Below, piece after piece: positions 1 to 64,000 of a DNA stretch of 64,000 bases. The position numbers and the translations under genes were made by a program. The notes under the pieces are model-generated. The model made no database searches, was not told where the DNA came from, and saw only the letters and a program-made list of their open reading frames with translations. Position 1 is the stretch's first letter. Each line of letters begins with the position of its first letter. Source of the DNA: Leptotrichia massiliensis (GTDB taxonomy: Bacteria > Fusobacteriota > Fusobacteriia > Fusobacteriales > Leptotrichiaceae); NCBI RefSeq assembly GCF_900104625.1, contig NZ_FNVZ01000005.1, forward strand, positions 310,001 to 374,000. Reading direction: 5' to 3'.

Positions 1-414
1 TGTTGGAACAGCTATAGTAAGCGGTTTTGTAGCTGAACGGCTCAGGTAAAATCCAACTTCCCTGTCTTTAACTTCATAATGATTCCTACTGGCAGTTTTA
101 GGTGCGTCCAGTTTTTCTCCAGCAATGTTATATGCAAAAATGTCTAATTCTGAATTAGGAATTGCACCAAGATTTATTTTTGGAAATCTTGCATTTGGAC
201 TTAATGATGGTGCTGTAGGATTTGGAGCAGCTGGGTTAGCTGGAGAACTTGGATTGGTAACCGATGAGTTTCCGATACCCCCGTTATTTCCGCCAGTTCT
301 AGTGCTTCCACCAATACCTCTTTTCCCTATACCAGTCGTTGTATTATTACTTGTACAACTCAATAAAGCAATTAATGAAATTGTAAGTAACATTAATTTT
401 TTATTTTTTTTCAT
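1..414 (-). CDS. Putative lipoprotein, C-terminus beyond window edge
   Basis: The frame is open from an ATG at 414 down to base 1, giving 138 codons with no stop, so the gene continues past the left edge. The first residues are basic (MKKNKK), followed by a hydrophobic stretch ending LIALLSC, a good lipobox, so the product is predicted to be lipidated at Cys19. After it comes a Gly/Thr/Asn-rich and then Pro/Ser/Ala-rich linker, and then a more ordered part with KFPKINLG-like and DREVGFYLSR segments. An AAAGGAG-type ribosome binding site precedes the ATG. I do not recognise the family. The lipoprotein call is solid; function is unknown. Confidence 0.75.
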   Translation of the reverse strand, partial: MKKNKKLMLLTISLIALLSCTSNNTTTGIGKRGIGGSTRTGGNNGGIGNSSVTNPSSPANPAAPNPTAPSLSPNARFPKINLGAIPNSELDIFAYNIAGEKLDAPKTASRNHYEVKDREVGFYLSRSATKPLTIAVPT

Positions 415-492
415 AATAATCCTCTCCTTTAAAGAATATATATAACAAAATTATTAAACAGTAAATAAAATTCTGTTTCATATTACATTTTT

Positions 493-521
493 ATTGTAGC
501 TTATATTTTATGAAAAGTCAA
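493..521 (-). promoter_or_regulatory. Sigma-70 type promoter for the edge lipoprotein gene
   Basis: On the minus strand TTGACT (516-521) and TACAAT (493-498) are separated by exactly 17 bases, about 80 bases upstream of the lipoprotein start at 414. Confidence 0.6.
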
Positions 522-610
522 TACCAAATTATATATTTTTTTAAAGTAATTGAATTTCTGTTTTTGAAATAGGTTGTTAAATTATTCGAATTCCTTAAAT
601 GTAGGAAATA

Positions 611-645
611 AAAAAGCTGTCTTACTTTAAATAAAACAGCTAATT
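611..645 (-). terminator. Rho-independent terminator of the 656-1498 lipoprotein gene
   Basis: AGCTGT (615-620) pairs with ACAGCT (636-641). On the minus strand the stem is followed by a run of T just after the stop codon at 656. Confidence 0.65.
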
Positions 646-655
646 TTTCTATTTA

Positions 656-1498
656 TTAATTTAAAATTTTAACTTCAGAAACAGAAATTAAAACAGGTGT
701 AAAATGATGTCCTGTATGAGAATGGTAAAATGAACCTGTAACTTGAATACGTTTACCGTAAGCATTGTGTGATTTTAAATAGTTTATGTGTTCTTCTGAG
801 GGAGCCATTTGAATTATGCTTTGGTTGGTTTCTGTTTCATTAAATTCGTCCTCTCCATTTGTGACTACTGTAATTGGTGAACTTAATTTTAAAACATACG
901 GTTTTTGAATTCCCGTTTCTGTTTCAAATTCCTTAATTCCAAAAGTTCCGACAATTGTAACTGGCTCATCATATTTGTATGTAGATTTATTAGGATTTTC
1001 AGAAGCATGTTTTTGTTTATTTTCAACATTTTTATCAGAAATCAAATCACTTTCCAATATGAGTTTCCACTCACCATTTACATTTTCAAAAACAAGATAG
1101 GAAGGGTATTCTTTTGTATCTTTTTTAGTTGTAACTTCCTTTACAAATTCAGCTTTTGCTTGCTTATTGGAAATCTGAGTAACAGTAATATCTCCTTTTA
1201 TTTTTTGTCCATAAACAGGATTGTTTGCAAAAAATTTCTTTTGGTCTGAAATATAGTATGCTTTAGTAACAGAGGACTGATAATATTCAATTTTATCACC
1301 TAAAATTTTTTCTAAGGTATCGAAGTCAGCATTACTTGAGGCTTCGTTCCAGATATTAACCATTTTTTTAATTTGTTCTTCGCTTGTTTCTTTCTTTTGT
1401 ATAGGCTTTTCGATGGTAGATGAGGAAATGTTATTTTCTTTTTTTTTACATGACAATAAAGATAGAAGTATTGCTAGTAATAATAAAATTTTTTTCAT
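656..1498 (-). CDS. Lipoprotein with NTF2-like region and DUF4431-like C-terminus
   Basis: The 280-residue product starts with a signal sequence ending LLSLLSC (lipobox), followed by a Lys/Asn/Ser-rich linker. Residues about 40-150 (MVNIWNEASSNADFDTLEKI onward, ending in a VNGEWKLI strand) resemble an NTF2/SnoaL-like fold. The last 110 residues, with YDEPVTIVGTF, PYVLKLSSPITVV and SHTGHHFTPVLI, match my memory of the DUF4431 family pattern, found in periplasmic or lipoproteins of unknown function. The gene stands alone between its own promoter at 1610-1637 and a terminator at 611-645. The lipoprotein call is firm; the domain names are by eye and function is unknown. Confidence 0.75.
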   Translation of the reverse strand: MKKILLLLAILLSLLSCKKKENNISSSTIEKPIQKKETSEEQIKKMVNIWNEASSNADFDTLEKILGDKIEYYQSSVTKAYYISDQKKFFANNPVYGQKIKGDITVTQISNKQAKAEFVKEVTTKKDTKEYPSYLVFENVNGEWKLILESDLISDKNVENKQKHASENPNKSTYKYDEPVTIVGTFGIKEFETETGIQKPYVLKLSSPITVVTNGEDEFNETETNQSIIQMAPSEEHINYLKSHNAYGKRIQVTGSFYHSHTGHHFTPVLISVSEVKILN

Positions 1499-1609
1499 CC
1501 ATTGCTCCTTTCATGATTAAATTTTTATTGAAATCAATAATCTTAAAGTTGTTAAATAGTTAAAAAATTTTTAGTTTATAAAATTATTAGTATTTTTTCT
1601 ATTATATTC

Positions 1610-1637
1610 ATTATACTATGATTTTTATAAATGTCAA
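1610..1637 (-). promoter_or_regulatory. Sigma-70 promoter of the DUF4431-like lipoprotein gene
   Basis: On the minus strand a perfect TTGACA (1632-1637) and a perfect TATAAT (1610-1615) are separated by 16 bases. The coding start lies about 110 bases downstream, so there is a fairly long AT-rich leader. Confidence 0.65.
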
Positions 1638-1704
1638 ATTTTAGCTTTACTTAATTTCAAAGGAAGTAATAAAGTTCTTTAACAAATCCTTTTATAATGT
1701 TCAA

Positions 1705-1757
1705 AAATAAAAAACACTCAGAGAGTAGTTTTTTAAGTTATTTCTCCAAGTGCTTTT
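1705..1757. terminator. Bidirectional-looking terminator after the 1811-2059 gene
   Basis: CACTCAGAGA (1715-1724) pairs over all ten positions, with two G-T wobbles, with TCTCCAAGTG (1743-1752). An A-rich flank on the left and a T-rich flank on the right make it able to act in both directions. It is the natural end of the minus-strand unit at 1811-2249. Confidence 0.65.
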
Positions 1758-1810
1758 TAATTTTATTTCTTACAAGGGTTTTCTATAACATCATTTTATA
1801 AATTTTTTAT

Positions 1811-2059
1811 TTAGTCAACGAATTCAGCATCTTCTAAATATAAATTGTTATAACCATTTCCATAAAATTCAACTGTATAAGTATAACCTTCTTCAAGTCT
1901 ATCAAAAATACCATCTGTAAATGTGAAATATTTACCTGAATCTAAACTTCTACATCTTGAATATCTAGAATTAACATCTGTAACTCTGCATTGTACAACA
2001 TATCTTGAAAATCCTAATACTCCACATACCAAAAAGATTCCTAAAATCAATTTTTTCAT
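1811..2059 (-). CDS. Small secreted protein, 82 aa
   Basis: The product has an N-terminal signal sequence (MKKLILGIFLVCGVLGFS) with likely cleavage near residue 18. The mature part is about 64 residues, rich in Tyr, Arg and Asp, with two cysteines (QCRVTD, RCRSLD) that could form a disulfide. An AAGGAG ribosome binding site lies 9 bases before the ATG. It follows the 46-codon lipoprotein gene at 2109-2249 by 49 bases and is probably cotranscribed from the promoter at 2308-2336. I do not recognise the family. A small periplasmic or secreted beta-rich protein is the most that can be said. Confidence 0.7.
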   Translation of the reverse strand: MKKLILGIFLVCGVLGFSRYVVQCRVTDVNSRYSRCRSLDSGKYFTFTDGIFDRLEEGYTYTVEFYGNGYNNLYLEDAEFVD

Positions 2060-2108
2060 CTTAAATCACTCCTTGTTTATTTTTTTAAATTTTCTTGATT
2101 TAACAATA

Positions 2109-2249
2109 TTAATAATATCCGCTATCTATTAGTGCTCCTGTAACAGCTCCTTCTACTCCGCCAAAAGCTGCTCCTAAAAGTGTCGCACAACTTGTACAGC
2201 TCAACATAAGAACCAAAGCTAATAGAAATAATTTGATTTTTGCTTTCAT
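2109..2249 (-). CDS. Small lipoprotein, 46 aa, glycine-rich
   Basis: The reading frame begins at the ATG at 2249 and ends at TAA at 2109-2111, giving 46 residues. It starts MKAKIKLFLLALVLMLSC, a textbook lipoprotein signal with lipobox LMLSC. The short mature part has a Gly/Ala zipper-like stretch (GAAFGGVEGAVTGAL) and ends SGYY. An AGGAGG site is placed 11 bases before the ATG, and a consensus promoter lies at 2308-2336. A longer frame at 2122-2319 overlaps it in another phase but has no signal and no suitable ribosome binding site, so it is rejected. The glycine-zipper segment suggests membrane association. Function unknown. Confidence 0.8.
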   Translation of the reverse strand: MKAKIKLFLLALVLMLSCTSCATLLGAAFGGVEGAVTGALIDSGYY

Positions 2250-2307
2250 AACTATTTTTTCCTCCTGTTATAATGCATCTAATAACTTTATTTCTTTTTA
2301 CAACATA

Positions 2308-2336
2308 ATTATACAACATAATTTTTCAAATGTCAA
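2308..2336 (-). promoter_or_regulatory. Perfect-consensus sigma-70 promoter
   Basis: On the minus strand TTGACA (2331-2336), a 17-base spacer and TATAAT (2308-2313) match consensus at all twelve positions. It faces the small lipoprotein at 2249, whose start is about 60 bases downstream, and implies strong constitutive expression of the two small secreted proteins. Confidence 0.75.
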
Positions 2337-2536
2337 CATTTTTTTATAAAAATATTTTACGTTTTTAAAAAAAGTAATAAAATAACCGTTTTTATATCTG
2401 GAATATAAAAAATAATTATTTATGAATACTTTATAATTCTTCAAAATCTAATTGAGAATAATAAAATCTACTTAAAATTTGAAAATGTACTAGAATTATT
2501 AAGTTTAGCCTGTTATATAAAAAAACTGTTTTTAGT

Positions 2537-2565
2537 TTGATTTTTAAAGAGTTTAAGTGTATAAT
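2537..2565 (+). promoter_or_regulatory. Promoter of the dus gene
   Basis: TTGATT (2537-2542), 17 bases, TATAAT (2560-2565), followed by AGGAG and the ATG at 2592. It is divergent from the promoter at 2308-2336. The DNA between them (2337-2536) is AT-rich with no gene I can see. Confidence 0.7.
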
Positions 2566-2591
2566 ATAAAATAAAAAAAGTAGGAGAAAAA

Positions 2592-3569
2592 ATGAAAATA
2601 TATACTGCCCCAATGGCTGGTACTACAGATTATTCCTTTAGAAAGATACTTGAAAAATTTGATCCAGATTTTTTGTTCACAGAAATGGTAAATGCTAATT
2701 TATTAAATCGTGAAGATGATACTACAATAAATGAACTTTTAAAATGTGATGATAAACAGCGAACTGGAACACAAATTTTTGGTGGAGATAAGGATGAATT
2801 GATTTCAGGGATTTTAAAGTTGAAAAATTTTGGATTTAAAAAAATTAATATAAATATGGGATGTCCACAGCCTAAGATTATAAAAAACAGAGCAGGTTCA
2901 GCACTTCTTGAAAACCCTGACTTAGTTGATCAGGTTCTTTTGGAAACGCAAAATATTGGTGCTGAAATTTCGATAAAAATACGTGTTGGCTATAAAGATT
3001 TTGACAATCCTGAAATATTTTTGAATTTGGCAAATAAGCATAATCTTGATTTTATCTGTGTGCATGGACGGACTCAAAAGCAAATGTATTCTGGAACTGC
3101 CAACTGGGAAATTGTTGAAAAACTAAGCAAAATGCCAAGAAATATAGATTTTTTTGGAAACGGCGATTTATTTGAGCCTTCTGAAATACAGCAAAAAATA
3201 GCTTCCTGCAACCTTGACGGTATAATACTTTCACGAGGAATAATCGGTAATCCTTGGCTAATTCCACAAACAAGGGAATTTCTGAATATTGGTAAAATAA
3301 ACACAATTCAAACTTTTGATGAAACAAAATCACTTGTTTTGGAACATTTACAAAATATCGTCAAAAATAAAGGGGAAATGAAGGCTGTGCTTGAAATAAA
3401 TAAATTTTTACATCCATATTTTCAAAAATTTTGGGATAAAAATTTGAATAGAAATACTGAAATTACTCTAATTGAAAACTTTTATGATGAAAATTTAAAA
3501 AGTAAAATTGATAAAATTATTTTGGAAAAAGAAATTATGAAAAAGATAAAAATGATTGAAATGTTGTAA
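2592..3569 (+). CDS. dus: tRNA-dihydrouridine synthase
   Basis: FMN/NADPH-dependent enzyme reducing specific uridines to dihydrouridine in the D-loop region of tRNA. The 325-residue TIM barrel starts with MKIYTAPMAGTTDYSFR, the usual APMAG opening, and carries the signature NMGCPQP with the catalytic Cys91, then KIRVGY and CVHGRTQKQMYSG for FMN and tRNA contacts, and GNGDLF and ILSRGIIGNPWL near the phosphate-binding end. Length fits the family. It has its own promoter (2537-2565) and is followed by a hairpin at 3621-3650. Which Dus subfamily, and so which uridine, cannot be told here. Confidence 0.93.
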   Translation: MKIYTAPMAGTTDYSFRKILEKFDPDFLFTEMVNANLLNREDDTTINELLKCDDKQRTGTQIFGGDKDELISGILKLKNFGFKKININMGCPQPKIIKNRAGSALLENPDLVDQVLLETQNIGAEISIKIRVGYKDFDNPEIFLNLANKHNLDFICVHGRTQKQMYSGTANWEIVEKLSKMPRNIDFFGNGDLFEPSEIQQKIASCNLDGIILSRGIIGNPWLIPQTREFLNIGKINTIQTFDETKSLVLEHLQNIVKNKGEMKAVLEINKFLHPYFQKFWDKNLNRNTEITLIENFYDENLKSKIDKIILEKEIMKKIKMIEML

Positions 3570-3594
3570 ATAAAGTTTTAAATAAGTTTTTTTA

Positions 3595-3623
3595 TTGAAA
3601 TTCTTAATAAAAAAGGGTATAAT
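3595..3623 (+). promoter_or_regulatory. Promoter of the YhcH/peptidase operon
   Basis: TTGAAA (3595-3600), 17 bases, TATAAT (3618-3623). The predicted start point falls inside the hairpin at 3621-3650, so the promoter and the upstream terminator overlap. Confidence 0.65.
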
Positions 3624-3650
3624 CACAGTTAAGAATTAGCTGTGATTTTT
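3621..3650 (+). terminator. Terminator of dus overlapping the next promoter
   Basis: AATCACAG (3621-3628) pairs with CTGTGATT (3640-3647) and runs into TTTTTT. It would stop read-through from dus. Transcripts begun at the promoter at 3595-3623 would lack the full left arm and escape it. Confidence 0.6.
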
Positions 3651-3668
3651 TAAAGGAGAGTGTAAAAA

Positions 3669-4169
3669 ATGATTTTTACAAATATGAATGATGAAGTGCA
3701 AAACAAAAGTTTGGCAAAGGATATTCAATTTTGTATTGAATATGCGAAAAGAAATGGAAATAAAATTTTATCACTTGTACATGGAAGTTATGATGTAGGA
3801 TATAATGATATTAAAATGAATGTAGGAAAATATTTTACAAAACAAGAAAATGAGAAAATTTGGGAAAGTCACAAAAAATATTTGGACGTACAAATCATGA
3901 TTAATGGAACTGAAAAAGTTGCAATTAGTAATATTCGTAATATGGAAGTTAAGAGCTTTGATTCGGAAAAGGATTTAGTAATTTTGGAAGGTGAAAAAGA
4001 ATTTGATTTAGTAATGAGAACAGGAGATGTACTCGTATTTTTTCCAAATGATGTGCATAAGCCTGAACTTAATATTTCTGAAACTGATAATTCTGGAAGT
4101 ATAAGAAAAATCGTTACAAAGGTTGTTTTTAAAATTGAAATTGACAAAATAAGAATGTTCAATAAATAA
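3669..4169 (+). CDS. YhcH/YjgK/YiaL family protein (DUF386)
   Basis: 166-residue cupin-like protein of the YhcH/YjgK/YiaL family, whose better-known members sit in sialic acid and related sugar catabolism operons and act on sugar anomers or anhydro forms. The family core is visible as ESHKKYLDVQIMINGTEKV (residues about 76-95) with metal-binding His, Asp and Glu positions, followed by GDVLVFFPNDVHKPEL (about 119-134), whose His is the usual fourth ligand. It is the first gene of a tight + strand run with LD-carboxypeptidase, dipeptidase and gamma-glutamyl hydrolase genes, so here a role in recycling murein sugar-peptides is inferred. No sialic acid genes are nearby. Confidence 0.85.
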   Translation: MIFTNMNDEVQNKSLAKDIQFCIEYAKRNGNKILSLVHGSYDVGYNDIKMNVGKYFTKQENEKIWESHKKYLDVQIMINGTEKVAISNIRNMEVKSFDSEKDLVILEGEKEFDLVMRTGDVLVFFPNDVHKPELNISETDNSGSIRKIVTKVVFKIEIDKIRMFNK

Positions 4170-4225
4170 TAAACACAGTTAAGTATAAAGATATAAAGTT
4201 GAAAAAAATAAAAAGGAGTTTAAGG

Positions 4226-5188
4226 ATGAATTTTCCAGAACCATTGAAGCAAGGAGATAAAGTTTTTTTAGTATGTACTTCTTCACCTATTTTTGCAGAA
4301 GATATTGAAAAATGTAAGGAAACTATGAAAAACTTAGGTTTTGAGCCAGTATTAGGGGAGAGCCTTTTTGAGAATATTGGAGGATATATGGCGGGAACGC
4401 CTGAAATTAGGGTAAAGGATTTACATAGGGCTTTTTCTGATGATGAAATTAAAGGAATTTTTTGTGTGAAGGGCGGATTTAGTGCTTCGCAACTTTTGGA
4501 TAAGCTGGACTACGAATTGATAAAGAAAAATCCTAAAGTTTTTGTGGGTTATAGCGATGTTACAAATTTGAGTATTTCTTTTAATCAGAAGTGTAATTTG
4601 GGAGTTTTTCACGGTCCTATGGTAAAATCGAATATGTTTAATGATTTTAATGAGTTTACAAAAAAATCTTTTTTTAATGCCTTGGATAAGAAAAAAGATG
4701 AAAAATGGTTATTTGAAAATCCAATAGATGAAAAAACTGGAACAGAAAAAGAAACTTCACTTCTGTATAAAAAGGATTTTGAAAATAAAAAAATAAACGG
4801 CGAATTAACTGGTGGAAATCTTTCAATAATTGTTACAACTTTAGGAACAGATTATGAAATTGATACAAAAGGAAAAATATTTTTTATTGAGGAAATCGAA
4901 GAAGAAATAAGCAGAATTGACAGAATGATGACACATTTGAAATATGCTGGAAAATTTGAAGATTGTAATGCGGTTTTGTTAGGTAATTTTGCGGGCTGTG
5001 AAAATACTTATGGGGAAAATTATGAGTTAATGGACTTTTTAAAGGATTTTTTCAAGGATTATGAAAAGCCTGTAATTTATGGACTTGAAAGTGGACATGA
5101 AAAGCCTGACTTGGTAACAATACCGATGGGAGCAAAATGTACTTTGAAGATTAATGAAAATATAAATGAAATTTATTTTGAAAAATAG
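4226..5188 (+). CDS. LD-carboxypeptidase-like S66 peptidase
   Basis: Serine peptidase of family S66 (LdcA/MccF type), which removes the terminal D-Ala from murein tetrapeptides in the cytoplasm or cleaves related amide bonds. The start is taken at the ATG at 4226, behind AAAGGAG at 4212-4218; an upstream TTG at 4199 has no such site. In the resulting 320 residues the triad is visible: Ser110 in VGYSDVT, Glu near 222 in FFIEEIEEE, and His291 in ESGHEKPD. HGPMV after the nucleophile is also typical. Neighbours are a YhcH-like gene upstream and M19 and C26 peptidase genes downstream. LdcA versus MccF specificity cannot be decided by eye. Confidence 0.9.
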   Translation: MNFPEPLKQGDKVFLVCTSSPIFAEDIEKCKETMKNLGFEPVLGESLFENIGGYMAGTPEIRVKDLHRAFSDDEIKGIFCVKGGFSASQLLDKLDYELIKKNPKVFVGYSDVTNLSISFNQKCNLGVFHGPMVKSNMFNDFNEFTKKSFFNALDKKKDEKWLFENPIDEKTGTEKETSLLYKKDFENKKINGELTGGNLSIIVTTLGTDYEIDTKGKIFFIEEIEEEISRIDRMMTHLKYAGKFEDCNAVLLGNFAGCENTYGENYELMDFLKDFFKDYEKPVIYGLESGHEKPDLVTIPMGAKCTLKINENINEIYFEK

Positions 5189-5239
5189 AAGTACAGAAAA
5201 TAGTATAAATAAATTTACATAGAAAGAAGGAAAAAATCA

Positions 5240-6223
5240 ATGTTTTTTGATATGCATGCAGATGTGTGGACAGATAATTTTTGGGAATATCAGAAGGGAA
5301 ATAAAGATGTTATTAGAAATAAATATAAAGAAAAATTCTTAAAAGGAGGGCTTTTTGGAGGAATTTTTGTTATTTATTTGAATGTGAATGAAGTGGAGAA
5401 TGCTGAAGAATATTTTTTTGCAGATTTGCGAGCAATGACTGAGGAATTGTATCACGCAAGAGATTTGATAAAGGTTATAAAAGAGCCATCTGATTTTAAA
5501 ATTTTTGAAAATTGGGAAAATGTTAAGAAAGAAGATAAAAAGTTTGGAGTTATGCTTGGGATAGAAGGGCTTCCAGGGATTGGAGATAAACTTGATTATA
5601 TTTATTTATTAAATCAGCTTGGTGTGAGACATATTGGAATGACTTGGAATGAAACAAACGCTTTTGCAACAGGGCAGAGCGGAGATAAAAACAGGGGATT
5701 GACTTCACTTGGAATTGATGCTGTGAGAATAATCAATGAATTGGGAATCCTGCTTGATGTTTCACATGCCAATGATAAAACATTCTGGGATATTGCCAAA
5801 CATTCTAAAAAGCCTTTTTTTGCTTCACATTCTAATGCCAGAAGCCTTTGTCCGTCAATGAGAAACTTAACTGACGATCAAATTTTGTGTATTGGTGAAC
5901 GAGGGGGAATGGTTGGAATGAACAGTTACCATAATTTTGTCAGTCAGAATGAAAATGAGAAAAATTTGGAAATGCTTTTAAATCATTTAGAGTATGTAGC
6001 TGAAAAAATTGGACTGGATAAAGTTGGATTTGGACTTGACTTTGCAGAGTATTATACTCCAGAAGGAGAAGAAGCTGATGGACTTCTTGGTCTTCACGAT
6101 GTTACAGAGTTAGGCAATGTGAAGAAAGCATTAAAAAAAAGAGGATATTCCGAAAATGAGATTGAGATGGTAACTTATAAAAATTTTATTGACTTTTTTG
6201 GAAGAGTGAGAAATTTTAAATAA
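5240..6223 (+). CDS. Membrane-dipeptidase family (M19) dipeptidase
   Basis: Zinc dipeptidase of family M19 (renal dipeptidase type), which splits dipeptides, including those with a D-residue at the C-terminus. The 327-residue barrel begins MFFDMHADVW with the His6-x-Asp8 metal pair. MLGIEGLPG carries the bridging Glu, and LLDVSHANDKTFWD, FFASHSNARSL and a later GFGLDFAEYY give the His and Asp ligands. No signal peptide, so it is cytoplasmic, unlike the animal enzyme. A GAAGGA site precedes the ATG. Placed between an LD-carboxypeptidase-like gene and a gamma-glutamyl hydrolase gene, it would be the step freeing single amino acids from salvaged peptides. Confidence 0.92.
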   Translation: MFFDMHADVWTDNFWEYQKGNKDVIRNKYKEKFLKGGLFGGIFVIYLNVNEVENAEEYFFADLRAMTEELYHARDLIKVIKEPSDFKIFENWENVKKEDKKFGVMLGIEGLPGIGDKLDYIYLLNQLGVRHIGMTWNETNAFATGQSGDKNRGLTSLGIDAVRIINELGILLDVSHANDKTFWDIAKHSKKPFFASHSNARSLCPSMRNLTDDQILCIGERGGMVGMNSYHNFVSQNENEKNLEMLLNHLEYVAEKIGLDKVGFGLDFAEYYTPEGEEADGLLGLHDVTELGNVKKALKKRGYSENEIEMVTYKNFIDFFGRVRNFK

Positions 6224-6263
6224 AAAATAATAGCAAAAGTTAGAAAAGAAAGGAATTTAATAA

Positions 6264-6992
6264 ATGAACAATAAAAGAAAACCAATTATAGGAATTACTA
6301 CTTCGCTGGAATTAAATTCGAACAGACTAAATGATCACAAGACAATAGTTTCTGTGGATTACAGTAAAGCCGTTATAAATGCTGGAGGAATACCATTTAT
6401 TTTACCAATAACAGAAAATATGGAAGTTATAAGGGAACAAATTCAGCATTTAGATGGTCTTTTACTTTCTGGAGGAGGAGATCCTGATCCGATTTTATAT
6501 GGAGAGGACTGTCTGCAGGAAGTTGGGAGCATTACGCCAGAGCGGGATAAATTTGAACTTACAATTTTGGATGAGTTTATGAAAACTGGAAAGCCTATTT
6601 TTGGGATTTGCCGTGGATTGCAAATTGCAAATATCTATTTTGGCGGAAGTTTGTATCAAGATGTAAAATATATAGACACAACTGTCAATCATATGCAAAA
6701 GTGGCTTCCTGACTTGCCTACACACGATATAAATATTGAAAAAGACAATATTTTATTCGAAATTTTTGGTGAAAAAACAAGAATTAATTCTTATCATCAT
6801 CAAATGATAAAAGATTTGGGAAATAATTTGACTTCTATTGCAAAAGCGAATGATGGTATAATAGAAGCTTTTCAAAACAAAAATCATAAATTCTTTTACG
6901 CAGTACAATGGCATCCTGAAATGATGGCAGTTCGTGGCAATGAGAAAATGCAAGAGATTTTTGATAAATTTATTGAAAGTTGTGGAAAATAG
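6264..6992 (+). CDS. Gamma-glutamyl-gamma-aminobutyrate hydrolase-like C26 peptidase
   Basis: Class I glutamine-amidotransferase-like hydrolase (peptidase C26, PuuD type) that cleaves gamma-glutamyl bonds. In 242 residues the nucleophile elbow is GICRGLQ with Cys116, and the His/Glu pair is in QWHPE (His217, Glu219). LLSGGGDPDP near residue 68 is the typical oxyanion-region motif. It closes the run of four genes starting at 3669. Because D-Glu in murein stem peptides is linked through its gamma carboxyl, a murein-peptide substrate would fit the neighbours as well as gamma-Glu-GABA; this is inference. No polyamine catabolic genes are next to it. Confidence 0.88.
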   Translation: MNNKRKPIIGITTSLELNSNRLNDHKTIVSVDYSKAVINAGGIPFILPITENMEVIREQIQHLDGLLLSGGGDPDPILYGEDCLQEVGSITPERDKFELTILDEFMKTGKPIFGICRGLQIANIYFGGSLYQDVKYIDTTVNHMQKWLPDLPTHDINIEKDNILFEIFGEKTRINSYHHQMIKDLGNNLTSIAKANDGIIEAFQNKNHKFFYAVQWHPEMMAVRGNEKMQEIFDKFIESCGK

Positions 6993-7074
6993 AAAATATT
7001 TTAAAATTAAAATTATATAATGGAATTCTAATCAAAAAAAAAAACGAGAATAAAAGCATATTATTAAAAATATC

Positions 7075-7083
7075 TGGTATAAT
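7075..7083 (+). promoter_or_regulatory. Extended -10 promoter of small lipoprotein gene
   Basis: TGG directly before TATAAT (7078-7083) forms an extended -10 element 40 bases before the ATG at 7123. No good -35 box is present. Confidence 0.5.
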
Positions 7084-7122
7084 TTTAATAACTAAAATAT
7101 TTTAAAGGAAGTGTAAAAAGGT

Positions 7123-7314
7123 ATGAAAAACTTGATTAAAATTTTAACAGTAATTTTGCTGGGATTAAGTTTGACTGGATGTGAATTGTTTGATCCAAGA
7201 GAGTGGCAAAAAGCTACAGAGTATCGAAGAGAAAGAGGTATACACTGTTATAAGCAATATGGAAATGTTCGTTGTGAGGATAAAGATGGAAATGACGTAA
7301 CGTATGGAATGTAA
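7123..7314 (+). CDS. Small lipoprotein, 63 aa
   Basis: The product starts with a lipoprotein signal ending LGLSLTGC, a strong lipobox. The mature part of 44 residues (ELFDPREWQKATEYRRERG followed by IHCYKQYGNVRCEDKDGND) is charged and has two further cysteines spaced ten apart that could form a disulfide. It stands alone, with an extended -10 promoter upstream and a shared terminator (7393-7434) separating it from convergent asnA. I do not recognise the family. The envelope location is well supported and function is unknown. Confidence 0.75.
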   Translation: MKNLIKILTVILLGLSLTGCELFDPREWQKATEYRRERGIHCYKQYGNVRCEDKDGNDVTYGM

Positions 7315-7392
7315 AAAAATATTGAAAGGAATGTTATTAAGAAATATATGTGCAGGACAGAGGAATAGTATTATTAGCATAATATATTTAAT

Positions 7393-7436
7393 AAAAAAGT
7401 GAAAAACTAAAATTAATTAGTAATTCACTTTTTTTC
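7393..7436. terminator. Bidirectional terminator between lipoprotein gene and asnA
   Basis: AAAAAAGTGAA (7393-7403) pairs perfectly with TTCACTTTTTT (7424-7434). It lies between convergent genes ending at 7314 and 7454 and has T-runs in both directions. Confidence 0.8.
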
Positions 7437-7453
7437 ATTTCAGATTTTTTATT

Positions 7454-8470
7454 TTAGTACCATAAAAGATTAATTCCATTTTCTTTACATTCTTTTACGA
7501 TTTCAGGAGTCCAAACTGAAGCCTGAACTTCCCCAATGTGAGCTTTTTGTAATAAAAACATGCAAATTCTTGACTGACCGATTCCTCCGCCTATTGTCAA
7601 TGGCAATTCATCATTTAAAAGCATTTTATGAAAATCAAAAGTTTTTCTTTCTTCCAAGTTCAGTTCCTTCAATTGACGTTCCAGAGCTGTTTTGTCTACA
7701 CGGATTCCCATTGACGATAATTCTAACGAGCTGTCAAGAATTGGATTCCACATAATCAAATCTCCGTTTAATTCCCAATCATCATAGTCTGGAGCACGTC
7801 CATCGTGTTTTTCTCCTGATTCTAGCACTTTTCCAATTTGCATAATGAAAATTGCACCTTTTTCTTTTGCAAACTTGTCTTCTCTTTCATTTGGAGTCAA
7901 TTCAGGATATAAATTTTCCAGTTCTTGTGAAGTAATGAATGTTACTTCCTTTGGTAAAAATTTTTCAAATTTATTGAATTTGTCTGTCAATTCTTTTTCT
8001 GCATTTAAAAAGACTTGATATATTTTTTTTACAGTGTCCTTTAGAAAGTCCAAATTTCGGTCTTCTTTTGAAATAACTTTTTCCCAGTCCCACTGATCCA
8101 CATAAATTGAATGTGTATTATCCAGATCTTCATCTCTTCTAATGGCATTCATATCTGTGTAAATCCCTTTTCCAGCCTCTACCCCATATTGTTTCAGTGC
8201 TATTCTTTTCCATTTTGCAAGTGAATGCACAATTTCCAATGTTGTGTCTGGCATTTCCAGCATTTCAAAAGCCACAGGACGTTCAACGCCATTTAAGTTA
8301 TCGTTAATTCCTGCTGACTTTCTAACGAACATAGGTGCAGAAATTCTTGTTAAGTCCAATGCTTTCGCAAGCTCTCTCTCAAAACAGTCTTTTGCCACTT
8401 TTATAGCAATTTCTGTTTCCATAATCCCGTATTTTGGATTATAATTTTTTGGAATTATAATACTTGACAT
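7454..8470 (-). CDS. asnA: Aspartate--ammonia ligase
   Basis: Ammonia-dependent asparagine synthetase making Asn from Asp, ammonia and ATP; a class II tRNA-synthetase-like fold. The 338-residue product matches the family length of about 330. Visible family stretches include AGINDNLNGVERPV near the N-terminus, YVDQWDWEKVI, GKEKHDGRAPDYDDW-like text (SGEKHDGRAPDYDDWELNG) and GGGIGQSRICMFLLQK with the motif-3-like arginine near the C-terminus. The ATG at 8470 is chosen because GAAGGAG lies just upstream; a GTG at 8488 would put that site inside the gene. Single gene with its own promoter (8511-8539). Confidence 0.95.
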   Translation of the reverse strand: MSSIIIPKNYNPKYGIMETEIAIKVAKDCFERELAKALDLTRISAPMFVRKSAGINDNLNGVERPVAFEMLEMPDTTLEIVHSLAKWKRIALKQYGVEAGKGIYTDMNAIRRDEDLDNTHSIYVDQWDWEKVISKEDRNLDFLKDTVKKIYQVFLNAEKELTDKFNKFEKFLPKEVTFITSQELENLYPELTPNEREDKFAKEKGAIFIMQIGKVLESGEKHDGRAPDYDDWELNGDLIMWNPILDSSLELSSMGIRVDKTALERQLKELNLEERKTFDFHKMLLNDELPLTIGGGIGQSRICMFLLQKAHIGEVQASVWTPEIVKECKENGINLLWY

Positions 8471-8510
8471 ATACTCTCCTTCTTTCACAGTTTTTTTATT
8501 CTACCTGTAA

Positions 8511-8539
8511 ATGTTATCAAAATTCTTATTTATTGTCAA
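8511..8539 (-). promoter_or_regulatory. asnA promoter
   Basis: On the minus strand TTGACA (8534-8539), 17 bases, then TAACAT (8511-8516) preceded by TGA, an extended -10 arrangement. Confidence 0.6.
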
Positions 8540-8680
8540 ATTTTTTATTTTTCTTAAAAAGAATATTTATAAATACTCAGATAAAAGATTTTTTTAACTT
8601 AAATTGCAATATTAATTGTGCCAATTTTTTCTAAAACAACACCTCTTATCTTAAAGTTGAGAATGAAAATACTGTTTTAT

Positions 8681-9430
8681 CTATTTTCTGAATGTAATAC
8701 AATAAAATCTGTTATTCCATAAAAAGTCTGTCTTCTTTTCTTTTACACTTTCAGGTATGCATTCCTGAATTTCACTTAAATCAAAATCTGTATTCCTGTA
8801 GTAATTTTTTGTAAAAATACTTTTCTTATATTGAGTTCCGATAAAATCTGCGGTTTCATCTGCTATCATTATTTTTGAACCAGGTTTTGATACACGAATC
8901 ATTTCTTTTATAGCCAGAGCCTTATCAGTAAAAAAATTAATTCCTCCTACATGAAAAACAATATCAAAAACATTGTCCTTAAAAGGTAAATCTTCTGCAC
9001 AGCAATTTACTAGTGTGAGATTTGTTTTTTTTCTCCAAATTGAATGACATTTTTTTAACATACCACGGGAAATGTCTATACCTGTAAAATCTAAAGATTT
9101 TAAATCAACATTCTGTGGAATAAAATTTAAATCCTTTCCAGTACCGATGGAAACGTACAAAACAGAAATACAATTTTTCCATTCCAGATGTTCCATAAGA
9201 TTTTTTCTCATTTCAGAAATTGTATTCCCATATCTGAGCAGTCCTATCCATTTTTCACCAAAATCATACCAGAATGATAATTTATCATACATATTCATAT
9301 ATTTTTTATTATCTCCTGAAAGATAATCCCTGTTTACATATGAAAAAATTTTTTCTTCTCCTTTTAAGCTTTCAATATTGATATTTTCTTTCAATTTTTT
9401 CAGAAATTTTTCCTCATCGGTTCTTATCAT
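8681..9430 (-). CDS. Class I SAM-dependent methyltransferase
   Basis: 249-residue Rossmann-fold methyltransferase of the Methyltransf_11/UbiE type. Motif I is SIGTGKDLNFIP (near residue 92), the acidic end of strand 2 is FTGIDISRGML, motif II/III is CCAEDLPFKDNVFDIVFHVG, and a later strand reads EMIRVSKPGSKIMIADE. About 80 residues precede motif I, including YDKLSFWYDFGEKWIG. No signal or membrane segment. An AAAGGAGAG site precedes the ATG at 9430. Substrate is unknown: the sequence looks like small-molecule methyltransferases rather than RNA or DNA ones, and nothing next to it gives a pathway. Confidence 0.85.
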   Translation of the reverse strand: MIRTDEEKFLKKLKENINIESLKGEEKIFSYVNRDYLSGDNKKYMNMYDKLSFWYDFGEKWIGLLRYGNTISEMRKNLMEHLEWKNCISVLYVSIGTGKDLNFIPQNVDLKSLDFTGIDISRGMLKKCHSIWRKKTNLTLVNCCAEDLPFKDNVFDIVFHVGGINFFTDKALAIKEMIRVSKPGSKIMIADETADFIGTQYKKSIFTKNYYRNTDFDLSEIQECIPESVKEKKTDFLWNNRFYCITFRK

Positions 9431-9599
9431 AGTGCTCTCCTTTAATTTTTTATTGTATAAATTAAATATATTTATAGTGAATTTTTTTTAAATTAAGTAG
9501 ATGATTACTATATAAATAAAAAAATAGATATTATTTTTAAATTTTGTTTTAAAACATTATGATTATATTATTTTTATTCTAAATTACAATATTAAATGA

Positions 9600-9730
9600 T
9601 CAAACGAGCTGGGATTAGTGCATAACACTATCACCTAAACATTTAACTCATAAACATGTAAAGCATATAGGAATAACTGTTATTACGATGTGAAAGGGAC
9701 GATAACTGATACTCTTTATGCTTAAAAAAA
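9600..9730 (+). repeat. Degenerate copy of the structured intergenic repeat family (copy A)
   Basis: AAACGAGCTGGGATTAGTGC (9602-9621) matches AGACAAGCTGGGATTGGTGC at 22021-22040 at 17 of 20 positions. A small AGTG...CACT hairpin follows. Further on, AAAGGG and CTCTTT flank a loop reading GATAACTG, a weak relative of the GGCGATTG-type loop of the better copies, and the end GCTTAAAA is the family end. It fills most of the 424-base gap between two minus-strand genes. The remainder of the gap is plain AT-rich DNA. Confidence 0.5.
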
Positions 9731-9854
9731 GGAAAAATCTAAAATAAAGTTACCCTTTTATTAATTTAACTGAATAATTTAGATATAAATTGAAATTGTT
9801 TTAGTTTGTCAAATAAATATTAGGCTGTTTGTAATAAAAAAACTATTTAAAAAT

Positions 9855-10637
9855 TTAGTGAGAAATCTTTTTTATATTATTTACAATATTTTCTATATCA
9901 TTCATTAATAAAGATTGATTTTCTTCTGAATACATATGTGAAAAAAGAGAATTTAGATTTTCTTCAAAGTTTTCAGGCAAGATTTTGCATTGTTTTTTGC
10001 AAAGTTGAATTAAACGTTTTTCACCAGGGTGTGTTATCTCGTTTATTGCGAATAATAAGTCAAAATATGAAGCTAGAAATTCTGTTATTCTGTGATTTAT
10101 ACTGACAAAATCTTTTCTTGAAATTGCTTTTTTTATTTGGTTTGGGTATGCTGGCATTGAAGAGTCTATTAATTCCAGCTGTCTTTTTATGATGTTTTCT
10201 TTTAGCTGTTTTGGGTAATTTATGGTATATTTGTTTTTGTATTTTTCAAGAGTCCCGTTTTTATCATATAAAATTTTGCAAGTAATTAGATTGTGCCACA
10301 TGCAAGTTGTGTAAGAATTGCTTGGGTGATATTCAGCAACAACCCTTTCGATACCTTTCATAAAATCTTTCATGTCTCGGTAAAGAATATCTATTTCGAT
10401 TCCGTTATTTAGGACACAATTATCTTCGTATTCCCAAAAGCTGTTTCCAATTTCCATATAACTGCAGAATTTTTGTAGAATATTTTTTCTTTTTTCTTCA
10501 CTAATTGCGGAATTTACATAAAGATACACATCGTAATCTGATTTTTCATCATAATTTTCTCCCGCTCGTGAGCCTCCTAATGTAATTGCTTCAACTTCTT
10601 CCAATAAAGACAGTTCTTTAAATAATTGTTCTACCAT
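9855..10637 (-). CDS. Nucleotidyltransferase-fold protein
   Basis: 260-residue protein with a pol-beta-type nucleotidyltransferase N-terminus: TLGGSRAGENYDEKSDYDVY gives G21-G22-S23 and the metal pair Asp34-x-Asp36. A third acidic position is probably in GIEIDILYRD near residue 82. The C-terminal half is helical and may correspond to a DUF4037-like or substrate-binding region. The overall plan is that of stand-alone transferases acting on small molecules, including aminoglycoside adenylyltransferase relatives, but nothing here proves drug resistance. ATG at 10637 is preceded by AGGAGG. Single gene on the minus strand. Confidence 0.75.
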   Translation of the reverse strand: MVEQLFKELSLLEEVEAITLGGSRAGENYDEKSDYDVYLYVNSAISEEKRKNILQKFCSYMEIGNSFWEYEDNCVLNNGIEIDILYRDMKDFMKGIERVVAEYHPSNSYTTCMWHNLITCKILYDKNGTLEKYKNKYTINYPKQLKENIIKRQLELIDSSMPAYPNQIKKAISRKDFVSINHRITEFLASYFDLLFAINEITHPGEKRLIQLCKKQCKILPENFEENLNSLFSHMYSEENQSLLMNDIENIVNNIKKISH

Positions 10638-10793
10638 TTTTCCTCCTAGTTTTAAAAATTTAATTATGTTAATGTTTGTATTCTATCATTAAATATTAGA
10701 TTTTTCTATAATTTTTTGATAGATAGAAATAATTAAAACGTATTTTGAAATTATTATTTTACTTTAAGATATTTACAACAAAACAAAAATAAT

Positions 10794-10822
10794 TTGATTG
10801 TCAAAATAAATAATAATATAAT
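10794..10822 (+). promoter_or_regulatory. Possible second promoter far upstream of the LysR gene
   Basis: TTGATT (10794-10799), 17 bases, TATAAT (10817-10822). It lies 180 bases before the next coding start with no gene between. In such AT-rich DNA it may be chance. Confidence 0.35.
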
Positions 10823-10939
10823 ATTTATGCATTTTAAAACAAGTATTTAAAGTTTTGAATAAAATATTTTCAAAAAAATCTAATCATTAAACAAAGTAAT
10901 TTTTAAATGAATTCTTTCATTCTTCAATGTTTTATTTAC

Positions 10940-10968
10940 TAGACAAAAATATATGTATGAGTTATAAT
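10940..10968 (+). promoter_or_regulatory. Promoter of the LysR-gmhA-MATE unit
   Basis: TAGACA (10940-10945), 17 bases, TATAAT (10963-10968), 35 bases before the start at 11003. Confidence 0.6.
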
Positions 10969-11002
10969 AGTACAAAGAATATATGATTGGAGAGAAATAA
11001 GT

Positions 11003-11896
11003 GTGGATGTACATCATTTAAAAATTTTCTTTGAGGCGTGCAAGGAAAAGAGTTTTACGAAAGCTGCAAAAAATTTATTTATAAGTCAATCTGCGGTATC
11101 AATACAAATAAAAAAACTGGAAACAAAACTTGGAATCCAGCTTATTGAAAGAAATTCTAAAAATTTTAGATTGACTTTTGCGGGAAAAGAGCTTTATCGG
11201 ATGTCAAAGGATGTTTTTGACAAGATTTTGCGAGTGGAAAAGGAAATGGAAAAAATTTCGCATTATGGCAAAGGGAAAATTTGCATAGGGGCAACTCATA
11301 ATATTGGAGAGCCTGTATTGCCAAGAATTATGGTGGAATTTAAGAAACATAATCCTGAAATTGAATTTGATTTGTATATCAAAAATCGTGAATCCCTTGT
11401 AAAACATCTGAAAGAAGGAACAGTTGACATTGCTTTAATGGAGGAATATTTCATTGAAGATAAAGAAATAAAAGTTATTGAAACTGAGGAATATCCTTTT
11501 GTCGTTGTGGCAGGGAAAAAAATATCAGATTACAATGAATTAAAGGAAATGCAGCTGTTAAAGCGGGATACTGTATTGACAAGCAAATACTTGGATTTAT
11601 TTGAAAAAATAATAGGATTTAATTTTGAAAACAGAATTGTCATAAATGGAAGTATCGAAACGATGAAAAACCTTATAAAAAGTGGTCTTGGTTTTGCCGT
11701 TCTGCCATATTACAGCGTTTATGAGGAAATCGAAAAAGGCACATTAAAAGTAATTCATAACTTTGAAAAATCTGAAGATAAGTTTCAAATTGCTTATATT
11801 CGTGAAAATGGGGAAAAACCTGGAATTTCCAAATTTGTGAAATTTGTGAAGGATTACAAAATTACACCAGCGTTATTTTCAGTAAAAAATAAATAG
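11003..11896 (+). CDS. LysR-family transcriptional regulator
   Basis: 297-residue regulator with the N-terminal winged helix-turn-helix of the LysR family: DVHHLKIFFEACKEKSFTKA, then SQSAVSIQIKKLETKLG and LIERNSKNFRLTFAGKEL. The rest is the two-lobed effector-binding domain, opening KGKICIGATHNIGEPVLPRI. A GTG start at 11003 is used, preceded by GGAGAG at 10989-10994; there is no nearer ATG in frame. Downstream on the same strand are gmhA (45 bases away) and a MATE exporter. LysR proteins usually control neighbours, so one of these may be its target, but here they are cotranscribed rather than divergent. Confidence 0.9.
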   Translation: MDVHHLKIFFEACKEKSFTKAAKNLFISQSAVSIQIKKLETKLGIQLIERNSKNFRLTFAGKELYRMSKDVFDKILRVEKEMEKISHYGKGKICIGATHNIGEPVLPRIMVEFKKHNPEIEFDLYIKNRESLVKHLKEGTVDIALMEEYFIEDKEIKVIETEEYPFVVVAGKKISDYNELKEMQLLKRDTVLTSKYLDLFEKIIGFNFENRIVINGSIETMKNLIKSGLGFAVLPYYSVYEEIEKGTLKVIHNFEKSEDKFQIAYIRENGEKPGISKFVKFVKDYKITPALFSVKNK

Positions 11897-11940
11897 TAAT
11901 TTAAACAGATAATTTATAAATAAATTTTAGGAGGAAAATT

Positions 11941-12525
11941 ATGTTAAAAGAAGATATCAGAAATTCTTATTTAACAGCTTTTGAAACTATGAAGACTTTT
12001 GTGGAAAATGAGGAAAATATTGAAAAAACAGAAAAAATTGCACAGGAGTTGGCACAAGCGTATAAAAATGGTAAAAAATCGCTTATCGCAGGAAATGGTG
12101 GAAGTAACTGTGATGCAATGCACTTTGCTGAAGAATTTACAGGAAGATTTAGAAATGATAGAAAAGCATTGCCGTCTATAAGTATTAGTGATTCTTCGCA
12201 TATTACATGCGTTGGAAACGACTATGGATTTGACTTTATTTTTGCAAAAGGCGTGGAAGCGTTTGGGCAAGAAGGTGATTTTTTCTTTGGAATTTCAACT
12301 TCGGGAAATTCTAAAAATATAATTGAAGCTGTAAAATCAGCAAAAGAAAGAAATTTAAAAACAGTGGCATTACTTGGAAAAGATGGTGGAAAATTGAAGG
12401 GAGTATGTGACTATGAATTCATAATTCCTGGAGAAACATCAGACAGGATTCAGGAAGTTCACATGATGATTTTACACATTATAATTGAAGGTGTAGAAAG
12501 AATTTTATTTCCTGAAAATTATTAG
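11941..12525 (+). CDS. gmhA: Phosphoheptose isomerase (SIS domain)
   Basis: SIS-domain isomerase converting sedoheptulose 7-phosphate to D-glycero-manno-heptose 7-phosphate, the first step toward ADP-heptose for the lipopolysaccharide inner core. The 194 residues match GmhA in length and in motif: IAGNGGSNCDAMHFAEEFTG (from about residue 48), GRFRNDRKALPS, then GISTSGNSKNII for phosphate binding and ETSDRIQEVHMMILHIIIEG near the end with the catalytic Glu/His region. AGGAGG precedes the ATG. It supports an outer membrane carrying heptose. The rest of the heptose pathway is not in the window. Confidence 0.9.
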   Translation: MLKEDIRNSYLTAFETMKTFVENEENIEKTEKIAQELAQAYKNGKKSLIAGNGGSNCDAMHFAEEFTGRFRNDRKALPSISISDSSHITCVGNDYGFDFIFAKGVEAFGQEGDFFFGISTSGNSKNIIEAVKSAKERNLKTVALLGKDGGKLKGVCDYEFIIPGETSDRIQEVHMMILHIIIEGVERILFPENY

Positions 12526-12560
12526 AAATAACAATGCTTTTTGTAAATTCAAGGAGGAAG

Positions 12561-13916
12561 ATGAAAAAAAGTGTAAATATAGAAAAAACTAGAAACTGGG
12601 AATATCTGAAATTAGCATTTGGATTTACATTGTCAACGCTGACAGTTCCTTTGCTAAATTCTGTTGACACAGCAGTTGTAGGAAATCTTTCAAATCCAGT
12701 CTTTATAGGTGGAGTAACACTTGGAGGAACGATTTTTAATACAATTTATTGGCTTTTTGGTTTTTTACGTGTCAGCACATCGGGATATTCTGCAAAAGCT
12801 TTTGGAGAAAGCAACAGAAGGGAAGAAATTACAGTTCTAGTACGTCCAGTGTTAATTTCCGTTTTATTGGGAATTTTCTTTGTTTTGTTTCAAAAACCTA
12901 TTTTATGGGGATTTACACATTTTTTTGATGCTGGCAAGGAAATTACGAAATATATAGCAGTCTATTTTAATATTTTGATATGGGGAGCACCGTTCGTGCT
13001 CCTAAATTATACATTTTTAGGCTGGATAATGGGACGTAAGGAAATAAAAAAATGCCTGATTTTGCAGCTTATGACAAATTTTGTAAATATTGCTCTAGAC
13101 TTATATTTTGTAAAAGTTCTGAAAATGGATGTTGCAGGAGTGGCGGTTGCTACTTTAATTTCTCAAATAACAACAACTCTTTTATCAGTTTTTATTATTT
13201 TAAAGACTTTTTCATTAAAGGAAATTTTACATAATATAAATTTAAAAGAAATTTTTGACAAAGCTGAAGTAAAAAAAGTTGGAGCGGTAAATTTGGATTT
13301 AGTATTAAGAACAGTATGTCTTTTAGTAACAACAAATTTATTTTTGGAAAAAGCTGCACACAATGGAAAAATCATATTGGCTGCAAATTCCATATTATTT
13401 CAGGTTCAGTATCTGATGTCATACATTTTTGACGGCTTTGCCAATGCTTCAAGCGTATTTTCAGGTATAGCAGTGGGAGAGAAAGATTTTAAAAAACTAA
13501 AATGGGTAATGAGAAAATCAATTCATTTTTGCATTATAATCTCAGCCTTTTTGAGTACAGCATTTATTTTAGGTGGCGAAAAACTGTTATTATTTTACAC
13601 AAAGAATGCAGAAGTTATAAACACTGCAAACCAATATAAAATGTGGATAGTTATATTTCCAATAGTTGTAAGTTTTGGATTAGTAATTTATGGAAATTTT
13701 ACAGGAGCAACAGAAACAACATACATAAGAAATTCAATGCTACAATCATTAGTAATTTTCCTGATATTGTATTTTACAGTGCTACCAGCATATCAAAATC
13801 ATGGATTATGGTTATCTTTCATCGTTTTTTCATTAGCAAGATCATTATTTTTAATGAGATATGTTAAAAAATTTTTGGAAAAATATAAATCGGAATTAAA
13901 TGTAAAACATCTATAA
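12561..13916 (+). CDS. MATE-family efflux transporter
   Basis: Polytopic membrane protein of about 451 residues with around 12 hydrophobic segments, in the MATE/DinF class of cation-coupled exporters of drugs and metabolites. The first helix region has LSTLTVPLLNSVDTAVVGNL, a typical MATE opening, and the second half repeats the pattern (GKIILAANSILFQVQYLMSY). The start at 12561 is preferred because AAGGAGG lies at 12551-12557; the in-frame ATG at 12534 has no site. It follows gmhA by 35 bases and is probably in the same transcript. Substrate unknown. Confidence 0.9.
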   Translation: MKKSVNIEKTRNWEYLKLAFGFTLSTLTVPLLNSVDTAVVGNLSNPVFIGGVTLGGTIFNTIYWLFGFLRVSTSGYSAKAFGESNRREEITVLVRPVLISVLLGIFFVLFQKPILWGFTHFFDAGKEITKYIAVYFNILIWGAPFVLLNYTFLGWIMGRKEIKKCLILQLMTNFVNIALDLYFVKVLKMDVAGVAVATLISQITTTLLSVFIILKTFSLKEILHNINLKEIFDKAEVKKVGAVNLDLVLRTVCLLVTTNLFLEKAAHNGKIILAANSILFQVQYLMSYIFDGFANASSVFSGIAVGEKDFKKLKWVMRKSIHFCIIISAFLSTAFILGGEKLLLFYTKNAEVINTANQYKMWIVIFPIVVSFGLVIYGNFTGATETTYIRNSMLQSLVIFLILYFTVLPAYQNHGLWLSFIVFSLARSLFLMRYVKKFLEKYKSELNVKHL

Positions 13917-14071
13917 ATAGACATATCTAGCTAGGTTTTACAATTGCAGGTTAAAAAGATTTGGATATAAGGAATTTTATTATGATTTCATTTTAAATAA
14001 ATAGCTTTTTATAAGGAATTTAACAGTTTTATATGGTACATTACTGTTGAAACAAAATTTAAAGAAAAGGA

Positions 14072-14416
14072 ATGATGAAGATGAAATTAATGAAAAAATC
14101 TATGTTGGTATTGTCTGTAATGACATTAATTGGAGGAATGAGTTTTGCTGCAACAGCTAAGAAAAGACCCGCTGCAAGAAAGGTAGCTTCAGAATCATAT
14201 ACTTGCGGTTCTGAAAGAATAACAGTTTCTTATCCAGCAACAAATGCTGCTAGAGTAGTGACTAAAGCAGGGAATGTTTATAATCTTAAAGTAGCAGTAT
14301 CAGGTAGTGGATCAAGATATGTTTCTAAAAATGGAAATGTAGAATTCTTCAAAGGTGGAAAAGATGCTATTTATAGAGGACCTAATGGCATTGAAAAATC
14401 TTGCACAAGAAGATAA
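14072..14416 (+). CDS. MliC-like secreted protein (C-type lysozyme inhibitor fold)
   Basis: A signal peptide (cleavage after GGMSFAA, near residue 26) precedes about 85 residues. The pattern YTCGSERITVSYP, GNVYNLKVAVSGSGSRYVS, FFKGGKDAIYRG and a final SC fits the MliC/PliC family of periplasmic inhibitors of C-type lysozyme, with the SGSGSRY loop being the most typical part and two cysteines that would form the single disulfide. There is no lipobox, so the product would be soluble in the periplasm. Several ATGs are close together (14072, 14075, 14081, 14090) and the exact start is open. A terminator follows at 14440-14486. Confidence 0.75.
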   Translation: MMKMKLMKKSMLVLSVMTLIGGMSFAATAKKRPAARKVASESYTCGSERITVSYPATNAARVVTKAGNVYNLKVAVSGSGSRYVSKNGNVEFFKGGKDAIYRGPNGIEKSCTRR

Positions 14417-14439
14417 CAAAATTTATTCTTAATTAATTG

Positions 14440-14488
14440 AAAAACATAGCTGACAGATTAGAAGAAAGTCTGAAGGCTATGTTTTTTC
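14440..14488. terminator. Bidirectional terminator between MliC-like and CDF genes
   Basis: AAAAACATAGC (14440-14450) pairs with GCTATGTTTTT (14476-14486), with an inner CAGATT/AGTCTG arm and T-runs on both strands. It separates convergent genes. Confidence 0.8.
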
Positions 14489-14525
14489 TTTTTTAGTTTA
14501 ATTTCAGGCAATATTAAAAGAAGAA

Positions 14526-15446
14526 CTAAAGATGTGGATTTATTTCAGGATTTTCAATTTGAACTGTCACATGCTCTATTCCGTATTCATTTTTTAGAAG
14601 TTTTACAACATTATTTACAATCTCGTAATCATTTACACCATCGTACTCATCAAGTAAAATATGAAATGAGATACTTATATTTTCTTCAGAAATATTCCAT
14701 AAATGGAATTCATGAATATCCTTTATTTTATCAATTGTTAAAATTTTAGCATAAATTTCGTCGATATCTAAATCGCTGGGAACAGCTTCCATTAAAATAA
14801 AAAACGCCTCTTTTGCAATTTTTAATCCGCCAGTAAAAATAACAACGCTTATAATCACACTTATTATTATGTCAAAAATAACAAGATTAGTTAATTTCAA
14901 AATAATCGCAGCAATTATTACTCCAACAGAATTTAATGTATCACCTAAAAAATGCCACAAAGCACTTTTTACATTAAGATTATTTTCTTTTTTCAAACTT
15001 CTCATAAGTACAAACATAAGTATTATATTAACCAAAAGTCCGATTACTGCAATTGTAAACATTGTAAAAAAATCAACATGTTCTGGATTGAAAAGCCGTT
15101 TTACAGCCTCAATAACTATTCCAACCGAAATTATCATAAGAGCCAGTCCATTTATGAATGCAGAAATTATCTCAATTCTTAAAAATCCATAAGTAAAATT
15201 CTTGTTTGGCTTTTTGGATGAATAAAATACTGCTATAATGCTGAATAAAAGTGCAACGACATCTGAAAACATGTGAAATGAATCTGAAATAAGTGCAAGC
15301 GAACCACTAAATATCCCGCCAAATAATTCAACTAAAGCAAAAAACAGCGTCAGCAAAATTGAAGTTATCAAAGTTTTCTTTGATTGTGCCTGATATTTAT
15401 AATGCTTTATATGATGGTACTTAAAATCAATTTTTTCTTTATTCAT
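14526..15446 (-). CDS. Cation diffusion facilitator metal exporter
   Basis: 306-residue member of the CDF family, exporting Zn, Co, Mn or Fe in exchange for protons. Six hydrophobic segments are visible. Helix 2 has SGSLALISDSFHMFSDVVAL with the HxxxD metal site, and helix 5 has SALWHFLGDTLNSVGV with the matching HxxxD. A cytoplasmic tail follows with DLDIDEIYAKI and HEFHLWNISE, the usual ferredoxin-like domain. A GAAGGA site precedes the ATG. The HD-HD metal set is the one linked with Zn/Co type CDFs, so zinc export is the likeliest role, but this is inference. Confidence 0.92.
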   Translation of the reverse strand: MNKEKIDFKYHHIKHYKYQAQSKKTLITSILLTLFFALVELFGGIFSGSLALISDSFHMFSDVVALLFSIIAVFYSSKKPNKNFTYGFLRIEIISAFINGLALMIISVGIVIEAVKRLFNPEHVDFFTMFTIAVIGLLVNIILMFVLMRSLKKENNLNVKSALWHFLGDTLNSVGVIIAAIILKLTNLVIFDIIISVIISVVIFTGGLKIAKEAFFILMEAVPSDLDIDEIYAKILTIDKIKDIHEFHLWNISEENISISFHILLDEYDGVNDYEIVNNVVKLLKNEYGIEHVTVQIENPEINPHL

Positions 15447-15578
15447 TTTATCTTTCCTTCTTTCCTCTAAAAATATTTAATCTATTTTAATTATATAATA
15501 GGAGTTTTTTCATTTCAACAACATAATTTTATTTTATAGTAAAACTATTTTGAAATCTTAAAATTATTTTTAATACTG

Positions 15579-15607
15579 TTGCAGATTGTAATTTTGTATG
15601 GTAAACT
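15579..15607 (+). promoter_or_regulatory. Promoter of the TPR/DUF4037/DUF4125 cassette
   Basis: TTGCAG (15579-15584), 17 bases, TAAACT (15602-15607) preceded by TGG, an extended -10. The coding start is 100 bases further on. Confidence 0.5.
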
Positions 15608-15707
15608 TTTGTTATAAATAATAAATTTAAAATTGAAATGTATTCAAATTATATTTTTGTAATACTAAAGTTAAGCAATAAATTCTAAGATAAAGGAGAA
15701 ATACAAA

Positions 15708-16538
15708 ATGTCAAATATATTTGAAAAAAAAGTTAGAATAAATGAATTGACAAACTTGAGAAAAGAACTTATGCAACAGGGGAATGTTGTGGAAGAGGTT
15801 AAAGTATTAAAGGAGTTAGCAGAACTTACAGAAGATGTTTTTGGTGAGGAAAGTGATGAAAATATTAAAATTTTGAATGAAGTTGGGGGAACTCTTAAAT
15901 ATGTTGGAGAGTTTGATACGGCAAAAGATGCTTTGCTGAAGGCACAAGGCTTTATTGAGAAAAAGTATGGCAAAGATAGTATTCCGTATGCGACTTGCAG
16001 CCTGAACCTAGCTGAAGTTTACAGGTTTATGAAAAAATATGATGAAACTGAAGATATGTACCTTAATACTATGAAAATTTATGAAAGTAATAATTTGCAG
16101 AATGACTATGTTTATGCGAGCGTGTGCAATAATTTGGCTTTATTTTATCAGGAGCTTGAAAGATATGAGGAAGCGATTGAATTGCAGGAAAAAAGTCTGG
16201 AAGTATTGGAAAAAGTTGGAGAAAATCCTATTCAGTATGCAATTACGCTAAGTAACCTTGTACAGCCTTACTTGAAAGTAAAAAATAAAGAAAAAGCAGA
16301 AGAATACTTGCAAAAATCACTGAAACTAATCGAAAAGGAAGTTGGAAAAACTCATAACTTGTATGCAGCAGTCCTTAACAATATGGCAACTTTTTATTTT
16401 GCAGAAAATGAATATGAGAAAGCATTAGAATTATTTGAGGAAAGTGCTGAAATTTGTGAAAAGACGTTTGGTAAAGAAAGCAATAATTACAAAAATATTT
16501 TGGAAAATATTGAAGTTGTGAAGGAAAAAATGGTTTAG
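15708..16538 (+). CDS. Tetratricopeptide repeat protein
   Basis: 276 residues almost wholly made of paired helices with the TPR pattern, in the longer-spaced kinesin-light-chain style: for example YATCSLNLAEVYRFMKKYDE, YASVCNNLALFYQELERYEE, YAITLSNLVQPYLKVKNKEK and YAAVLNNMATFYFAENEYEK, at about 42-residue intervals. No signal, membrane segment or catalytic domain is seen, so it should be a cytoplasmic scaffold. It is the first of three genes in a row: a DUF4037 gene begins 18 bases after its stop, and DUF4125 follows. The TPR protein probably binds one of these partners; no function is assigned. Confidence 0.88.
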   Translation: MSNIFEKKVRINELTNLRKELMQQGNVVEEVKVLKELAELTEDVFGEESDENIKILNEVGGTLKYVGEFDTAKDALLKAQGFIEKKYGKDSIPYATCSLNLAEVYRFMKKYDETEDMYLNTMKIYESNNLQNDYVYASVCNNLALFYQELERYEEAIELQEKSLEVLEKVGENPIQYAITLSNLVQPYLKVKNKEKAEEYLQKSLKLIEKEVGKTHNLYAAVLNNMATFYFAENEYEKALELFEESAEICEKTFGKESNNYKNILENIEVVKEKMV

Positions 16539-16556
16539 ATGGAAGAAGGAGAAAAA

Positions 16557-17510
16557 ATGGATTCAAATAAAATAAAAGGACTGGAACTTTCTAAAAAATA
16601 TTTTGAAAAAGTTTATCTTCCAGTTATAAAAAGTGAATTTCCAGAAGTTTTTGAAAAAATGGCGGCTGGACTTGCGGGGGAAGGTTCGGAGTGTTTTGGG
16701 TTTGATGATGAGATTTCACAGGATCATGATTTTGGGCCGTCCTGCTGTATTTGGCTAAGTTCAGAAGATTATGAAAAATATGGACTAAATTTGCAAAAAA
16801 GGCTTAATGAATTGCCAAAGGAATTTTTGGGATTTAGAGCATTGAATGTGAGCGAGTTTGGAGATGGACGGCGTGGTATCCTTAATATGGAAGACTGGTT
16901 TTTCAAGTTTTTGGGAGATGTAAAGGCACCTGATAATTTGTATGATTGGCGATTAATCCCAGAAGAATTGCTAGCAACGGCGGTTAATGGAGAAATTTTT
17001 ATGGATAATTCAGGACAATTTACAAAAATTAGAAATGATTTAGAAAAATATTTTCCAGAAGATATACGGCTTAACAAAATTGCCACAAGATGTATGAAAA
17101 TGGCACAATCTGGGCAGTATAACTATTTACGGTGCATGAAAAGGAATGAAATTGTGGCAGCAAGGCTTGCGGAAACTGAGTTTATAAATGAGGCGATACA
17201 TATGATTTTTTTATTAAATAAAAAATATAAACTTTTTTACAAATGGATGCCAAGAGCTTTAAAAAATTTGAAAATTTTGGGAGAAAAAACTTATTTTCTA
17301 ACTGAAGAACTGGTAAAATTGCCAACTGGTGCGATTAATCGAAAATTTCAAATTATTGAAGAAATAAGTGCCGATGTAATTTCGGAAATGAAAAATCAAG
17401 ATATTGTTCCAAGACAATTAACAAGTGACTTTTTACAGGATTATGGACTTTTTGTGCAAAATAAAATAGAAGATGAGAAATTAAGAAACTGGAATCCTGC
17501 CATGGATTAA
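16557..17510 (+). CDS. DUF4037-type nucleotidyltransferase-like protein
   Basis: About 317 residues. The N-terminal part GEGSECFGFDDEISQDHDFG gives GS at 43-44 and Asp56-x-Asp58, the hallmark spacing of the pol-beta nucleotidyltransferase fold. The phrase DDEISQDHD is the one I associate with DUF4037. Later LYDWRLIPEELLATAVNGEIF and a helical C-terminus follow. The ATG at 16557 is chosen since AAGGAG lies at 16546-16551; an ATG at 16539 touching the TPR stop would include that site. Its tight coupling to the TPR gene and to DUF4125 suggests a common process. Possible activities include nucleotide transfer to a protein or small molecule, but none is shown. Confidence 0.85.
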   Translation: MDSNKIKGLELSKKYFEKVYLPVIKSEFPEVFEKMAAGLAGEGSECFGFDDEISQDHDFGPSCCIWLSSEDYEKYGLNLQKRLNELPKEFLGFRALNVSEFGDGRRGILNMEDWFFKFLGDVKAPDNLYDWRLIPEELLATAVNGEIFMDNSGQFTKIRNDLEKYFPEDIRLNKIATRCMKMAQSGQYNYLRCMKRNEIVAARLAETEFINEAIHMIFLLNKKYKLFYKWMPRALKNLKILGEKTYFLTEELVKLPTGAINRKFQIIEEISADVISEMKNQDIVPRQLTSDFLQDYGLFVQNKIEDEKLRNWNPAMD

Positions 17511-17577
17511 AATATAAAATTTAAAAAACAATCAACAAAATTAAAGAATATTGGATTTTAAAATAGGAGAATCGAAA

Positions 17578-18201
17578 ATGGAAAGAGAAATTAGCAAAAA
17601 AGAAAGTTTTATTAGACAAATTTTAAAAAGGGAATGGGAATTTTTTCAAAATGTGCATCATACGGAAGGAAGAGCAGAATGTCAGGATAATCCTCAGGAA
17701 TTTGAGATTATGAGAAGAAGCCAATGGGAAACATTGCCTGATGAAATTTTGGAAAGTTATCTGGAAGACTTGATTTTAGCAAAACATCGTGGTGAAAACA
17801 TTGTTCAGGACAAATATGCCAGAATGATGAAATACAGCGTTCCAAAAGAATACGAGATAATCAAGGATTATTTGCCTGAAATCTCGCCCAAAAAAGAAGA
17901 GCTGGTACAAAAAATAGTAGAAATTTATTTGCATTGGGAAGAAGAAATAATACAAAAGTATCCAAAAGTTACAGCAAAAGGGCGACCGCTTCATTCTGAA
18001 TTTGACACACCAAATCATACTTCAATTGAAACTTATTTAAAAGGTGAGTTGTCTTCATATTCAGTGAAAACATTGAAATTATATTACGAGTATATCCAAA
18101 GTTGTGTTACAAATAATGTAAACTTGGCAGAAAATAATTTGGAAAACATTGTACTGGAAAAAGGGTATAAGACGATTGATGAAGCAGAGAAAAGTTTATA
18201 A
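17578..18201 (+). CDS. DUF4125 family protein
   Basis: 207 residues matching the DUF4125 pattern as I know it: FFQNVHHTEGRAECQDNPQE, FEIMRRSQWETLP, ESYLEDLILAKHRGENIVQD, KYARMMKYSVPKEY, a long helical middle, then GRPLHSEFDTPNHTSIETY with KGELSSYSVKTLKLYYEY. The conserved Cys in AECQD, the Arg/Met run and HTSIETY look like an active or binding site, but no activity is known to me. The ATG at 17578 has AGGAGA before it; an upstream TTG at 17551 does not. Soluble, cytoplasmic. Third gene of the TPR/DUF4037 cassette. Confidence 0.85.
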   Translation: MEREISKKESFIRQILKREWEFFQNVHHTEGRAECQDNPQEFEIMRRSQWETLPDEILESYLEDLILAKHRGENIVQDKYARMMKYSVPKEYEIIKDYLPEISPKKEELVQKIVEIYLHWEEEIIQKYPKVTAKGRPLHSEFDTPNHTSIETYLKGELSSYSVKTLKLYYEYIQSCVTNNVNLAENNLENIVLEKGYKTIDEAEKSL

Positions 18202-18267
18202 AATTTGGAACATAAAGTTGTTTAAAAAATGGAGAATAATTATTTAGTTAAGGAAAAGGGGAAATTT

Positions 18268-18876
18268 ATGAAAGCTGTGTCAGTAAAAGGAATTGTGAGT
18301 GTAAATGGGAATTTTTTATTGAGGTAGAATGAAAGGAACGAATATGAACTGCTGGGAGGAAAGCTGGAAAAAAGTGATAGTGATTTGGAAAGCAGATTAA
18401 AACAAGAGTTTTTGGAAGAATCAGAAATAAAAGTGGATGTGGAAAAAGGATTGGAACCTTGTTTTTTAAGTGTGAATAATAAAAAAATATTGATTGTTCC
18501 TTATATTTGTAAGATAAAATTTATTCCAGATATTTTGTTTGATGAAGATGGCGGAAAATTATTTTGGATAAACAAAGCAGAATTGGAAAATTTAAATATG
18601 CCAACAAGTTATCTTGATTCAATTAATCAGGTTTCTCCAAGAGATTCGGAAATAAAAATAAATGGAATAAAACATTTTTATGAAGATTATCAGTTTTCCA
18701 TTTTTGTCAGAATTTTAAATCAAAATTGTGAAGTGATAGAAATAGTAGAAGTTGAAAATCAAATACTTTTTGAGATAAAACAAAAATATGAAATTAAAAA
18801 AAATAGTAAATTAGTATTTAATAATTGTATTGTAGAAGGAAACAATCTGTATATTGATTATAGTTATGAGATATAA
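18268..18876 (+). pseudogene. Nudix hydrolase gene interrupted by an amber codon
   Basis: A frame from ATG 18268 (preceded by AAAAGGGG) to TAA 18876 reads as one Nudix protein: MKAVSVKGIVSVNGNFLLR, then TAG at 18325-18327, then NERNEYELLGGKLEKSDSD and SRLKQEFLEESEI. The last two pieces are a Nudix box with the EFLEE core, though the usual Arg of REUXEE is Gln and the following Gly is Ser. The stop removes the first beta strand from the rest, and the part after it has no ATG with a ribosome binding site until far inside. The C-terminal part is intact. Read as a recent pseudogene, or possibly a suppressed stop. It follows DUF4125 by 66 bases and may once have belonged to that cassette. Confidence 0.75.
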
Positions 18877-18946
18877 AATTGTGGAAAAAGTTTCTTATTC
18901 ATCGAATGAGGAATTTTTTTGTAAATATATTTTAAAAAGAAATAAT

Positions 18947-18974
18947 TTGATTTTTTCAAAAAATGATGTATAAT
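18947..18974 (+). promoter_or_regulatory. Promoter of the pseudopilin-comEC unit
   Basis: TTGATT (18947-18952), 16 bases, TATAAT (18969-18974), about 55 bases upstream of the start at 19030. Confidence 0.6.
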
Positions 18975-19029
18975 AATATTAATTAAAAATTAAATTTTAT
19001 ATAAAAATAATTTTTTAAAAGGGGGAAAA

Positions 19030-19575
19030 ATGAGAATAAAGGGGAATAACAATGGTTTTACACTCATTGAGGTTTTGTTATACATTTCAATTATGGCAGT
19101 TTTGTTTACGGTGGTTTCTGTGAATTTGCAGAAACAGAGGCAGAATCAGGAGTTTGCAATTCAAAAGAGAAATATCAGCCAGTTTATTAGAAAAATTCAG
19201 CAGTATGCACAGCACAACAGGAAGGAATATGTGCTGGATTTTAAAATATCTGAAAAGATAGCTTATTTTTTGGATGAGAAAAATGGGCAGAAGGATATTA
19301 TCGATAAAATGGAGATTTCTAACAGCTTATCTTATATGACAAATAATTCTAATAAAAATGCTGATTTTAGAAGACGTACCACAAATGAAGGGAATTTTGA
19401 AAAAGGATTTTCCGTTTATTTGCTGGATAAAAAGGGAGAAAAAATTTATTACAGGATTTCTACAAACACAATAAATGCGGCGAAATATCCGATTATAAGT
19501 ATTTACAGGGCTAAAAAGCCAATTAATCTTTCGGATGACTATTCAAAGGCTAACTTGTGGGAGGAGGAAATTTAA
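19030..19575 (+). CDS. Type IV pilin-like protein (prepilin)
   Basis: 181 residues starting with a short basic leader and the prepilin peptidase site GFTLIEVLLYISIMAVLFTV: cleavage is before Phe, the mature residue 5 is Glu, and a 20-residue hydrophobic helix follows. The rest is a globular domain with no cysteines of note. Such proteins build competence pseudopili or type II secretion filaments. Because the next gene, starting right after its stop, encodes ComEC, a role in DNA uptake is likely. The other pilus assembly genes are not in this window. GGGGGA precedes the ATG. Confidence 0.85.
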   Translation: MRIKGNNNGFTLIEVLLYISIMAVLFTVVSVNLQKQRQNQEFAIQKRNISQFIRKIQQYAQHNRKEYVLDFKISEKIAYFLDEKNGQKDIIDKMEISNSLSYMTNNSNKNADFRRRTTNEGNFEKGFSVYLLDKKGEKIYYRISTNTINAAKYPIISIYRAKKPINLSDDYSKANLWEEEI

Positions 19576-21183
19576 ATGAAAAATGGGGGAAATGTTGAGA
19601 ATAATACAGCAACTAGACAAAACAGTAAAAAAAGAGATTTTGAGAATATAAGATTTCGTAAAATTGTGAAAAAAACGAATAGAAAAGAAAATTTTAAAAA
19701 TTATGGGAATACAAAAATAAATAAAAATAGCGGAAGTAATGAAACTCAAGAAAATGTAACTAAATTTGAAAATAAGGAATTTGACAAATATATTTTGGAA
19801 ATGCAGAAATTCAGAGAAAAAGAAGCTAGAAAAAAGTATATAAAATCTGAACTTTCACGCAGGAAACAAAATTTAGTAAGGTTTTTTAATATAGAAATAG
19901 GAATTGAAGAAGTGAAAAGAACTTGGCAATTTGGGATTTTAATTTTGGTAGGAATTTTTTTGTTTGTGTTTTATCTGAATTTTGTTACTTTTAAGGGGGA
20001 ACTTTCTGGTGAAAAGACTCTTTATGTGAAAATTGACGGAAATCGTGGAAGTGTTTTGAAGGTTAATAACAAATATTTGAAAAGTCAAGCGAGCATTGAA
20101 AATAAGAAGGGGCTTGAATATGGATTTTATCTTATGCGGTACAAAATTAGAAAAGTTGTAAATAAAAATGGCAATATTAAGCTTGAAGGGAAAGTATTAG
20201 GATATAAAGAATCACGATTAAATGAAGTTCGTAAATATATTTTGGAGATTTTTGATAATTTGTTTATAACAGAAGAAAATTTGTATGCTTTTTCACGTGC
20301 TGCAGTTTTGGGAGAAAAGGCAGAGGTTTCTAAGGATATGAAGGATAAGTTTAAATATACAGGACTGGCTCATTTGATTGTAATTTCTGGAACTCATATT
20401 AGTCTTGTTGTTATTGGAATTGTGAAAATTTTGGACGGGCTGTTGCTAGGGTACAGGTTTAAGTATTTGATGGCACTTGTGGCACTTACTTTTTACTGTG
20501 CATTAATTGGATTCTCGCCAGGAATTTTGCGTGCCTATATTATGGGAGCAATGATGATTTTGGCAAGGATTTTATTTGAGCAGGAAGACAGTAAAAAATC
20601 TCTTTTGGTGTCATTTATTGTTATAATTGTGCTAAATCCATATTCACTTTTTGATATTTCTATGCAACTTTCATATGCAGCTGTTATAGCAATAATTTTT
20701 GTCAATCCTGAATTTAAGAAATTTTATGAAAAAAAGATTTTGGATAAAATAAAAAACGAAGTATTGAAAAATACTGTAGATTTGATATTTTTAAGTTTAA
20801 CAATACAAATTACGAGTATTCCTTTATTTTTGTATTATTTTGAAAAACTGCCATTATTTTCATTTTTACTAAACATTGTGGGAATACCGATTGGAACTGT
20901 TGTTATACAATGTTTATTTTTTGCAGTGCTTTTAAATATTTTTAAATTATCTTTATTTAATGGAATAGTAGTTTTTATTACAGAAGTTATTTTTAAGGCT
21001 TTTGAAGGATTCATTTACGCTGGAAGCAAAATTCCACTTTTACAAATTAGTATCAATGGAAAAGTACCGTTGTGGACGGTTTTTGCATATTATGGAATGT
21101 TATTTTTTATAACATTTTTTGTAATGCCGTTGTTTACTGTAAAAATTGATATGTATTCAAGTTCTTTTAATACTAAGCAATAA
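19576..21183 (+). CDS. comEC: ComEC/Rec2-type DNA uptake channel, no metallo-beta-lactamase domain
   Basis: 535-residue membrane protein. After a charged N-terminus of about 110 residues (coiled, KEARKKYIKSELSRRKQ) comes one transmembrane segment, a periplasmic DUF4131-like region (VKIDGNRGSVLKV, LEGKVLGYKESRLNEV), then the Competence domain with the signature GLAHLIVISGTHISLVVIG and GFSPGILRAYIMGAMM across many hydrophobic segments. It ends about 30 residues after the last helix, so the C-terminal metallo-beta-lactamase domain found in Bacillus ComEC is absent. It begins at the base after the pseudopilin stop, with GGAGGA inside that gene, so translation is coupled. Predicted to carry single-stranded DNA across the inner membrane. 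Confidence 0.9.
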   Translation: MKNGGNVENNTATRQNSKKRDFENIRFRKIVKKTNRKENFKNYGNTKINKNSGSNETQENVTKFENKEFDKYILEMQKFREKEARKKYIKSELSRRKQNLVRFFNIEIGIEEVKRTWQFGILILVGIFLFVFYLNFVTFKGELSGEKTLYVKIDGNRGSVLKVNNKYLKSQASIENKKGLEYGFYLMRYKIRKVVNKNGNIKLEGKVLGYKESRLNEVRKYILEIFDNLFITEENLYAFSRAAVLGEKAEVSKDMKDKFKYTGLAHLIVISGTHISLVVIGIVKILDGLLLGYRFKYLMALVALTFYCALIGFSPGILRAYIMGAMMILARILFEQEDSKKSLLVSFIVIIVLNPYSLFDISMQLSYAAVIAIIFVNPEFKKFYEKKILDKIKNEVLKNTVDLIFLSLTIQITSIPLFLYYFEKLPLFSFLLNIVGIPIGTVVIQCLFFAVLLNIFKLSLFNGIVVFITEVIFKAFEGFIYAGSKIPLLQISINGKVPLWTVFAYYGMLFFITFFVMPLFTVKIDMYSSSFNTKQ

Positions 21184-21270
21184 AATAATTATAGAAATAG
21201 ATTTGAGAATGTTATTAGCAGTATAAATGAAAATTATGATAATAAACATATTTTATAAGTTCCTGTTTCG

Positions 21271-21279
21271 TGGTATAAT
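21271..21279 (+). promoter_or_regulatory. Extended -10 promoter of the YjdM-like gene
   Basis: TGG followed by TATAAT (21274-21279), 45 bases before the ATG at 21324. No clear -35 box. Confidence 0.5.
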
Positions 21280-21323
21280 GATATGATAAAAAAATAATAA
21301 AATTTGAAAGGGAGAGATAGAAT

Positions 21324-21659
21324 ATGAGTTTACCAAATTGTCCAAAATGCGGATCAGTATATGTTTATGAGGATGGAAATATGCTGGTTTGCCCAGAATG
21401 CTTTTATGAATGGGCTGAAAATGGGGAAGAAAGCAGTGAGGAAAATGTTGTAAAAGATTCAAACGGAAATATTTTGCAGGATGGAGACAGCGTTACAATT
21501 ATTAAGGATTTGAAAGTAAAAGGTGCATCATCAGACTTGAAGAGAGGGACAAAAGTTAAAAATATAAGATTAATTGACGATGGGATTCATAACATTGATT
21601 GTAAAATAGATGGTTTTGGTGCAATGAAACTGAAATCGGAATTTGTTAAAAAAATATAA
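21324..21659 (+). CDS. Zinc-ribbon protein of the YjdM (PhnA) family
   Basis: 111 residues. The N-terminus is a zinc ribbon CPKCGS...CPECFYEW (Cys7, Cys10, Cys26, Cys29 by count). The remainder is the YjdM/PhnA domain: [38 protein letters not shown] and [16 protein letters not shown]. The family is often annotated as alkylphosphonate utilisation protein, but no phosphonate genes are near and the biochemical role is not established. GGGAGAG precedes the ATG. Single gene, followed by 660 bases holding repeat locus B. Confidence 0.9.
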
Positions 21660-21765
21660 AAAATAGATTTTTTAATAAATTACTTTATAAGTTTTTTCTT
21701 TAAATATTCAACAAAGTAATTTTCATAAGTTTAGATTATTTTAGTTTTTTTATTTTATGTTTATT

Positions 21766-22141
21766 TAAGCAGGGAGATCAGACGCCATCTCCCTGCACCC
21801 ACGCTTAACGCAAAACTTTCTTATAAAAGAAAAATAGAACTCGCTTTTGAATTTATATTATTCTAATACAAACAACTTTGTACAACTTAAAATTGTTCCA
21901 AAAGCTCAAACAGCTATTTTTCTTCTAACGAAATTTTGCTTATTAAAGTTTTTACAGATTATTTTGAATAATTATAATTTCCTAATCAAAATAATTGTTA
22001 TAATTAAATTAAAAATACTTAGACAAGCTGGGATTGGTGCGTAGCACTTTTGCCTATATCTAAAAATATTGTAATTTGAAGAAATTAAAATAACTAATAT
22101 TGCGAAATAAAAGAGGATGGTGTCTGCTCCCTTTTATGTAT
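21766..22141. repeat. Inverted pair of structured intergenic repeats (locus B)
   Basis: The left unit is in minus orientation. Its hairpin has stem GCAGGGAGAT/ATCTCCCTGC (21769-21778, 21787-21796) with an 8-base loop that reads GGCGTCTG on the minus strand. A helix AAGAAAAATAG (21827-21837) / CTATTTTTCTT (21914-21924) and an inner GCTTTTG/CAAAAGC pair follow. This unit is nearly the reverse complement of the right unit of locus C. The right unit (about 21960-22141, plus orientation) has AGACAAGCTGGGATTGGTGC at 22021-22040 and a weaker hairpin ATAAAAG...CTTTTAT (22107-22137) with loop GGTGTCTG. It fills the gap between the YjdM-like gene and era. No coding potential. Confidence 0.8.
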
Positions 22142-22319
22142 AAAAAAATATATATAAATTATAGAAAAAATATTTATTAACAACAAATTATTTTATCCAA
22201 AAAAACTGTTATTTAGATAAAAATTACTTAGTTAAACATTTAAGAATTGAATTTATAACATAAATTGTTAAATAAATTTATTATCATAATTAAATTAAAA
22301 AAATAGAATTGGAGAAAGA

Positions 22320-23201
22320 ATGAAGTCAGGATTTATAACAATTGTTGGGCGTCCAAATGTTGGGAAGTCCACGCTTATGAATAAGCTTGTGAAAGAAAAA
22401 GTTGCGATTGTGTCGGATAAGGCTGGGACGACTAGAGATCAGATAAAGGGAATTGTAAATATTAATGAAGATCAGTTTATATTTGTGGATACGCCAGGGA
22501 TTCACAAACCTAAACATTTGCTTGGGGAACACATGACTAATGTGGCACTAGAAGCACTAGAAAATGTTGATTTGATAATGTTTATGCTGGATGGGACACA
22601 GGAAATTTCAACTGGGGATATGTTTGTTAATGAAAATGTGAGAAGTGTAAAGACACCAATTGTACTTGTTATTAACAAAATTGATAAAATGTCGGATGAG
22701 GAAATTGAGGAAAAGAAAAAGGAAATTCGTGAAAAATTGGGAGAATTTGATGAGATAATAACTCTTACGGCGGAATATGCGATTGGGATTCATAAAATAT
22801 TTGAAGTTGCTGAGAAATATTTGTCAAATGATGTATGGTTTTATCCAGAAGATTACTATACAGATTTGCCAGTAAATAAAATCGTTGTGGAAACAGTCAG
22901 AGAGAAAATTTTACATCATACAAAAGATGAAATTCCACATAGCGTGGCTGTGGAAATTATTAATGTGGAAACAAAGCCTGCGATTAGGAAATATGATATA
23001 AATATTTATGTTGAAAGAGATAGCCAAAAAGGAATTATTATTGGAAAAGATGGAACTATGCTTAAGAAAATTGGGATAGAGGCTAGACGTGAGATTGAGC
23101 ATTTAATTGATTTGAAGGTTAATTTAAAATTGTGGGTAAAAGTTAAGAAAAAATGGAGAAAGAATAAGAAATTTCTTGATGAAATGGGTTATGGGAAATA
23201 A
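22320..23201 (+). CDS. era: GTPase Era
   Basis: 293-residue GTPase needed for maturation and assembly of the 30S subunit, binding the 3' end of 16S rRNA. The G domain shows G1 GRPNVGKST (residues 10-18), switch-region KAGTTRDQ, G3 DTPGIHKPKH and G4 NKIDK. The C-terminal KH domain has EIINVETKPAIRKYDINIYV and IIGKDGTMLKKIGIEARREI, the RNA-binding GXXG loop being GKDG. AGAAAGAA precedes the ATG weakly. It stands alone between repeat locus B and uvrB; the usual neighbours (ybeY, dgkA, recO) are absent. Confidence 0.96.
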   Translation: MKSGFITIVGRPNVGKSTLMNKLVKEKVAIVSDKAGTTRDQIKGIVNINEDQFIFVDTPGIHKPKHLLGEHMTNVALEALENVDLIMFMLDGTQEISTGDMFVNENVRSVKTPIVLVINKIDKMSDEEIEEKKKEIREKLGEFDEIITLTAEYAIGIHKIFEVAEKYLSNDVWFYPEDYYTDLPVNKIVVETVREKILHHTKDEIPHSVAVEIINVETKPAIRKYDINIYVERDSQKGIIIGKDGTMLKKIGIEARREIEHLIDLKVNLKLWVKVKKKWRKNKKFLDEMGYGK

Positions 23202-23528
23202 TTTTATTTTTAGGTTATATTAAATAATTATAAAAATTGAATAATAACAATCTTTATATTAAACCCTATTTAAAAATAGGAATAAATTTTTATAATAAGG
23301 TTGTTTGATAGCTAATTCATAATCATTCAACTAAATTGCTTTTTATCCTTTGTTAGAAAAGATTGTAATAAATTCGTTATTTAAATGGGGGTTAGTATTA
23401 CTATAGCAGGGGTTTGTCAGAAAATAATAAAAAATAAAAAAATAAAAAATGAAAAATTGTATTATTTGAAAGTTTATAAACTTTTATAAATAACCAAAAG
23501 ATTTGTATTGAAAGGAAGAAAAATAGAG

Positions 23529-25502
23529 ATGGATTTTAAGATACATTCAAAATTTAAGCCTACTGGAGACCAGCCTCAGGCTATTAAAAAGATTGTGGAA
23601 AACTTGGAAGATGGGATTACAGATCAGATTTTGCTTGGGGTTACGGGATCGGGAAAGACATTTACAGTTGCGAATGTTATTGAGAAAATAAATCGTCCAG
23701 CTTTGATAATGGCACCAAATAAGACGCTTGCAGCACAGCTTTACAATGAATACAAGCAGTTTTTTCCTGAAAATGCTGTTGAATATTTTGTGTCTTATTA
23801 CGATTATTACCAGCCTGAAGCGTATATTATGCAGACTGACACGTATATTGAAAAGGACTCTTCAATTAATGATGAAATCGATAAATTACGGCATGCGGCG
23901 ACAGCGGCACTTTTGAACAGAAGAGATGTTATTATTGTGGCTTCCGTTTCGGCAATTTATGGATTGGGGTCGCCAGAGGCATATAAAAAGAGATCGATTC
24001 CGATTGATGTGGAAACAGGGTTTGAAAGAAATGAGCTTATAAAAAGGCTGATTTCACTTAGATATGAGAGAAATGACATTGCATTTGAGCGTGGAAAATT
24101 CCGTGTGAAAGGTGATATTCTTGATTTACATCCATCTTATCAAGATACAGGATACCGTTTTGAATTTTTTGGAGATGATTTGGAAAGCATTTCAGAGATT
24201 AATACGCTTACTGGACAGAAAATTAGAAATATAAAAAGAATCACAATAATGCCTGCGACTCACTATTTGACAAATGAAGATACAAAAGTGATGTTTGAGT
24301 CAATAAAAAAGGAAATGGAAGAAAGAGTGCATTTTTTCCAAAAAGAAGGAAAACTGCTGGAAGCACAGAGAATTGAGCAAAGGACAAAGTATGATTTGGA
24401 AATGATTGAGGAAATTGGTTATTGTAAAGGTGTGGAAAACTATTCTAGATATTTGACAGGAAAGAGTGAAGGAGAAGCACCTGATACGTTAATTGACTAT
24501 TTTCCAGAGGATTTAGTTGTATTTCTGGATGAGTCGCACATTTCAGTTCCTCAGATAAATGGGATGTATAAGGGAGATAGAGCAAGAAAGCAGTCTTTAA
24601 TTAACAATGGATTCAGGCTTCCAAGTGCTTATGATAACCGTCCGTTGAAATTTGAGGAATTTTTTGAAAAAGTTCCGCAAGCTGTGTATATTTCAGCCAC
24701 TCCAAGCGATTACGAGCTGGAACATTCAAATGGTGAAGTTGTAGAGCAACTTGTCCGTCCAACAGGAATTGTAGAGCCAAGTATCGACATTCGTGAAACA
24801 AAAAATCAAATTGACGACTTGATGGATGAAATAAAAACAAGAACAGCAAGAAAAGAACGAATTTTAGTTACAACTTTGACAAAAAAAATGGCAGAAGAAC
24901 TGACAGATTACTATTTGGAATACGGAATAAAAGTAAAATATATGCACTCTGACATTGACACGCTAGAAAGAACAGAGATAATAAGAGGCTTGAGAAAAGG
25001 TGAATTTGATGTTCTGGTTGGAATAAACTTGCTGCGGGAAGGGCTGGATATTCCAGAAGTCTCATTAGTGGCAATATTGGAAGCAGACAAGGAAGGATAT
25101 TTGCGTTCCAGAAGATCTTTAATTCAGACAATGGGACGTGCCGCAAGAAACGTAGAAGGACACGTTATCCTATATGCCGACAGAATAACAGGCTCTATGC
25201 AGGAAGCCATTGACGAAGTAAACAGACGGCGTGAAGTTCAGGAAAAATACAACTTGGAAAACAACATTAATCCAAAATCAATCGTAAGAGAAATCGCAGA
25301 GTCAATCGTAGACTATGAAATTGAAAAAGAAAATGAAGCAAACAAAGCAATTAAACAGTATAAGAGCGAAAAAGACATGGAAAAAGAAATTAAGAAACTC
25401 GATAAGCAAATTAAGAAATTGGCTGAAGAGCTTAATTTTGAAGAAGCTATTAAGTTGAGGGATAAAATGAATGAATTGAAAAAGTTGTTAATTGAACTGT
25501 AA
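23529..25502 (+). CDS. uvrB: Excinuclease ABC subunit B
   Basis: 657-residue UvrB, the damage-verifying helicase of nucleotide excision repair. Walker A is GVTGSGKTFT near residue 39, the beta-hairpin that pries open DNA is in SYYDYYQPEAYIMQTDTYIE, Walker B DEXH-type is VFLDESHISVPQ, the helicase C region has GINLLREGLDIPEVSLVAIL and QTMGRAARN, and the C-terminal UVR motif (LAEELNFEEAIKLRDKMNEL) binds UvrC. The ATG at 23529 follows AAAGGAAG; an upstream in-frame TTG at 23508 is not preferred. The 327-base gap before it (23202-23528) is AT-rich with a few short inverted repeats and no gene. uvrA and uvrC are not in the window. Confidence 0.97.
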   Translation: MDFKIHSKFKPTGDQPQAIKKIVENLEDGITDQILLGVTGSGKTFTVANVIEKINRPALIMAPNKTLAAQLYNEYKQFFPENAVEYFVSYYDYYQPEAYIMQTDTYIEKDSSINDEIDKLRHAATAALLNRRDVIIVASVSAIYGLGSPEAYKKRSIPIDVETGFERNELIKRLISLRYERNDIAFERGKFRVKGDILDLHPSYQDTGYRFEFFGDDLESISEINTLTGQKIRNIKRITIMPATHYLTNEDTKVMFESIKKEMEERVHFFQKEGKLLEAQRIEQRTKYDLEMIEEIGYCKGVENYSRYLTGKSEGEAPDTLIDYFPEDLVVFLDESHISVPQINGMYKGDRARKQSLINNGFRLPSAYDNRPLKFEEFFEKVPQAVYISATPSDYELEHSNGEVVEQLVRPTGIVEPSIDIRETKNQIDDLMDEIKTRTARKERILVTTLTKKMAEELTDYYLEYGIKVKYMHSDIDTLERTEIIRGLRKGEFDVLVGINLLREGLDIPEVSLVAILEADKEGYLRSRRSLIQTMGRAARNVEGHVILYADRITGSMQEAIDEVNRRREVQEKYNLENNINPKSIVREIAESIVDYEIEKENEANKAIKQYKSEKDMEKEIKKLDKQIKKLAEELNFEEAIKLRDKMNELKKLLIEL

Positions 25503-25514
25503 TTTTTTCTTTAT

Positions 25515-25645
25515 TTTTGCAGGATTGCTCATTGCCGCAAATCCTGCACCTATGGCTAGACTACGACTTTTATTCGCCCAACTACGAAACTCCTCCTTTC
25601 AGTCGTCAGACAGTCGTAGTTGAACAAATAAAAGCTCCGTCAACT
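25515..25645 (-). repeat. Divergent copy of the structured intergenic repeat (copy E)
   Basis: Read on the minus strand, a 21-base arm (25614-25634) pairs at every position, with a few G-T wobbles, with 25567-25587. The 26-base loop begins CTGTCTGA and ends GGAGTT, as in the other copies. Then comes a joint TCTAGCC and a hairpin GCAGGATTTGC/GCAATCCTGC (25519-25547, one bulged base) whose 8-base loop reads GGCAATGA. The helix sequences are unrelated to those of copies B, C and D, but the plan is the same. It starts directly after the uvrB stop; as a terminator for uvrB the hairpin lacks a T-run. Confidence 0.75.
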
Positions 25646-25793
25646 TTTAAATTTAGATTTTAATTATATGGGAATGAATACCTTAATGAAAAATTTATAT
25701 TAGATTCATTATTTAAATTAGAATTAGTATAAATAAAAAATTATTAATCTAAATATAGTACCATGAAATAAAATTTTTGATAGGAGTAATAAA

Positions 25794-26174
25794 TTGAATA
25801 AAAACAAAAAAATAAAATTTCCAAATTGGATGTCGTTGTTTCCGTTTTTTATTTCACAATTAGTATTGTATCCGATAGCTCTGTATACAAGAAATATGAT
25901 AATAGAAACCAATAGTACTAGTTCAATATTGATATTTATATTTCGTTTTTTTGAATTTCCAATATTTTTTTCAGTAACTTTAATTTTGCCATTAATAGTA
26001 TTTTTTGTACTTGGAGTAATGTATGATTTTGAAATTAGGATGAAAAATATATTTTATATTTTGGGGAGTTTAATATTGGTGTATATTTTTTTGATATTAA
26101 TTTTCAATATGAAAGAATTGTTATTGTTAATAGGATGTTGTATTGTATTTGGATTGGGATTGTTAGTGAAATAG
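25794..26174 (+). CDS. Small integral membrane protein
   Basis: 126 residues with four hydrophobic segments (FPFFISQLVLYPIALYT, ILIFIFRFFEFPIFFSV onward, FYILGSLILVYIFLILIF, LLLLIGCCIVFGLGLL). It begins at a TTG at 25794, supported by AGGAG seven bases before; no suitable ATG exists. No recognised domain. It lies between repeat copy E and sppA, and its stop is 25 bases before sppA, so the two may be cotranscribed. Function unknown. Confidence 0.65.
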   Translation: MNKNKKIKFPNWMSLFPFFISQLVLYPIALYTRNMIIETNSTSSILIFIFRFFEFPIFFSVTLILPLIVFFVLGVMYDFEIRMKNIFYILGSLILVYIFLILIFNMKELLLLIGCCIVFGLGLLVK

Positions 26175-26199
26175 TTTAAAAGTAAAAAAGGGAGTTGAG

Positions 26200-27849
26200 A
26201 TGATGTTTATTTTGAAAATGCTGTTAGAAATAGTAATAATGCTTATTTTATGTGTAATTTTAAATTTAATTCTTGTGAAGAAGATTCTTAGAGTAAAAAA
26301 TAAGAAGAAATTGCCTTTAAAAAAGGTAAAAACTGTTGTATTTGATGTCAAGAAATTGAAGGAAGATGTGGCTATGCCAGCATTAAAGGGGAAAGAGAAA
26401 TTATCGTATTATCAAATATTGCAAGGGTTAAATAATCTTTCAGAAGATAAGAATATAAAAAAAGTGATTGTTGATGTAGATAAGTTAAATTTGACACTTT
26501 CACAGCTGGAAGAGATTTCTAAAATTTTTGACAAGATTAGGAAAAATAAGGAAGTAGTGGCAATAGGAACGCTTTTTGAGGAAAGTCGATATAGAAAGGC
26601 TTTACTTGCGGATAAGATTTATATGTTTGACACAAGACAGTCAACTCTTATTTTTAGAGGATATTTTCATAAGGAATTTTATTTGAAGTCGTTTCTAGAA
26701 AAGTTTGGGATAAAGATGAATGTGCTTCATATTGGTGATTACAAGGTGGCTGGAGAAAAATATAGCCATAACCAAATGTCGGAAGAGAAAAAGGAATCAA
26801 TTAAAAATATAAAGGATAAAGTTTTTGAAGATTTTGTGGAACTGGTAAAAAGTAAAAGAGGAGTTGACATTGAAAATGAAATATTGAGTGGAAATTTGAT
26901 TTTTGCTGGAACGAAAAAGGCTTTGGAATATAAATTGATTGACGGTGTTGCTGATTATGATGAAATTGGGATAAATTACAAGGAAGACACCGTTTCGATT
27001 GAAGATTACATAGGAATGTTGAAAGAAAAAAAGGAAAAAGCAAAAGATACGATTGCAGCAGTGAACCTTGAAGGTGTTATTGATGTGAAAAATCCTAACA
27101 AAAATATTACCTATGATAATGTTTGTGAAAAACTTGAGGAATTAAAAGAAATAAAGAATTTGAAAGGGTTGGTGTTAAGAATAAATTCGCCTGGCGGGAG
27201 TGCTTTAGTTTCTGAAAAAATATATAAGAAATTAAAAAAATTGACTGTGCCAATATATGTTTCAATGGGAGATGTCTGTGCAAGCGGTGGTTATTACATT
27301 GCTACAACTGGGAAAAAATTATTTGCGAATAACTTTACTTTGACAGGCTCAATCGGTGTTGTTATGATGTATCCTGAAGTTGCAGGAACAATGAAAAAGT
27401 TAGACGTTAATTTGGAAGGATTTGGAAAAGGTGCTGGCTTTGATATGCTGAATCCGTTTGAAAAACTAGGAGAAGATTCAAAAGAGAAATTAATCCATAA
27501 TATGAATGAAGTTTATGGCGAGTTTAAGGAACATGTAATGGTAGCCAGAGGAATGAATGATGAGGAACTTGAAAAAATTGCACAGGGAAGAGTATGGCTT
27601 GGAAGTGAAGCCAAAAATATCAATTTAGTTGATGAAATTGGAACTCTTGAAGATTGTATAAAATCAATGGCAAATGATTTGAAACTGGATAAATATAAAG
27701 TGCAGATAGTGGAGTTAACACAAACTTTAAAAGAAACTCTGTCAGATATAAAAATGCCGTTTGTATCTGAGGAAATTAGGGAAAAGGTTGAATTTTTGCA
27801 AGGAAATATGAATCAAGTTTTGTATTATGAGAGTGATTTTCAACTGTAG
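26200..27849 (+). CDS. sppA: Signal peptide peptidase SppA, 67K type
   Basis: 549-residue serine peptidase with Ser/Lys dyad that degrades cleaved signal peptides at the inner membrane. It has a single N-terminal membrane anchor and two tandem S49 domains, as in the E. coli form. The N-terminal domain carries the catalytic Lys in HIGDYKVAGEKYSHN, and the C-terminal domain carries the Ser in GDVCASGGYYIATTGKK after VLRINSPGGSALVSEKI. NNFTLTGSIGVV follows as expected. GGGAG precedes the ATG pair at 26200/26203. Confidence 0.93.
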   Translation: MMFILKMLLEIVIMLILCVILNLILVKKILRVKNKKKLPLKKVKTVVFDVKKLKEDVAMPALKGKEKLSYYQILQGLNNLSEDKNIKKVIVDVDKLNLTLSQLEEISKIFDKIRKNKEVVAIGTLFEESRYRKALLADKIYMFDTRQSTLIFRGYFHKEFYLKSFLEKFGIKMNVLHIGDYKVAGEKYSHNQMSEEKKESIKNIKDKVFEDFVELVKSKRGVDIENEILSGNLIFAGTKKALEYKLIDGVADYDEIGINYKEDTVSIEDYIGMLKEKKEKAKDTIAAVNLEGVIDVKNPNKNITYDNVCEKLEELKEIKNLKGLVLRINSPGGSALVSEKIYKKLKKLTVPIYVSMGDVCASGGYYIATTGKKLFANNFTLTGSIGVVMMYPEVAGTMKKLDVNLEGFGKGAGFDMLNPFEKLGEDSKEKLIHNMNEVYGEFKEHVMVARGMNDEELEKIAQGRVWLGSEAKNINLVDEIGTLEDCIKSMANDLKLDKYKVQIVELTQTLKETLSDIKMPFVSEEIREKVEFLQGNMNQVLYYESDFQL

Positions 27850-27929
27850 GAAGTTTTTCAATTTGGAAAGAAATGAAACTGTTCAGTGATTATATAAATT
27901 TTGAAATATAATGAAATAAATATTATTGG

Positions 27930-28152
27930 AATTAAACTCCTTTGTTAAAGATAAAGTATATTGAATCATTAAACAAGTATAATGAATCAGAAATGCAAAT
28001 TTTTAATAGGAATTTTTTGAAATCTAGATATTTTTTATATTTTTATTATAAATTTATCCAAAATATCTAAAAAAGACTATATTTTTGATTACGCTAAACT
28101 TTATGGATTAAAAAACGAAAAAAATGTAAAATTTTCAATTATAGAAATATAA
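27930..28152 (+). pseudogene. Possible decayed coding remnant
   Basis: The 388-base gap between sppA and the Fic gene contains two overlapping frames that read like protein. One is IESLNKYNESEMQIFNRNF..., ending at a stop near 28070; the other ends DYIFDYAKLYGLKNEKNVK then FSIIEI and a stop at about 28150. Neither has a start or a ribosome binding site, and they are in different phases, as if a frameshift and upstream loss had occurred. I cannot name a family. Chance reading in AT-rich DNA remains possible. Confidence 0.3.
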
Positions 28153-28237
28153 TTTTAGTATTAACTTGAAAAAACTTTATTTTTTTAGAAATATAAGGTA
28201 TAATATGATAAATATTTAGAAAATAGGAGTTTTTTAT

Positions 28238-29449
28238 ATGAATAATTATTTGGAATTGTCAAAATTATACTATCAAAAAGCTAATATTGAAGAAGAATTG
28301 AATAAAAGACTTGAAAATCCATGTGTTTATAAAATATCCTTATATATTTCGCCAATTTTACGAGGAGAAAGAGTTTCAGAGGAAGTGGAATTATTTTTTT
28401 TGCCAATAAAAAATGTATTAATGTTGCAAGATGAAATAATTCAAAATAGTAGAGATATTTTAAATTTATCTAACGAACTGCCTGAAGTGGCTTTAAATTA
28501 TTGTATAAGAGAAATTATGGTTAATGAAATAATAAAAAGTAATGGGATTGAAGGAGTTCATACAACAAAAAAAGATGTGTATGATAGCATGAATTCCAAT
28601 AAAAAATATAGATTTTCAAGAATTATAAAAAAATATAAGCAAATAACAGAAAATAAGATTGAAAAAATTAATTCAGCAGAAGAAATACGAAAAATATACG
28701 ATGAAGTTTTTAGTGAAGAAATTATGATTAATCCAGAGAATCAATTAGATGGAAAATTATTTAGAAAAGGATTGGTTTATGTTACAGATTCCAGCATGAA
28801 AAATGTTCATTTGGGAGATTCAAATGAAGAACTGATACTGAAGCATATTCAAAATCTAATAATATTTATGAATAAAAAAGATATAAATTTCTTGTTAAAA
28901 GCCTGCATTACTCATTATTATTTTGAATACATTCATCCGTTTTATGATGGAAATGGACGATTTGGAAGACTGATTTTCTCAATGTACCTGGCAAGAAAAT
29001 TAGATGTATTTACGGGATTGTCACTATCTTATGCAATTTTTTCTGAAAAGGAAAAATATTCAAAGTTATTTCTGAATACTTCAAATTCTAAAAATTTTGG
29101 TGAAATAACATTTTTTCTTATAGGCATGTTGGAACTAATAAAAAAAGGACAAGAAAGTATAATGAAAATGCTGGAAGATAAAATAGAAAAATTGAATTTT
29201 TCAAGAAATTATTTGAATAATCTTAATTTAAGCGATTTGGAGAAAAATATAATGTTTGTATATATTCAAAATTATATTTTTTCTAATTCTGATTTAGAAG
29301 ATAAAGAATTATGTAAAATAATAAATATGAGCAGACCTACACTAAAAAATAATATAGAACAATTAATAAAAAAAGAATACTTGACAAAAATTTCTAAAAA
29401 ACCAATAACACATGTTTTAAGTGATAAATTACAGAAAGTTATTGACTAA
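28238..29449 (+). CDS. Fic family protein with class II inhibitory motif
   Basis: 403 residues. The Fic core HPFYDGNGRFGR (residues 233-244) is complete, with catalytic His233, so AMP or other NMP transfer to a protein target is expected. Upstream, SNGIEG (residues 101-106) fits the [S/T]xxxE[G/N] autoinhibitory helix, placed N-terminal to the core as in class II Fic proteins. The C-terminal 80 residues form a winged-helix-like region (DLEDKELCKIINMSRPTLKN). It stands alone with AGGAG before the ATG. A TATAAT at 28199-28204 is the likely -10. Targets unknown. It could be a stress regulator or an orphan toxin-like gene; no antitoxin gene is beside it. Confidence 0.88.
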   Translation: MNNYLELSKLYYQKANIEEELNKRLENPCVYKISLYISPILRGERVSEEVELFFLPIKNVLMLQDEIIQNSRDILNLSNELPEVALNYCIREIMVNEIIKSNGIEGVHTTKKDVYDSMNSNKKYRFSRIIKKYKQITENKIEKINSAEEIRKIYDEVFSEEIMINPENQLDGKLFRKGLVYVTDSSMKNVHLGDSNEELILKHIQNLIIFMNKKDINFLLKACITHYYFEYIHPFYDGNGRFGRLIFSMYLARKLDVFTGLSLSYAIFSEKEKYSKLFLNTSNSKNFGEITFFLIGMLELIKKGQESIMKMLEDKIEKLNFSRNYLNNLNLSDLEKNIMFVYIQNYIFSNSDLEDKELCKIINMSRPTLKNNIEQLIKKEYLTKISKKPITHVLSDKLQKVID

Positions 29450-29524
29450 AAAAAATCAGTAAATATTGATTAAATTAATAAAGGTTAGATTTTAAAAATT
29501 AAAATTGAAAGAGGAGATAAAAAA

Positions 29525-29878
29525 ATGAACAAAGTATATTGTTACCCAAGATGCACAACTTGTAAAAAGGCTGTGAAATGGCTGGAGGAAAATGGGATTG
29601 ATCACGAATATAAGAACATTGTGGAAGAAACACCATCGAAGGAAGATATTAAGAAATATTATAAAGAAAGCGGATTGCCGTTAAAAAGATTCTTTAATAC
29701 AAGCGGGAATGTTTACAAAGAGCTAAACTTAAAGGAAAAATTGGCAGAGATGTCAGAAGATGAACAGTTTGAATTACTTGCAAGCAATGGAATGGTATTG
29801 AAAAGACCACTTTTGGTAGGGAAGGATTTTGTGCTGGTTGGATTTAAGGAAGCTGAGTGGATTGAAAAATTGAAATAA
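29525..29878 (+). CDS. ArsC/Spx-family protein
   Basis: 117-residue thioredoxin-fold protein of the ArsC family. The N-terminus YCYPRCTTCKKAVKWLEE holds a CxxC (Cys10, Cys13), followed by the family stretches PLKRFFNTSGNVYKELNL and LASNGMVLKRPLLVGKDFVLVGF. This matches the YffB/YusI/Spx-like branch. The RNA polymerase-binding features of true Spx cannot be judged, and no arsenic genes are nearby, so arsenate reduction should not be assumed. GAGGAG precedes the ATG. Confidence 0.88.
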   Translation: MNKVYCYPRCTTCKKAVKWLEENGIDHEYKNIVEETPSKEDIKKYYKESGLPLKRFFNTSGNVYKELNLKEKLAEMSEDEQFELLASNGMVLKRPLLVGKDFVLVGFKEAEWIEKLK

Positions 29879-30041
29879 ACTTAAAATTGCTTAAAATTTA
29901 TAATTTATAATTTAATATAGATATTTGATAAAAAGATTATAATTTTTGAGTTTGAAATATTTAGATTAAAAAAAGTATTTTAGGAAAAAAGAATATGATT
30001 TTAAAAATTTTGAAAAAATTGAAAAAAATTTTATAATTGTA

Positions 30042-30070
30042 TTGAAAATTAATGGAAAATGTGATAAACT
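30042..30070 (+). promoter_or_regulatory. Likely rplS promoter
   Basis: TTGAAA (30042-30047), 17 bases, TAAACT (30065-30070) preceded by TGA, an extended -10. Confidence 0.5.
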
Positions 30071-30076
30071 TAATAA

Positions 30077-30211
30077 GTTATTGAATAAAAGGATATTCCG
30101 CTTTTATTGTTGCTACCAGTTTTGTAAAGGATTTATAAGCAAGAAAAGTTTTTGAATTGATAAGATTGGTATAGATAGAAAGAATGTCTTAGAAAGAAGG
30201 GAGTGAATTTC
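30077..30211 (+). promoter_or_regulatory. Long leader of rplS, possible autoregulatory RNA
   Basis: About 135 bases between the predicted start point and the rplS start codon carry no gene. They include less AT-rich blocks such as GGATATTCCGCTTTTATTG and TTGCTACCAG. Ribosomal protein genes often have structured leaders bound by their product, and L19 leaders are known in other phyla. Whether this one folds is not shown. Confidence 0.3.
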
Positions 30212-30562
30212 TTGAAAGAGAAATTAATCGAATTAGTAGAAAAAAATTACTTGAAGGCTGATGTACCTCAATTTAAAGCAGGGGATACAGTTGCAGTTCA
30301 CTACAAAGTAAAAGAGGGAAACAAAGAAAGAATACAGGTTTTTGAAGGTGTAGTTATCAGAGTTTCTGGTGGAAGTGTTGCTAAAAACTTCACAGTTAGA
30401 AAAGTATCTTCAGGAATCGGTGTAGAAAGAATCATTCCTTTAAATTCTCCATTAGTAGAAAAAATCGAAGTTAAGAGAATTGGTAAAGTAAGAAGATCTA
30501 AATTATACTACTTGAGAAACTTATCAGGAAAAGCTGCTAGAATTAAAGAAATTAGAAAGTAG
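30212..30562 (+). CDS. rplS: 50S ribosomal protein L19
   Basis: 116-residue L19, located at the 30S-50S interface. The sequence [48 protein letters not shown] and [20 protein letters not shown] with [17 protein letters not shown] covers the whole family signature. The TTG at 30212 is chosen because AAGGGAG (30197-30203) is 8 bases before it; the GTG at 30203 overlaps that site. It is alone here: the usual partners rpsP, rimM and trmD are not adjacent. A strong terminator follows. Confidence 0.97.
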
Positions 30563-30566
30563 CTTC

Positions 30567-30599
30567 AAGGCTAGCAAAATGCTAGCTTTTTATTTTTTA
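30567..30599 (+). terminator. Terminator of rplS
   Basis: AAGGCTAGC (30567-30575) pairs with GCTAGCTTT (30581-30589), and a T-rich tail follows. Confidence 0.85.
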
Positions 30600-30814
30600 T
30601 ACAGACTAAAAATTTAATATTTTAATAAAAAAATAAATCTTACTGTATTAAATATATTTTAGGCAAATAAAAATTTAAAAAAAAAATAAAGTTTAATTAT
30701 GTATAATTCAGTAATTCCTACTTTAAAAGTGAACTTGAATGTTATAATTTTTATTGTTTCAGTTTTAAAGAGAGTTTTAAAATTTAAAAATTACGAATTA
30801 GGAGAGGGAAAATT

Positions 30815-32497
30815 ATGAATATGTTATTATGGGGAGCATTTTATATTGTTGCATCGCTATTTCTATTATTTTTCTTTTTTAAAGAAAAGCAGGTTATCCA
30901 TTGGATAAGAGTGAAAGAGGATGAAATATTGCAAAAAGTCTCACTTGAGAAAAATCAAAAAAATGCTATGATTGGGAATTTGTTAACAGTTGTAGCATTG
31001 ATTATATCGGCGATATTTTTTGTAATTGTAGATAAAACTGAAGATCCAAATATTTGGATTAAGGTTTGGGGAATTTATGGAGTTTTTGGATTAAATGTTG
31101 TATTTTATGTACTTAGAATGCAGCATGAATGGATTTTTTTATTGAATTTAATTATGCTGTTTTTAGGGAAATTGATGTTTAATATTTTAGATACAAATTT
31201 TTATATTTATTTGATAATAAATGTTGTAATTTCGTTGATTCTTATTTATTTATTTAAAGATTTATCAAAGGAAAAAGTTACAGAACACTCGATTTTAAAA
31301 GAAGCCACACATGATAATAAGAAATTGGAAAAAATATTGACAGAATCAAGAGTAAAACAAGAAAGTACAGAAGAAATATTTAAAAAGATATTTCCAAATG
31401 ACAATCTTTCAGTAGATGAAAGAATTGCAAAGGAAGAAAGAAAAAGAAGTACATTTGGAAAAGCTTTAACAAGAATTGATAATGCTTTGATTGCTGTTAT
31501 TCTAGTGGCTGTTATCCAATTGTTTTATATTGGTAATTACGTTATTCCGACAGGTTCAATGGAGCCTACGATTTTAGTGAAAGATAGAGTTTTTACAAAT
31601 ATGGTGAAATATCATTTTTCAAATCCTAAAATTGGACAAATAATTGCATTTAAAGAGCCGATGACTGATAAAGTGATGTATACAAAAAGAATAGTCGGAG
31701 AACCAGGAACAACGCTTCAAATTGAAAAAGGTAAAATGAGTATTAATGAATTTGAAATTGCCAATGTTGATAATAAGCCAAGTTATCCAGTTTTTTCAGA
31801 TGATAATCAACAATATAGGGAAGATTTGAAAAAATATAATCAGGAAGTGAATAAATTTAATTCATATAAAGTTCAGACTGTTGGTGGAGCTATATTGATA
31901 AACGATAAAAAATCCGAAGTTTTGGACAAAGTAACACCACAAAAAGCCTACTTGCCAGAAGGACTTCTTATGAACAACAAAATTTATATTCCTAAAAAAG
32001 GAGATAAAGTAAAACTAGATAAAATTGTTGCAATTGACAAAATATTTGGAGAAATGAAAGACAAAGATCATACTTTAATTGGGCAAGTAGACTGGGAAAG
32101 CTACTATGATGGAAAAGGATTTAAAAATCTGACTGGTAAAGAGTTTTTGGATTTAATAAAAACTGATAAGAATTTTAAAGATATAATCGGAAATGATGAT
32201 GAATTTAATTCTAACCCAACAAATATATTGACAAATACATATTATACATTTACTTTAAAAGTAGAAGGAAGAGATGAAATGGTTATGCCAATTATGGACT
32301 TTAAGTATGATGATGAATTGTTTAAGAGACTGTTGAATGGTGAAACTATAACACTTGATAAGAATTATTATATGGCTATGGGAGATAACACTTCAAACAG
32401 TAAAGATACGAGATATTTTGGGCTTGTGGCAGAACCTAGAATTAAAGGTGAATTACTTGTAAGATGGTGGCCGTTGACTAGAATTGGGCTATTATAA
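30815..32497 (+). CDS. lepB: Signal peptidase I with multi-span N-terminal extension
   Basis: 560 residues, much longer than typical type I signal peptidases. Residues 1-150 contain about five hydrophobic segments, then a charged linker (150-215), then one more segment (AVILVAVIQLFYIGNYV) directly before box B: IPTGSMEPTILVKD with nucleophile Ser248. Box D is MYTKRIVGEPGTTLQIEKG with general base Lys291, and box E is MAMGDNTSNSKDTRYFGLV. A long insert between boxes D and E enlarges the periplasmic part. GGAGAGG precedes the ATG. It should cleave signal peptides on the outer face of the inner membrane, supplying the many exported proteins seen in this window. Confidence 0.93.
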   Translation: MNMLLWGAFYIVASLFLLFFFFKEKQVIHWIRVKEDEILQKVSLEKNQKNAMIGNLLTVVALIISAIFFVIVDKTEDPNIWIKVWGIYGVFGLNVVFYVLRMQHEWIFLLNLIMLFLGKLMFNILDTNFYIYLIINVVISLILIYLFKDLSKEKVTEHSILKEATHDNKKLEKILTESRVKQESTEEIFKKIFPNDNLSVDERIAKEERKRSTFGKALTRIDNALIAVILVAVIQLFYIGNYVIPTGSMEPTILVKDRVFTNMVKYHFSNPKIGQIIAFKEPMTDKVMYTKRIVGEPGTTLQIEKGKMSINEFEIANVDNKPSYPVFSDDNQQYREDLKKYNQEVNKFNSYKVQTVGGAILINDKKSEVLDKVTPQKAYLPEGLLMNNKIYIPKKGDKVKLDKIVAIDKIFGEMKDKDHTLIGQVDWESYYDGKGFKNLTGKEFLDLIKTDKNFKDIIGNDDEFNSNPTNILTNTYYTFTLKVEGRDEMVMPIMDFKYDDELFKRLLNGETITLDKNYYMAMGDNTSNSKDTRYFGLVAEPRIKGELLVRWWPLTRIGLL

Positions 32498-32566
32498 TTT
32501 GAGAGTATTTACAAATGTGTTCGTTTTTAATATTATAAATAAGAGTTTGATAAAGGTAAAGAAAAA

Positions 32567-33133
32567 ATGGAGAATAAAATGGAAAATATTGTCAGTGAAT
32601 TGGTTAAAATTCATAATGGAAACTTTAAAAATAAAGTTGGGGATAAATATTTTTCTGAAATGATGTTAAGTGAGCAGTATGAGATATACTGCTTATTTAA
32701 TTATATGAAAGAAAATATTTTTGTGGAGAAATTAAAAAAAGAAGATAAAAATAAAATTTTAGAAAAAAATCAAAAAGAAAAAACAGATTTGGATAAAAAT
32801 GAAAAATTTGAGAAAAATGTGTTGGGATATGTCGCATTTTATGGTACAATAGAGAGCATAGATATTTTTGAAATTGCAATAAAAAAAGAATATCAGGGGC
32901 AATGTTTTGGTGAAAAATTATTAACTGAAAGCATGAGAAATTTACTTAAAAATAATAAAAATTCAAAAATTAAAAATATACATTTTTCTGAAAATAAGTT
33001 TTTGCTGGAAGTTAATGAAAATAATATAAAAGCACTAAAACTTTATAAAAAAATTGGATTTGAACAAATTTCTGTAAGAAAAAATTATTATGGGAATAAT
33101 GAGGATGCGATAATAATGATGAAAATCATTTAG
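32567..33133 (+). CDS. GNAT acetyltransferase, RimI-like
   Basis: 188 residues. The C-terminal half is a GNAT domain: FEIAIKKEYQGQCFGEKLLT gives the acetyl-CoA binding QxxGxG-like motif (Q-G-Q-C-F-G), and LLEVNENNIKALKLYKKIGF with EQISVRKNYYGNNEDAIIMMK is the RimI-type ending. A Lys/Glu-rich insert near residues 55-90 is unusual. RimI acetylates the N-terminal alanine of ribosomal protein S18; that role is likely but not certain, because close relatives have other targets. It sits between the signal peptidase and the SNF2 helicase genes. Confidence 0.8.
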   Translation: MENKMENIVSELVKIHNGNFKNKVGDKYFSEMMLSEQYEIYCLFNYMKENIFVEKLKKEDKNKILEKNQKEKTDLDKNEKFEKNVLGYVAFYGTIESIDIFEIAIKKEYQGQCFGEKLLTESMRNLLKNNKNSKIKNIHFSENKFLLEVNENNIKALKLYKKIGFEQISVRKNYYGNNEDAIIMMKII

Positions 33134-33163
33134 TTTGAGCATAAATAAAAGTAAGGGAGAGAA

Positions 33164-36100
33164 ATGGGACAGAATAGTATTTCATTAGAATTAAAAAAAC
33201 AGATAACACCAAGTATTTTTGTAATTGGACAGGAATATTATAATAAAAGTTTGGGGAATATAACTGCACTTTTTGCCGATGGGAACTTTATGACGGTAGA
33301 AGGTGAGTACAAGGAAAATAGCCTTTGTAAGACATCGATTACGGTGGAGCAGAAAAAAGGGGAATTTGTTGAAGCAGACTGTGATTGCATGTTTTTTAAG
33401 AACAATAAGAAAAATTGCTGCAAACACGTTGTAACATTGGGAATGATGGCGGACCATTCAGAAAAAATTTCAAAAGTTATTGGAACTGACGATATTGAAA
33501 TGATGTTTGAAGATGACTTTGAGGAAGATAATAAAAAATTAGTTAAAATTAAAGAAAAAGAGCAAAAAGCTAAAGCTGAAAAAGTTGCTAAGCAAAATTT
33601 AGAAAATGATAAAAAAAATAAATTACGACAAAGCCAAAAATTAAAAGCCGAGAATATAAATATAAAAAAATTAGATAAATCAAATAAAACCTCTGAAAGA
33701 ATAGAAAATATTAAAAATGAAGAATTGAAGAATTTTGATAAAAAAAGTAAAAGTGTGGAAGTTAAATTTGAAACTATTGAAGGGGATACTGAAAATACTT
33801 TAAAAGATAATAGTATAAAAGTCGAAATAGATTTCCAGAATACACAAAAAACTAAAAATAATGAAGAAATAGTGGAAAATCTTGAAAGTGTTTCTGCAAA
33901 AATCAATGAAATTTATAATTTACATTTGGAAAATCAAAATATCGAAGCGGAAGAACAGCAGGAAATGCGACTTGAAGTTGAAATTGACGAGGGAAGTTAC
34001 AGTGACTATAAATATGGATATGACTATAATCAGGAAAATAATGCACGGGGATATATTTTAAGACTAAAAACAGGGCTAAAGAAAACTTACTATGTGAAAG
34101 ATATTTTAAAATTTATCGAAGCGGTTGTAAAAGACAGAGAATATGAAGTAACTTCTAAAATTACTTATAATCCAAAAACTTATTTTTTCAATGATATAAA
34201 TAAAAAAATAATTCATGCAATTTACGAATACAGTAAAGAAATTCAAAGCGTAATTGACAGCGGAATTAAGGATAAAAAAGGGCTAAAAGTATATGAAATG
34301 CTCTTAAATAGACTGCTTATAGCTATGGAAAAAGGAAAAAGCCTAGTTCTTTTGGGAGAGCAAAAGCAGATAATGAATTCGTATGAACCGTTATTTGTAT
34401 TGGAAAATGAAAAAATTACAATGAGAAATATCGAAAGAATTTCTGAAAATAGTCCATTTTACACTTTTTCAAACGACACAACGAAAGTTTTTAAAATGGA
34501 TAAAAATGAAATAAAATTTTTTGAAAAATTTGATTTTTTAGATACGGAACTGTTTAATCAGCTTTCTAGTGATGAAAATCATAAGTTAAAGGCAGTTTTG
34601 GGATATGAAAATATTAATGTTGCCGAATATGCTGATGAGGATGGAAATATTGACATTTTTGTTACAGAAACTGATGAAAAGGAACTTGTAAAAATTAACT
34701 TGTCAAATACTGTTTGTGCGTTGGAAAAAAATGGGAAATATTTTATTCCCAGAAAAAATGCACAATTATGTGAGGAATTGAAAAAACTTGTGAAAAGTTA
34801 TTCTTTTATGTATTTGGAGTCGATGGAAGGCAGTTACAATGTAAATTATGAAGGGCTGGGGAAGATTTCCGAATATATTAATAAAAAGTATCCAGATAAG
34901 GTAAAAATTCATCTGGATAACAAAATAAAAAATGCACGAAATATAGATGTTCATGTTGGAATAAAAAAGGTGGAAAATAATTTTTTGAATGTTAGCTTTG
35001 ACATTGAGGGGATAAAAACTGAAGATGTGGAAATTGTGATGGAAGCAATTAAAAATGAACAGAAATATATAACGCTTTCAAGCGGTGAACTTGTAAAAAT
35101 TGCCAATAAAAGCATTGAAGAACTGGTTGGAATTACAGATTCCATTTCTAATCTGAAAGTTGGAGAAAATAAAATTTCTAAAATAAAAGCTTTACAGCTT
35201 GCTCAAATTTCAAAAAATATTCAGGAAGAACTTGTAAAAATGGATGAATTTAAGAATTTGTTCCATAAAATAAAAAATCGACAGGAAATAGAGCCGCATA
35301 ACATAAATGTACAATTATTTCCGTATCAGAAATTAGGTTTTAATTGGTTGAAAAATATGTATGATATTGGATTTGGAGGAGTTCTAGCTGATGATATGGG
35401 GCTTGGGAAGACTTTACAGACAATTTCACTGTTAAATGAGATTTATCAAGAAAACAGAGATTTTTCGGCTTTGATTATTGTGCCGAGTTCACTGCTATAT
35501 AACTGGAAGGAAGAAATTATCAAGTTTACAGGGATAAGTCCAACTCTAATTGAAGGAACGGCGGCCCAAAGAAAGGAAATTATATCCAAAAAATCAAGAG
35601 GATTTATGATAACAACTTATCAGGCTTTGAGAAATGATATTGAAGAATACAAAAGCAGAGATTTTGATGTAGTAGTGCTGGATGAGGCTCAAAATATAAA
35701 AACAACAACTTCTCAAATAAAAAAAGCTGTTATGAAAATCAATAGCAAAGTGAATTTTGCATTGACAGGAACACCAGTAGAAAACAATATTTTAGAACTG
35801 TGGTCAATTTTTGATTTTGTAATACCGGGATATTTAGATAATTTGACAAAATTTAAAAAAACCTATAAAGAAGCAATTGTAAATCCAAATTCTTCCAAAA
35901 TACACAATTTACGTGAAATTATTGCTCCATTTTTATTAAGAAGAACAAAAAAAGAAGTGCTCACAGAATTGCCAGATAAAATTGAATCAAATATGGTTGT
36001 AACATTGAGCAATGAGCAAAAACAGTTATATATGTCGTACATAAAGAAAGCTAAAAATGAAATGAAGAAATTTAACGAAAATGAAAACAATCGTATGAAA

Positions 36101-36691
36101 ATACTGGCTATATTGACAAAATTACGTCAAATATGTAATTCTCCAACTTTATTTAAAGAAGATTATAAAGGCGAGGTAGCCAAACTGGAAGTATTGCGTG
36201 ACTTAATGCCAGATATAATTGAAAATGGGCATAGACTATTAATATTTTCACAATTTGTGGGAACTTTAAAGGAAATTGAAAAAGAACTTGAAAATATGGG
36301 AATTGAGTATTTTTATATTGATGGAAGTGTGAAATCTAAAGAAAGAGTTGATATTTGTAACAAATTTAACGCTGGAGAGCGACAAGTGGTTCTAATTTCG
36401 TTAAAAGCAGGGGGAACAGGACTAAACCTCGTTGGAGCTGATGTTGTGATTCATTATGATCCGTGGTGGAATATTGCTGTGGAAAATCAAGCTAGTGACA
36501 GGGCATATAGAATCGGACAGAAAAAAAGCGTGCAAGTTATAAAACTTGTGACAGAAGGTACAATTGAGGAAAAAATTATAAAAATACAGGAAAGTAAACG
36601 TAAGTTAAGTGAGAATCTGTTAGAAAATAAAGACGGGGAAAAAGTCTTGTTTGAGATGAGCGATAAGGAATTAATGGAATTGCTTAGTTAA
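33164..36691 (+). CDS. SNF2-family helicase with SWIM zinc finger
   Basis: 1175 residues. The N-terminus has a SWIM-type zinc finger, CDCMFFKNNKKNCCKHVV (Cys-x-Cys ... Cys-x-His near residues 72-89), followed by a long Lys/Glu-rich stretch (about 110-260) likely disordered. After a middle region comes the SNF2 ATPase: VLADDMGLGKTLQTISLL (Walker A), VVVLDEAQNIKTT (DEAQ box), ALTGTPVENN, FLLRRTKKEVL, and the helicase C part with LISLKAGGTGLNLVGADVV and ASDRAYRIGQ. Bacterial proteins of this build are thought to remodel RNA polymerase or other DNA-bound proteins (RapA-like in activity). Soluble. GGGAGAG precedes the ATG. Confidence 0.93.
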   Translation: MGQNSISLELKKQITPSIFVIGQEYYNKSLGNITALFADGNFMTVEGEYKENSLCKTSITVEQKKGEFVEADCDCMFFKNNKKNCCKHVVTLGMMADHSEKISKVIGTDDIEMMFEDDFEEDNKKLVKIKEKEQKAKAEKVAKQNLENDKKNKLRQSQKLKAENINIKKLDKSNKTSERIENIKNEELKNFDKKSKSVEVKFETIEGDTENTLKDNSIKVEIDFQNTQKTKNNEEIVENLESVSAKINEIYNLHLENQNIEAEEQQEMRLEVEIDEGSYSDYKYGYDYNQENNARGYILRLKTGLKKTYYVKDILKFIEAVVKDREYEVTSKITYNPKTYFFNDINKKIIHAIYEYSKEIQSVIDSGIKDKKGLKVYEMLLNRLLIAMEKGKSLVLLGEQKQIMNSYEPLFVLENEKITMRNIERISENSPFYTFSNDTTKVFKMDKNEIKFFEKFDFLDTELFNQLSSDENHKLKAVLGYENINVAEYADEDGNIDIFVTETDEKELVKINLSNTVCALEKNGKYFIPRKNAQLCEELKKLVKSYSFMYLESMEGSYNVNYEGLGKISEYINKKYPDKVKIHLDNKIKNARNIDVHVGIKKVENNFLNVSFDIEGIKTEDVEIVMEAIKNEQKYITLSSGELVKIANKSIEELVGITDSISNLKVGENKISKIKALQLAQISKNIQEELVKMDEFKNLFHKIKNRQEIEPHNINVQLFPYQKLGFNWLKNMYDIGFGGVLADDMGLGKTLQTISLLNEIYQENRDFSALIIVPSSLLYNWKEEIIKFTGISPTLIEGTAAQRKEIISKKSRGFMITTYQALRNDIEEYKSRDFDVVVLDEAQNIKTTTSQIKKAVMKINSKVNFALTGTPVENNILELWSIFDFVIPGYLDNLTKFKKTYKEAIVNPNSSKIHNLREIIAPFLLRRTKKEVLTELPDKIESNMVVTLSNEQKQLYMSYIKKAKNEMKKFNENENNRMKILAILTKLRQICNSPTLFKEDYKGEVAKLEVLRDLMPDIIENGHRLLIFSQFVGTLKEIEKELENMGIEYFYIDGSVKSKERVDICNKFNAGERQVVLISLKAGGTGLNLVGADVVIHYDPWWNIAVENQASDRAYRIGQKKSVQVIKLVTEGTIEEKIIKIQESKRKLSENLLENKDGEKVLFEMSDKELMELLS

Positions 36692-36723
36692 AGTTGAAAA
36701 TTTTAATTATTAATAAATTTTAG

Positions 36724-36752
36724 TTGCATTTTTCAAATTCATTTGGTATAAT
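36724..36752 (+). promoter_or_regulatory. acpP promoter
   Basis: TTGCAT (36724-36729), 17 bases, TATAAT (36747-36752) with TGG before it: both a near-consensus -35 and an extended -10, so a strong promoter. It runs inside the wrongly extended acpP frame and supports the downstream ATG. Confidence 0.75.
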
Positions 36753-36786
36753 AATTTTAGAAAATAAATATGGAGGTGGCATTATA

Positions 36787-37008
36787 ATGCTAGATAAAAT
36801 TAAATCAATAGTAGTAGATCAATTAGGTGTAGATGAGGATCAAGTAACAGAAGATGCGTCTTTTGTTGATGATTTAGGAGCTGATTCATTAGATACAGTT
36901 GAATTAATCATGGCTTTTGAAGAAGAATTTGACATTGAAATTCCTGATGAAGATGCACAAAAAATTAAAACAGTTAAAGATGTAATTGAATACATCGAAT
37001 CTAAATAA
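36787..37008 (+). CDS. acpP: Acyl carrier protein
   Basis: 73-residue ACP carrying growing acyl chains in fatty acid synthesis. The phosphopantetheine site is [20 protein letters not shown] with Ser34, and the acidic helices [20 protein letters not shown] follow as usual. ATG 36787 is used since GGAGGTG lies 8 bases before it and the promoter TATAAT is at 36747; a longer in-frame ATG at 36724 falls inside the promoter. A terminator follows, then repeat locus C, then fabF. Confidence 0.97.
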
Positions 37009-37022
37009 TAGATAAAACTTTT

Positions 37023-37045
37023 GGGGGTTTTTACCCCCTTTTTTA
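37023..37045 (+). terminator. Terminator of acpP
   Basis: GGGGGT (37023-37028) pairs with ACCCCC (37033-37038) with a four-base loop and a following run of T. Confidence 0.85.
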
Positions 37046-37200
37046 TTGAAAAAAAAATGAAAAAATGTTAAAATAATCTTATTGTAAAAAAGTTATTATT
37101 TAAAATAATAAAATAAATAAGTAGTTGTTTGTAATTTTTATAAAAATAAGATTACTATTAATAAATACTTTTTTTATAATATTTATGTTTTTTCTTTTTT

Positions 37201-37555
37201 TAAGCAAAGGGGAACAGTCGCTATCCCCTTTGCAAACCCAGCTCGTCTAAGCATTTTTTGAAAACAAAATCGAAACTCGCTACGTAAAACTACGCTCAAA
37301 CAGTCGATTTTATTTCCAAAAAATCACGACATTTTTAGTTTAATTAAAACAGTTAATTTAACTAAAACAAATAATAAGCAAAATTTTGTTAGAAGAAAAA
37401 TAGCTGTTTGAGCTTTTGTAGTAAATTTTAAATTGGATAAAGTTATTTAAATTAAAAATAATCTATGTTCAAAAGCGAGTTCTATTTTTCTTTTATAAGA
37501 AAGTTTGCGTAAAGCGGGAGTGCAGAGGTATGGCGTTTGATACCTCTGCTTAAAA
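37201..37555. repeat. Inverted pair of structured intergenic repeats (locus C)
   Basis: Left unit, minus orientation: hairpin GCAAAGGGGA/TCCCCTTTGC (37204-37213, 37224-37233), joint GCTCGTCTAAGC (37241-37252), and a 21-base helix (37253-37273 with 37304-37324, 19 pairs) around the loop AACTCGC...GCTCAAACAG. This unit is the reverse complement of copy D in plan and in much sequence. Right unit, plus orientation: helix AAGAAAAATAG (37393-37403) / CTATTTTTCTT (37482-37492), inner GCTTTTG/CAAAAGC, and hairpin GCAGAGGTAT/ATACCTCTGC (37522-37531, 37540-37549) with loop GGCGTTTG. Between them TTTTAGTT (37333-37340) and AACTAAAA (37360-37367) mark a symmetric centre. The 630-base acpP-fabF gap is otherwise AT-rich. 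Confidence 0.82.
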
Positions 37556-37641
37556 TAAATAATATAAGGGAAAAATTAAAATATTATCTCAATAAATTAA
37601 ATATATTTAAAATAAAAAAATAAAAGATGAGAGGTGTATTA

Positions 37642-38874
37642 ATGAGAAGAGTAGTTATTACAGGAATAGGACTGGTAACACCATTAGGAACTGGAAAAGA
37701 TAAGGCTTGGAAAAATTTGTTGGCTGGAGAATGTGGAATTGACAAGATTACGCAGTTTGACACTTCGGAGCATTCAGTGCATATTGCGGCAGAAGTGAAG
37801 GATTTTGTGCCTGAAAATTACATTGAAAAAAAAGAATTGAAAAAAATAGCCAGATTTTCACAATTTGCGATTGCGGCTTCTAAAGAAGCATTGGAAGATG
37901 CAAAATTGGAAATTACTGAAGAAAATGCGGATAGAATAGGAGTAATTATTGGTTCAGGAATAGGTGGGCTGGATGTAATTGAGCAGGAAGTGGAAAAACT
38001 TGTTACAAGAGGGCCTAAGAGGGTATCTCCATTTTATATTCCAGCGGCAATTTTGAATATGGCTTCTGGAAATACTTCAATTTATATAGGCGCAAAAGGA
38101 CCTAATAAGACTGTTGTTACAGCTTGTGCTTCAGGAACAAATTCAATTGGAGATGCTTTTCAGGCAATCTTGTTAGGAAAGGCTGATGCAATGGTAGCTG
38201 GAGGAACAGAAGCAACAGTAACTCCATCGGGAATAGCAGGATTTGCAAACTTGAAAGCATTGTCAACTAATCCAGATCCAAAAACTGCATCACGTCCATT
38301 TACAGCTGATAGAGATGGATTTGTACTTGGGGAAGGTGCTGGAGTGCTAGTGCTGGAAGAGTTGGAACACGCTAAAAAACGTGGGGCAAAAATTTATGCA
38401 GAAGTTGTTGGATATGGGGAAACAGGAGATGCTTTTCACATGACAGCACCATCTGACGGTGGAGAAGGTGCCGCAAGAGCTTTTAAAATGGCTTTAGAGC
38501 AAGGAAATATCAAACCTGAAGAAGTTGGATATATTAATGCGCACGGAACATCTACACCTGCTAATGATAAAAATGAAACTCAGGCAATAAAAACAGCATT
38601 TGGAGAACATGCATATAAACTTTCTGTAAGTTCTACAAAAGGTGCGACTGGACATTTATTAGGTGGAGCAGGAGGAATTGAAGCGGCGTTCTTGGCACTC
38701 GCAATTTCAGAAGGAATTATGCCTCCAACTATAAATTATGAGAATCCAGATCCATTATGTGATTTGGATTATGTACCGAATAAGCCTGTGGAAAGAGATA
38801 TTGAAGTAGGAATGTCAAGCTCGCTAGGATTTGGTGGACATAATGCGGTTCTAGCATTTAGAAAATATAAATAA
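37642..38874 (+). CDS. fabF: Beta-ketoacyl-ACP synthase II
   Basis: 410-residue condensing enzyme that elongates acyl-ACP with malonyl-ACP. The triad is visible: Cys162 in [12 protein letters not shown], His in [14 protein letters not shown], and His in [13 protein letters not shown]. The start [16 protein letters not shown] is the family opening; ATG 37642 follows GAGGTG at 37631-37636, while the ATG at 37627 would include it. It begins the run fabF-rnc-coaD, downstream of acpP but split from it by repeat locus C. Confidence 0.97.
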
Positions 38875-38971
38875 TAAAAATATTTTGAAATAACTAAGGG
38901 GAGAATAAACATTGATTTTCCCCTTAATTAAAGCGTAAAAAATAAATAATAAAAATGAAGGAGGTGAAAAC

Positions 38972-39685
38972 ATGGAAACGGGTGCAAATAGGGATGCTAA
39001 GGAATTGATGCAGAAAATAGGATATGAATTTAAAAATGAGGAATATTTAGAAGAGGCGTTGACACATAGATCGTATTCTAATGAAACGGAAAAAGATAGA
39101 AGATTTAACAATGAAAAACTGGAATTTCTAGGAGATGCAGTTGTAAATCTTATAACAACAGAATATATTTATGAACTTTATGAAAAAAAGACGGAAGGTG
39201 AACTTGCAAAATTAAAAAGCCAAATTATAAGTGAACCTGTATTTTCTACTATTGCAAGCGATATTGAACTAGGAGAATATTTGTATTTGAGTAATGGCGA
39301 AATTATGTCTGGCGGTAGAAATAGAAGGTCTATTTTAGGAGATGCCTTTGAGGCTTTGATTGGTGCGATTTTTAAAGATTCAGATTATTATACTGCGAAA
39401 AATGTGGCATTGAAATTGCTGCTTGGAAAAATAAATAAACTTGAAGAAATAGAAGGAACTGGTGATTATAAGACGGTTTTACAGGAATTTGTTCAAGGAA
39501 AATATAGAAAAATGCCAGAATATAAGCTGCTTAATACAAAAGGCCCTGACCACGATAAAGTTTTTGAAATTTCTGTAAGCTGGAATGATAAAATTTACGG
39601 AGTAGGAACTGGGAAAAGTAAAAAGGAAGCTGAAAAACATGCGGCAAAAGAGGCATTAAGAAAATTAAAAAAACAAAAGCAGTAA
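38972..39685 (+). CDS. rnc: Ribonuclease III
   Basis: 237-residue double-strand-specific endoribonuclease processing rRNA precursors and structured mRNAs. The signature NEKLEFLGDAVVNLITTEYI holds the catalytic acidic residues, GDAFEALIGAIFKDS the second pair, and the C-terminal double-stranded RNA-binding domain is YKTVLQEFVQGKYRKMPEY with GTGKSKKEAEKHAAKEALRK. GGAGGTG precedes the ATG. A hairpin TAAGGGGA/TCCCCTTA (38895-38926) lies in the gap after fabF and has no T-run, so it may be a processing site rather than a terminator. The order acpP, fabF, rnc is common in bacteria. Confidence 0.97.
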   Translation: METGANRDAKELMQKIGYEFKNEEYLEEALTHRSYSNETEKDRRFNNEKLEFLGDAVVNLITTEYIYELYEKKTEGELAKLKSQIISEPVFSTIASDIELGEYLYLSNGEIMSGGRNRRSILGDAFEALIGAIFKDSDYYTAKNVALKLLLGKINKLEEIEGTGDYKTVLQEFVQGKYRKMPEYKLLNTKGPDHDKVFEISVSWNDKIYGVGTGKSKKEAEKHAAKEALRKLKKQKQ

Positions 39686-39700
39686 AAATAGGAGAACAAT

Positions 39701-40204
39701 ATGAAAAAAGTGGCGTTATATCCAGGGAGTTTTGATCCAATAACGAAGGGACATATTGATATTATAAAACGTTCTTCGCATTTATTTGATAAGTTAATAA
39801 TAGGAATTTTTAAAAATTCTACAAAATCAAAAGCCTGGTTTTCAGATGAAGAAAAAGTTGAGATGATAGAAGAAATCTTGAAAAAAGAAGACATTAATGC
39901 TGAAATAAAAATTTTTAACGGATTGTTAGTTGATTTTATGTACGAAGAAAACGTAAATATTTTAATAAGAGGGCTTCGTGCTTTATCAGATTATGAATAC
40001 GAGTTACAGTTTACGCTTACAAATAAAACACTTTCAAAAAGTGAATTTGAAACAGTGTTTTTAACAGCTTCAAGGGAATATCTGTACTTGAGTTCAAGTC
40101 TTGTGAAGGAAGTCGCATTAAATAAAGGTGATTTGAGTTTTTTTGTTACAGAAAATGTTAAAAAGTGTTTAATTAAAAAAGTTGAAGAATTACAAAAAGA
40201 CTAA
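39701..40204 (+). CDS. coaD: Phosphopantetheine adenylyltransferase
   Basis: 167-residue enzyme joining ATP and 4'-phosphopantetheine to give dephospho-CoA, the next-to-last step of CoA synthesis. The N-terminus YPGSFDPITKGHIDIIKRSS contains the nucleotidyl-transfer TxGH motif, and ILIRGLRALSDYEYELQFTL and YLYLSSSLVKEVALNKGD are the typical later motifs. AGGAG precedes the ATG, 15 bases after the rnc stop, so it is in the same transcript. CoaD supplies the prosthetic group for the nearby ACP. Confidence 0.97.
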   Translation: MKKVALYPGSFDPITKGHIDIIKRSSHLFDKLIIGIFKNSTKSKAWFSDEEKVEMIEEILKKEDINAEIKIFNGLLVDFMYEENVNILIRGLRALSDYEYELQFTLTNKTLSKSEFETVFLTASREYLYLSSSLVKEVALNKGDLSFFVTENVKKCLIKKVEELQKD

Positions 40205-40322
40205 ATAATTTTAAATGTATTGCTAAATTACTAAAATTCACAGTTAATAAAAAGGGAAAAAACATAATTTTGTTAAAAAAATTTGGTAATATGAATAAGA
40301 AATGATAAAAGAGGGACTTAAA

Positions 40323-41687
40323 ATGGCTGTAAAAAAAACGAAGGCAAAATATATATGCTCAGAATGTGGTTATAGTTCATTAAAATGGCTTGGAAAATGT
40401 CCTAACTGCGATTCATGGGGAACTTTTGAAGAAGAGATTGATATAAAGAGTACTTTTAGAAATGTAGAATCGGGGGATGTTTCAATTAGTAAGATAACGG
40501 ATATTGAAATTGAAAAGGAATTTCGGATGGTAACACCATTTGAAGAATTTGATAGGGTTTTAGGAGGCGGACTTATAAAAGGAGAAGTTGTGCTTATTAC
40601 AGGAAGCCCTGGAATCGGGAAATCAACTTTCTTGCTTCAGTTGTCACAGGAGTATGCAAAAATTGGGAATGTATTTTATGTTTCTGGAGAGGAATCGCCT
40701 CGACAGATAAAACAGCGTGCAGAACGTGTTAATGTACAAAGTGAAAATTTGTATATTTTGAATGATACAAATATAGAAAAAATTGAAAGTGTAATTTTAA
40801 AAGATAAGCCTAAAGTCGTAGTAATTGACTCAATTCAGACACTTTATTCAGAAAATGTAAATTCTATCCCTGGAAGTGTAACACAAATTCGTGAAACAAC
40901 TTTAAAAATCATTGAAATTGCTAAAAAGAATGAAATTGCGTTTTATATTGTAGGACACGTTACAAAAGATGGAAAACTAGCAGGACCAAAGTTATTAGAG
41001 CATATGGTTGATGCTGTACTGCAGATTGAAGGAGAAGAAAATAACTATTACAGAATTATCCGTTCAATAAAAAACCGTTACGGTTCTACAAATGAAATTT
41101 CGATTTTTGATATGAAGGAAAACGGAATTAGTGAAGTGAAAAATCCATCTGAATTTTTTATAAGCGATAGAGACGAGAAAAATGTTGGGAGCATTATTGT
41201 ACCAATTTTTGAAGGAAGCCGTGTATTTTTATTTGAAGTACAATCGTTACTGGGAACACCAAATTTTGGGATGCCTAGGAGAACAGTTGAGGGGTATGAT
41301 AAAAATCGTGTGGAAATATTGAGTGCGGTTTTATCTCGGTCATTAAAGGTGGATGTGAACTCTAAAGATATTTATATTAACATTCCAGGTGGAATTGACT
41401 TGAACGACAGGAGTTCTGATTTAGCTGTAGTTTTTTCGCTTTTATCTTCAATAAAAGGCATACCCGTAAGTCAAAAAATAGCTGCTATTGGAGAGCTTGG
41501 ATTACGGGGCGAAGTGAGAAAAGTTTCATTTATCAAAAATAGGATAAATGAACTGGAAAAACTGGGATTTGTGGGAGTGTACTTACCAAAGAGCCATCAG
41601 GCTGATTTTGAAAAAGAAAAAATAAAAACAAAAATAAAGCTTAACTATATAAGCAATATAAGTGAACTTGTCGAGAGGATAAGATAA
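40323..41687 (+). CDS. radA: DNA repair protein RadA
   Basis: 454-residue RecA-like helicase aiding branch migration in recombination. The N-terminal zinc finger is YICSECGYSSLKWLGKCPNC (Cys12, Cys15, Cys26, Cys29). Walker A is ITGSPGIGKSTFLLQLS, the RadA-specific KNRYGS motif is present, and the C-terminal Lon-protease-like domain has IYINIPGGIDLNDRSSDLAV. ATG 40323 follows GAGGGA; the longer start at 40302 would include it. disA begins 34 bases downstream, a pairing known from Firmicutes, where the two proteins interact. Confidence 0.96.
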   Translation: MAVKKTKAKYICSECGYSSLKWLGKCPNCDSWGTFEEEIDIKSTFRNVESGDVSISKITDIEIEKEFRMVTPFEEFDRVLGGGLIKGEVVLITGSPGIGKSTFLLQLSQEYAKIGNVFYVSGEESPRQIKQRAERVNVQSENLYILNDTNIEKIESVILKDKPKVVVIDSIQTLYSENVNSIPGSVTQIRETTLKIIEIAKKNEIAFYIVGHVTKDGKLAGPKLLEHMVDAVLQIEGEENNYYRIIRSIKNRYGSTNEISIFDMKENGISEVKNPSEFFISDRDEKNVGSIIVPIFEGSRVFLFEVQSLLGTPNFGMPRRTVEGYDKNRVEILSAVLSRSLKVDVNSKDIYINIPGGIDLNDRSSDLAVVFSLLSSIKGIPVSQKIAAIGELGLRGEVRKVSFIKNRINELEKLGFVGVYLPKSHQADFEKEKIKTKIKLNYISNISELVERIR

Positions 41688-41721
41688 GCCAACAGAGAAA
41701 AATAGGCGAAAGGATAAGAAA

Positions 41722-42795
41722 ATGTTAAAAAAGGTAGTGAACAAGAAGAAAATATTGGAGCACATATTTGAGAGGATAGCACCAGGAACAGCTTTGAGAG
41801 AAGCGGTAGATAAAATTCAGGAAGCAAAGCTAGGTGCATTAATTGTATTGGGAAATCCTAATGATTTGAAAGATGTAATGGGTGGTGGATTTGAGCTAAA
41901 TACAGTATACTCACCACAAAAAGTTTATGAATTGTCTAAAATGGATGGTGGAATTATATTGTCAGAGGATATAAAAACAATTTATGGAGCAAATATCCAG
42001 TTACAGCCAAATTATTCTATAGAAACAGATGAAAGCGGAACAAGACATCAGGCGGCACACAGAATTGCTCAGCAAAAAGGAAATTTAGTTGTTGCAGTTT
42101 CTGAAAGAAGAAATAAAATAACAGTATATTATGGCAAGTTTAGATATTTATTAAATGAAATTGGAGATTTGTTGACAAAATCTTCACAGGCAATAACGGC
42201 TCTTGAGAAATATTCCCTTGCGATTGAGAAAAATCATGTTAATTTGTCTATCTTGGAATTTGACAATATGGTAACGCTTTATGATATTGTAGAGTGTGTA
42301 AGAATGTATGGATTGCTTTTTAGAATGTCGGAAGAATTAATTGAATACATGGCGGAGCTAGGAAGTGAAGGACGGCTTATAAAGATTCAGTATGAAGAAA
42401 TAATGTTAAATAAAAACGAAAGTTTTGACGCTCTTATAAAGGATTATAAAATAAGTGAGGAAACAGCAGAAAAAATTGGTTTAAGAGTAAAATCCTTAAC
42501 AAAAGAGGAATTACTGGATGATGAAAAAATCGTGTGCCTTCTTGGATTTGACACAAATATCATAAATCTTGATGAGAAGATAGAGCCACGTGGTTATGGA
42601 CTTTTGAGCAATATAACCAAAATAAGCAAAAAGGACAGAGAGATTCTTGTAAAGGAATTTTCAAATGTTCAGTCAATTTTGATGTCAACAGCCTCAGATA
42701 TTGCTAAAATAAAAGGAGTAAGTAAATATAAGGCTGAGCATATTAATAAATCATTAAAACGTATAAAAAATAGAGCAGTAATTGACAGGGAATAA
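41722..42795 (+). CDS. disA: Diadenylate cyclase DisA
   Basis: 357 residues. The N-terminal DAC domain makes cyclic di-AMP from two ATP; the C-terminal part has helix-hairpin-helix DNA-binding repeats (FSNVQSILMSTASDIAKIKG followed by VSKYKAEHINKSLKRIKNRA), so the protein scans DNA for branched structures. The DGA active-site motif reads DGG (residues 75-77) in SKMDGGIILSEDIKTIYGAN. The RHR motif reads GTRHQAAHR, with Gln110 where Bacillus DisA has Arg. The other ligands look kept, so activity is likely but these substitutions deserve a check. It directly follows radA. Confidence 0.93.
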   Translation: MLKKVVNKKKILEHIFERIAPGTALREAVDKIQEAKLGALIVLGNPNDLKDVMGGGFELNTVYSPQKVYELSKMDGGIILSEDIKTIYGANIQLQPNYSIETDESGTRHQAAHRIAQQKGNLVVAVSERRNKITVYYGKFRYLLNEIGDLLTKSSQAITALEKYSLAIEKNHVNLSILEFDNMVTLYDIVECVRMYGLLFRMSEELIEYMAELGSEGRLIKIQYEEIMLNKNESFDALIKDYKISEETAEKIGLRVKSLTKEELLDDEKIVCLLGFDTNIINLDEKIEPRGYGLLSNITKISKKDREILVKEFSNVQSILMSTASDIAKIKGVSKYKAEHINKSLKRIKNRAVIDRE

Positions 42796-42855
42796 AATAT
42801 TAATTAAAATGAGAAAAATTTATAAAAATAGAAGATATTAAGAAAGTAGGTAAAA

Positions 42856-43764
42856 ATGGAAGATAAAAGAGTGACTGTTGGAGGTCAGGCTGTTGTAGAA
42901 GGGGTTATGATGAGAGGACCTAAAGCTATTGCAACAGCTGTTCGTAAGCAGGATGGAAGTATCGTTTATAAAAAAATAACGCTTACCGAGAAAAATAATA
43001 AATGGTTAAAAGTACCTTTTGTGCGAGGAGTTATAGCACTTTATGATGCAATGGTCGTTGGGACTAAGGAGCTTATTTTTGCGTCAAATCAGGCTGGACT
43101 GGAAGAGGAGAAATTGACAGATAAACAGGTTGGGTTTACTGTTATGACATCGGTTTTATTGGGAATAGCGGTGTTTATGTGGCTACCATCTGCTGTTGGA
43201 GGCTTTTTCTTTAAAGACAATGTTTTAAAAGCCAATATTGTTGAGGCTGTTATAAAATTGATACTTTTCTTGGGATATATTTACGGAATTTCGTTTTTGA
43301 AGGATATACAGCGAGTTTTTGAATATCATGGAGCAGAACATAAAAGTATTATGAATTACGAAATGGAAAAGGAATTAACACCAAAAAATGCAAAAGAATG
43401 TACAAGATTTCATCCAAGATGCGGTACAAGCTTTCTTTTACTTGTAATGTTTATTAGTATTTTAGTATTTTCAACAGTTGACTTGTTTTTTAAAGTTCCA
43501 ACTGGACATTTTACGATGCTTCTTTATAAGTTAGTGACAAGAATATTGTTTGTACCATTTGTTGCTGGACTTTCTTACGAAATACAGCGTTGGACAAGCT
43601 ACCATCTGGATAATGTTTTTGCCAAAATGATTGCAATTCCTGGAATGTGGCTACAAAAAATAACTACAAGCGAGCCTGATGAAAGCCAATTGGAAGTGGC
43701 AATTGTAGCTTTGAATGTGGCGTTAGGGAATGAAGTTACGAATGCGACGGAAGTTTTTGAATAA
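42856..43764 (+). CDS. DUF1385 membrane protein (YqhQ-like)
   Basis: 302 residues. The N-terminus VGGQAVVEGVMMRGPKAIAT is the DUF1385 signature. Four or five hydrophobic segments follow (VMTSVLLGIAVFMWLPSAVG, ILFLGYIYGISFL, TSFLLLVMFISILVF, LFVPFVAGLSYEI) with EYHGAEHKSIMNYE and CTRFHPRCGTSF between, a His/Cys-rich group that could bind metal. In Bacillus the homologue is YqhQ; no firm function is known to me. It follows disA by 60 bases on the same strand and ends at a terminator. Confidence 0.88.
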   Translation: MEDKRVTVGGQAVVEGVMMRGPKAIATAVRKQDGSIVYKKITLTEKNNKWLKVPFVRGVIALYDAMVVGTKELIFASNQAGLEEEKLTDKQVGFTVMTSVLLGIAVFMWLPSAVGGFFFKDNVLKANIVEAVIKLILFLGYIYGISFLKDIQRVFEYHGAEHKSIMNYEMEKELTPKNAKECTRFHPRCGTSFLLLVMFISILVFSTVDLFFKVPTGHFTMLLYKLVTRILFVPFVAGLSYEIQRWTSYHLDNVFAKMIAIPGMWLQKITTSEPDESQLEVAIVALNVALGNEVTNATEVFE

Positions 43765-43780
43765 AAAATAAAAATATATT

Positions 43781-43809
43781 GCACTCTTATAAGGGGGTGC
43801 TTTTTTTGT
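43781..43809 (+). terminator. Terminator of the radA-disA-DUF1385 unit
   Basis: GCACTC (43781-43786) pairs with GGGTGC (43795-43800), followed by eight T. Confidence 0.8.
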
Positions 43810-43827
43810 GTTTTAACTTTTTAAGAT

Positions 43828-44100
43828 TTAACTTGATTTATTATCATTAAAAAAGAAAGTTTTATATTTTATATCATAAATTTTACATAATCTATTTATA
43901 TCTTCCATTAGTAAATACCAGTATTCTTTTTTATTCTTTGTATAGATATCCTGATATAGCTGATTATACTCGGGAAAATTTTTTGAAATAAAATTTAAAA
44001 TAATTTTTTTGTATCTTCCTCTTAGATTTAAATTTTCAAAATAAATAAAATCGACTGTATCTTTACAGGTAGCAATAATTTCTTCCAATTGTGTAAGCAT
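43828..44100 (-). pseudogene. C-terminal fragment of a radical SAM (SPL-like) gene
   Basis: A 90-residue frame reads MLTQLEEIIATCKDTVDFIY, then FENLNLRGRYKKIILNFI and EYWYLLMEDINRLCKIYDI, ending FFFND. This resembles the last part of SPL-type radical SAM proteins, after the barrel. The CxxxCxxC cluster part is missing, there is no ribosome binding site at the ATG, and the frame joins directly, in opposite direction, to another gene fragment at 44102. Read as a truncated remnant. Family assignment is tentative; an intact small gene is the alternative. Confidence 0.5.
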
Positions 44101-44101
44101 C

Positions 44102-44641
44102 GAAAAGAAGCTTGAAAGAAACGTTTACGACTTGAAAATTCCAAATGAGGAACTGTTTGATTTTTTCAGAATCAGATTTTTGTATAGGACTTATCGGGGA
44201 CATTACAGATTTTATGGACTTGGAGAGCATTTGATTAATGGAAATTATGAAAAATTCATATTGGAAATAAGGGAACTTTTAAAAAATGCGATAAGTTTTA
44301 AAGACTTGAAGGAAGAAAATTCTTATCATCTGTTTGTAATTGGGCTAGTCTCAATAATGTCAGAAAATTATTTTGTAAAATCAAATGTAGAAAGTGGAGA
44401 TGGAATTCCTGATTTGGTATTGAAGCCAAAAAATAAAACTAAAAAAGCATTTATATTTGAATTTAAGTATTCAAGAGCAAAAGATAGCAAAAATTTGAAA
44501 AGAACTGCAAAAAGCGCTTTGAAGCAAATAAATGACAGGAATTATTCTGAAGGGTTAAAATATGAAGGTTATAAAGAAATTGTGAAAATTGGGATGGGAT
44601 TTAGGAAAAAGGATGTGGAGGTTGTAGTAGAGGAAGAATAA
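44102..44641 (+). pseudogene. C-terminal PD-(D/E)XK nuclease part of a truncated AAA-ATPase gene
   Basis: 180 codons open from 44102, without an ATG or ribosome binding site at the front; the nearest start is a TTG at 44132. The text KLERNVYDLKIPNEELFDFF, then SYHLFVIGLVSIMSENYFVK and GDGIPDLVLKP followed by KKAFIFEFKYSR matches the C-terminal part of the AAA-ATPase-like plus DUF1703/PD-(D/E)XK proteins common in Fusobacteria and Bacteroidetes. The Asp (GIPDLV) and E-x-K (EFKYS) nuclease residues are kept. The N-terminal ATPase is gone, replaced by the oppositely directed radical SAM fragment. Likely the scar of a rearrangement. Confidence 0.7.
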
Positions 44642-44650
44642 TTTATTATT

Positions 44651-44682
44651 AAAAAAGGGTATGCTGAGTGATACCCTTTTAA
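44651..44682. terminator. Bidirectional terminator
   Basis: AAAAGGGTAT (44653-44662) pairs perfectly with ATACCCTTTT (44671-44680) around an eight-base loop. The T-run is better on the minus strand, toward which the flavoprotein gene at 44768-45190 ends. Confidence 0.7.
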
Positions 44683-44767
44683 CTTATATTCAAATCGGTT
44701 TTTAGAAAACTAAATAAAATAGAAATTTGAAAAATAATCATAGATTTTAAGTTTATTTTATGATTGA

Positions 44768-45190
44768 TTATAAAATCTCAAATTCCTTAGTATTTTTAAC
44801 ATCAAGAGTAACAGTTGCTTTTGTAAAAGATACTTCATATAATTCCATAAAGTTTTCTCCTTCATCAATATTCTTTTTTACTTCTGGTATTTTTTCTATA
44901 AATTTGTTTTTTAAATCTTGAACAGATTTTTGGCTTTTTCTTATAATTCCTTTAGCTTTAATGTGTTTTAGACCATCTATAGGGATTGTTGTAAAAGCTA
45001 CTTTGTTATTTTGTTCAAATTCTACTGTTTTTTGACTATTCTTTAGTGTTAAAAAATATAAAATTTTCTCATCTGAATTATAATAAAATCTTACAATTCT
45101 TACATTAGGCTGATTACTTGAGTCTGAAGAAGCTATTGCCATATCAGTAGTTTTTTCCATAATTTCTAAAAAGTTATTTGTTATATCCAT
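44768..45190 (-). CDS. Pyridoxamine 5'-phosphate oxidase-family flavoprotein
   Basis: 140-residue split-barrel protein: FLEIMEKTTDMAIASSDSSN, QPNVRIVRFYYNSDEKILYF, NSQKTVEFEQNNKVAFTTIP and HIKAKGIIRKS follow the pattern of small FMN-binding PNPOx-like proteins. ATG 45190 is used, preceded by AAGGAGG; a longer frame to 45229 would include that site. It is divergent from a WYL-type regulator gene 86 bases away, which probably controls it. Substrate is unknown; members of this group include nitroreductase-like and haem-related proteins. Confidence 0.82.
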   Translation of the reverse strand: MDITNNFLEIMEKTTDMAIASSDSSNQPNVRIVRFYYNSDEKILYFLTLKNSQKTVEFEQNNKVAFTTIPIDGLKHIKAKGIIRKSQKSVQDLKNKFIEKIPEVKKNIDEGENFMELYEVSFTKATVTLDVKNTKEFEIL

Positions 45191-45224
45191 AATTTCCTCC
45201 TTAAATTTATATTTTAAATTATAC

Positions 45225-45253
45225 TTCAAAATGGTATCAAAATATGGTACTAT
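45225..45253 (+). promoter_or_regulatory. Promoter and possible operator of the WYL regulator
   Basis: TTCAAA (45225-45230), 17 bases, TACTAT (45248-45253) with TGG before it. ATGGTATC and ATGGTACT occur as a direct repeat across the spacer and -10 and could be an operator. On the minus strand a TATAAT sits between them and the flavoprotein gene. Confidence 0.45.
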
Positions 45254-45276
45254 TAAAATAAAAAATTAGGAGAAAA

Positions 45277-45996
45277 ATGAAAAAATCAGAACGGATTAAT
45301 GATATGATGATGTATCTTAACAATAAAGAGACTTTTAATTTAAAAGATATTATGAAAAAATACAGTATTTCCAAAAATACGGCTTTAAGAGACATAAAAT
45401 CTCTTGAGGAAATTGGGATGCCAATTTATTCTTTTAGCGGGAGAAATGGAAGGTATAAAATTTTAAAAAATAAACTGCTCTCTCCTGTCTTGTTCAATGT
45501 AAATGAAATATATGCGTTATACTTCACTATGCTTACGTTAAAAGGATACAAAACAACACCTTTTCATTTAGATATTGAAAAATTGAAAGAAAAATTTAAA
45601 AACTGTCTTCCGCAGAGACAAGTGGAGGAAATTAACAAAATGGAGACAATATTAAATTTTGAAGTTTCAAAGCATCAAAAGGAAAGTCCTTTTTTAAAGA
45701 AAATTCTTGAAAATTCAATAGAAGAAAAAGTTTGTAAAATTTTGTATAAAGAAGAAAAGAAAGAGAAATATTATTTTGTTCAATTTTTCAAAATATCATC
45801 TGCTTATGGGCAATGGCTTGTTTCAGGATATGATTTTGAGGATAGGGAAATTAAAAATTTTCAATGTGATAAAATTATTCATTTGGTGGAAGAAGATAAA
45901 TTTGAATCAATTTCTTTTGAAAAGTTTGTTAATTTAAATTCAGATATGTATAAAATTCATGATTATAATATGATAAATTTTGAGCTTGAAATATAG
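45277..45996 (+). CDS. HTH/WYL-domain transcriptional regulator
   Basis: 239 residues. The N-terminus is a winged helix of the DeoR/YafY type: KSERINDMMMYLNNKETFNL, then SISKNTALRDIKSLEEIGMP and YSFSGRNGRYKIL. The C-terminal part is WYL-like (FFKISSAYGQWLVSGYDFED, REIKNFQCDKI), though the W-Y-L triplet itself is not literal. AGGAG precedes the ATG. The divergent flavoprotein gene is the natural target. WYL domains often sense nucleic acid or small ligands; the ligand is unknown here. Confidence 0.85.
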   Translation: MKKSERINDMMMYLNNKETFNLKDIMKKYSISKNTALRDIKSLEEIGMPIYSFSGRNGRYKILKNKLLSPVLFNVNEIYALYFTMLTLKGYKTTPFHLDIEKLKEKFKNCLPQRQVEEINKMETILNFEVSKHQKESPFLKKILENSIEEKVCKILYKEEKKEKYYFVQFFKISSAYGQWLVSGYDFEDREIKNFQCDKIIHLVEEDKFESISFEKFVNLNSDMYKIHDYNMINFELEI

Positions 45997-46240
45997 TTTT
46001 AAGTGAAGTATCATAGTTTTGTAATTATATGTAGTAAAACAGCTTTAAAATTAAACTCAAAAGTTATAACTATTTTATTCAAATCTTAAATTTATATAAC
46101 TTTAGTAGTTTAATTTAAAATAGATTTTAGGATATATTATAAAAATTTTAGAAATTATTTAAATTAATTGTGTAAAAAAATTTCATCAGTTGAGAAAAGA
46201 GATGAAATATGTTATTATTAAAGAACAAAAAATGTAAGAA

Positions 46241-47593
46241 ATGGGTGAAATTATGGAACAGACAGTATTTTCCGTAAGTGATATAAATAGAGAAGTTAAA
46301 ATGTTTTTGGAGGGGACAAATACTTTTAAGAACATTTTTATTGAAGGGGAGCTTTCTAATATTACGTATTATCGTTCGGGACATTTGTATTTTACATTAA
46401 AAGATGCAAGTGCAAGTGTGAAATGTGCTATTTTTCGTTATAAGTATAGAGGAGTGCCTGAAGACTTGAAGGAAGGGGATTTGGTAAAAATTCGGGGTAG
46501 TGTTACGCTTTATGAAGCAAATGGAAGTTATCAGATTGTAGCAGATTTTCTTGAAAAAAGTAATTCTCTTGGGCTGCTTTATGAAAAAATGGAAATGCTT
46601 AAAAAGTTGTACTTTGAAAAGGGATATTTTTCTGACAAAATAAAAAAACATTTACCCAAATTACCTATAAATATTGGTGTTGTAACAGCTGATACAGGAG
46701 CAGCAATTAGAGATATTATAAATACAACGCATAAAAGGTTTCCAAATGTGAATATTTACCTTTATCCTGCAAAAGTTCAAGGAGAAGGTGCAGCACGAGA
46801 AGTTTCGGCAGGAATTGAGTTTTTTAATAGAATGAACGAAGAAAAGTACCTTGAAATAGATACGCTTATTGTTGGACGTGGTGGAGGAAGCATTGAGGAT
46901 TTGTGGGCATTTAATGAGGAAGCTGTGATAGAAGCCATTTATAAGTCTGAGATTCCTGTAATTTCAGCGGTAGGTCACGAAATTGACAACTTGCTTTCAG
47001 ACTTGGTTGCAGATAGACGAGCGGCTACACCAACTCAGGCAGCAGAAATCTTGATTCCTGAAAAAGAAAAATTGACAGATGAACTGGAAAGTAAAAAGAA
47101 TCTTTTGAGTAAATTACTTTTAAATAAAGTTACAATGATGAAAAAAGAGCTGGAATACAGAAAAAATAATTATTATATAAAGAATTTTGCAAATATTCTG
47201 GATAACAAGAAATTTGAATTAATGGAAAAAGAACAGAAATTATCAAGAGAACTTAGAAGAATTGTACAAAAATCACGAGAACAGCTGGATTACCGAAAAC
47301 AGAGATTTGACAGAATTGATTTACAAAAAATAATTTTAAGTGAAAAAGAAAATTTAAAGAAAAAATCAGCCGAACTTAACCAAATAATACTGGAATTTTT
47401 TGAAAATCGAAAAAAGGAACTGAAATACAAAAAAGCACAGCTTTCGAAATATTCAGTAAGTGATATTTTGAAACAAGGTTATACAATAACTCGAAAAAAT
47501 GGGAAGATTGTTAAGAGAGGGATTGAGCTTAGCAAGGAAGATAAGCTGGAGATAGAGTTTTTGGATGTTAAGAAGAAAGTGGTTGTTAAGTAA
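46241..47593 (+). CDS. xseA: Exodeoxyribonuclease VII large subunit
   Basis: 450-residue single-strand exonuclease subunit. An N-terminal OB fold (FIEGELSNITYYRSGHLYFT, LKDASASVKCAIFRYKYRG) is followed by the catalytic domain with IGVVTADTGAAIRDIINT, TLIVGRGGGSIEDLWAFNEE and VISAVGHEIDNLLSDLVADR, AATPTQAAE, then a long coiled coil and the C-terminal DILKQGYTITRKNGKIV. The start may be 46241 or the in-frame ATG at 46253, since neither has a strong site. xseB is not beside it; a two-gene ATPase/TOPRIM module follows instead. Confidence 0.95.
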   Translation: MGEIMEQTVFSVSDINREVKMFLEGTNTFKNIFIEGELSNITYYRSGHLYFTLKDASASVKCAIFRYKYRGVPEDLKEGDLVKIRGSVTLYEANGSYQIVADFLEKSNSLGLLYEKMEMLKKLYFEKGYFSDKIKKHLPKLPINIGVVTADTGAAIRDIINTTHKRFPNVNIYLYPAKVQGEGAAREVSAGIEFFNRMNEEKYLEIDTLIVGRGGGSIEDLWAFNEEAVIEAIYKSEIPVISAVGHEIDNLLSDLVADRRAATPTQAAEILIPEKEKLTDELESKKNLLSKLLLNKVTMMKKELEYRKNNYYIKNFANILDNKKFELMEKEQKLSRELRRIVQKSREQLDYRKQRFDRIDLQKIILSEKENLKKKSAELNQIILEFFENRKKELKYKKAQLSKYSVSDILKQGYTITRKNGKIVKRGIELSKEDKLEIEFLDVKKKVVVK

Positions 47594-47688
47594 CTGATTA
47601 TTAAAAGTATCAGATAAAGGTATTGATTTTTCTACTTTTTTATACTAAAATATACAAAATGTATATTTTGCAAAAGGAGAGGTTTAAG

Positions 47689-48993
47689 ATGGATTTTTAT
47701 CTTTTAGAATTTAAATTAAATGGAATAAAAAATATTGAAAAAGAAATTGCAATTAGTTTTTATAAGCAGGATATTCGGAAGTTTAACAGGGAAAATTATA
47801 ATGTTAAGGGAATTTTTGGAAGAAACGGAATTGGGAAAACTGCTGTTATAAAAGGAATTGAAATTTTAAGAAATATTGTATTAGATAGTGATTATTTAAT
47901 TTTAAAAAGTAGTTTGCTAAATGAAATAATAAATAAAAAACTTAAAGAATGTTATTTATCTGCTGAGTTTTTAGTTGTTGATAAAAAAAATAAAAAACAT
48001 ATTTTTGAACATTCAATAAATTTGAAAATAGAAAATGGGAAAATTATTATTACAAAAGAAATAATAAATAAAAAAAAGCTAGATAGAAAAGAGATATTAA
48101 AAACATTAATTATAGAAAATGGAAAGATAAACAAAGAGAAGTCAAATTATTTTAAAAATTTAGATGAAATAGAAAAGTTATCAATGAATTTACTGGATAG
48201 AAAAAGTATAATAAAACTGGTTATTGATAATGTTGAAAAATATGAAACAAACGAATTAAAATCTGAAAAATTTGAATTTATATATTTATATATATTGTAT
48301 TTAAAAATTAATATTTTCACTCACTTAGAAGATAATCATAATAAAAAACTTTTCGTTAATTTTGAAGATTTAAAATGGTTTGATAAAGTCTATTTTGACT
48401 ATGTAAATAGAGAAGGGGAAAAAAGAAATATCTTATCTAAAACAAAAGAAGAAATTGAAAATTTGAATAAAAGTCTAGAAAGAAAAGAAAGATTTTTAAA
48501 ATTATTTAATCCTGAACTAAATAAAATAGAGTTTGAAAAGAAAGATTTTGATGAAAATTATTATGAAATTGAATATGTTTTCAACTACAAGGATTATAAG
48601 ATAAATTTTGAATATGAAAGTATGGGAATGAAATCACTGTTTAGATTATTTGATGTTTTGGATACGATTAATAATGGTGGAATTGTATTTGTTGATGAAA
48701 TAGATATGAGTATTCATGATTTATATTTGAATAGGTTAATTGAGTTTTTTGCTGAAAATGGGAAAGGACAGTTTACGTTTACGGCTCATAATACAAGTAT
48801 TTTAGATACTTTAAAAAAATATAAAAATTCGATAGATTTTATGACTGAATATCAGGAAATAAAGCCTTGGATAAAAAATGGAAATTATTCTCCAAGAAAG
48901 CAGTATTTGGAGGGAATGTTACCCAATATGCCATATAATATTGAATATTATGATTTTTTTGAGATATTTAATACGTTTGAAGAGGAGAATTAA
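47689..48993 (+). CDS. AAA/ABC-type ATPase of a candidate defence pair
   Basis: 434 residues with the plan of AAA_15/OLD-type ATPases: FYLLEFKLNGIKNIEKEIAI, Walker A GIFGRNGIGKTAVIKGIEIL (G44-T51), a Lys/Glu-rich middle, EYESMGMKSLFRLFDVLD as the signature-like helix, Walker B GGIVFVDEIDMS (Asp336, Glu337) and a sensor His367 in FTAHNTSILD. It lacks its own TOPRIM domain. ATG 47689 follows AAAGGAGAGG; an upstream frame start at 47623 does not fit. The next gene, 9 bases on, encodes a small TOPRIM-like protein. Such two-gene pairs (AbiL, PARIS, RloB-linked ATPases) act in phage defence; that role is inferred here. Confidence 0.8.
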   Translation: MDFYLLEFKLNGIKNIEKEIAISFYKQDIRKFNRENYNVKGIFGRNGIGKTAVIKGIEILRNIVLDSDYLILKSSLLNEIINKKLKECYLSAEFLVVDKKNKKHIFEHSINLKIENGKIIITKEIINKKKLDRKEILKTLIIENGKINKEKSNYFKNLDEIEKLSMNLLDRKSIIKLVIDNVEKYETNELKSEKFEFIYLYILYLKINIFTHLEDNHNKKLFVNFEDLKWFDKVYFDYVNREGEKRNILSKTKEEIENLNKSLERKERFLKLFNPELNKIEFEKKDFDENYYEIEYVFNYKDYKINFEYESMGMKSLFRLFDVLDTINNGGIVFVDEIDMSIHDLYLNRLIEFFAENGKGQFTFTAHNTSILDTLKKYKNSIDFMTEYQEIKPWIKNGNYSPRKQYLEGMLPNMPYNIEYYDFFEIFNTFEEEN

Positions 48994-49002
48994 GGGGGAA
49001 TT

Positions 49003-49515
49003 ATGAAACTGTGGCTGTTTTTGGTTGAGGGAAATTCAGATAAAATATATGTTGATAAAATTGTCAAGTATTATGTGGAATCTGAAAAATTGAAAAAAGA
49101 AATTAAATTAGAATGGATTATTCTTGATGGGAAATATAATTATAATAAAAAAGATAAACAAATTAATCAGAAAATAGATAAATTTAAAAATCAAAATAGA
49201 AATTCTGATTACGAGATTATCTATGTTATTGACTTAGATAAATGTAGAAATAACGATAAAGACAGAACATTTTTAGTTGATATAAAGAGATTTGTTCAAA
49301 AAAATAAATATAAATTAATAAAAAATAATGAAAATATTGAAATGATTTTAAAAATTGATAATAAGTCTAAAAATAAAAAGGAAAAAGTTAAAATTGCTGA
49401 AAAATTTATAATGAAAGAATCAATTGAAAAATATTTAAGGATTGAAGAACCTGAAAATGTAAGTATTGGAAGTAATATTTTTAAAATATTGGATATTTTA
49501 GAAAGTGGGGTATGA
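49003..49515 (+). CDS. Small TOPRIM-like partner protein
   Basis: 170 residues, Lys/Asn-rich. MKLWLFLVEGNSDKIYVDKI gives the TOPRIM Glu9 and the following Gly/Asp, and YEIIYVIDLDKCRNND gives the Asp77-x-Asp79 motif at the expected distance. This is the layout of RloB/DUF4276 or OLD-type TOPRIM nucleases, in a short form. It starts 9 bases after the ATPase stop, with GGGGGA before the ATG, and would be the nuclease effector of the pair. No separate antitoxin is present. Base composition is even more AT-rich than the housekeeping neighbours, which fits recent acquisition. Annotated without database support. Confidence 0.7.
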   Translation: MKLWLFLVEGNSDKIYVDKIVKYYVESEKLKKEIKLEWIILDGKYNYNKKDKQINQKIDKFKNQNRNSDYEIIYVIDLDKCRNNDKDRTFLVDIKRFVQKNKYKLIKNNENIEMILKIDNKSKNKKEKVKIAEKFIMKESIEKYLRIEEPENVSIGSNIFKILDILESGV

Positions 49516-49518
49516 AGA

Positions 49519-50004
49519 ATGCCTAAAAGAGATAATTATTTATCATGGGATGAATATTTTATGGGAATAGCGTTTTTGTCAGGAATGAGAAGTAAGGATC
49601 CGTCTACACAGGTTGGGGCTTGTATTATTGATGAAGATAAAAAAATAATAGGAATTGGATATAACGGGTTTCCTATGGGAAGTTCGGATGACAGTATGCC
49701 TTGGGATAAGGACGGGGAGTTTTTGGATACGAAATATCCTTATGTTGTGCATGCTGAACTGAACGCTATCCTTAACAGTATAAAATCATTGAAGAACTGT
49801 ACTATTTATGTGACACATTTTCCGTGCAATGAGTGTGCAAAAGCAATCGTACAGTCAGGAATAAAAAAGGTAATATATTTTTCTGATAAGCACAAGTCGC
49901 TTGATTCTACAAAGGCTTCAAAAAGGATTTTTGAAAATGCACAGGTAGAAACCATACATCTTGGTATTGAGAAAGAAACCATAAATATCCAGTTTAAAGA
50001 TTAA
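49519..50004 (+). CDS. dCMP deaminase (ComEB-like)
   Basis: 161-residue zinc deaminase turning dCMP into dUMP for thymidylate synthesis. The catalytic motif is VVHAELNAI (His and Glu), and the zinc cysteines are in [20 protein letters not shown]. The N-terminus [20 protein letters not shown] with [20 protein letters not shown] is the family opening. Its start is four bases after the stop of the TOPRIM gene, so it is now read from the same transcript, but its own function is housekeeping and it is not assumed to be part of that module. Confidence 0.93.
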
Positions 50005-50047
50005 ATATAATTTAATAAAATTTATTAAAAAGTATTGTTATTTTTAG

Positions 50048-50076
50048 TTGAGAAAAAAGTAATATTAGTATATAAT
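50048..50076 (+). promoter_or_regulatory. Promoter of the ECF transporter genes
   Basis: TTGAGA (50048-50053), 17 bases, TATAAT (50071-50076), about 40 bases before the start at 50115. No riboswitch-like leader fits in this space. Confidence 0.65.
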
Positions 50077-50114
50077 GTATTTAAACTTTTGAAAATTTAA
50101 AAGAGGTGAGACTA

Positions 50115-50657
50115 ATGGAAGCAACAACAATTAAAAAAGTGGTAGCAATGGGAATCGGTGCAGCGATTTATATTGTATTATCAAGATTTGTAGCAATTCC
50201 TACACCAATTCCTAATACGACATTACAAGTAACTTTTGCTTTTGTGGCGTTGATGGCATTTATATATGGTCCTGCAGTTGGTCTGGGAATTGGATTTATT
50301 GGGCATACGCTTAATGATATTTCGGGATATGGAAATGTATGGTTCAGCTGGGTTGCAGCAGCGGCATTTTTTGGACTGGCAACTGGATTTTTAGGAAAAA
50401 TTGTTAAAATCGAGAATTTTAATGGAGCAAAAATTGTAAAATTTATAGTGGGAGAAGTAATTATAAGCTTGATAAGCTGGGTAGTTCTAGCTCCAATTAT
50501 TGATATTGCAATATATAAGGAACCGCAGGCAAAAGCATTTGCACAAGGAGTTACAGCGGCACTTGGAAATATGATAGTTGTAGCAATTTTAGGTACAATT
50601 TTAATATTTGCATTTTCAAAAACAATAGTAAGCAAAGGAAGCTTAAAACAGGAATAA
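50115..50657 (+). CDS. ECF transporter S component, UPF0397 family
   Basis: 180-residue membrane protein with about five to six helices. VAMGIGAAIYIVLSRFVAIP, TPIPNTTLQVTFAFVALMAF, IYGPAVGLGIGFIGHTLND and NVWFSWVAAAAFFGLATGFL match the UPF0397 pattern, a substrate-binding subunit of energy-coupling factor transporters. Some databases label it riboflavin-type, but the substrate is not established. ATG 50115 is used; the GTG at 50106 lies in the AGAGGTGA ribosome binding site. Genes for a fused ATPase and the T component follow, making a complete dedicated transporter. Confidence 0.85.
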   Translation: MEATTIKKVVAMGIGAAIYIVLSRFVAIPTPIPNTTLQVTFAFVALMAFIYGPAVGLGIGFIGHTLNDISGYGNVWFSWVAAAAFFGLATGFLGKIVKIENFNGAKIVKFIVGEVIISLISWVVLAPIIDIAIYKEPQAKAFAQGVTAALGNMIVVAILGTILIFAFSKTIVSKGSLKQE

Positions 50658-50666
50658 TACAAATAA

Positions 50667-50722
50667 CCCGCATTTTTCAAAATAGTTTTAGATGGCTATG
50701 AGAAGATTAGGCGGGTATTTTG
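50667..50722 (+). terminator. Possible attenuating terminator after the S component gene
   Basis: ACCCGC (50666-50671) pairs with GCGGGT (50711-50716), with an inner ATAG/CTAT arm, then ATTTTGTTT. It lies between the S and ATPase genes and could lower downstream expression rather than end the operon. Confidence 0.5.
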
Positions 50723-50810
50723 TTTAATCTTTATAAAATAAAAAGTTTACAATTTAGATTACTGAATAGATTTAAATAAAAATATATTTTCAACTCGAAA
50801 GGAGGAGAGT

Positions 50811-52523
50811 TTGGACGAAAATAGAAAAATTGCTGTAAATTTTGAAAATTTTACATTTAAGTACGAAAGTCAGTCGGAACCTACATTACATAATATAAAT
50901 TTGAAAATTTATGAAGGGGAGAAAGTCGTTATAATAGGGCCGTCAGGCTCTGGGAAAAGTACTTTGGGACATTGTATAAATGGACTTGTTCCTTATTTTT
51001 ACAAGGGGGAAATAACAGGAAAGTTTGAGATTTATGGGAAAAAGTGCAAAGAAGTATTTGAACATTCTAAATACGTGGGAACTGTTCTTCAGGATTCGGA
51101 TGCACAGTTTGTGGGGCTTACTGTTGCGGAAGATATAGCGTTTGCTCTGGAAAATGATGAAGTAAAGACACAGATTATGAAAGAGAAGGTAAAGGAAATA
51201 GCAAAATTTGTAAAAATTGAAACACTGCTTGACTTGAAGCCACATGATTTATCTGGGGGACAGAAGCAGAAAGTGTCACTTGCTGGAATAATGGTGGACG
51301 ATACCAACATTGTTCTATATGATGAACCGCTTGCAAATCTTGATCCTTTGAGTGGAAAATACGCTATTGAACTGATAGACGAACTTCATAATAATAAAAA
51401 ACTAACTACAATAATTATAGAGCATAGGCTTGAAGATGTGCTGCACAGGGGAATTGACAGGATTATTGTTGTGAATGAAGGCAGAATTATTGCTGACGAT
51501 AGACCAGATAATATTTTAACTGGAAATTTGCTAAGCAGTATGAACATAAGAGAGCCTTTGTATATTTCCTTGCTAAAATACAGTAATGCCAATCTTGAGA
51601 AATATAGCAGTATTTCTAATATTGAAAAGATTGACTTTTCTGAACCAAAAGACGGCATTTTAAACTGGATAAAATATAATTCTCCGAAAGCAAGGGAAAA
51701 ATCTGAAGAAACATTATTAAAACTTGAAAATATCTCATTTTCATACAATAAGAAAAGAAAAATATTAAAAAACATAGATATAGATGTAAAAAAAGGTGAA
51801 ATGATAAGCATAGTTGGTTCAAATGGAGCTGGAAAATCTACGCTGTCAAAGGTTATTGCAGGATTTGAAAAGCAGGATGAAGGCAAGATTTATTATAAAA
51901 ATTTGGATATAAGTGATGAAAATATAACAAAAAGAGCTGAAAAAATAGGTTTTGTGCTGCAAAATCCAAATACAATGATTTCAAAAGTTACAGTTTTTGA
52001 TGAAGTTGCATTAGGACTGAAAACTAGAGGAGTTTCAGAAGATGAAATAGAAAAAAGAGTTATTGAAATTTTGGAAATATGTAAATTAAAGCCATTTAGG
52101 AAATGGCCTATAAAAGCACTTAGCTATGGACAGAAAAAAAGGGTTACAATAGCGTCTGTCCTTGTATTACAGCCTGAGATGATAATAGTGGACGAACCGA
52201 CAGCAGGGCAGGATTTATTTCATTACAAGGAAATAATGGAATTTTTGAAACAGCTGAATGAATTTGGGATTACAATTTTATTTATAACGCATGATATGCA
52301 TTTAATGTTAGAGTATACTGACAAGGCATACGTTTTTAATGAAGGTAAAATTATAAAATCAGGAAATCCAGCACAAATTTTGGTAGATAGGAATGTGTTG
52401 GAACAGGCAAATTTGAAGGAAACTTCACTTCATTATGTGGCAGAAAAGACAGGGATAAATTCCGAAGAGCTTATAAGAACATTTGTGCATTATGAAAAAG
52501 AGCAGAAAAAGGCAGGTGATTAG
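50811..52523 (+). CDS. ECF transporter double ATPase (EcfA-EcfA' fusion)
   Basis: 570 residues made of two ABC ATPase domains in tandem. Domain 1: Walker A GPSGSGKST (residues about 44-52), signature LSGGQKQKVSLAG, Walker B NIVLYDEPLANLDP and a switch His in IIIEHRLEDV. Domain 2: Walker A GSNGAGKST, Q-loop FVLQNPNTMISK, signature LSYGQKKRVTIAS, Walker B MIIVDEPTAGQD and LFITHDMHLM. It starts at a TTG at 50811 with GGAGGAG just upstream. It powers the S component encoded before it, through the T component whose ATG directly follows its stop. Confidence 0.93.
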   Translation: MDENRKIAVNFENFTFKYESQSEPTLHNINLKIYEGEKVVIIGPSGSGKSTLGHCINGLVPYFYKGEITGKFEIYGKKCKEVFEHSKYVGTVLQDSDAQFVGLTVAEDIAFALENDEVKTQIMKEKVKEIAKFVKIETLLDLKPHDLSGGQKQKVSLAGIMVDDTNIVLYDEPLANLDPLSGKYAIELIDELHNNKKLTTIIIEHRLEDVLHRGIDRIIVVNEGRIIADDRPDNILTGNLLSSMNIREPLYISLLKYSNANLEKYSSISNIEKIDFSEPKDGILNWIKYNSPKAREKSEETLLKLENISFSYNKKRKILKNIDIDVKKGEMISIVGSNGAGKSTLSKVIAGFEKQDEGKIYYKNLDISDENITKRAEKIGFVLQNPNTMISKVTVFDEVALGLKTRGVSEDEIEKRVIEILEICKLKPFRKWPIKALSYGQKKRVTIASVLVLQPEMIIVDEPTAGQDLFHYKEIMEFLKQLNEFGITILFITHDMHLMLEYTDKAYVFNEGKIIKSGNPAQILVDRNVLEQANLKETSLHYVAEKTGINSEELIRTFVHYEKEQKKAGD

Positions 52524-53360
52524 ATGGCAGGTACATTTTTACTGGAATATATCGAAAAAGATTCTGTGATTCATAGACTAAATGGAGCGACAAAACTAAT
52601 TTGTTTCATATTATGGACTGTTGCAATTATGTTTACTTACGATACGAGGCTTCTTTTAGCTTTGACATTTTTAGGATTTGTACTTTTTAGAATTTCCAAA
52701 ATAAAGTTTAATGAAATAAAAATTGTATTTTATCTAATTACTATTTTTCTTGTATTAAATTTAATTATGATTTTTTTATTCTCTCCTCTTGAAGGAACAA
52801 AAATTTATGGAACAAGGCATGATATTTTAAAAATTTTTGGAAATTATGTGATAACGAAGGAACAGCTATTTTATGAGTTTAATATATTTATAAAGTATTT
52901 TTCGGTTATTCCTGTCGCTTTGCTGTTTATAATTACAACAAATCCAAGCGAGTTTGCGTCTTCATTAAACAGGATAGGTGTGCCGTACAAATTTTCTTAT
53001 GCAGTTTCGATTGCACTAAGATATATTCCAACTGTGCAAGAGGACTTTGTTACAATTAGCAAGGCACAGCAGGCAAAAGGAATAGATATTTCCAAAAATG
53101 TAAAATTAATAACAAGAATAAAAAATATATCCTATACATTAATGCCGTTAATATTTTCAAGCATTGAAAAAATAGATATTATAAGCAATGCAATGATTTT
53201 AAGAGGATTTGGAAAAAGAAAAAAGCGAACGTGGTATCAGGCAAGAAAAATGAAAATGCCAGATGTTATAGCAATAGTTGTAACAGCAATATTCGTAATT
53301 ATTTCAATTGTACTTATAAAAATAAATGGTGGAAGATTCTATAATCCTTTTGTGAATTAG
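52524..53360 (+). CDS. ECF transporter T component
   Basis: 278-residue membrane protein with about five helices: LICFILWTVAIMFTYDTRLL, FYLITIFLVLNLIMIFLF, YFSVIPVALLFIITTNPSEF. The cytoplasmic coupling helices have the two Ala-Arg-Gly-type motifs in degenerate form: SKAQQAKGIDISKN and NAMILRGFGKRKKR. It begins on the base after the ATPase stop (TAG then ATG), so translation is coupled. Together with the UPF0397 S component and the double ATPase it forms one dedicated uptake system. Confidence 0.9.
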   Translation: MAGTFLLEYIEKDSVIHRLNGATKLICFILWTVAIMFTYDTRLLLALTFLGFVLFRISKIKFNEIKIVFYLITIFLVLNLIMIFLFSPLEGTKIYGTRHDILKIFGNYVITKEQLFYEFNIFIKYFSVIPVALLFIITTNPSEFASSLNRIGVPYKFSYAVSIALRYIPTVQEDFVTISKAQQAKGIDISKNVKLITRIKNISYTLMPLIFSSIEKIDIISNAMILRGFGKRKKRTWYQARKMKMPDVIAIVVTAIFVIISIVLIKINGGRFYNPFVN

Positions 53361-53415
53361 AAAAATTTGACTGTGAAATAAGATTTGAATTTTTAATGAG
53401 AGGAATGATGGGAAA

Positions 53416-54087
53416 ATGGTTAATATCGGAAATGACTGGGATGAAATTTTTAAAAAAGAAAAAGAATTTGAAAAAGATTACTATTTGGATTTGAGAAAAT
53501 TTTTAGTGAAAGAATATAAGACAAAAACAATTTATCCTGATAAAAATGAGATTTTTTCTGCATTTAAGCTAACTAGTTATAAGGACTGCAAAGTTGTAAT
53601 TCTAGGACAGGATCCGTATCATGGCGAAAATCAGGCACATGGACTGGCATTTTCTGTAAAGCAGGGAGTTGCCTTGCCACCTTCCCTAAAAAATATTTAT
53701 AAAGAAATTGAAAATGAATTTGGCTACAAAATGAGTAAAAATGGATTTCTTGAAAAATGGGCAAAACAGGGAGTCCTGCTTTTAAATACAGCACTTACTG
53801 TAGTTGCTGGAAATGCCAACTCACATTCAAAAATCGGATGGGAAATTTTTACAGATAATGTGATAAAATATTTAGATAGACGTGAAGACCCAATAATTTT
53901 CATACTTTGGGGAAATAATGCCAAAAGCAAGAAAGCCTTTATTGATACAAATAAACATTATATTCTAGAAAGTGTTCATCCAAGCCCATTATCTGCAAGC
54001 CGTGGATTTTTTGGATGTGGACATTTTAAGAAAGCTAATGATATTTTGAAAGAACTAGGGAAAGAGGAAATTGACTGGCAAATGTAA
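53416..54087 (+). CDS. ung: Uracil-DNA glycosylase
   Basis: 223-residue family 1 enzyme removing uracil from DNA. The water-activating loop is VILGQDPYHGENQAHGLAFS (Asp66 in GQDPYHG), the Ser/Pro loop is KQGVALPPSLKNIYKEIE, LLNTALTVVAGNANSH carries the uracil-recognition Asn region, and the leucine/His loop is HPSPLSASRGFFG. ATG 53416 follows GAGGAATGATGGG, so the site is moderate. It is a single gene in the repair set of the window (uvrB, radA, disA, xseA). Confidence 0.97.
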   Translation: MVNIGNDWDEIFKKEKEFEKDYYLDLRKFLVKEYKTKTIYPDKNEIFSAFKLTSYKDCKVVILGQDPYHGENQAHGLAFSVKQGVALPPSLKNIYKEIENEFGYKMSKNGFLEKWAKQGVLLLNTALTVVAGNANSHSKIGWEIFTDNVIKYLDRREDPIIFILWGNNAKSKKAFIDTNKHYILESVHPSPLSASRGFFGCGHFKKANDILKELGKEEIDWQM

Positions 54088-54229
54088 AAATAAAAACTAT
54101 AAAATTTGATTAACATTGCTATCTAGAGGTCAAGTTCTCTTGTCCAAAAATAGAAAGTTACTGTATTAACAAAATTCCAAAGAATTTTTTAAAATGATTA
54201 TTTAAATTTTATGAAAGGGAGGAGTTTTT

Positions 54230-54799
54230 GTGAATTTTAGAAAATCAACTTTTGATGATGTGGAGAGAATTTTGGAAATCATCGAAAAAGCAAAAATTGA
54301 ACTAAGGAAACTTGGTTTAGATCAATGGCAAAATGGATATCCAAATAGGGAAGTTATTGAAAATGATGTAAAGTTGGGAATTAGTTATGTTCTTGAAGAT
54401 ATTGAAAAAAATAGAAATGAATTAGAATCAGAAAATTTAAAAAAAATTTTAGGAACAATTGTTTTATCGCCTGAAAAGGAAGAACCGTATTCCAAGATTG
54501 AAGGGAAATGGATATCAGATGATGATTATATCGTAATCCACAGGCTGGCAGTTAATTCTGAAATAAAGAATAAAGGAATTGCAACAAAGATATTAGAATT
54601 TTCGGAAAAAGAGTGTATAAAAAATAAAATACTCAGTATAAAAGCAGATACACATGAAAATAATGAGCCTATGAAAAGGTTTCTTGAAAAAAACGGATTT
54701 AGTTATTGTGGTGTGATTTATTTGGATAGAGAGCCTGATGTTGGTGAAAAGAGAATTGCTTATGAGAAAATAATAAAAATACCACATAAGTTGTTGTAA
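54230..54799 (+). CDS. GNAT-family acetyltransferase
   Basis: 189 residues with a GNAT fold: an opening FRKSTFDDVERILEIIEKAK, an LGLDQWQNGYPNREVIENDV stretch as in many small-molecule acetyltransferases, YIVIHRLAVNSEIKNKGIAT as motif A with the acetyl-CoA-binding N-K-G-I-A-T, and SIKADTHENNEPMKRFLEKN followed by GFSYCGVIYLD. It begins at a GTG at 54230 with GGGAGGAG before it. Substrate unknown. It stands alone, followed by repeat copy D. Confidence 0.87.
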   Translation: MNFRKSTFDDVERILEIIEKAKIELRKLGLDQWQNGYPNREVIENDVKLGISYVLEDIEKNRNELESENLKKILGTIVLSPEKEEPYSKIEGKWISDDDYIVIHRLAVNSEIKNKGIATKILEFSEKECIKNKILSIKADTHENNEPMKRFLEKNGFSYCGVIYLDREPDVGEKRIAYEKIIKIPHKLL

Positions 54800-54849
54800 A
54801 AATTTATTTTTAATAATTTTTAATCAAAATAACAGTTTGTAATTAAATT

Positions 54850-54985
54850 AAAATGTCGTGATTTTTTTGAAATAAAATTGACTGTTTGAGCGAAGTTGTA
54901 CGTAGCGAGTTTCAATTTTGTTTCAAAAAAATGCTTAGACGAGCCAGGGATGCAAGGGAAATGGCGATTGATTTCCCTTGCGTTA
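54850..54985 (+). repeat. Best-preserved single structured intergenic repeat (copy D)
   Basis: Arms 54860-54880 and 54911-54931 form a 21-pair helix with one G-T wobble. The 30-base loop starts CTGTTTGAGCG and ends GTAGCGAGTT. Then come GCTTAGACGAGC (54932-54943), CAGGGAT, and an 11-pair hairpin GCAAGGGAAAT/ATTTCCCTTGC (54951-54961, 54970-54980) with loop GGCGATTG, ending GTTAAAA. It lies in the 305-base gap between an acetyltransferase gene and a PLP enzyme gene, both on the + strand. There is no T-run after the hairpin, so it is not an ordinary terminator. Confidence 0.82.
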
Positions 54986-55104
54986 AAAAAAGAGAAAATA
55001 TAGAAATAAAGAAAAAATTATTAATTAAAATATAAAAACCTTAATCTAAGAAGATTATTAAACACATTTAATAAAAAGAGAAAGAAATGGAGTGTGATAG
55101 TGTT

Positions 55105-56238
55105 ATGAGATTTGAAACAAAAACGATACATGGGATAAGAAAAGAAAAGAAGAAGGAATTATGGGGAACAAATGTTAATTTTGCTTCAACTTTTCCTGTT
55201 GCGGAATTTGGAGTAACGCAGGAATTTGAATATTCAAGAGTTTCGGCTCCTACGAGAAACGAACTGGAAGAAATACTTGCTGCATTGGAAAATGGGAAAT
55301 ATGGGTATGCATTTTCATCGGGAATGGCGACTACAACGTCTGTATTTACAATGTTTGAAGCGGGAGATCATATTATTTTAAGTCAGGATATTTATGGTGG
55401 GACTTATAGAATTGTTCATGATATTTATTCAAAATTTGGATTGGAATATACTTTTGTTGATACAACGGACTTGGATAATATTCGAAATGCAATTAAAGAA
55501 AACACAAAAGCTATTTTTATTGAAACACCGTCAAATCCATTGCTTGATGTTACAGATATAAAAGGAGTCGTAGAAATTGCGAAAAAGCATAACTTGATAA
55601 CAATTGCAGATAATACTTTTATGACTCCATATTTACAAAAACCGCTTGATTTTGGGATTGATATTGTAATTCATAGTGCAACTAAATTTTTATCTGGACA
55701 TCATGATTTGCTGGCTGGAGTTGCGATCACAAATGATGAGGGGCTTGCGGAAAAAATTAAATTTTCACAAGTTGCGGCTGGAGCTTTAATTTCTCCATTT
55801 GACAGCTGGCTTTTGATGAGAAGTCTTAAAACATTGAAACTTAGAGTGGAAGCGGCACAAACAAATACCGAAAAACTGATAGAATTTTTTCAAAGCCATA
55901 ATGCAGTTGATAAAATTTACTATCCGACTTTGGATACGAATAAAGGCAAAAAAATTCATGAAAGTCAGGCAACAGGCGGAGGTTCAGTATTCTCATTTAC
56001 TTTAAAGGACGATTCAAAAGTAAAAACGTTTTTTGAAAGTTTGAATGTGGCACTATTTGCAGCGAGTCTCGGTGGGGCAGAAACTTTGGTAACTCATCCA
56101 AGTACGATTACACATGCCGAAATGCCTGATGAAGAAAAAGAGGCTAGAGGATTTACGAACTCATTGATAAGAATTGCAGTTGGATTTGAGAATATTGATG
56201 ATTTGATTGAAGATTTTAAACAGGCATTGGAAAAATAA
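55105..56238 (+). CDS. PLP-dependent transsulfuration enzyme (cystathionine gamma-synthase/lyase type)
   Basis: About 377 residues of the Cys/Met metabolism PLP family. MRFETKTIHG is the usual opening; YSRVSAPTRNELEEILAALE, DIYGGTYRIV, the aldimine-side IETPSNPLLDVTDI, Asp in TIADNTFMTPY and the PLP Lys in VIHSATKFLSGHHDLLAG are all present. Start: ATG 55105 fits the family opening, with GGAGTG 12 bases before; ATG 55087 is an alternative adding six residues. Family members make or break cystathionine, or release methanethiol or H2S from Met or Cys; the subgroup cannot be fixed by eye. Single gene in this context. Confidence 0.92.
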   Translation: MRFETKTIHGIRKEKKKELWGTNVNFASTFPVAEFGVTQEFEYSRVSAPTRNELEEILAALENGKYGYAFSSGMATTTSVFTMFEAGDHIILSQDIYGGTYRIVHDIYSKFGLEYTFVDTTDLDNIRNAIKENTKAIFIETPSNPLLDVTDIKGVVEIAKKHNLITIADNTFMTPYLQKPLDFGIDIVIHSATKFLSGHHDLLAGVAITNDEGLAEKIKFSQVAAGALISPFDSWLLMRSLKTLKLRVEAAQTNTEKLIEFFQSHNAVDKIYYPTLDTNKGKKIHESQATGGGSVFSFTLKDDSKVKTFFESLNVALFAASLGGAETLVTHPSTITHAEMPDEEKEARGFTNSLIRIAVGFENIDDLIEDFKQALEK

Positions 56239-56257
56239 AGAATAAAGGAAAAAATAG

Positions 56258-56944
56258 ATGGCAACAAAAAGAAGAAGAAAAACTGGAAGAAGTTCAAAAG
56301 TTGGAAATGAAAAATTAATTGCTGCGATAATTACTGTATTATTAGCAATATTTGGATTAGCATACAATGGAGTTAATTCAAAATCGAGTAAAAAAAGAAC
56401 AAAAACAACCAATTCCAAAAAAAGTACAGCTGCAAAAAGTACAAAAAATAATTCTTCAAATGCTAAAGTTGTGCAAAATCCAACTATTCTGAAAGGTTAT
56501 CAGGCTGTAAAAGTCAGCGATGGAGATACTATGAATGTTCAGAAAGTGGAAAATGGGAAATTTACTGGAGAAGTTATAAAAATTAGGATGTTTGGAATTG
56601 ATGCTCCTGAAAAGACGCAGGATTATGGTAATGAAAGCAAGCAGGCGCTGGAAAAGCTGGTAAGTGGAAAGACACTTGAAATTGAAGAGAAAAACAGGGA
56701 TAGATACGGCAGAACAGTTGCTGTAGTCTATGCTGATGGAAAAAATGTAAATGAGGAAATGGTAAAGGCTGGGAATGCATGGTGGTATCAGGAATATGAT
56801 AAAAATGATACTAGAATGCAGGCTTACCAGGAAAATGCCAAAAAGAATAAACTTGGACTGTTTGGGAAAAGAGGATATATAGAGCCGTGGAATTACAGAA
56901 GAGAGAAAAAGGCGGCAGCAACGGGCAGAACTAAAAATAAATAA
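56258..56944 (+). CDS. Thermonuclease-family (SNase) protein, membrane-anchored
   Basis: 228 residues. A basic start (MATKRRRKTGRSSK) and one hydrophobic segment (LIAAIITVLLAIFGLAYNG) anchor the protein, a Ser/Lys/Asn-rich linker follows, and the staphylococcal-nuclease-like domain is in the C-terminal half: AVKVSDGDTMNVQKVE, KIRMFGIDAPEKTQDYG, RDRYGRTVAVVYADGKNVNE and GNAWWYQEYDKND. The catalytic Arg, Asp and Glu positions (R-M-F-G-I-D; E-K-N-R-D-R) appear kept. It would act outside the inner membrane, perhaps on extracellular or imported DNA. It starts 19 bases after the PLP enzyme stop. Confidence 0.9.
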   Translation: MATKRRRKTGRSSKVGNEKLIAAIITVLLAIFGLAYNGVNSKSSKKRTKTTNSKKSTAAKSTKNNSSNAKVVQNPTILKGYQAVKVSDGDTMNVQKVENGKFTGEVIKIRMFGIDAPEKTQDYGNESKQALEKLVSGKTLEIEEKNRDRYGRTVAVVYADGKNVNEEMVKAGNAWWYQEYDKNDTRMQAYQENAKKNKLGLFGKRGYIEPWNYRREKKAAATGRTKNK

Positions 56945-57005
56945 TGAGTTTAAGTAATTTTGTTAAATGAATAAAAAGAAGTGAAATAAAGAAAAGGATG
57001 ATAAG

Positions 57006-58289
57006 ATGTTTATAGATGAAAGTGTAATTACGGTAATTTCTGGAAATGGAGGAGATGGAGCGGCTACATTCAGACGTGAAAAATTTGTCCAGTTTGGAGG
57101 GCCTGATGGTGGAGATGGTGGAAAAGGCGGAGATATTGTCTTTATCGCTGATCCAAATATTAACACTCTTGTGGATTTTAAGAGCAGTAAAAAATTTAAG
57201 GCACAAGACGGGACAAAAGGGTCTGCTGCACGTTCTACTGGAAAATCAGGGGAAGACTTGATTATAAAAGTTCCAATTGGAACAATGATTAGGGATTTTG
57301 AAACTAATAAACTGCTGCTTGATTTAGATAATCCAAATGAAAAAGTAATATTTTTAAAAGGTGGAGATGGTGGACGTGGAAATATTCATTTCAAATCATC
57401 AGTGAAAAAAGCTCCAAGAATAGCGGAAAGTGGGCGTGAAGGTGTAGAGTTAAAAATAAAGCTGGAATTAAAACTGCTTGCTGATGTGGCTCTTGTGGGC
57501 TATCCGAGCGTAGGAAAATCAAGTTTTATTAATAAAGTGTCAGCTGCCAAATCAAAAGTTGCAAGTTACCATTTTACAACATTAAAGCCTAAATTGGGAG
57601 TTGTCAGAATGGGAGATGAGGAAAGTTTTGTGGTGGCGGATGTCCCAGGACTTATTGAAGGAGCTCACGAAGGAGTGGGACTTGGAGATAGATTTTTAAA
57701 GCATATTGAAAGATGTAAGCTGATTATTCATATTGTGGATATTTCAGGACTTGATGGACGTGACCCTAAAGAAGATTTTGTAAAAATAAATCACGAATTA
57801 AAAAATTACAGCGAAAAGTTATCTCAAAAGAGGCAGATTGTAGTAGCAAATAAAATTGATATGCTCTATGAAGATAAAAAATACGATGAATTTGAAAAAT
57901 TTGTGAAGGAAAATGGAGCAGAATACGTGTATCCAGTTTCTGTAATTGCAAATGATGGATTAAAGCCAGTTTTATCAAAGGCGTGGGAATTAATTCAAGA
58001 AATACCTAGAGAAGAGTTAGAAGAAGTTTATTCGGTTGAGGAACTAATTCAGGAAAATAACAAGAAAGAAGACTGGATTATTAAGAAAACAGCAGATAAT
58101 GTATTTGAAATTGATGGGCGTATTGTGGATGATGTGCTGAGAAAATATGTATTTATAGGAGAAGAGGGGATAATAAATTTCCTTCAGAAAATGAGAAGTC
58201 TTGGAATGGAGACAGAGCTTGAAAAGGCTGGGGTTGAAGAAGGAGATATTATAATTATTGCTGGATATGAATTTGAATATGTGATTTAG
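57006..58289 (+). CDS. obgE: GTPase Obg/CgtA
   Basis: 427-residue GTPase acting in late 50S assembly and stress response. The Obg fold is glycine-rich: GNGGDGAATFRREKFVQFGG, PDGGDGGKGGDIVF, then GGDGGRGN. The G domain has G1 GYPSVGKSSFINKVS, switch FTTLKPKLGVV, G3 ADVPGLIEGAHEGVGLG and G4 NKIDM. The C-terminal OCT domain (VDDVLRKYVFIGEEG, FLQKMRSLGME) is present, so the protein is full length. AGGATG-like bases precede the ATG weakly. Confidence 0.97.
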   Translation: MFIDESVITVISGNGGDGAATFRREKFVQFGGPDGGDGGKGGDIVFIADPNINTLVDFKSSKKFKAQDGTKGSAARSTGKSGEDLIIKVPIGTMIRDFETNKLLLDLDNPNEKVIFLKGGDGGRGNIHFKSSVKKAPRIAESGREGVELKIKLELKLLADVALVGYPSVGKSSFINKVSAAKSKVASYHFTTLKPKLGVVRMGDEESFVVADVPGLIEGAHEGVGLGDRFLKHIERCKLIIHIVDISGLDGRDPKEDFVKINHELKNYSEKLSQKRQIVVANKIDMLYEDKKYDEFEKFVKENGAEYVYPVSVIANDGLKPVLSKAWELIQEIPREELEEVYSVEELIQENNKKEDWIIKKTADNVFEIDGRIVDDVLRKYVFIGEEGIINFLQKMRSLGMETELEKAGVEEGDIIIIAGYEFEYVI

Positions 58290-58368
58290 TAATAAATTTT
58301 TATAAAAATATTTACAAAGAAAGAAAAATGTGGTTTACTTATAATGAGGGAGGATAAAAAATTAGAAA

Positions 58369-59286
58369 ATGCAAAAAAAATTAAAAGGGATTGTTATTGC
58401 AGGTGCGACGGGAGTGGGGAAAACAGATTTGTCAATAAAACTTGCAAAACAATTAAATGCAGTGATTATATCGGCAGATGCATCTCAAGTTTATAAGGAA
58501 CTGAATATTGGAACAGCAAAGATAGCTCATGAAGAAATGCAGAGAATACCGCATTATATGATTGACATTGTAAATCCTGATGAAGATTATTCTGTGGGAG
58601 ATTTTGAAAGAGCTGTAAATGTTATTTTGAATGAAAATTGTCAAAATACTGAAAAAAATGTTATTATTGCAGGTGGAACAGGACTTTATATAAAATCAAT
58701 TACAGATGGATTTGCACAGTTGCCGTCAAAAGATGAAAAAATTAGAGCTGATTTAGAAAACAAGAATATAGAAGAATTACATGAGATTTTAAAAAGGCTC
58801 GATAAAAAGTCTTATGATGAGATTGACTTATCCAACAAATTACGATTAGTCAGGGCTATTGAAGTTTGTCTTTTGACTGGTGGAAAATTTAGCGAATTGC
58901 GTGTTCAAAATGTCAAGAATAATAACTACGAATTTCTTAAAATCTTTCTTACACGGGATAGAAAAGAACTTTATGAGCGTATTAATAAGCGAGTGGACAT
59001 TATGATTTCAAAGGGGCTTGTTGAAGAAGCACACAAAATATATACGAAATATAACAAAAGTTGTTTCAAAATATCGTCAATAGGCTACAAGGAATTATTT
59101 TGCTATTTTGATGTGAAAATAACGTTAGAGGAAGCCATTGAAGAAATAAAAAAGGAAAGTCGAAGATATGCAAAAAGACAAATGACATGGTTCAAAAAAG
59201 AAAAAAACTATATTACTTATAATTTGTCAGAATTAACTGAAGATAAAGTAATAAAAGACATTTTTGAAAAATGGAAAAAATTTTAG
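58369..59286 (+). CDS. miaA: tRNA dimethylallyltransferase
   Basis: 305-residue enzyme adding a dimethylallyl group to A37 of tRNAs reading U-starting codons. The P-loop is IAGATGVGKTDLSIKLAKQL, then ISADASQVYKELNIGTAKI, IPHYMIDIVNPDEDYSVGDF, VIIAGGTGLYIKSITDGF and RYAKRQMTWFKKE near the C-terminus, all typical. Length is as expected. It is followed within 35 bases by a PTS EIIA gene. MiaB, the next enzyme in the path, is not in the window. Confidence 0.97.
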   Translation: MQKKLKGIVIAGATGVGKTDLSIKLAKQLNAVIISADASQVYKELNIGTAKIAHEEMQRIPHYMIDIVNPDEDYSVGDFERAVNVILNENCQNTEKNVIIAGGTGLYIKSITDGFAQLPSKDEKIRADLENKNIEELHEILKRLDKKSYDEIDLSNKLRLVRAIEVCLLTGGKFSELRVQNVKNNNYEFLKIFLTRDRKELYERINKRVDIMISKGLVEEAHKIYTKYNKSCFKISSIGYKELFCYFDVKITLEEAIEEIKKESRRYAKRQMTWFKKEKNYITYNLSELTEDKVIKDIFEKWKKF

Positions 59287-59320
59287 AAAGGAGATTACAG
59301 GCTGTGTCCTGTATAAAATC

Positions 59321-59776
59321 ATGAAGATATTAGAATATTTGACACCGGAAAGAGTAAAATTACATTTGACAGGAGAAACTAAAAAGGAAATTATTAAGGA
59401 AATGGCACAATTATTTGTGGAAAGCGGAGTGCTTGATTCAGAAGATCTGGAAGAATTTGTAAAAGAAATAAATGAAAGAGAAAAATTGACACCTACAGGA
59501 ATGCAGGATGGAATAGCAATTCCGCATGCAAGAACACCGTTTGTAAAAAAACTTTCCCTTGCCTTAGGAATCTCTAATAAAGGTGTGGATTTTGAAAGTA
59601 TGGATGGAGAACCTTCAAAATTAATTTTTATGATTGCAGCTCCAGAAGAAACAAAAAAAGAACATTTAGATTTGTTAGCTGAAATTTCAAAACTAACATA
59701 TGAAGAAGAATTAATTGAGCAAATGGAAAATGTAGATACAATAGAAGAAATTTTTGAAAAATTAAAAAATATTTAA
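59321..59776 (+). CDS. PTS EIIA component, fructose/nitrogen type
   Basis: 151-residue EIIA of the PTS_EIIA_2 family. LTPERVKLHLTGETKKEIIK opens the domain, and the phosphorylated His is in GMQDGIAIPHARTPFVKKLS. MIAAPEETKKEHLDLLAEIS follows. There is no EIIB, EIIC or sigma-54 gene next to it, so it could be a regulatory PtsN-like protein or serve a transporter elsewhere. The only in-frame ATG that fits the family start is 59321, but AAAGGAG lies 28 bases earlier; ACAGG/CCTGT between them could form a small hairpin that shortens the distance. Confidence 0.87.
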   Translation: MKILEYLTPERVKLHLTGETKKEIIKEMAQLFVESGVLDSEDLEEFVKEINEREKLTPTGMQDGIAIPHARTPFVKKLSLALGISNKGVDFESMDGEPSKLIFMIAAPEETKKEHLDLLAEISKLTYEEELIEQMENVDTIEEIFEKLKNI

Positions 59777-59868
59777 AAATAATATTAATAAAGTATGTAT
59801 ATTTACTGATTTTATTTGATATTTTAAAATTAAAAAAAAATATTTTTGTATTTTATTTGAAAAATTAA

Positions 59869-59897
59869 TTGTATTTTTTTATATAATTTGGTATAAT
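59869..59897 (+). promoter_or_regulatory. Promoter of the FadA-like/OmpA cluster
   Basis: TTGTAT (59869-59874), 17 bases, TATAAT (59892-59897) with TGG before it. The leader to the ATG at 59986 is about 85 bases and ends in AGGAGG. Confidence 0.65.
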
Positions 59898-59985
59898 ATT
59901 AAATAAGTGATGATAGGTAAGTGATTTAACAGTGATTTCATATTCATTTATTGTTATGAAATTAAATAATTAGGAGGAAAATCGA

Positions 59986-60372
59986 ATGAAAAAGACAATA
60001 TTCTTTTTAGTTGGAATAATGATGGTTTCGTCAATAGGTTTCTCTGCTGAAAAAAAGACATTAGAAAGCAGCTTAAATTCAATTGAAAGTCAATTCAATG
60101 AATTAATGAAAAAAGAAGAAGCACAAAAAGAAAGCTATAGACAACAAAAAGCACAATTAGAAGCTGAAGTTGAAGATTTAAAATCTAAACAAGCTAATAG
60201 AGAAAAATTATTAGAAAAATTAAGAGTGGATTCAGAAGTTAGATGGCACAGAGACAAATATAAAAAAATACTGAATAATTCCGAAACTCTTTATAAAAAT
60301 ATAAACAAATCAATTGCAGCAAAAGAACAAAAAATTGCAGAATTGGATACATTATTATCAGTAATGAATTAA
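59986..60372 (+). CDS. FadA-like adhesin
   Basis: 128 residues: a signal peptide (cleavage after GFSA, residue about 21) and a wholly helical mature part, with the layout of FadA, the Fusobacterium adhesin that forms a helical hairpin and polymerises. Visible likeness includes SQFNELMKKEEAQKESYRQQ, KAQLEAEVEDLKSKQ, and RWHRDKYKKILNNSETLYKN with IAAKEQKIAELDTLL, against RFYKSQYQDL and related text in FadA. Length is the same as FadA (about 129). AGGAGG precedes the ATG. First of five secreted-protein genes ending with an OmpA protein. Confidence 0.78.
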   Translation: MKKTIFFLVGIMMVSSIGFSAEKKTLESSLNSIESQFNELMKKEEAQKESYRQQKAQLEAEVEDLKSKQANREKLLEKLRVDSEVRWHRDKYKKILNNSETLYKNINKSIAAKEQKIAELDTLLSVMN

Positions 60373-60395
60373 TTGAAAGGAATGGTAATTAAAAG

Positions 60396-60782
60396 ATGAA
60401 AGCAAAAAAATTATTATTGTGTGGAATAGTAGCAGTATTATCTGTGCCTATGATGGCAGCTTCTCCACAAGAAATATTAAAGCAAGCTAGAGATGATTAC
60501 TACAAAAGTATAAAAGCACCTAAAGAACCAAAAATGACAACTGAAAAATTAGTTACAATTGATGAAGATGGTGTTGTAGAAGAAAAAGAAGTAGTTAAAA
60601 GAAAATCTCCAATTGAAAAATTAGAATACAACGCAGCTAAAGCAGCAGATAGAGTAGACTTTTATGAAAGAGTAGTAAGAAGTGTACAAAGAGAAGAAAA
60701 AGAATTAGGAGAATTTGATAGCGTTCTTGGAAGAGATGGCGTAAAAAATGCTCCAAAAAAATCTAGAAGAACAACTAAATAA
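60396..60782 (+). CDS. Small secreted helical protein
   Basis: 128 residues with a signal peptide (cleavage after VPMMAA, about residue 22). The mature part is charged and largely helical: SPQEILKQARDDYYKSIKAP, a Val/Glu-rich hinge (TIDEDGVVEEKEVVKRK), YNAAKAADRVDFYERVVRSV and a basic tail ending KKSRRTTK. I do not recognise the family. It starts 23 bases after the FadA-like gene with GAAAGGAA upstream, so both are in one transcript and both products should be in the periplasm or at the surface. Confidence 0.75.
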   Translation: MKAKKLLLCGIVAVLSVPMMAASPQEILKQARDDYYKSIKAPKEPKMTTEKLVTIDEDGVVEEKEVVKRKSPIEKLEYNAAKAADRVDFYERVVRSVQREEKELGEFDSVLGRDGVKNAPKKSRRTTK

Positions 60783-60860
60783 GAATTAAAAAATCAAAAA
60801 TTTAGTTATTTTGAAAGACAATATTTTTAATATAAAATATTATTCAGGAAAGGAAAATCG

Positions 60861-61352
60861 ATGAAAAAAATATTAGGATTAGTAGCTGTAATGGTGTTAG
60901 CGATGAGTCAATTATCATTTTCAGCTCCAACAAATACTGATGCCGCTGTGCAAAGATTAGTTAAAGTAGCTAAACAAAGACAAGCACAACAAGCTAAACA
61001 AGCAGCAAAAGGTGTTGTGGAAGAAGAAGTTGTTGTTGTTCCAGTTGAAGAAGTAGTTGAAACAACTTCAGGTGTTAGCCAAGATGCACGTCAAAAAGCA
61101 GAAGCAGCAAGAGCACAAGCTGAAGCAAGAGCAGCAAAAGCTAAAGAAGCAGCTCAAAGAAGAGCAGAAACAAGAAACTTAAGAGCTCAAAGAAAAAATA
61201 TGTCTGAAAGTAAAATGATGGATGTAGAAATTCAGAGAATTAGAAAAAGAGTAGATCAAATCAACAGTAATATTGAAAAATTTCATAAAACAAACGAAAT
61301 GTTAGATCAAATGGAACAAAGATTAGATACTATTCAAAATAGAATGAACTAA
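60861..61352 (+). CDS. Secreted Ala/Gln-rich coiled-coil protein
   Basis: 163 residues: signal peptide (cleavage after LSFSA, about residue 21), a Gln/Ala-rich helix (QRLVKVAKQRQAQQAKQAAK), a Val/Glu patch (EEEVVVVPVEEVVE), then an Ala-rich charged coiled coil and a C-terminal heptad segment (IQRIRKRVDQINSNIEKFHK). The Val/Glu patch resembles that of the preceding gene product. No recognised domain. AGGAAAGG precedes the ATG. It may be a periplasmic linker between cell wall and outer membrane proteins. Confidence 0.75.
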   Translation: MKKILGLVAVMVLAMSQLSFSAPTNTDAAVQRLVKVAKQRQAQQAKQAAKGVVEEEVVVVPVEEVVETTSGVSQDARQKAEAARAQAEARAAKAKEAAQRRAETRNLRAQRKNMSESKMMDVEIQRIRKRVDQINSNIEKFHKTNEMLDQMEQRLDTIQNRMN

Positions 61353-61413
61353 GAGTTAAAACAAAGAGAGAAAATAAAAAATAAATTAGATGTTTAGAAA
61401 GGAAATGAAAAAT

Positions 61414-61611
61414 ATGAAAAAGTTAGCATTATTATTCGTAGGATTAGGAGCTTTGTCTTGTACAAACGCAAAATTAGTAGATTACAACACAACTAGATTG
61501 AATCATATTGAAGATTATTTAAAAGAAAACAAACCAAATCCAGGTAGCCAAAAATATAGATCATTAGAAAGAGAGGCTGAAACATGGTTAGACGAACAAC
61601 AACAACAATAA
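61414..61611 (+). CDS. Small lipoprotein
   Basis: 65 residues from ATG 61414. MKKLALLFVGLGALSC is a lipoprotein-type signal, with a slightly irregular lipobox (ALSC), followed by TNAKLVDYNTTRLNHIEDYL and a Glu/Gln-rich end. An in-frame ATG at 61390 exists, with GAAAGGAAATG around it, but it would put charged residues before the signal. The end overlaps the start of the OmpA gene by 28 bases, so the two are translationally coupled. Function unknown; probably a partner of the OmpA protein. Confidence 0.72.
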   Translation: MKKLALLFVGLGALSCTNAKLVDYNTTRLNHIEDYLKENKPNPGSQKYRSLEREAETWLDEQQQQ

Positions 61612-62108
61612 TTGCATTAGGGTTGTTAGTTGCTTCACCATTGATGGCAAGAAGGCTGACAACTACTCAAATGAGAGAAAATACAATTAGAATTAATGCT
61701 CTTGAGTTAGAAGAGCCAGCTCCAGAACCAATCCCAGAACCAGTACCAGAACCACCAAAAGAAGAAACATTTGTATTTGATTCTGGAAGATTGAACTTTG
61801 ACTTCGATAAATCAGTAGTAAAACCACAATACTTTGAATTATTGAGAAACGTTAAAGACTATGCTGAACAAAATGACTTAAGATTAACAATTATAGGACA
61901 TACAGATTCTAAAGGTACTGATGCTTATAATATGGCTTTAGGTATGAGAAGGGCAGTAGCAGTTAGAGATAAATTGATAGAATTTGGATTAGATCCTGCA
62001 AGAGTCTTAAGCGTAGAATCAAGAGGAGAATCTGAACCAATCGCTCCAAATGATACTGAACAAGGAAGATTTGAAAACAGAAGAATTGAGTTCAAAGCTA
62101 CAAAATAG
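61584..62108 (+). CDS. OmpA-family peptidoglycan-binding protein
   Basis: 174 residues: a signal-like N-terminus (TIIALGLLVASPLMA), a short arm, a Pro/Glu linker (EEPAPEPIPEPVPEPPKEE) and a C-terminal OmpA domain: DSGRLNFDFDKSVVKPQYFE, LTIIGHTDSKGTDAYNMALG, MRRAVAVRDKLIEFGL and SRGESEPIAPN with GRFENRRIEF. The meso-DAP-binding Asp and Arg positions (HTDSKG; ENRRIEF) are present. It lacks a beta-barrel, so it should bridge peptidoglycan to other surface proteins encoded before it. It overlaps the lipoprotein gene by 28 bases. Confidence 0.9.
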   Translation: MVRRTTTTIIALGLLVASPLMARRLTTTQMRENTIRINALELEEPAPEPIPEPVPEPPKEETFVFDSGRLNFDFDKSVVKPQYFELLRNVKDYAEQNDLRLTIIGHTDSKGTDAYNMALGMRRAVAVRDKLIEFGLDPARVLSVESRGESEPIAPNDTEQGRFENRRIEFKATK

Positions 62109-62134
62109 TAAATATTAAATGGGAAGTATTTTAT

Positions 62135-62181
62135 AAATTGTCTAGTTATTTCTTTATTGAAACAATTAGACAATTTTTTTG
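62135..62181 (+). terminator. Terminator of the FadA-like/OmpA cluster
   Basis: AAATTGTCTA (62135-62144) pairs with TAGACAATTT (62167-62176), ten pairs, followed by T. Confidence 0.8.
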
Positions 62182-62201
62182 TAAAAAATTTTAGAATTAT
62201 A

Positions 62202-62230
62202 GTGAAATAAAATTTATTTTAGTGTATAAT
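62202..62230 (+). promoter_or_regulatory. Possible promoter of the P-type ATPase gene
   Basis: GTGAAA (62202-62207), 17 bases, TATAAT (62225-62230). The coding start is 174 bases away. The gap holds AT-rich DNA and a weak likeness (62309-62337) to the repeat joint seen at 22021. Confidence 0.4.
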
Positions 62231-62403
62231 ATACCAAAATACTTTTAAAATTGAACTAATAATACTAAGCTCTATTTAAAAATAAAAATAATATTTTATT
62301 TATTTTGTGACAAGGAGTATTGGCACTTGCGTAGTAGAAATGATAGTAAATATATTATTTTAATTGGGAATAGTATAAAATTAGAGAAAGAGGTGTAAAA
62401 ATT

Positions 62404-64000
62404 ATGTGGTTTACAAAATCACAAAATGATGTGTTAAAGGAGCTGAATGTTGATCCTAAAGTTGGTTTGACAACTGATGAGGTTAATGCTAGGCTTCAAA
62501 AATATGGACAAAATAAATTGAAAGGAAAACCTAAAAAGACATTATTACAGCTATTTATTGCACAGCTTCAGGATATGTTAATTTATGTATTAATTGCTGC
62601 GGCTGTAATAAACTTGATTGTGGATATTAAACATGGCTGGACGGATGCTTTGATTATAATGGCAGTAGTACTTATAAATGCGGTAGTTGGAGTGGTTCAG
62701 GAATCTAAGGCTGAAAAGGCGCTTGAGGCACTACAGCAAATGACAACTCCTAAGAGCCTAGTTCGTAGGAATGGAGAAGTTATAGAGGTTAATTCGGAAG
62801 ATTTAGTTCCAGGAGATATTTTGGTAATTGATGCAGGTAGATTTATTCCAGCTGATGTAAGACTTATAGAAAGTGCTAATTTACAAATTGAAGAGTCGGC
62901 ACTTACGGGAGAATCGGTACCAAGTGAGAAAAATGCTGATTTTATTACCAAAGATGAGAAAATTCCTGTTGGAGATAAGGAAAATATGGCATTTATGTCA
63001 ACTATGGCTACTTATGGACGTGGTGAAGGTGTCGTAGTTGGAACTGGAATGGAAACTGAAATTGGTAAAATTGCTAAAATACTTGATGAAGATGAAAGTA
63101 CATTGACTCCGCTTCAAATAAAGCTGGATGAACTTGGAAAAATACTTGGTTATATTGCAATGGGAATCTGTGCTGTGATATTTGTTGTTGGAATTATTCA
63201 GAAACGACCTATTTTAGGAATGTTTATGACTTCAATAAGTCTGGCAGTTGCTGCGATTCCTGAAGGACTTGTTGCAATTGTTGCAATTGTGCTTGCAATG
63301 GGTGTAAATAAAATGTCAAAGAAAAATGCGATTGTAAGAAAATTGCCTGCAGTTGAAACATTGGGAGCAGTAAATATAATCTGTTCTGATAAAACAGGGA
63401 CACTGACGCAAAATAAAATGACAGTTGTAAAAACTTATACACTTGATAATTTGAGAGATATACCGTCAGAAGGCAGAGATTTTGTGGCAAATAAGGATGA
63501 AACTGAGTTAATCCGTTCGTTTGTTCTTTGTTCAGACGCTTCAATTGACAGCGGACAGGATATCGGAGATCCGACAGAAGTGGCACTGGTTGTACTGGGA
63601 GACAGGTTTAATCTTGAAAAAAATACTTTGAATGCAGAGTATAAAAGAGTTAGTGAAAATCCATTTGATTCAGACAGAAAATTAATGTCAACATTAAATG
63701 AAGAAGGAAGTGGAAAGTATAGAGTTCATACAAAAGGTGCTATTGACAATATTCTAGTAAGAGCAGATAAAATTTTAGTAGATGGAAAAATTGTTGCATT
63801 GACTGAGGAAATGAAAGAAAAAATATTAAAAGTTGCAACAGAAATGTCTGATGATGCACTTCGTGTGCTTGGAGTAGCTTTTAAAGATGTAGATGATGTA
63901 ATTGCTCCTGAAGAAATGGAAAAAGAACTGGTTGTAGTTGGAATTGTTGGAATGATTGATCCGCCAAGAACAGAAGTTAAAGATTCAATAATGGAAGCAA
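62404..64000 (+). CDS. P-type calcium-type ATPase, C-terminus beyond window edge
   Basis: The frame is open from ATG 62404 (after GAGGTG) to the window end, 532 complete codons. MWFTKSQNDVLKELNVDPKV with GLTTDEVNARLQKYGQNKL is the cation-ATPase N-terminal domain, then membrane helices, the actuator TGES motif in ESALTGESVPSEKN, helix M4 with AVAAIPEGLVAIVAIVLAMG (the PEGL Glu is a calcium ligand in SERCA-type pumps), and the phosphorylation site SDKTGTLTQNKM with Asp329. VHTKGAIDNIL is the KGA nucleotide motif. This is the PMR1/SERCA-like group, so calcium or manganese export is likely. The C-terminal membrane domain lies outside the window. Confidence 0.93.
   Translation, partial: MWFTKSQNDVLKELNVDPKVGLTTDEVNARLQKYGQNKLKGKPKKTLLQLFIAQLQDMLIYVLIAAAVINLIVDIKHGWTDALIIMAVVLINAVVGVVQESKAEKALEALQQMTTPKSLVRRNGEVIEVNSEDLVPGDILVIDAGRFIPADVRLIESANLQIEESALTGESVPSEKNADFITKDEKIPVGDKENMAFMSTMATYGRGEGVVVGTGMETEIGKIAKILDEDESTLTPLQIKLDELGKILGYIAMGICAVIFVVGIIQKRPILGMFMTSISLAVAAIPEGLVAIVAIVLAMGVNKMSKKNAIVRKLPAVETLGAVNIICSDKTGTLTQNKMTVVKTYTLDNLRDIPSEGRDFVANKDETELIRSFVLCSDASIDSGQDIGDPTEVALVVLGDRFNLEKNTLNAEYKRVSENPFDSDRKLMSTLNEEGSGKYRVHTKGAIDNILVRADKILVDGKIVALTEEMKEKILKVATEMSDDALRVLGVAFKDVDDVIAPEEMEKELVVVGIVGMIDPPRTEVKDSIMEA

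Follow-up and report, generated by a model that had tools for sequence, protein, structure and literature searches.

A covarying stem-loop repeat of Leptotrichia: a candidate MITE arm with an apical loop that recurs in other phyla

MITEs are usually viewed as decayed insertion sequences and are defined by their ends. In Neisseria, the Correia repeat enclosed elements give rise to long-stem transcripts that are cut by RNase III (review PMC10969869). MRSC-65-2 is a covarying repeat that occurs across phyla and whose role is unassigned (Narunsky et al. 2024, PMC11109978), and the intrastrand triplex motifs/boxC are repeated in many bacterial genomes and have been linked to variable loci (Holder et al. 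2015, PMC4666352). Here, we analyzed a window of 64,000 nucleotides from Leptotrichia massiliensis, in which a preliminary description, made from the letters of the DNA, had pointed out a family of structured intergenic repeats with one of them, copy D, as the reference.

The layout that the preliminary description gave for copy D, i.e. a long helix, a loop, a joint, and a terminal hairpin, was recovered in every feature and at the same place. The long helix comprises 21 pairs (54861-54881 with 54912-54932), with GUC/GAC below it (54855-54857 with 54938-54940); the apical loop starts with CTGTTTGAGCG on its 5' side and ends with GCGAGTT on its 3' side, and the joint reads GCTTAGACGAGC (54933-54944). 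The MFE was -45.3 kcal/mol (z -5.41), a value equaled by none of 200 dinucleotide shuffles, and the reverse strand folded more weakly (-33.9). The region between positions 54799 and 55087 contains no ORF reaching 80 aa. No T-run was found 3' of the terminal hairpin, where the sequence is GTTAAAAAAAG, in agreement with the earlier opinion that the repeat is not a simple terminator. The terminal hairpins are GC-rich and lie close to gene ends, as terminators or attenuators for the adjoining genes would; however, the T-run is missing past the hairpin both outward (TTAAAAAAAG) and in the opposite direction, which weakens a terminator role, the orientation of the elements to genes varies, and elements are missing at orthologous sites. 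We therefore consider such a role highly improbable.

Table 1. Positions of copy D, its parts, and the other copies in the window. R1 denotes the covariance model described in the text.
Feature	Position	Strand	Basis
Inserted DNA at copy D, approximate extent	54817-55069		Relatives with empty site
Copy D, complete type I arm	54855-54983	+	R1 137.4 bits, E 2e-29; fold z -5.4
Copy D apical loop CTGTTTGAGCGAAGTTGTACGTAGCGAGTT, 30 nt	54882-54911	+	Pattern scans; portion common to other phyla
Copy D terminal hairpin GCAAGGGAAAT-GGCGATTG-ATTTCCCTTGC	54952-54981	+	Predicted fold; covariation at 6 of 10 pairs
Type I arm, left half of divergent pair	37202-37330	-	R1 135.8 bits
Type II arm, right half of divergent pair	37378-37551	+	R1 36 bits over 37437-37551; sequence
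Type II arm, left half of degenerate divergent pair	21767-21939	-	R1 36 bits over 21767-21927; sequence
Partner-arm remnant, joint CTTAGACAAGC and terminal hairpin with nested insert	22018-22139	+	Sequence; weak R1 pieces
Type III-like arm, stem GACGGAGC...GTCGTAGTC, terminal hairpin GCAGGATTTGC	25517-25641	-	R1 60.6 bits; sequence

The recurrences reported at 21.8, 25.5, and 37.2-37.55 kb proved to be real copies, with model scores of 36-136 bits, and the loop motif was present five times in the window at one mismatch or less, as compared with 0.47 times in shuffles. Beneath one loop and plan, the arms carry at least three stem types. The type I stem (GTCGTGATTTTTT) is that of copy D and of the arm at 37202-37330, and the type II stem (GCAAAATTTYGTTA) is that of the arms at 37378-37551 and 21767-21939; the type III stem is GTCGGAGCATTTTT, and the arm at 25517-25641 carries a further, type III-like stem. 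The arm at 37378-37551 keeps the loop and hairpin plan on its different stem and has an insert in the apical loop, and the remnant at 22018-22139 is devoid of the long helix. When arms lie close together in the window's own genome (G000), the pairs are divergent in 10 of 11 cases, tandem in one, and convergent in none.

Some copies contain nested inserts with short stem-forming ends, such as TAGTGCGTAGCACTTTCGCC...TTGCGAAATAA before the terminal hairpin. This insert was observed in the terminal hairpin region at 22018-22139 of the window and at loci L003, L008, L016, L022, L025, and L026, it is the sole difference between the orthologous loci L001 and L026, and inserts related to it were also found within the apical loop. 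Possibly, it is a small mobile module in its own right.

The genome harbors further copies, a point on which the preliminary description had made its family depend: a covariance model (R1) built on 19 copies gave 60 matches in the window's own genome. Across the genus, R1 found copies in all 13 genomes (1 to 106 in each), and in other genera of the family it gave nothing but four weak matches in one genus. The loop pattern occurred at six places in the own genome and had copies in 10 of the 13 genus genomes, with a count of 0 for the reversed control. The claim that the stems had changed and still paired, for which a covariation check had been proposed, was borne out by the R1 seed alignment. 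Compensatory change was seen in 16 of its 36 pairs, and covariation was strong, with a score of 0.346 versus 0.138 +/- 0.011 in shuffled alignments (0 of 500 as high) and 0.03-0.08 in slid controls. Compensatory cells numbered 69 versus 19.9 in the shuffled alignments, and five covariation measures were all above 500 of 500 shuffles and every slid version. The sequence is AT-rich, and chance or low-complexity folding would be one account of its stems; the z of -5.4, the 0 of 500 shuffles on five measures, and the near-zero counts of the reversed-pattern controls speak against this account, which can practically be dismissed.

For the strand test, stems were aligned with G-U and A-C scored identically. 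Repair on double-stranded palindromes predicts that the two mismatches are equal in number. The 33 distinct stems of the genus contained 62 G-U versus 5 A-C mismatches, with G-U in excess in 33 of 33, a count that overstates independence because the copies share ancestry and the events are not independent; in stems from other phyla, the numbers were 26 and 4. The large excess of G-U over A-C argues that the fold under selection is that of a single strand, the outward (loop-forward) one, and strengthens the earlier claim that the folded form is selected. Judged from these sequences, the selected form would be RNA or one defined DNA strand, RNA being most likely.

When the locus of copy D was compared among relatives, it was empty in G006, G009, G011, and G012, where the intergenic region measures only 31-45 bp. 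A type I arm was present in G000, G001, and G002, a type I/type II divergent pair in G004, a type III arm in G003, and reversed type I arms with inserts in G008 and G010. The empty sites and the varying arm types indicate that copy D is inserted DNA and that the site has turned over. Its flanking genes, named by sequence reading, are putative acetyltransferase-like and PLP-enzyme-like genes. No inverted repeats or target duplication could be recognized at copy D itself, which has lost recognizable ends, and a comparison of copy D with plasmids and phages gave no match. At one intergenic site (L029 and L006 versus L010), the element is reversed between species, and one version is without one arm.

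Elements with intact ends were found in the relative G007, the 20-kb stretches of which yielded 23 complete, near-identical two-armed elements of 432-481 bp with the terminal inverted repeats GACAGAGTAAAATAGTTAGGGG / GATGGTTTAAAAATTTTAGGGG. Exact target duplications of 10 bp flank 18 of the 23 and one of 9 bp flanks another, their sequence varying by site. The elements are short and contain no transposase, and the two-armed element of G007 is a true MITE. The reading in the preliminary description was supported, but it had missed that each repeat is an arm of a transposable element and that the arms frequently form divergent pairs.

No partner transposase with the ends GATAGTGTAAAAATTTTAGGGG was found among the IS256-type and IS4/IS5-type candidates checked for G007. 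The IS256-type transposase (PF00872) was rejected as a partner: it is present in 15 copies, but with ends GAGAGTGTCC and 8-bp duplications. These copies are nearly identical insertion sequences, unrelated to the element ends. The IS4/IS5-type (PF01609) is absent from G007, and a 526-aa gene of this type in G005 is without the element ends.

These ends also bear on whether the fold acts as single-stranded DNA, in which case an HUH/Y1-type enzyme (REP or IS200/IS605 style) would recognize the hairpins, and covariation would reflect DNA recognition or palindrome repair. The paired inverted arms do look REPIN-like, the loops are conserved on free stems, and a strand-specific fold of single-stranded DNA would likewise favor G-T over A-C. 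However, the terminal inverted repeats and 10-bp duplications of G007 differ from HUH transposition, and palindrome repair, since it acts on both strands, predicts equal numbers of G-U and A-C where 62:5 was observed. Furthermore, no Y1 transposase genes occur in G000, G003, and G010 alongside their 57-68 copies, whereas G009 has such genes and a single copy; their absence from the three copy-rich genomes weakens a Y1-based reading. We thus regard an action as single-stranded DNA as unlikely.

Another possibility is that the arms are independent, trans-acting small-RNA genes that were spread by MITEs. Their structure is strand-specific, they occur in multiple copies, and a promoter-like TATAAT is found upstream of some type I arms. 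However, the count of -10 boxes upstream of type I arms (43 versus 37.8 +/- 3.4 shuffled) shows no excess, and an own promoter for these arms was accordingly rejected; in addition, the orthologous site carries other arm types or none, and no terminator lies behind the hairpin. It is distinctly unlikely that the arms are genes of this kind.

The preliminary description also missed that the apical loop is not confined to the genus, as other phyla have it. A scan across phyla with one genome per species found the loop CTGTTTGAGCG..AGCGAGTTT in at least 119 stretches, the chance expectation being about 6 over the whole collection (20 fixed bases, 13 gap lengths, equal base composition). The matches listed include Bacteroidetes, Proteobacteria, Bacillota, Gastranaerophilales, Nitrospirae, Aquificaceae, a Patescibacteria member, and others. 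In the window's phylum, the loop was present in 27 of 98 genomes, with reversed controls near zero; among 2.9 million viral contigs, only three carried it. Among 100 distinct copies from the matches listed, the 9-base flanks of the loop pair at 7.89 of 9 positions, as compared with 3.78 +/- 0.13 when flanks are permuted, and 90 different 5' stems lie beneath the loop. The presence of one loop on unrelated stems across phyla suggests a structured element, in the form of RNA or single-stranded DNA, that is widespread and undescribed.

In 53 of 113 cross-phylum copies among the matches listed, the capped stem is followed by a terminal hairpin whose 3' strand is rich in purines. In the matches listed, the hairpin loop pairs with the joint as a pseudoknot (4.90 versus 4.19 +/- 0.12 permuted; for example CCTTGAT/ATCAAGG, CTTGAA/TTCAAG, and TAGCC/GGCTA), and the joint contains a pyrimidine tract that matches, in parallel orientation, the hairpin's purine strand (2.71 versus 0.83 +/- 0.23), as would befit a U-A-U / C-G-C triple helix. 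A covarying pseudoknot together with the triple-helix match was seen at L243, L272, L227, L250, and other loci of L205-L323. By inspection, copy D is devoid of the triplex pyrimidine tract, and the genus arms, examined by eye, offer 2-3 joint-loop pairs only, without consistent covariation, so that no pseudoknot is claimed for them. Since the genus arms have neither pseudoknot nor triplex tract, a common ancestry with the copies of other phyla would rest on the loop, the closing helix, and the general plan.

Recurring neighbors of the cross-phylum copies belong only to common large families (e.g. ABC transporter), with no transposase among them. The type III elements of the window's own genome have TACTAAACCCC ends, and their 3-bp TAA or TTA flanks match in four of five readable cases; in G069, the ends GGGGCTGTTGCA...TGCAACAGCCCC surround the cassette, and the copies in G076 lie inside a longer repeat that has its own right end. 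The differing ends in G007, the own type III elements, and G069 suggest that the interior is kept rather than the ends. In the MITE-like repeats of G069 with ends GGGGCTGTTGCA (L364-L378), the capped stem is present and the terminal hairpin is absent.

On balance, the evidence leans toward copy D being an arm of a non-autonomous MITE with a structured cassette, the outward-strand fold of which is under selection and the loop of which is read by a host factor. In the full element, terminal inverted repeats would enclose two arms that point outward; a transposase would move it in trans, and the cassette of each arm would consist of a long stem capped by the conserved loop, followed by the joint and the terminal hairpin. 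Transcription of neighboring genes would read through the element, the RNA would fold, and a host factor found in many phyla would bind the conserved loop. This factor may make the insertion tolerable, for example by processing or stabilizing the read-through transcript; for processing, the nearest precedent, by analogy, is RNase III acting on Correia elements. A cassette of this kind would be useful to any MITE carrying it, and this would explain its occurrence in elements with unrelated ends. It is plausible, although we stop short of calling it probable, that the arms are the local form of a many-phyla cassette, with the conserved apical loop on arbitrary stems and, in other phyla, a triple-helix pseudoknot after it, and that this cassette was taken up independently by MITEs of unrelated transposon families, its RNA acting via a conserved host factor.

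Here, it is the interior that is conserved, in structure and across phyla, and the ends that vary by carrier. Should the interior function as RNA, selfish elements would have a cassette in common, and its target would be a host component that distant bacteria share; the exact loop sequence makes this idea testable. It likewise provides a point of entry to a repeat found in many genomes and absent from every RNA family library searched.

In Rfam 15, no family reached its gathering score in the window, consistent with the earlier statement that no named family has this layout, and the E-value mode returned one sub-threshold CRISPR-repeat match only on the loci tried. The latter is a weak match to CRISPR-DR7 at L014:646-673 (23 bits versus a gathering score of 37). 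No description of the cassette was found in the open-access literature covered, and literature matches to sequence strings were to unrelated primers or fungal ITS only. MITEs, cross-phylum covarying repeats, and intrastrand triplex repeats are already known, and the cassette itself, of which we found no description, is apparently undescribed.

Like REPINs and RAYT-mobilized REPs, the present elements are inverted pairs of hairpins that have spread within a genome. However, REPIN arms measure 20-40 nt, whereas the arms here are approximately 130 nt, the G007 elements have DDE-like ends and a 10-bp duplication, and the presence pattern indicates that a Y1 transposase is not needed. The BOX/RUP repeats of pneumococcus are also modular and intergenic, have nested insertions, and are carried by MITE-like elements (PMC10969869), but their modules are other ones, and a cross-phylum loop is not reported for them. 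With boxC, the likeness lies in a fold-back triple-helix motif repeated across bacterial genomes (PMC4666352); the boxC motif is, however, of the G/C-rich purine type without a capped long stem, and it is resembled by the cross-phylum terminal hairpin alone and not by copy D. Correia elements are likewise non-autonomous and intergenic with terminal inverted repeats (PMC10969869), but they fold via these terminal repeats, whereas the stems of the present element form arms in its interior, under a conserved loop; no common sequence was seen, and RNase III processing is transferred here as an analogy. MRSC-65-2 shares a long covarying stem found across phyla, dozens of copies per genome, a proposed selfish nature, and the question of RNA or DNA (PMC11109978). 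It is a UYCCGG repeat with a single stem, and the present element is set apart from it, by description, in having the apical loop CUGUUUGAGCG..AGCGAGUUU and a terminal hairpin.
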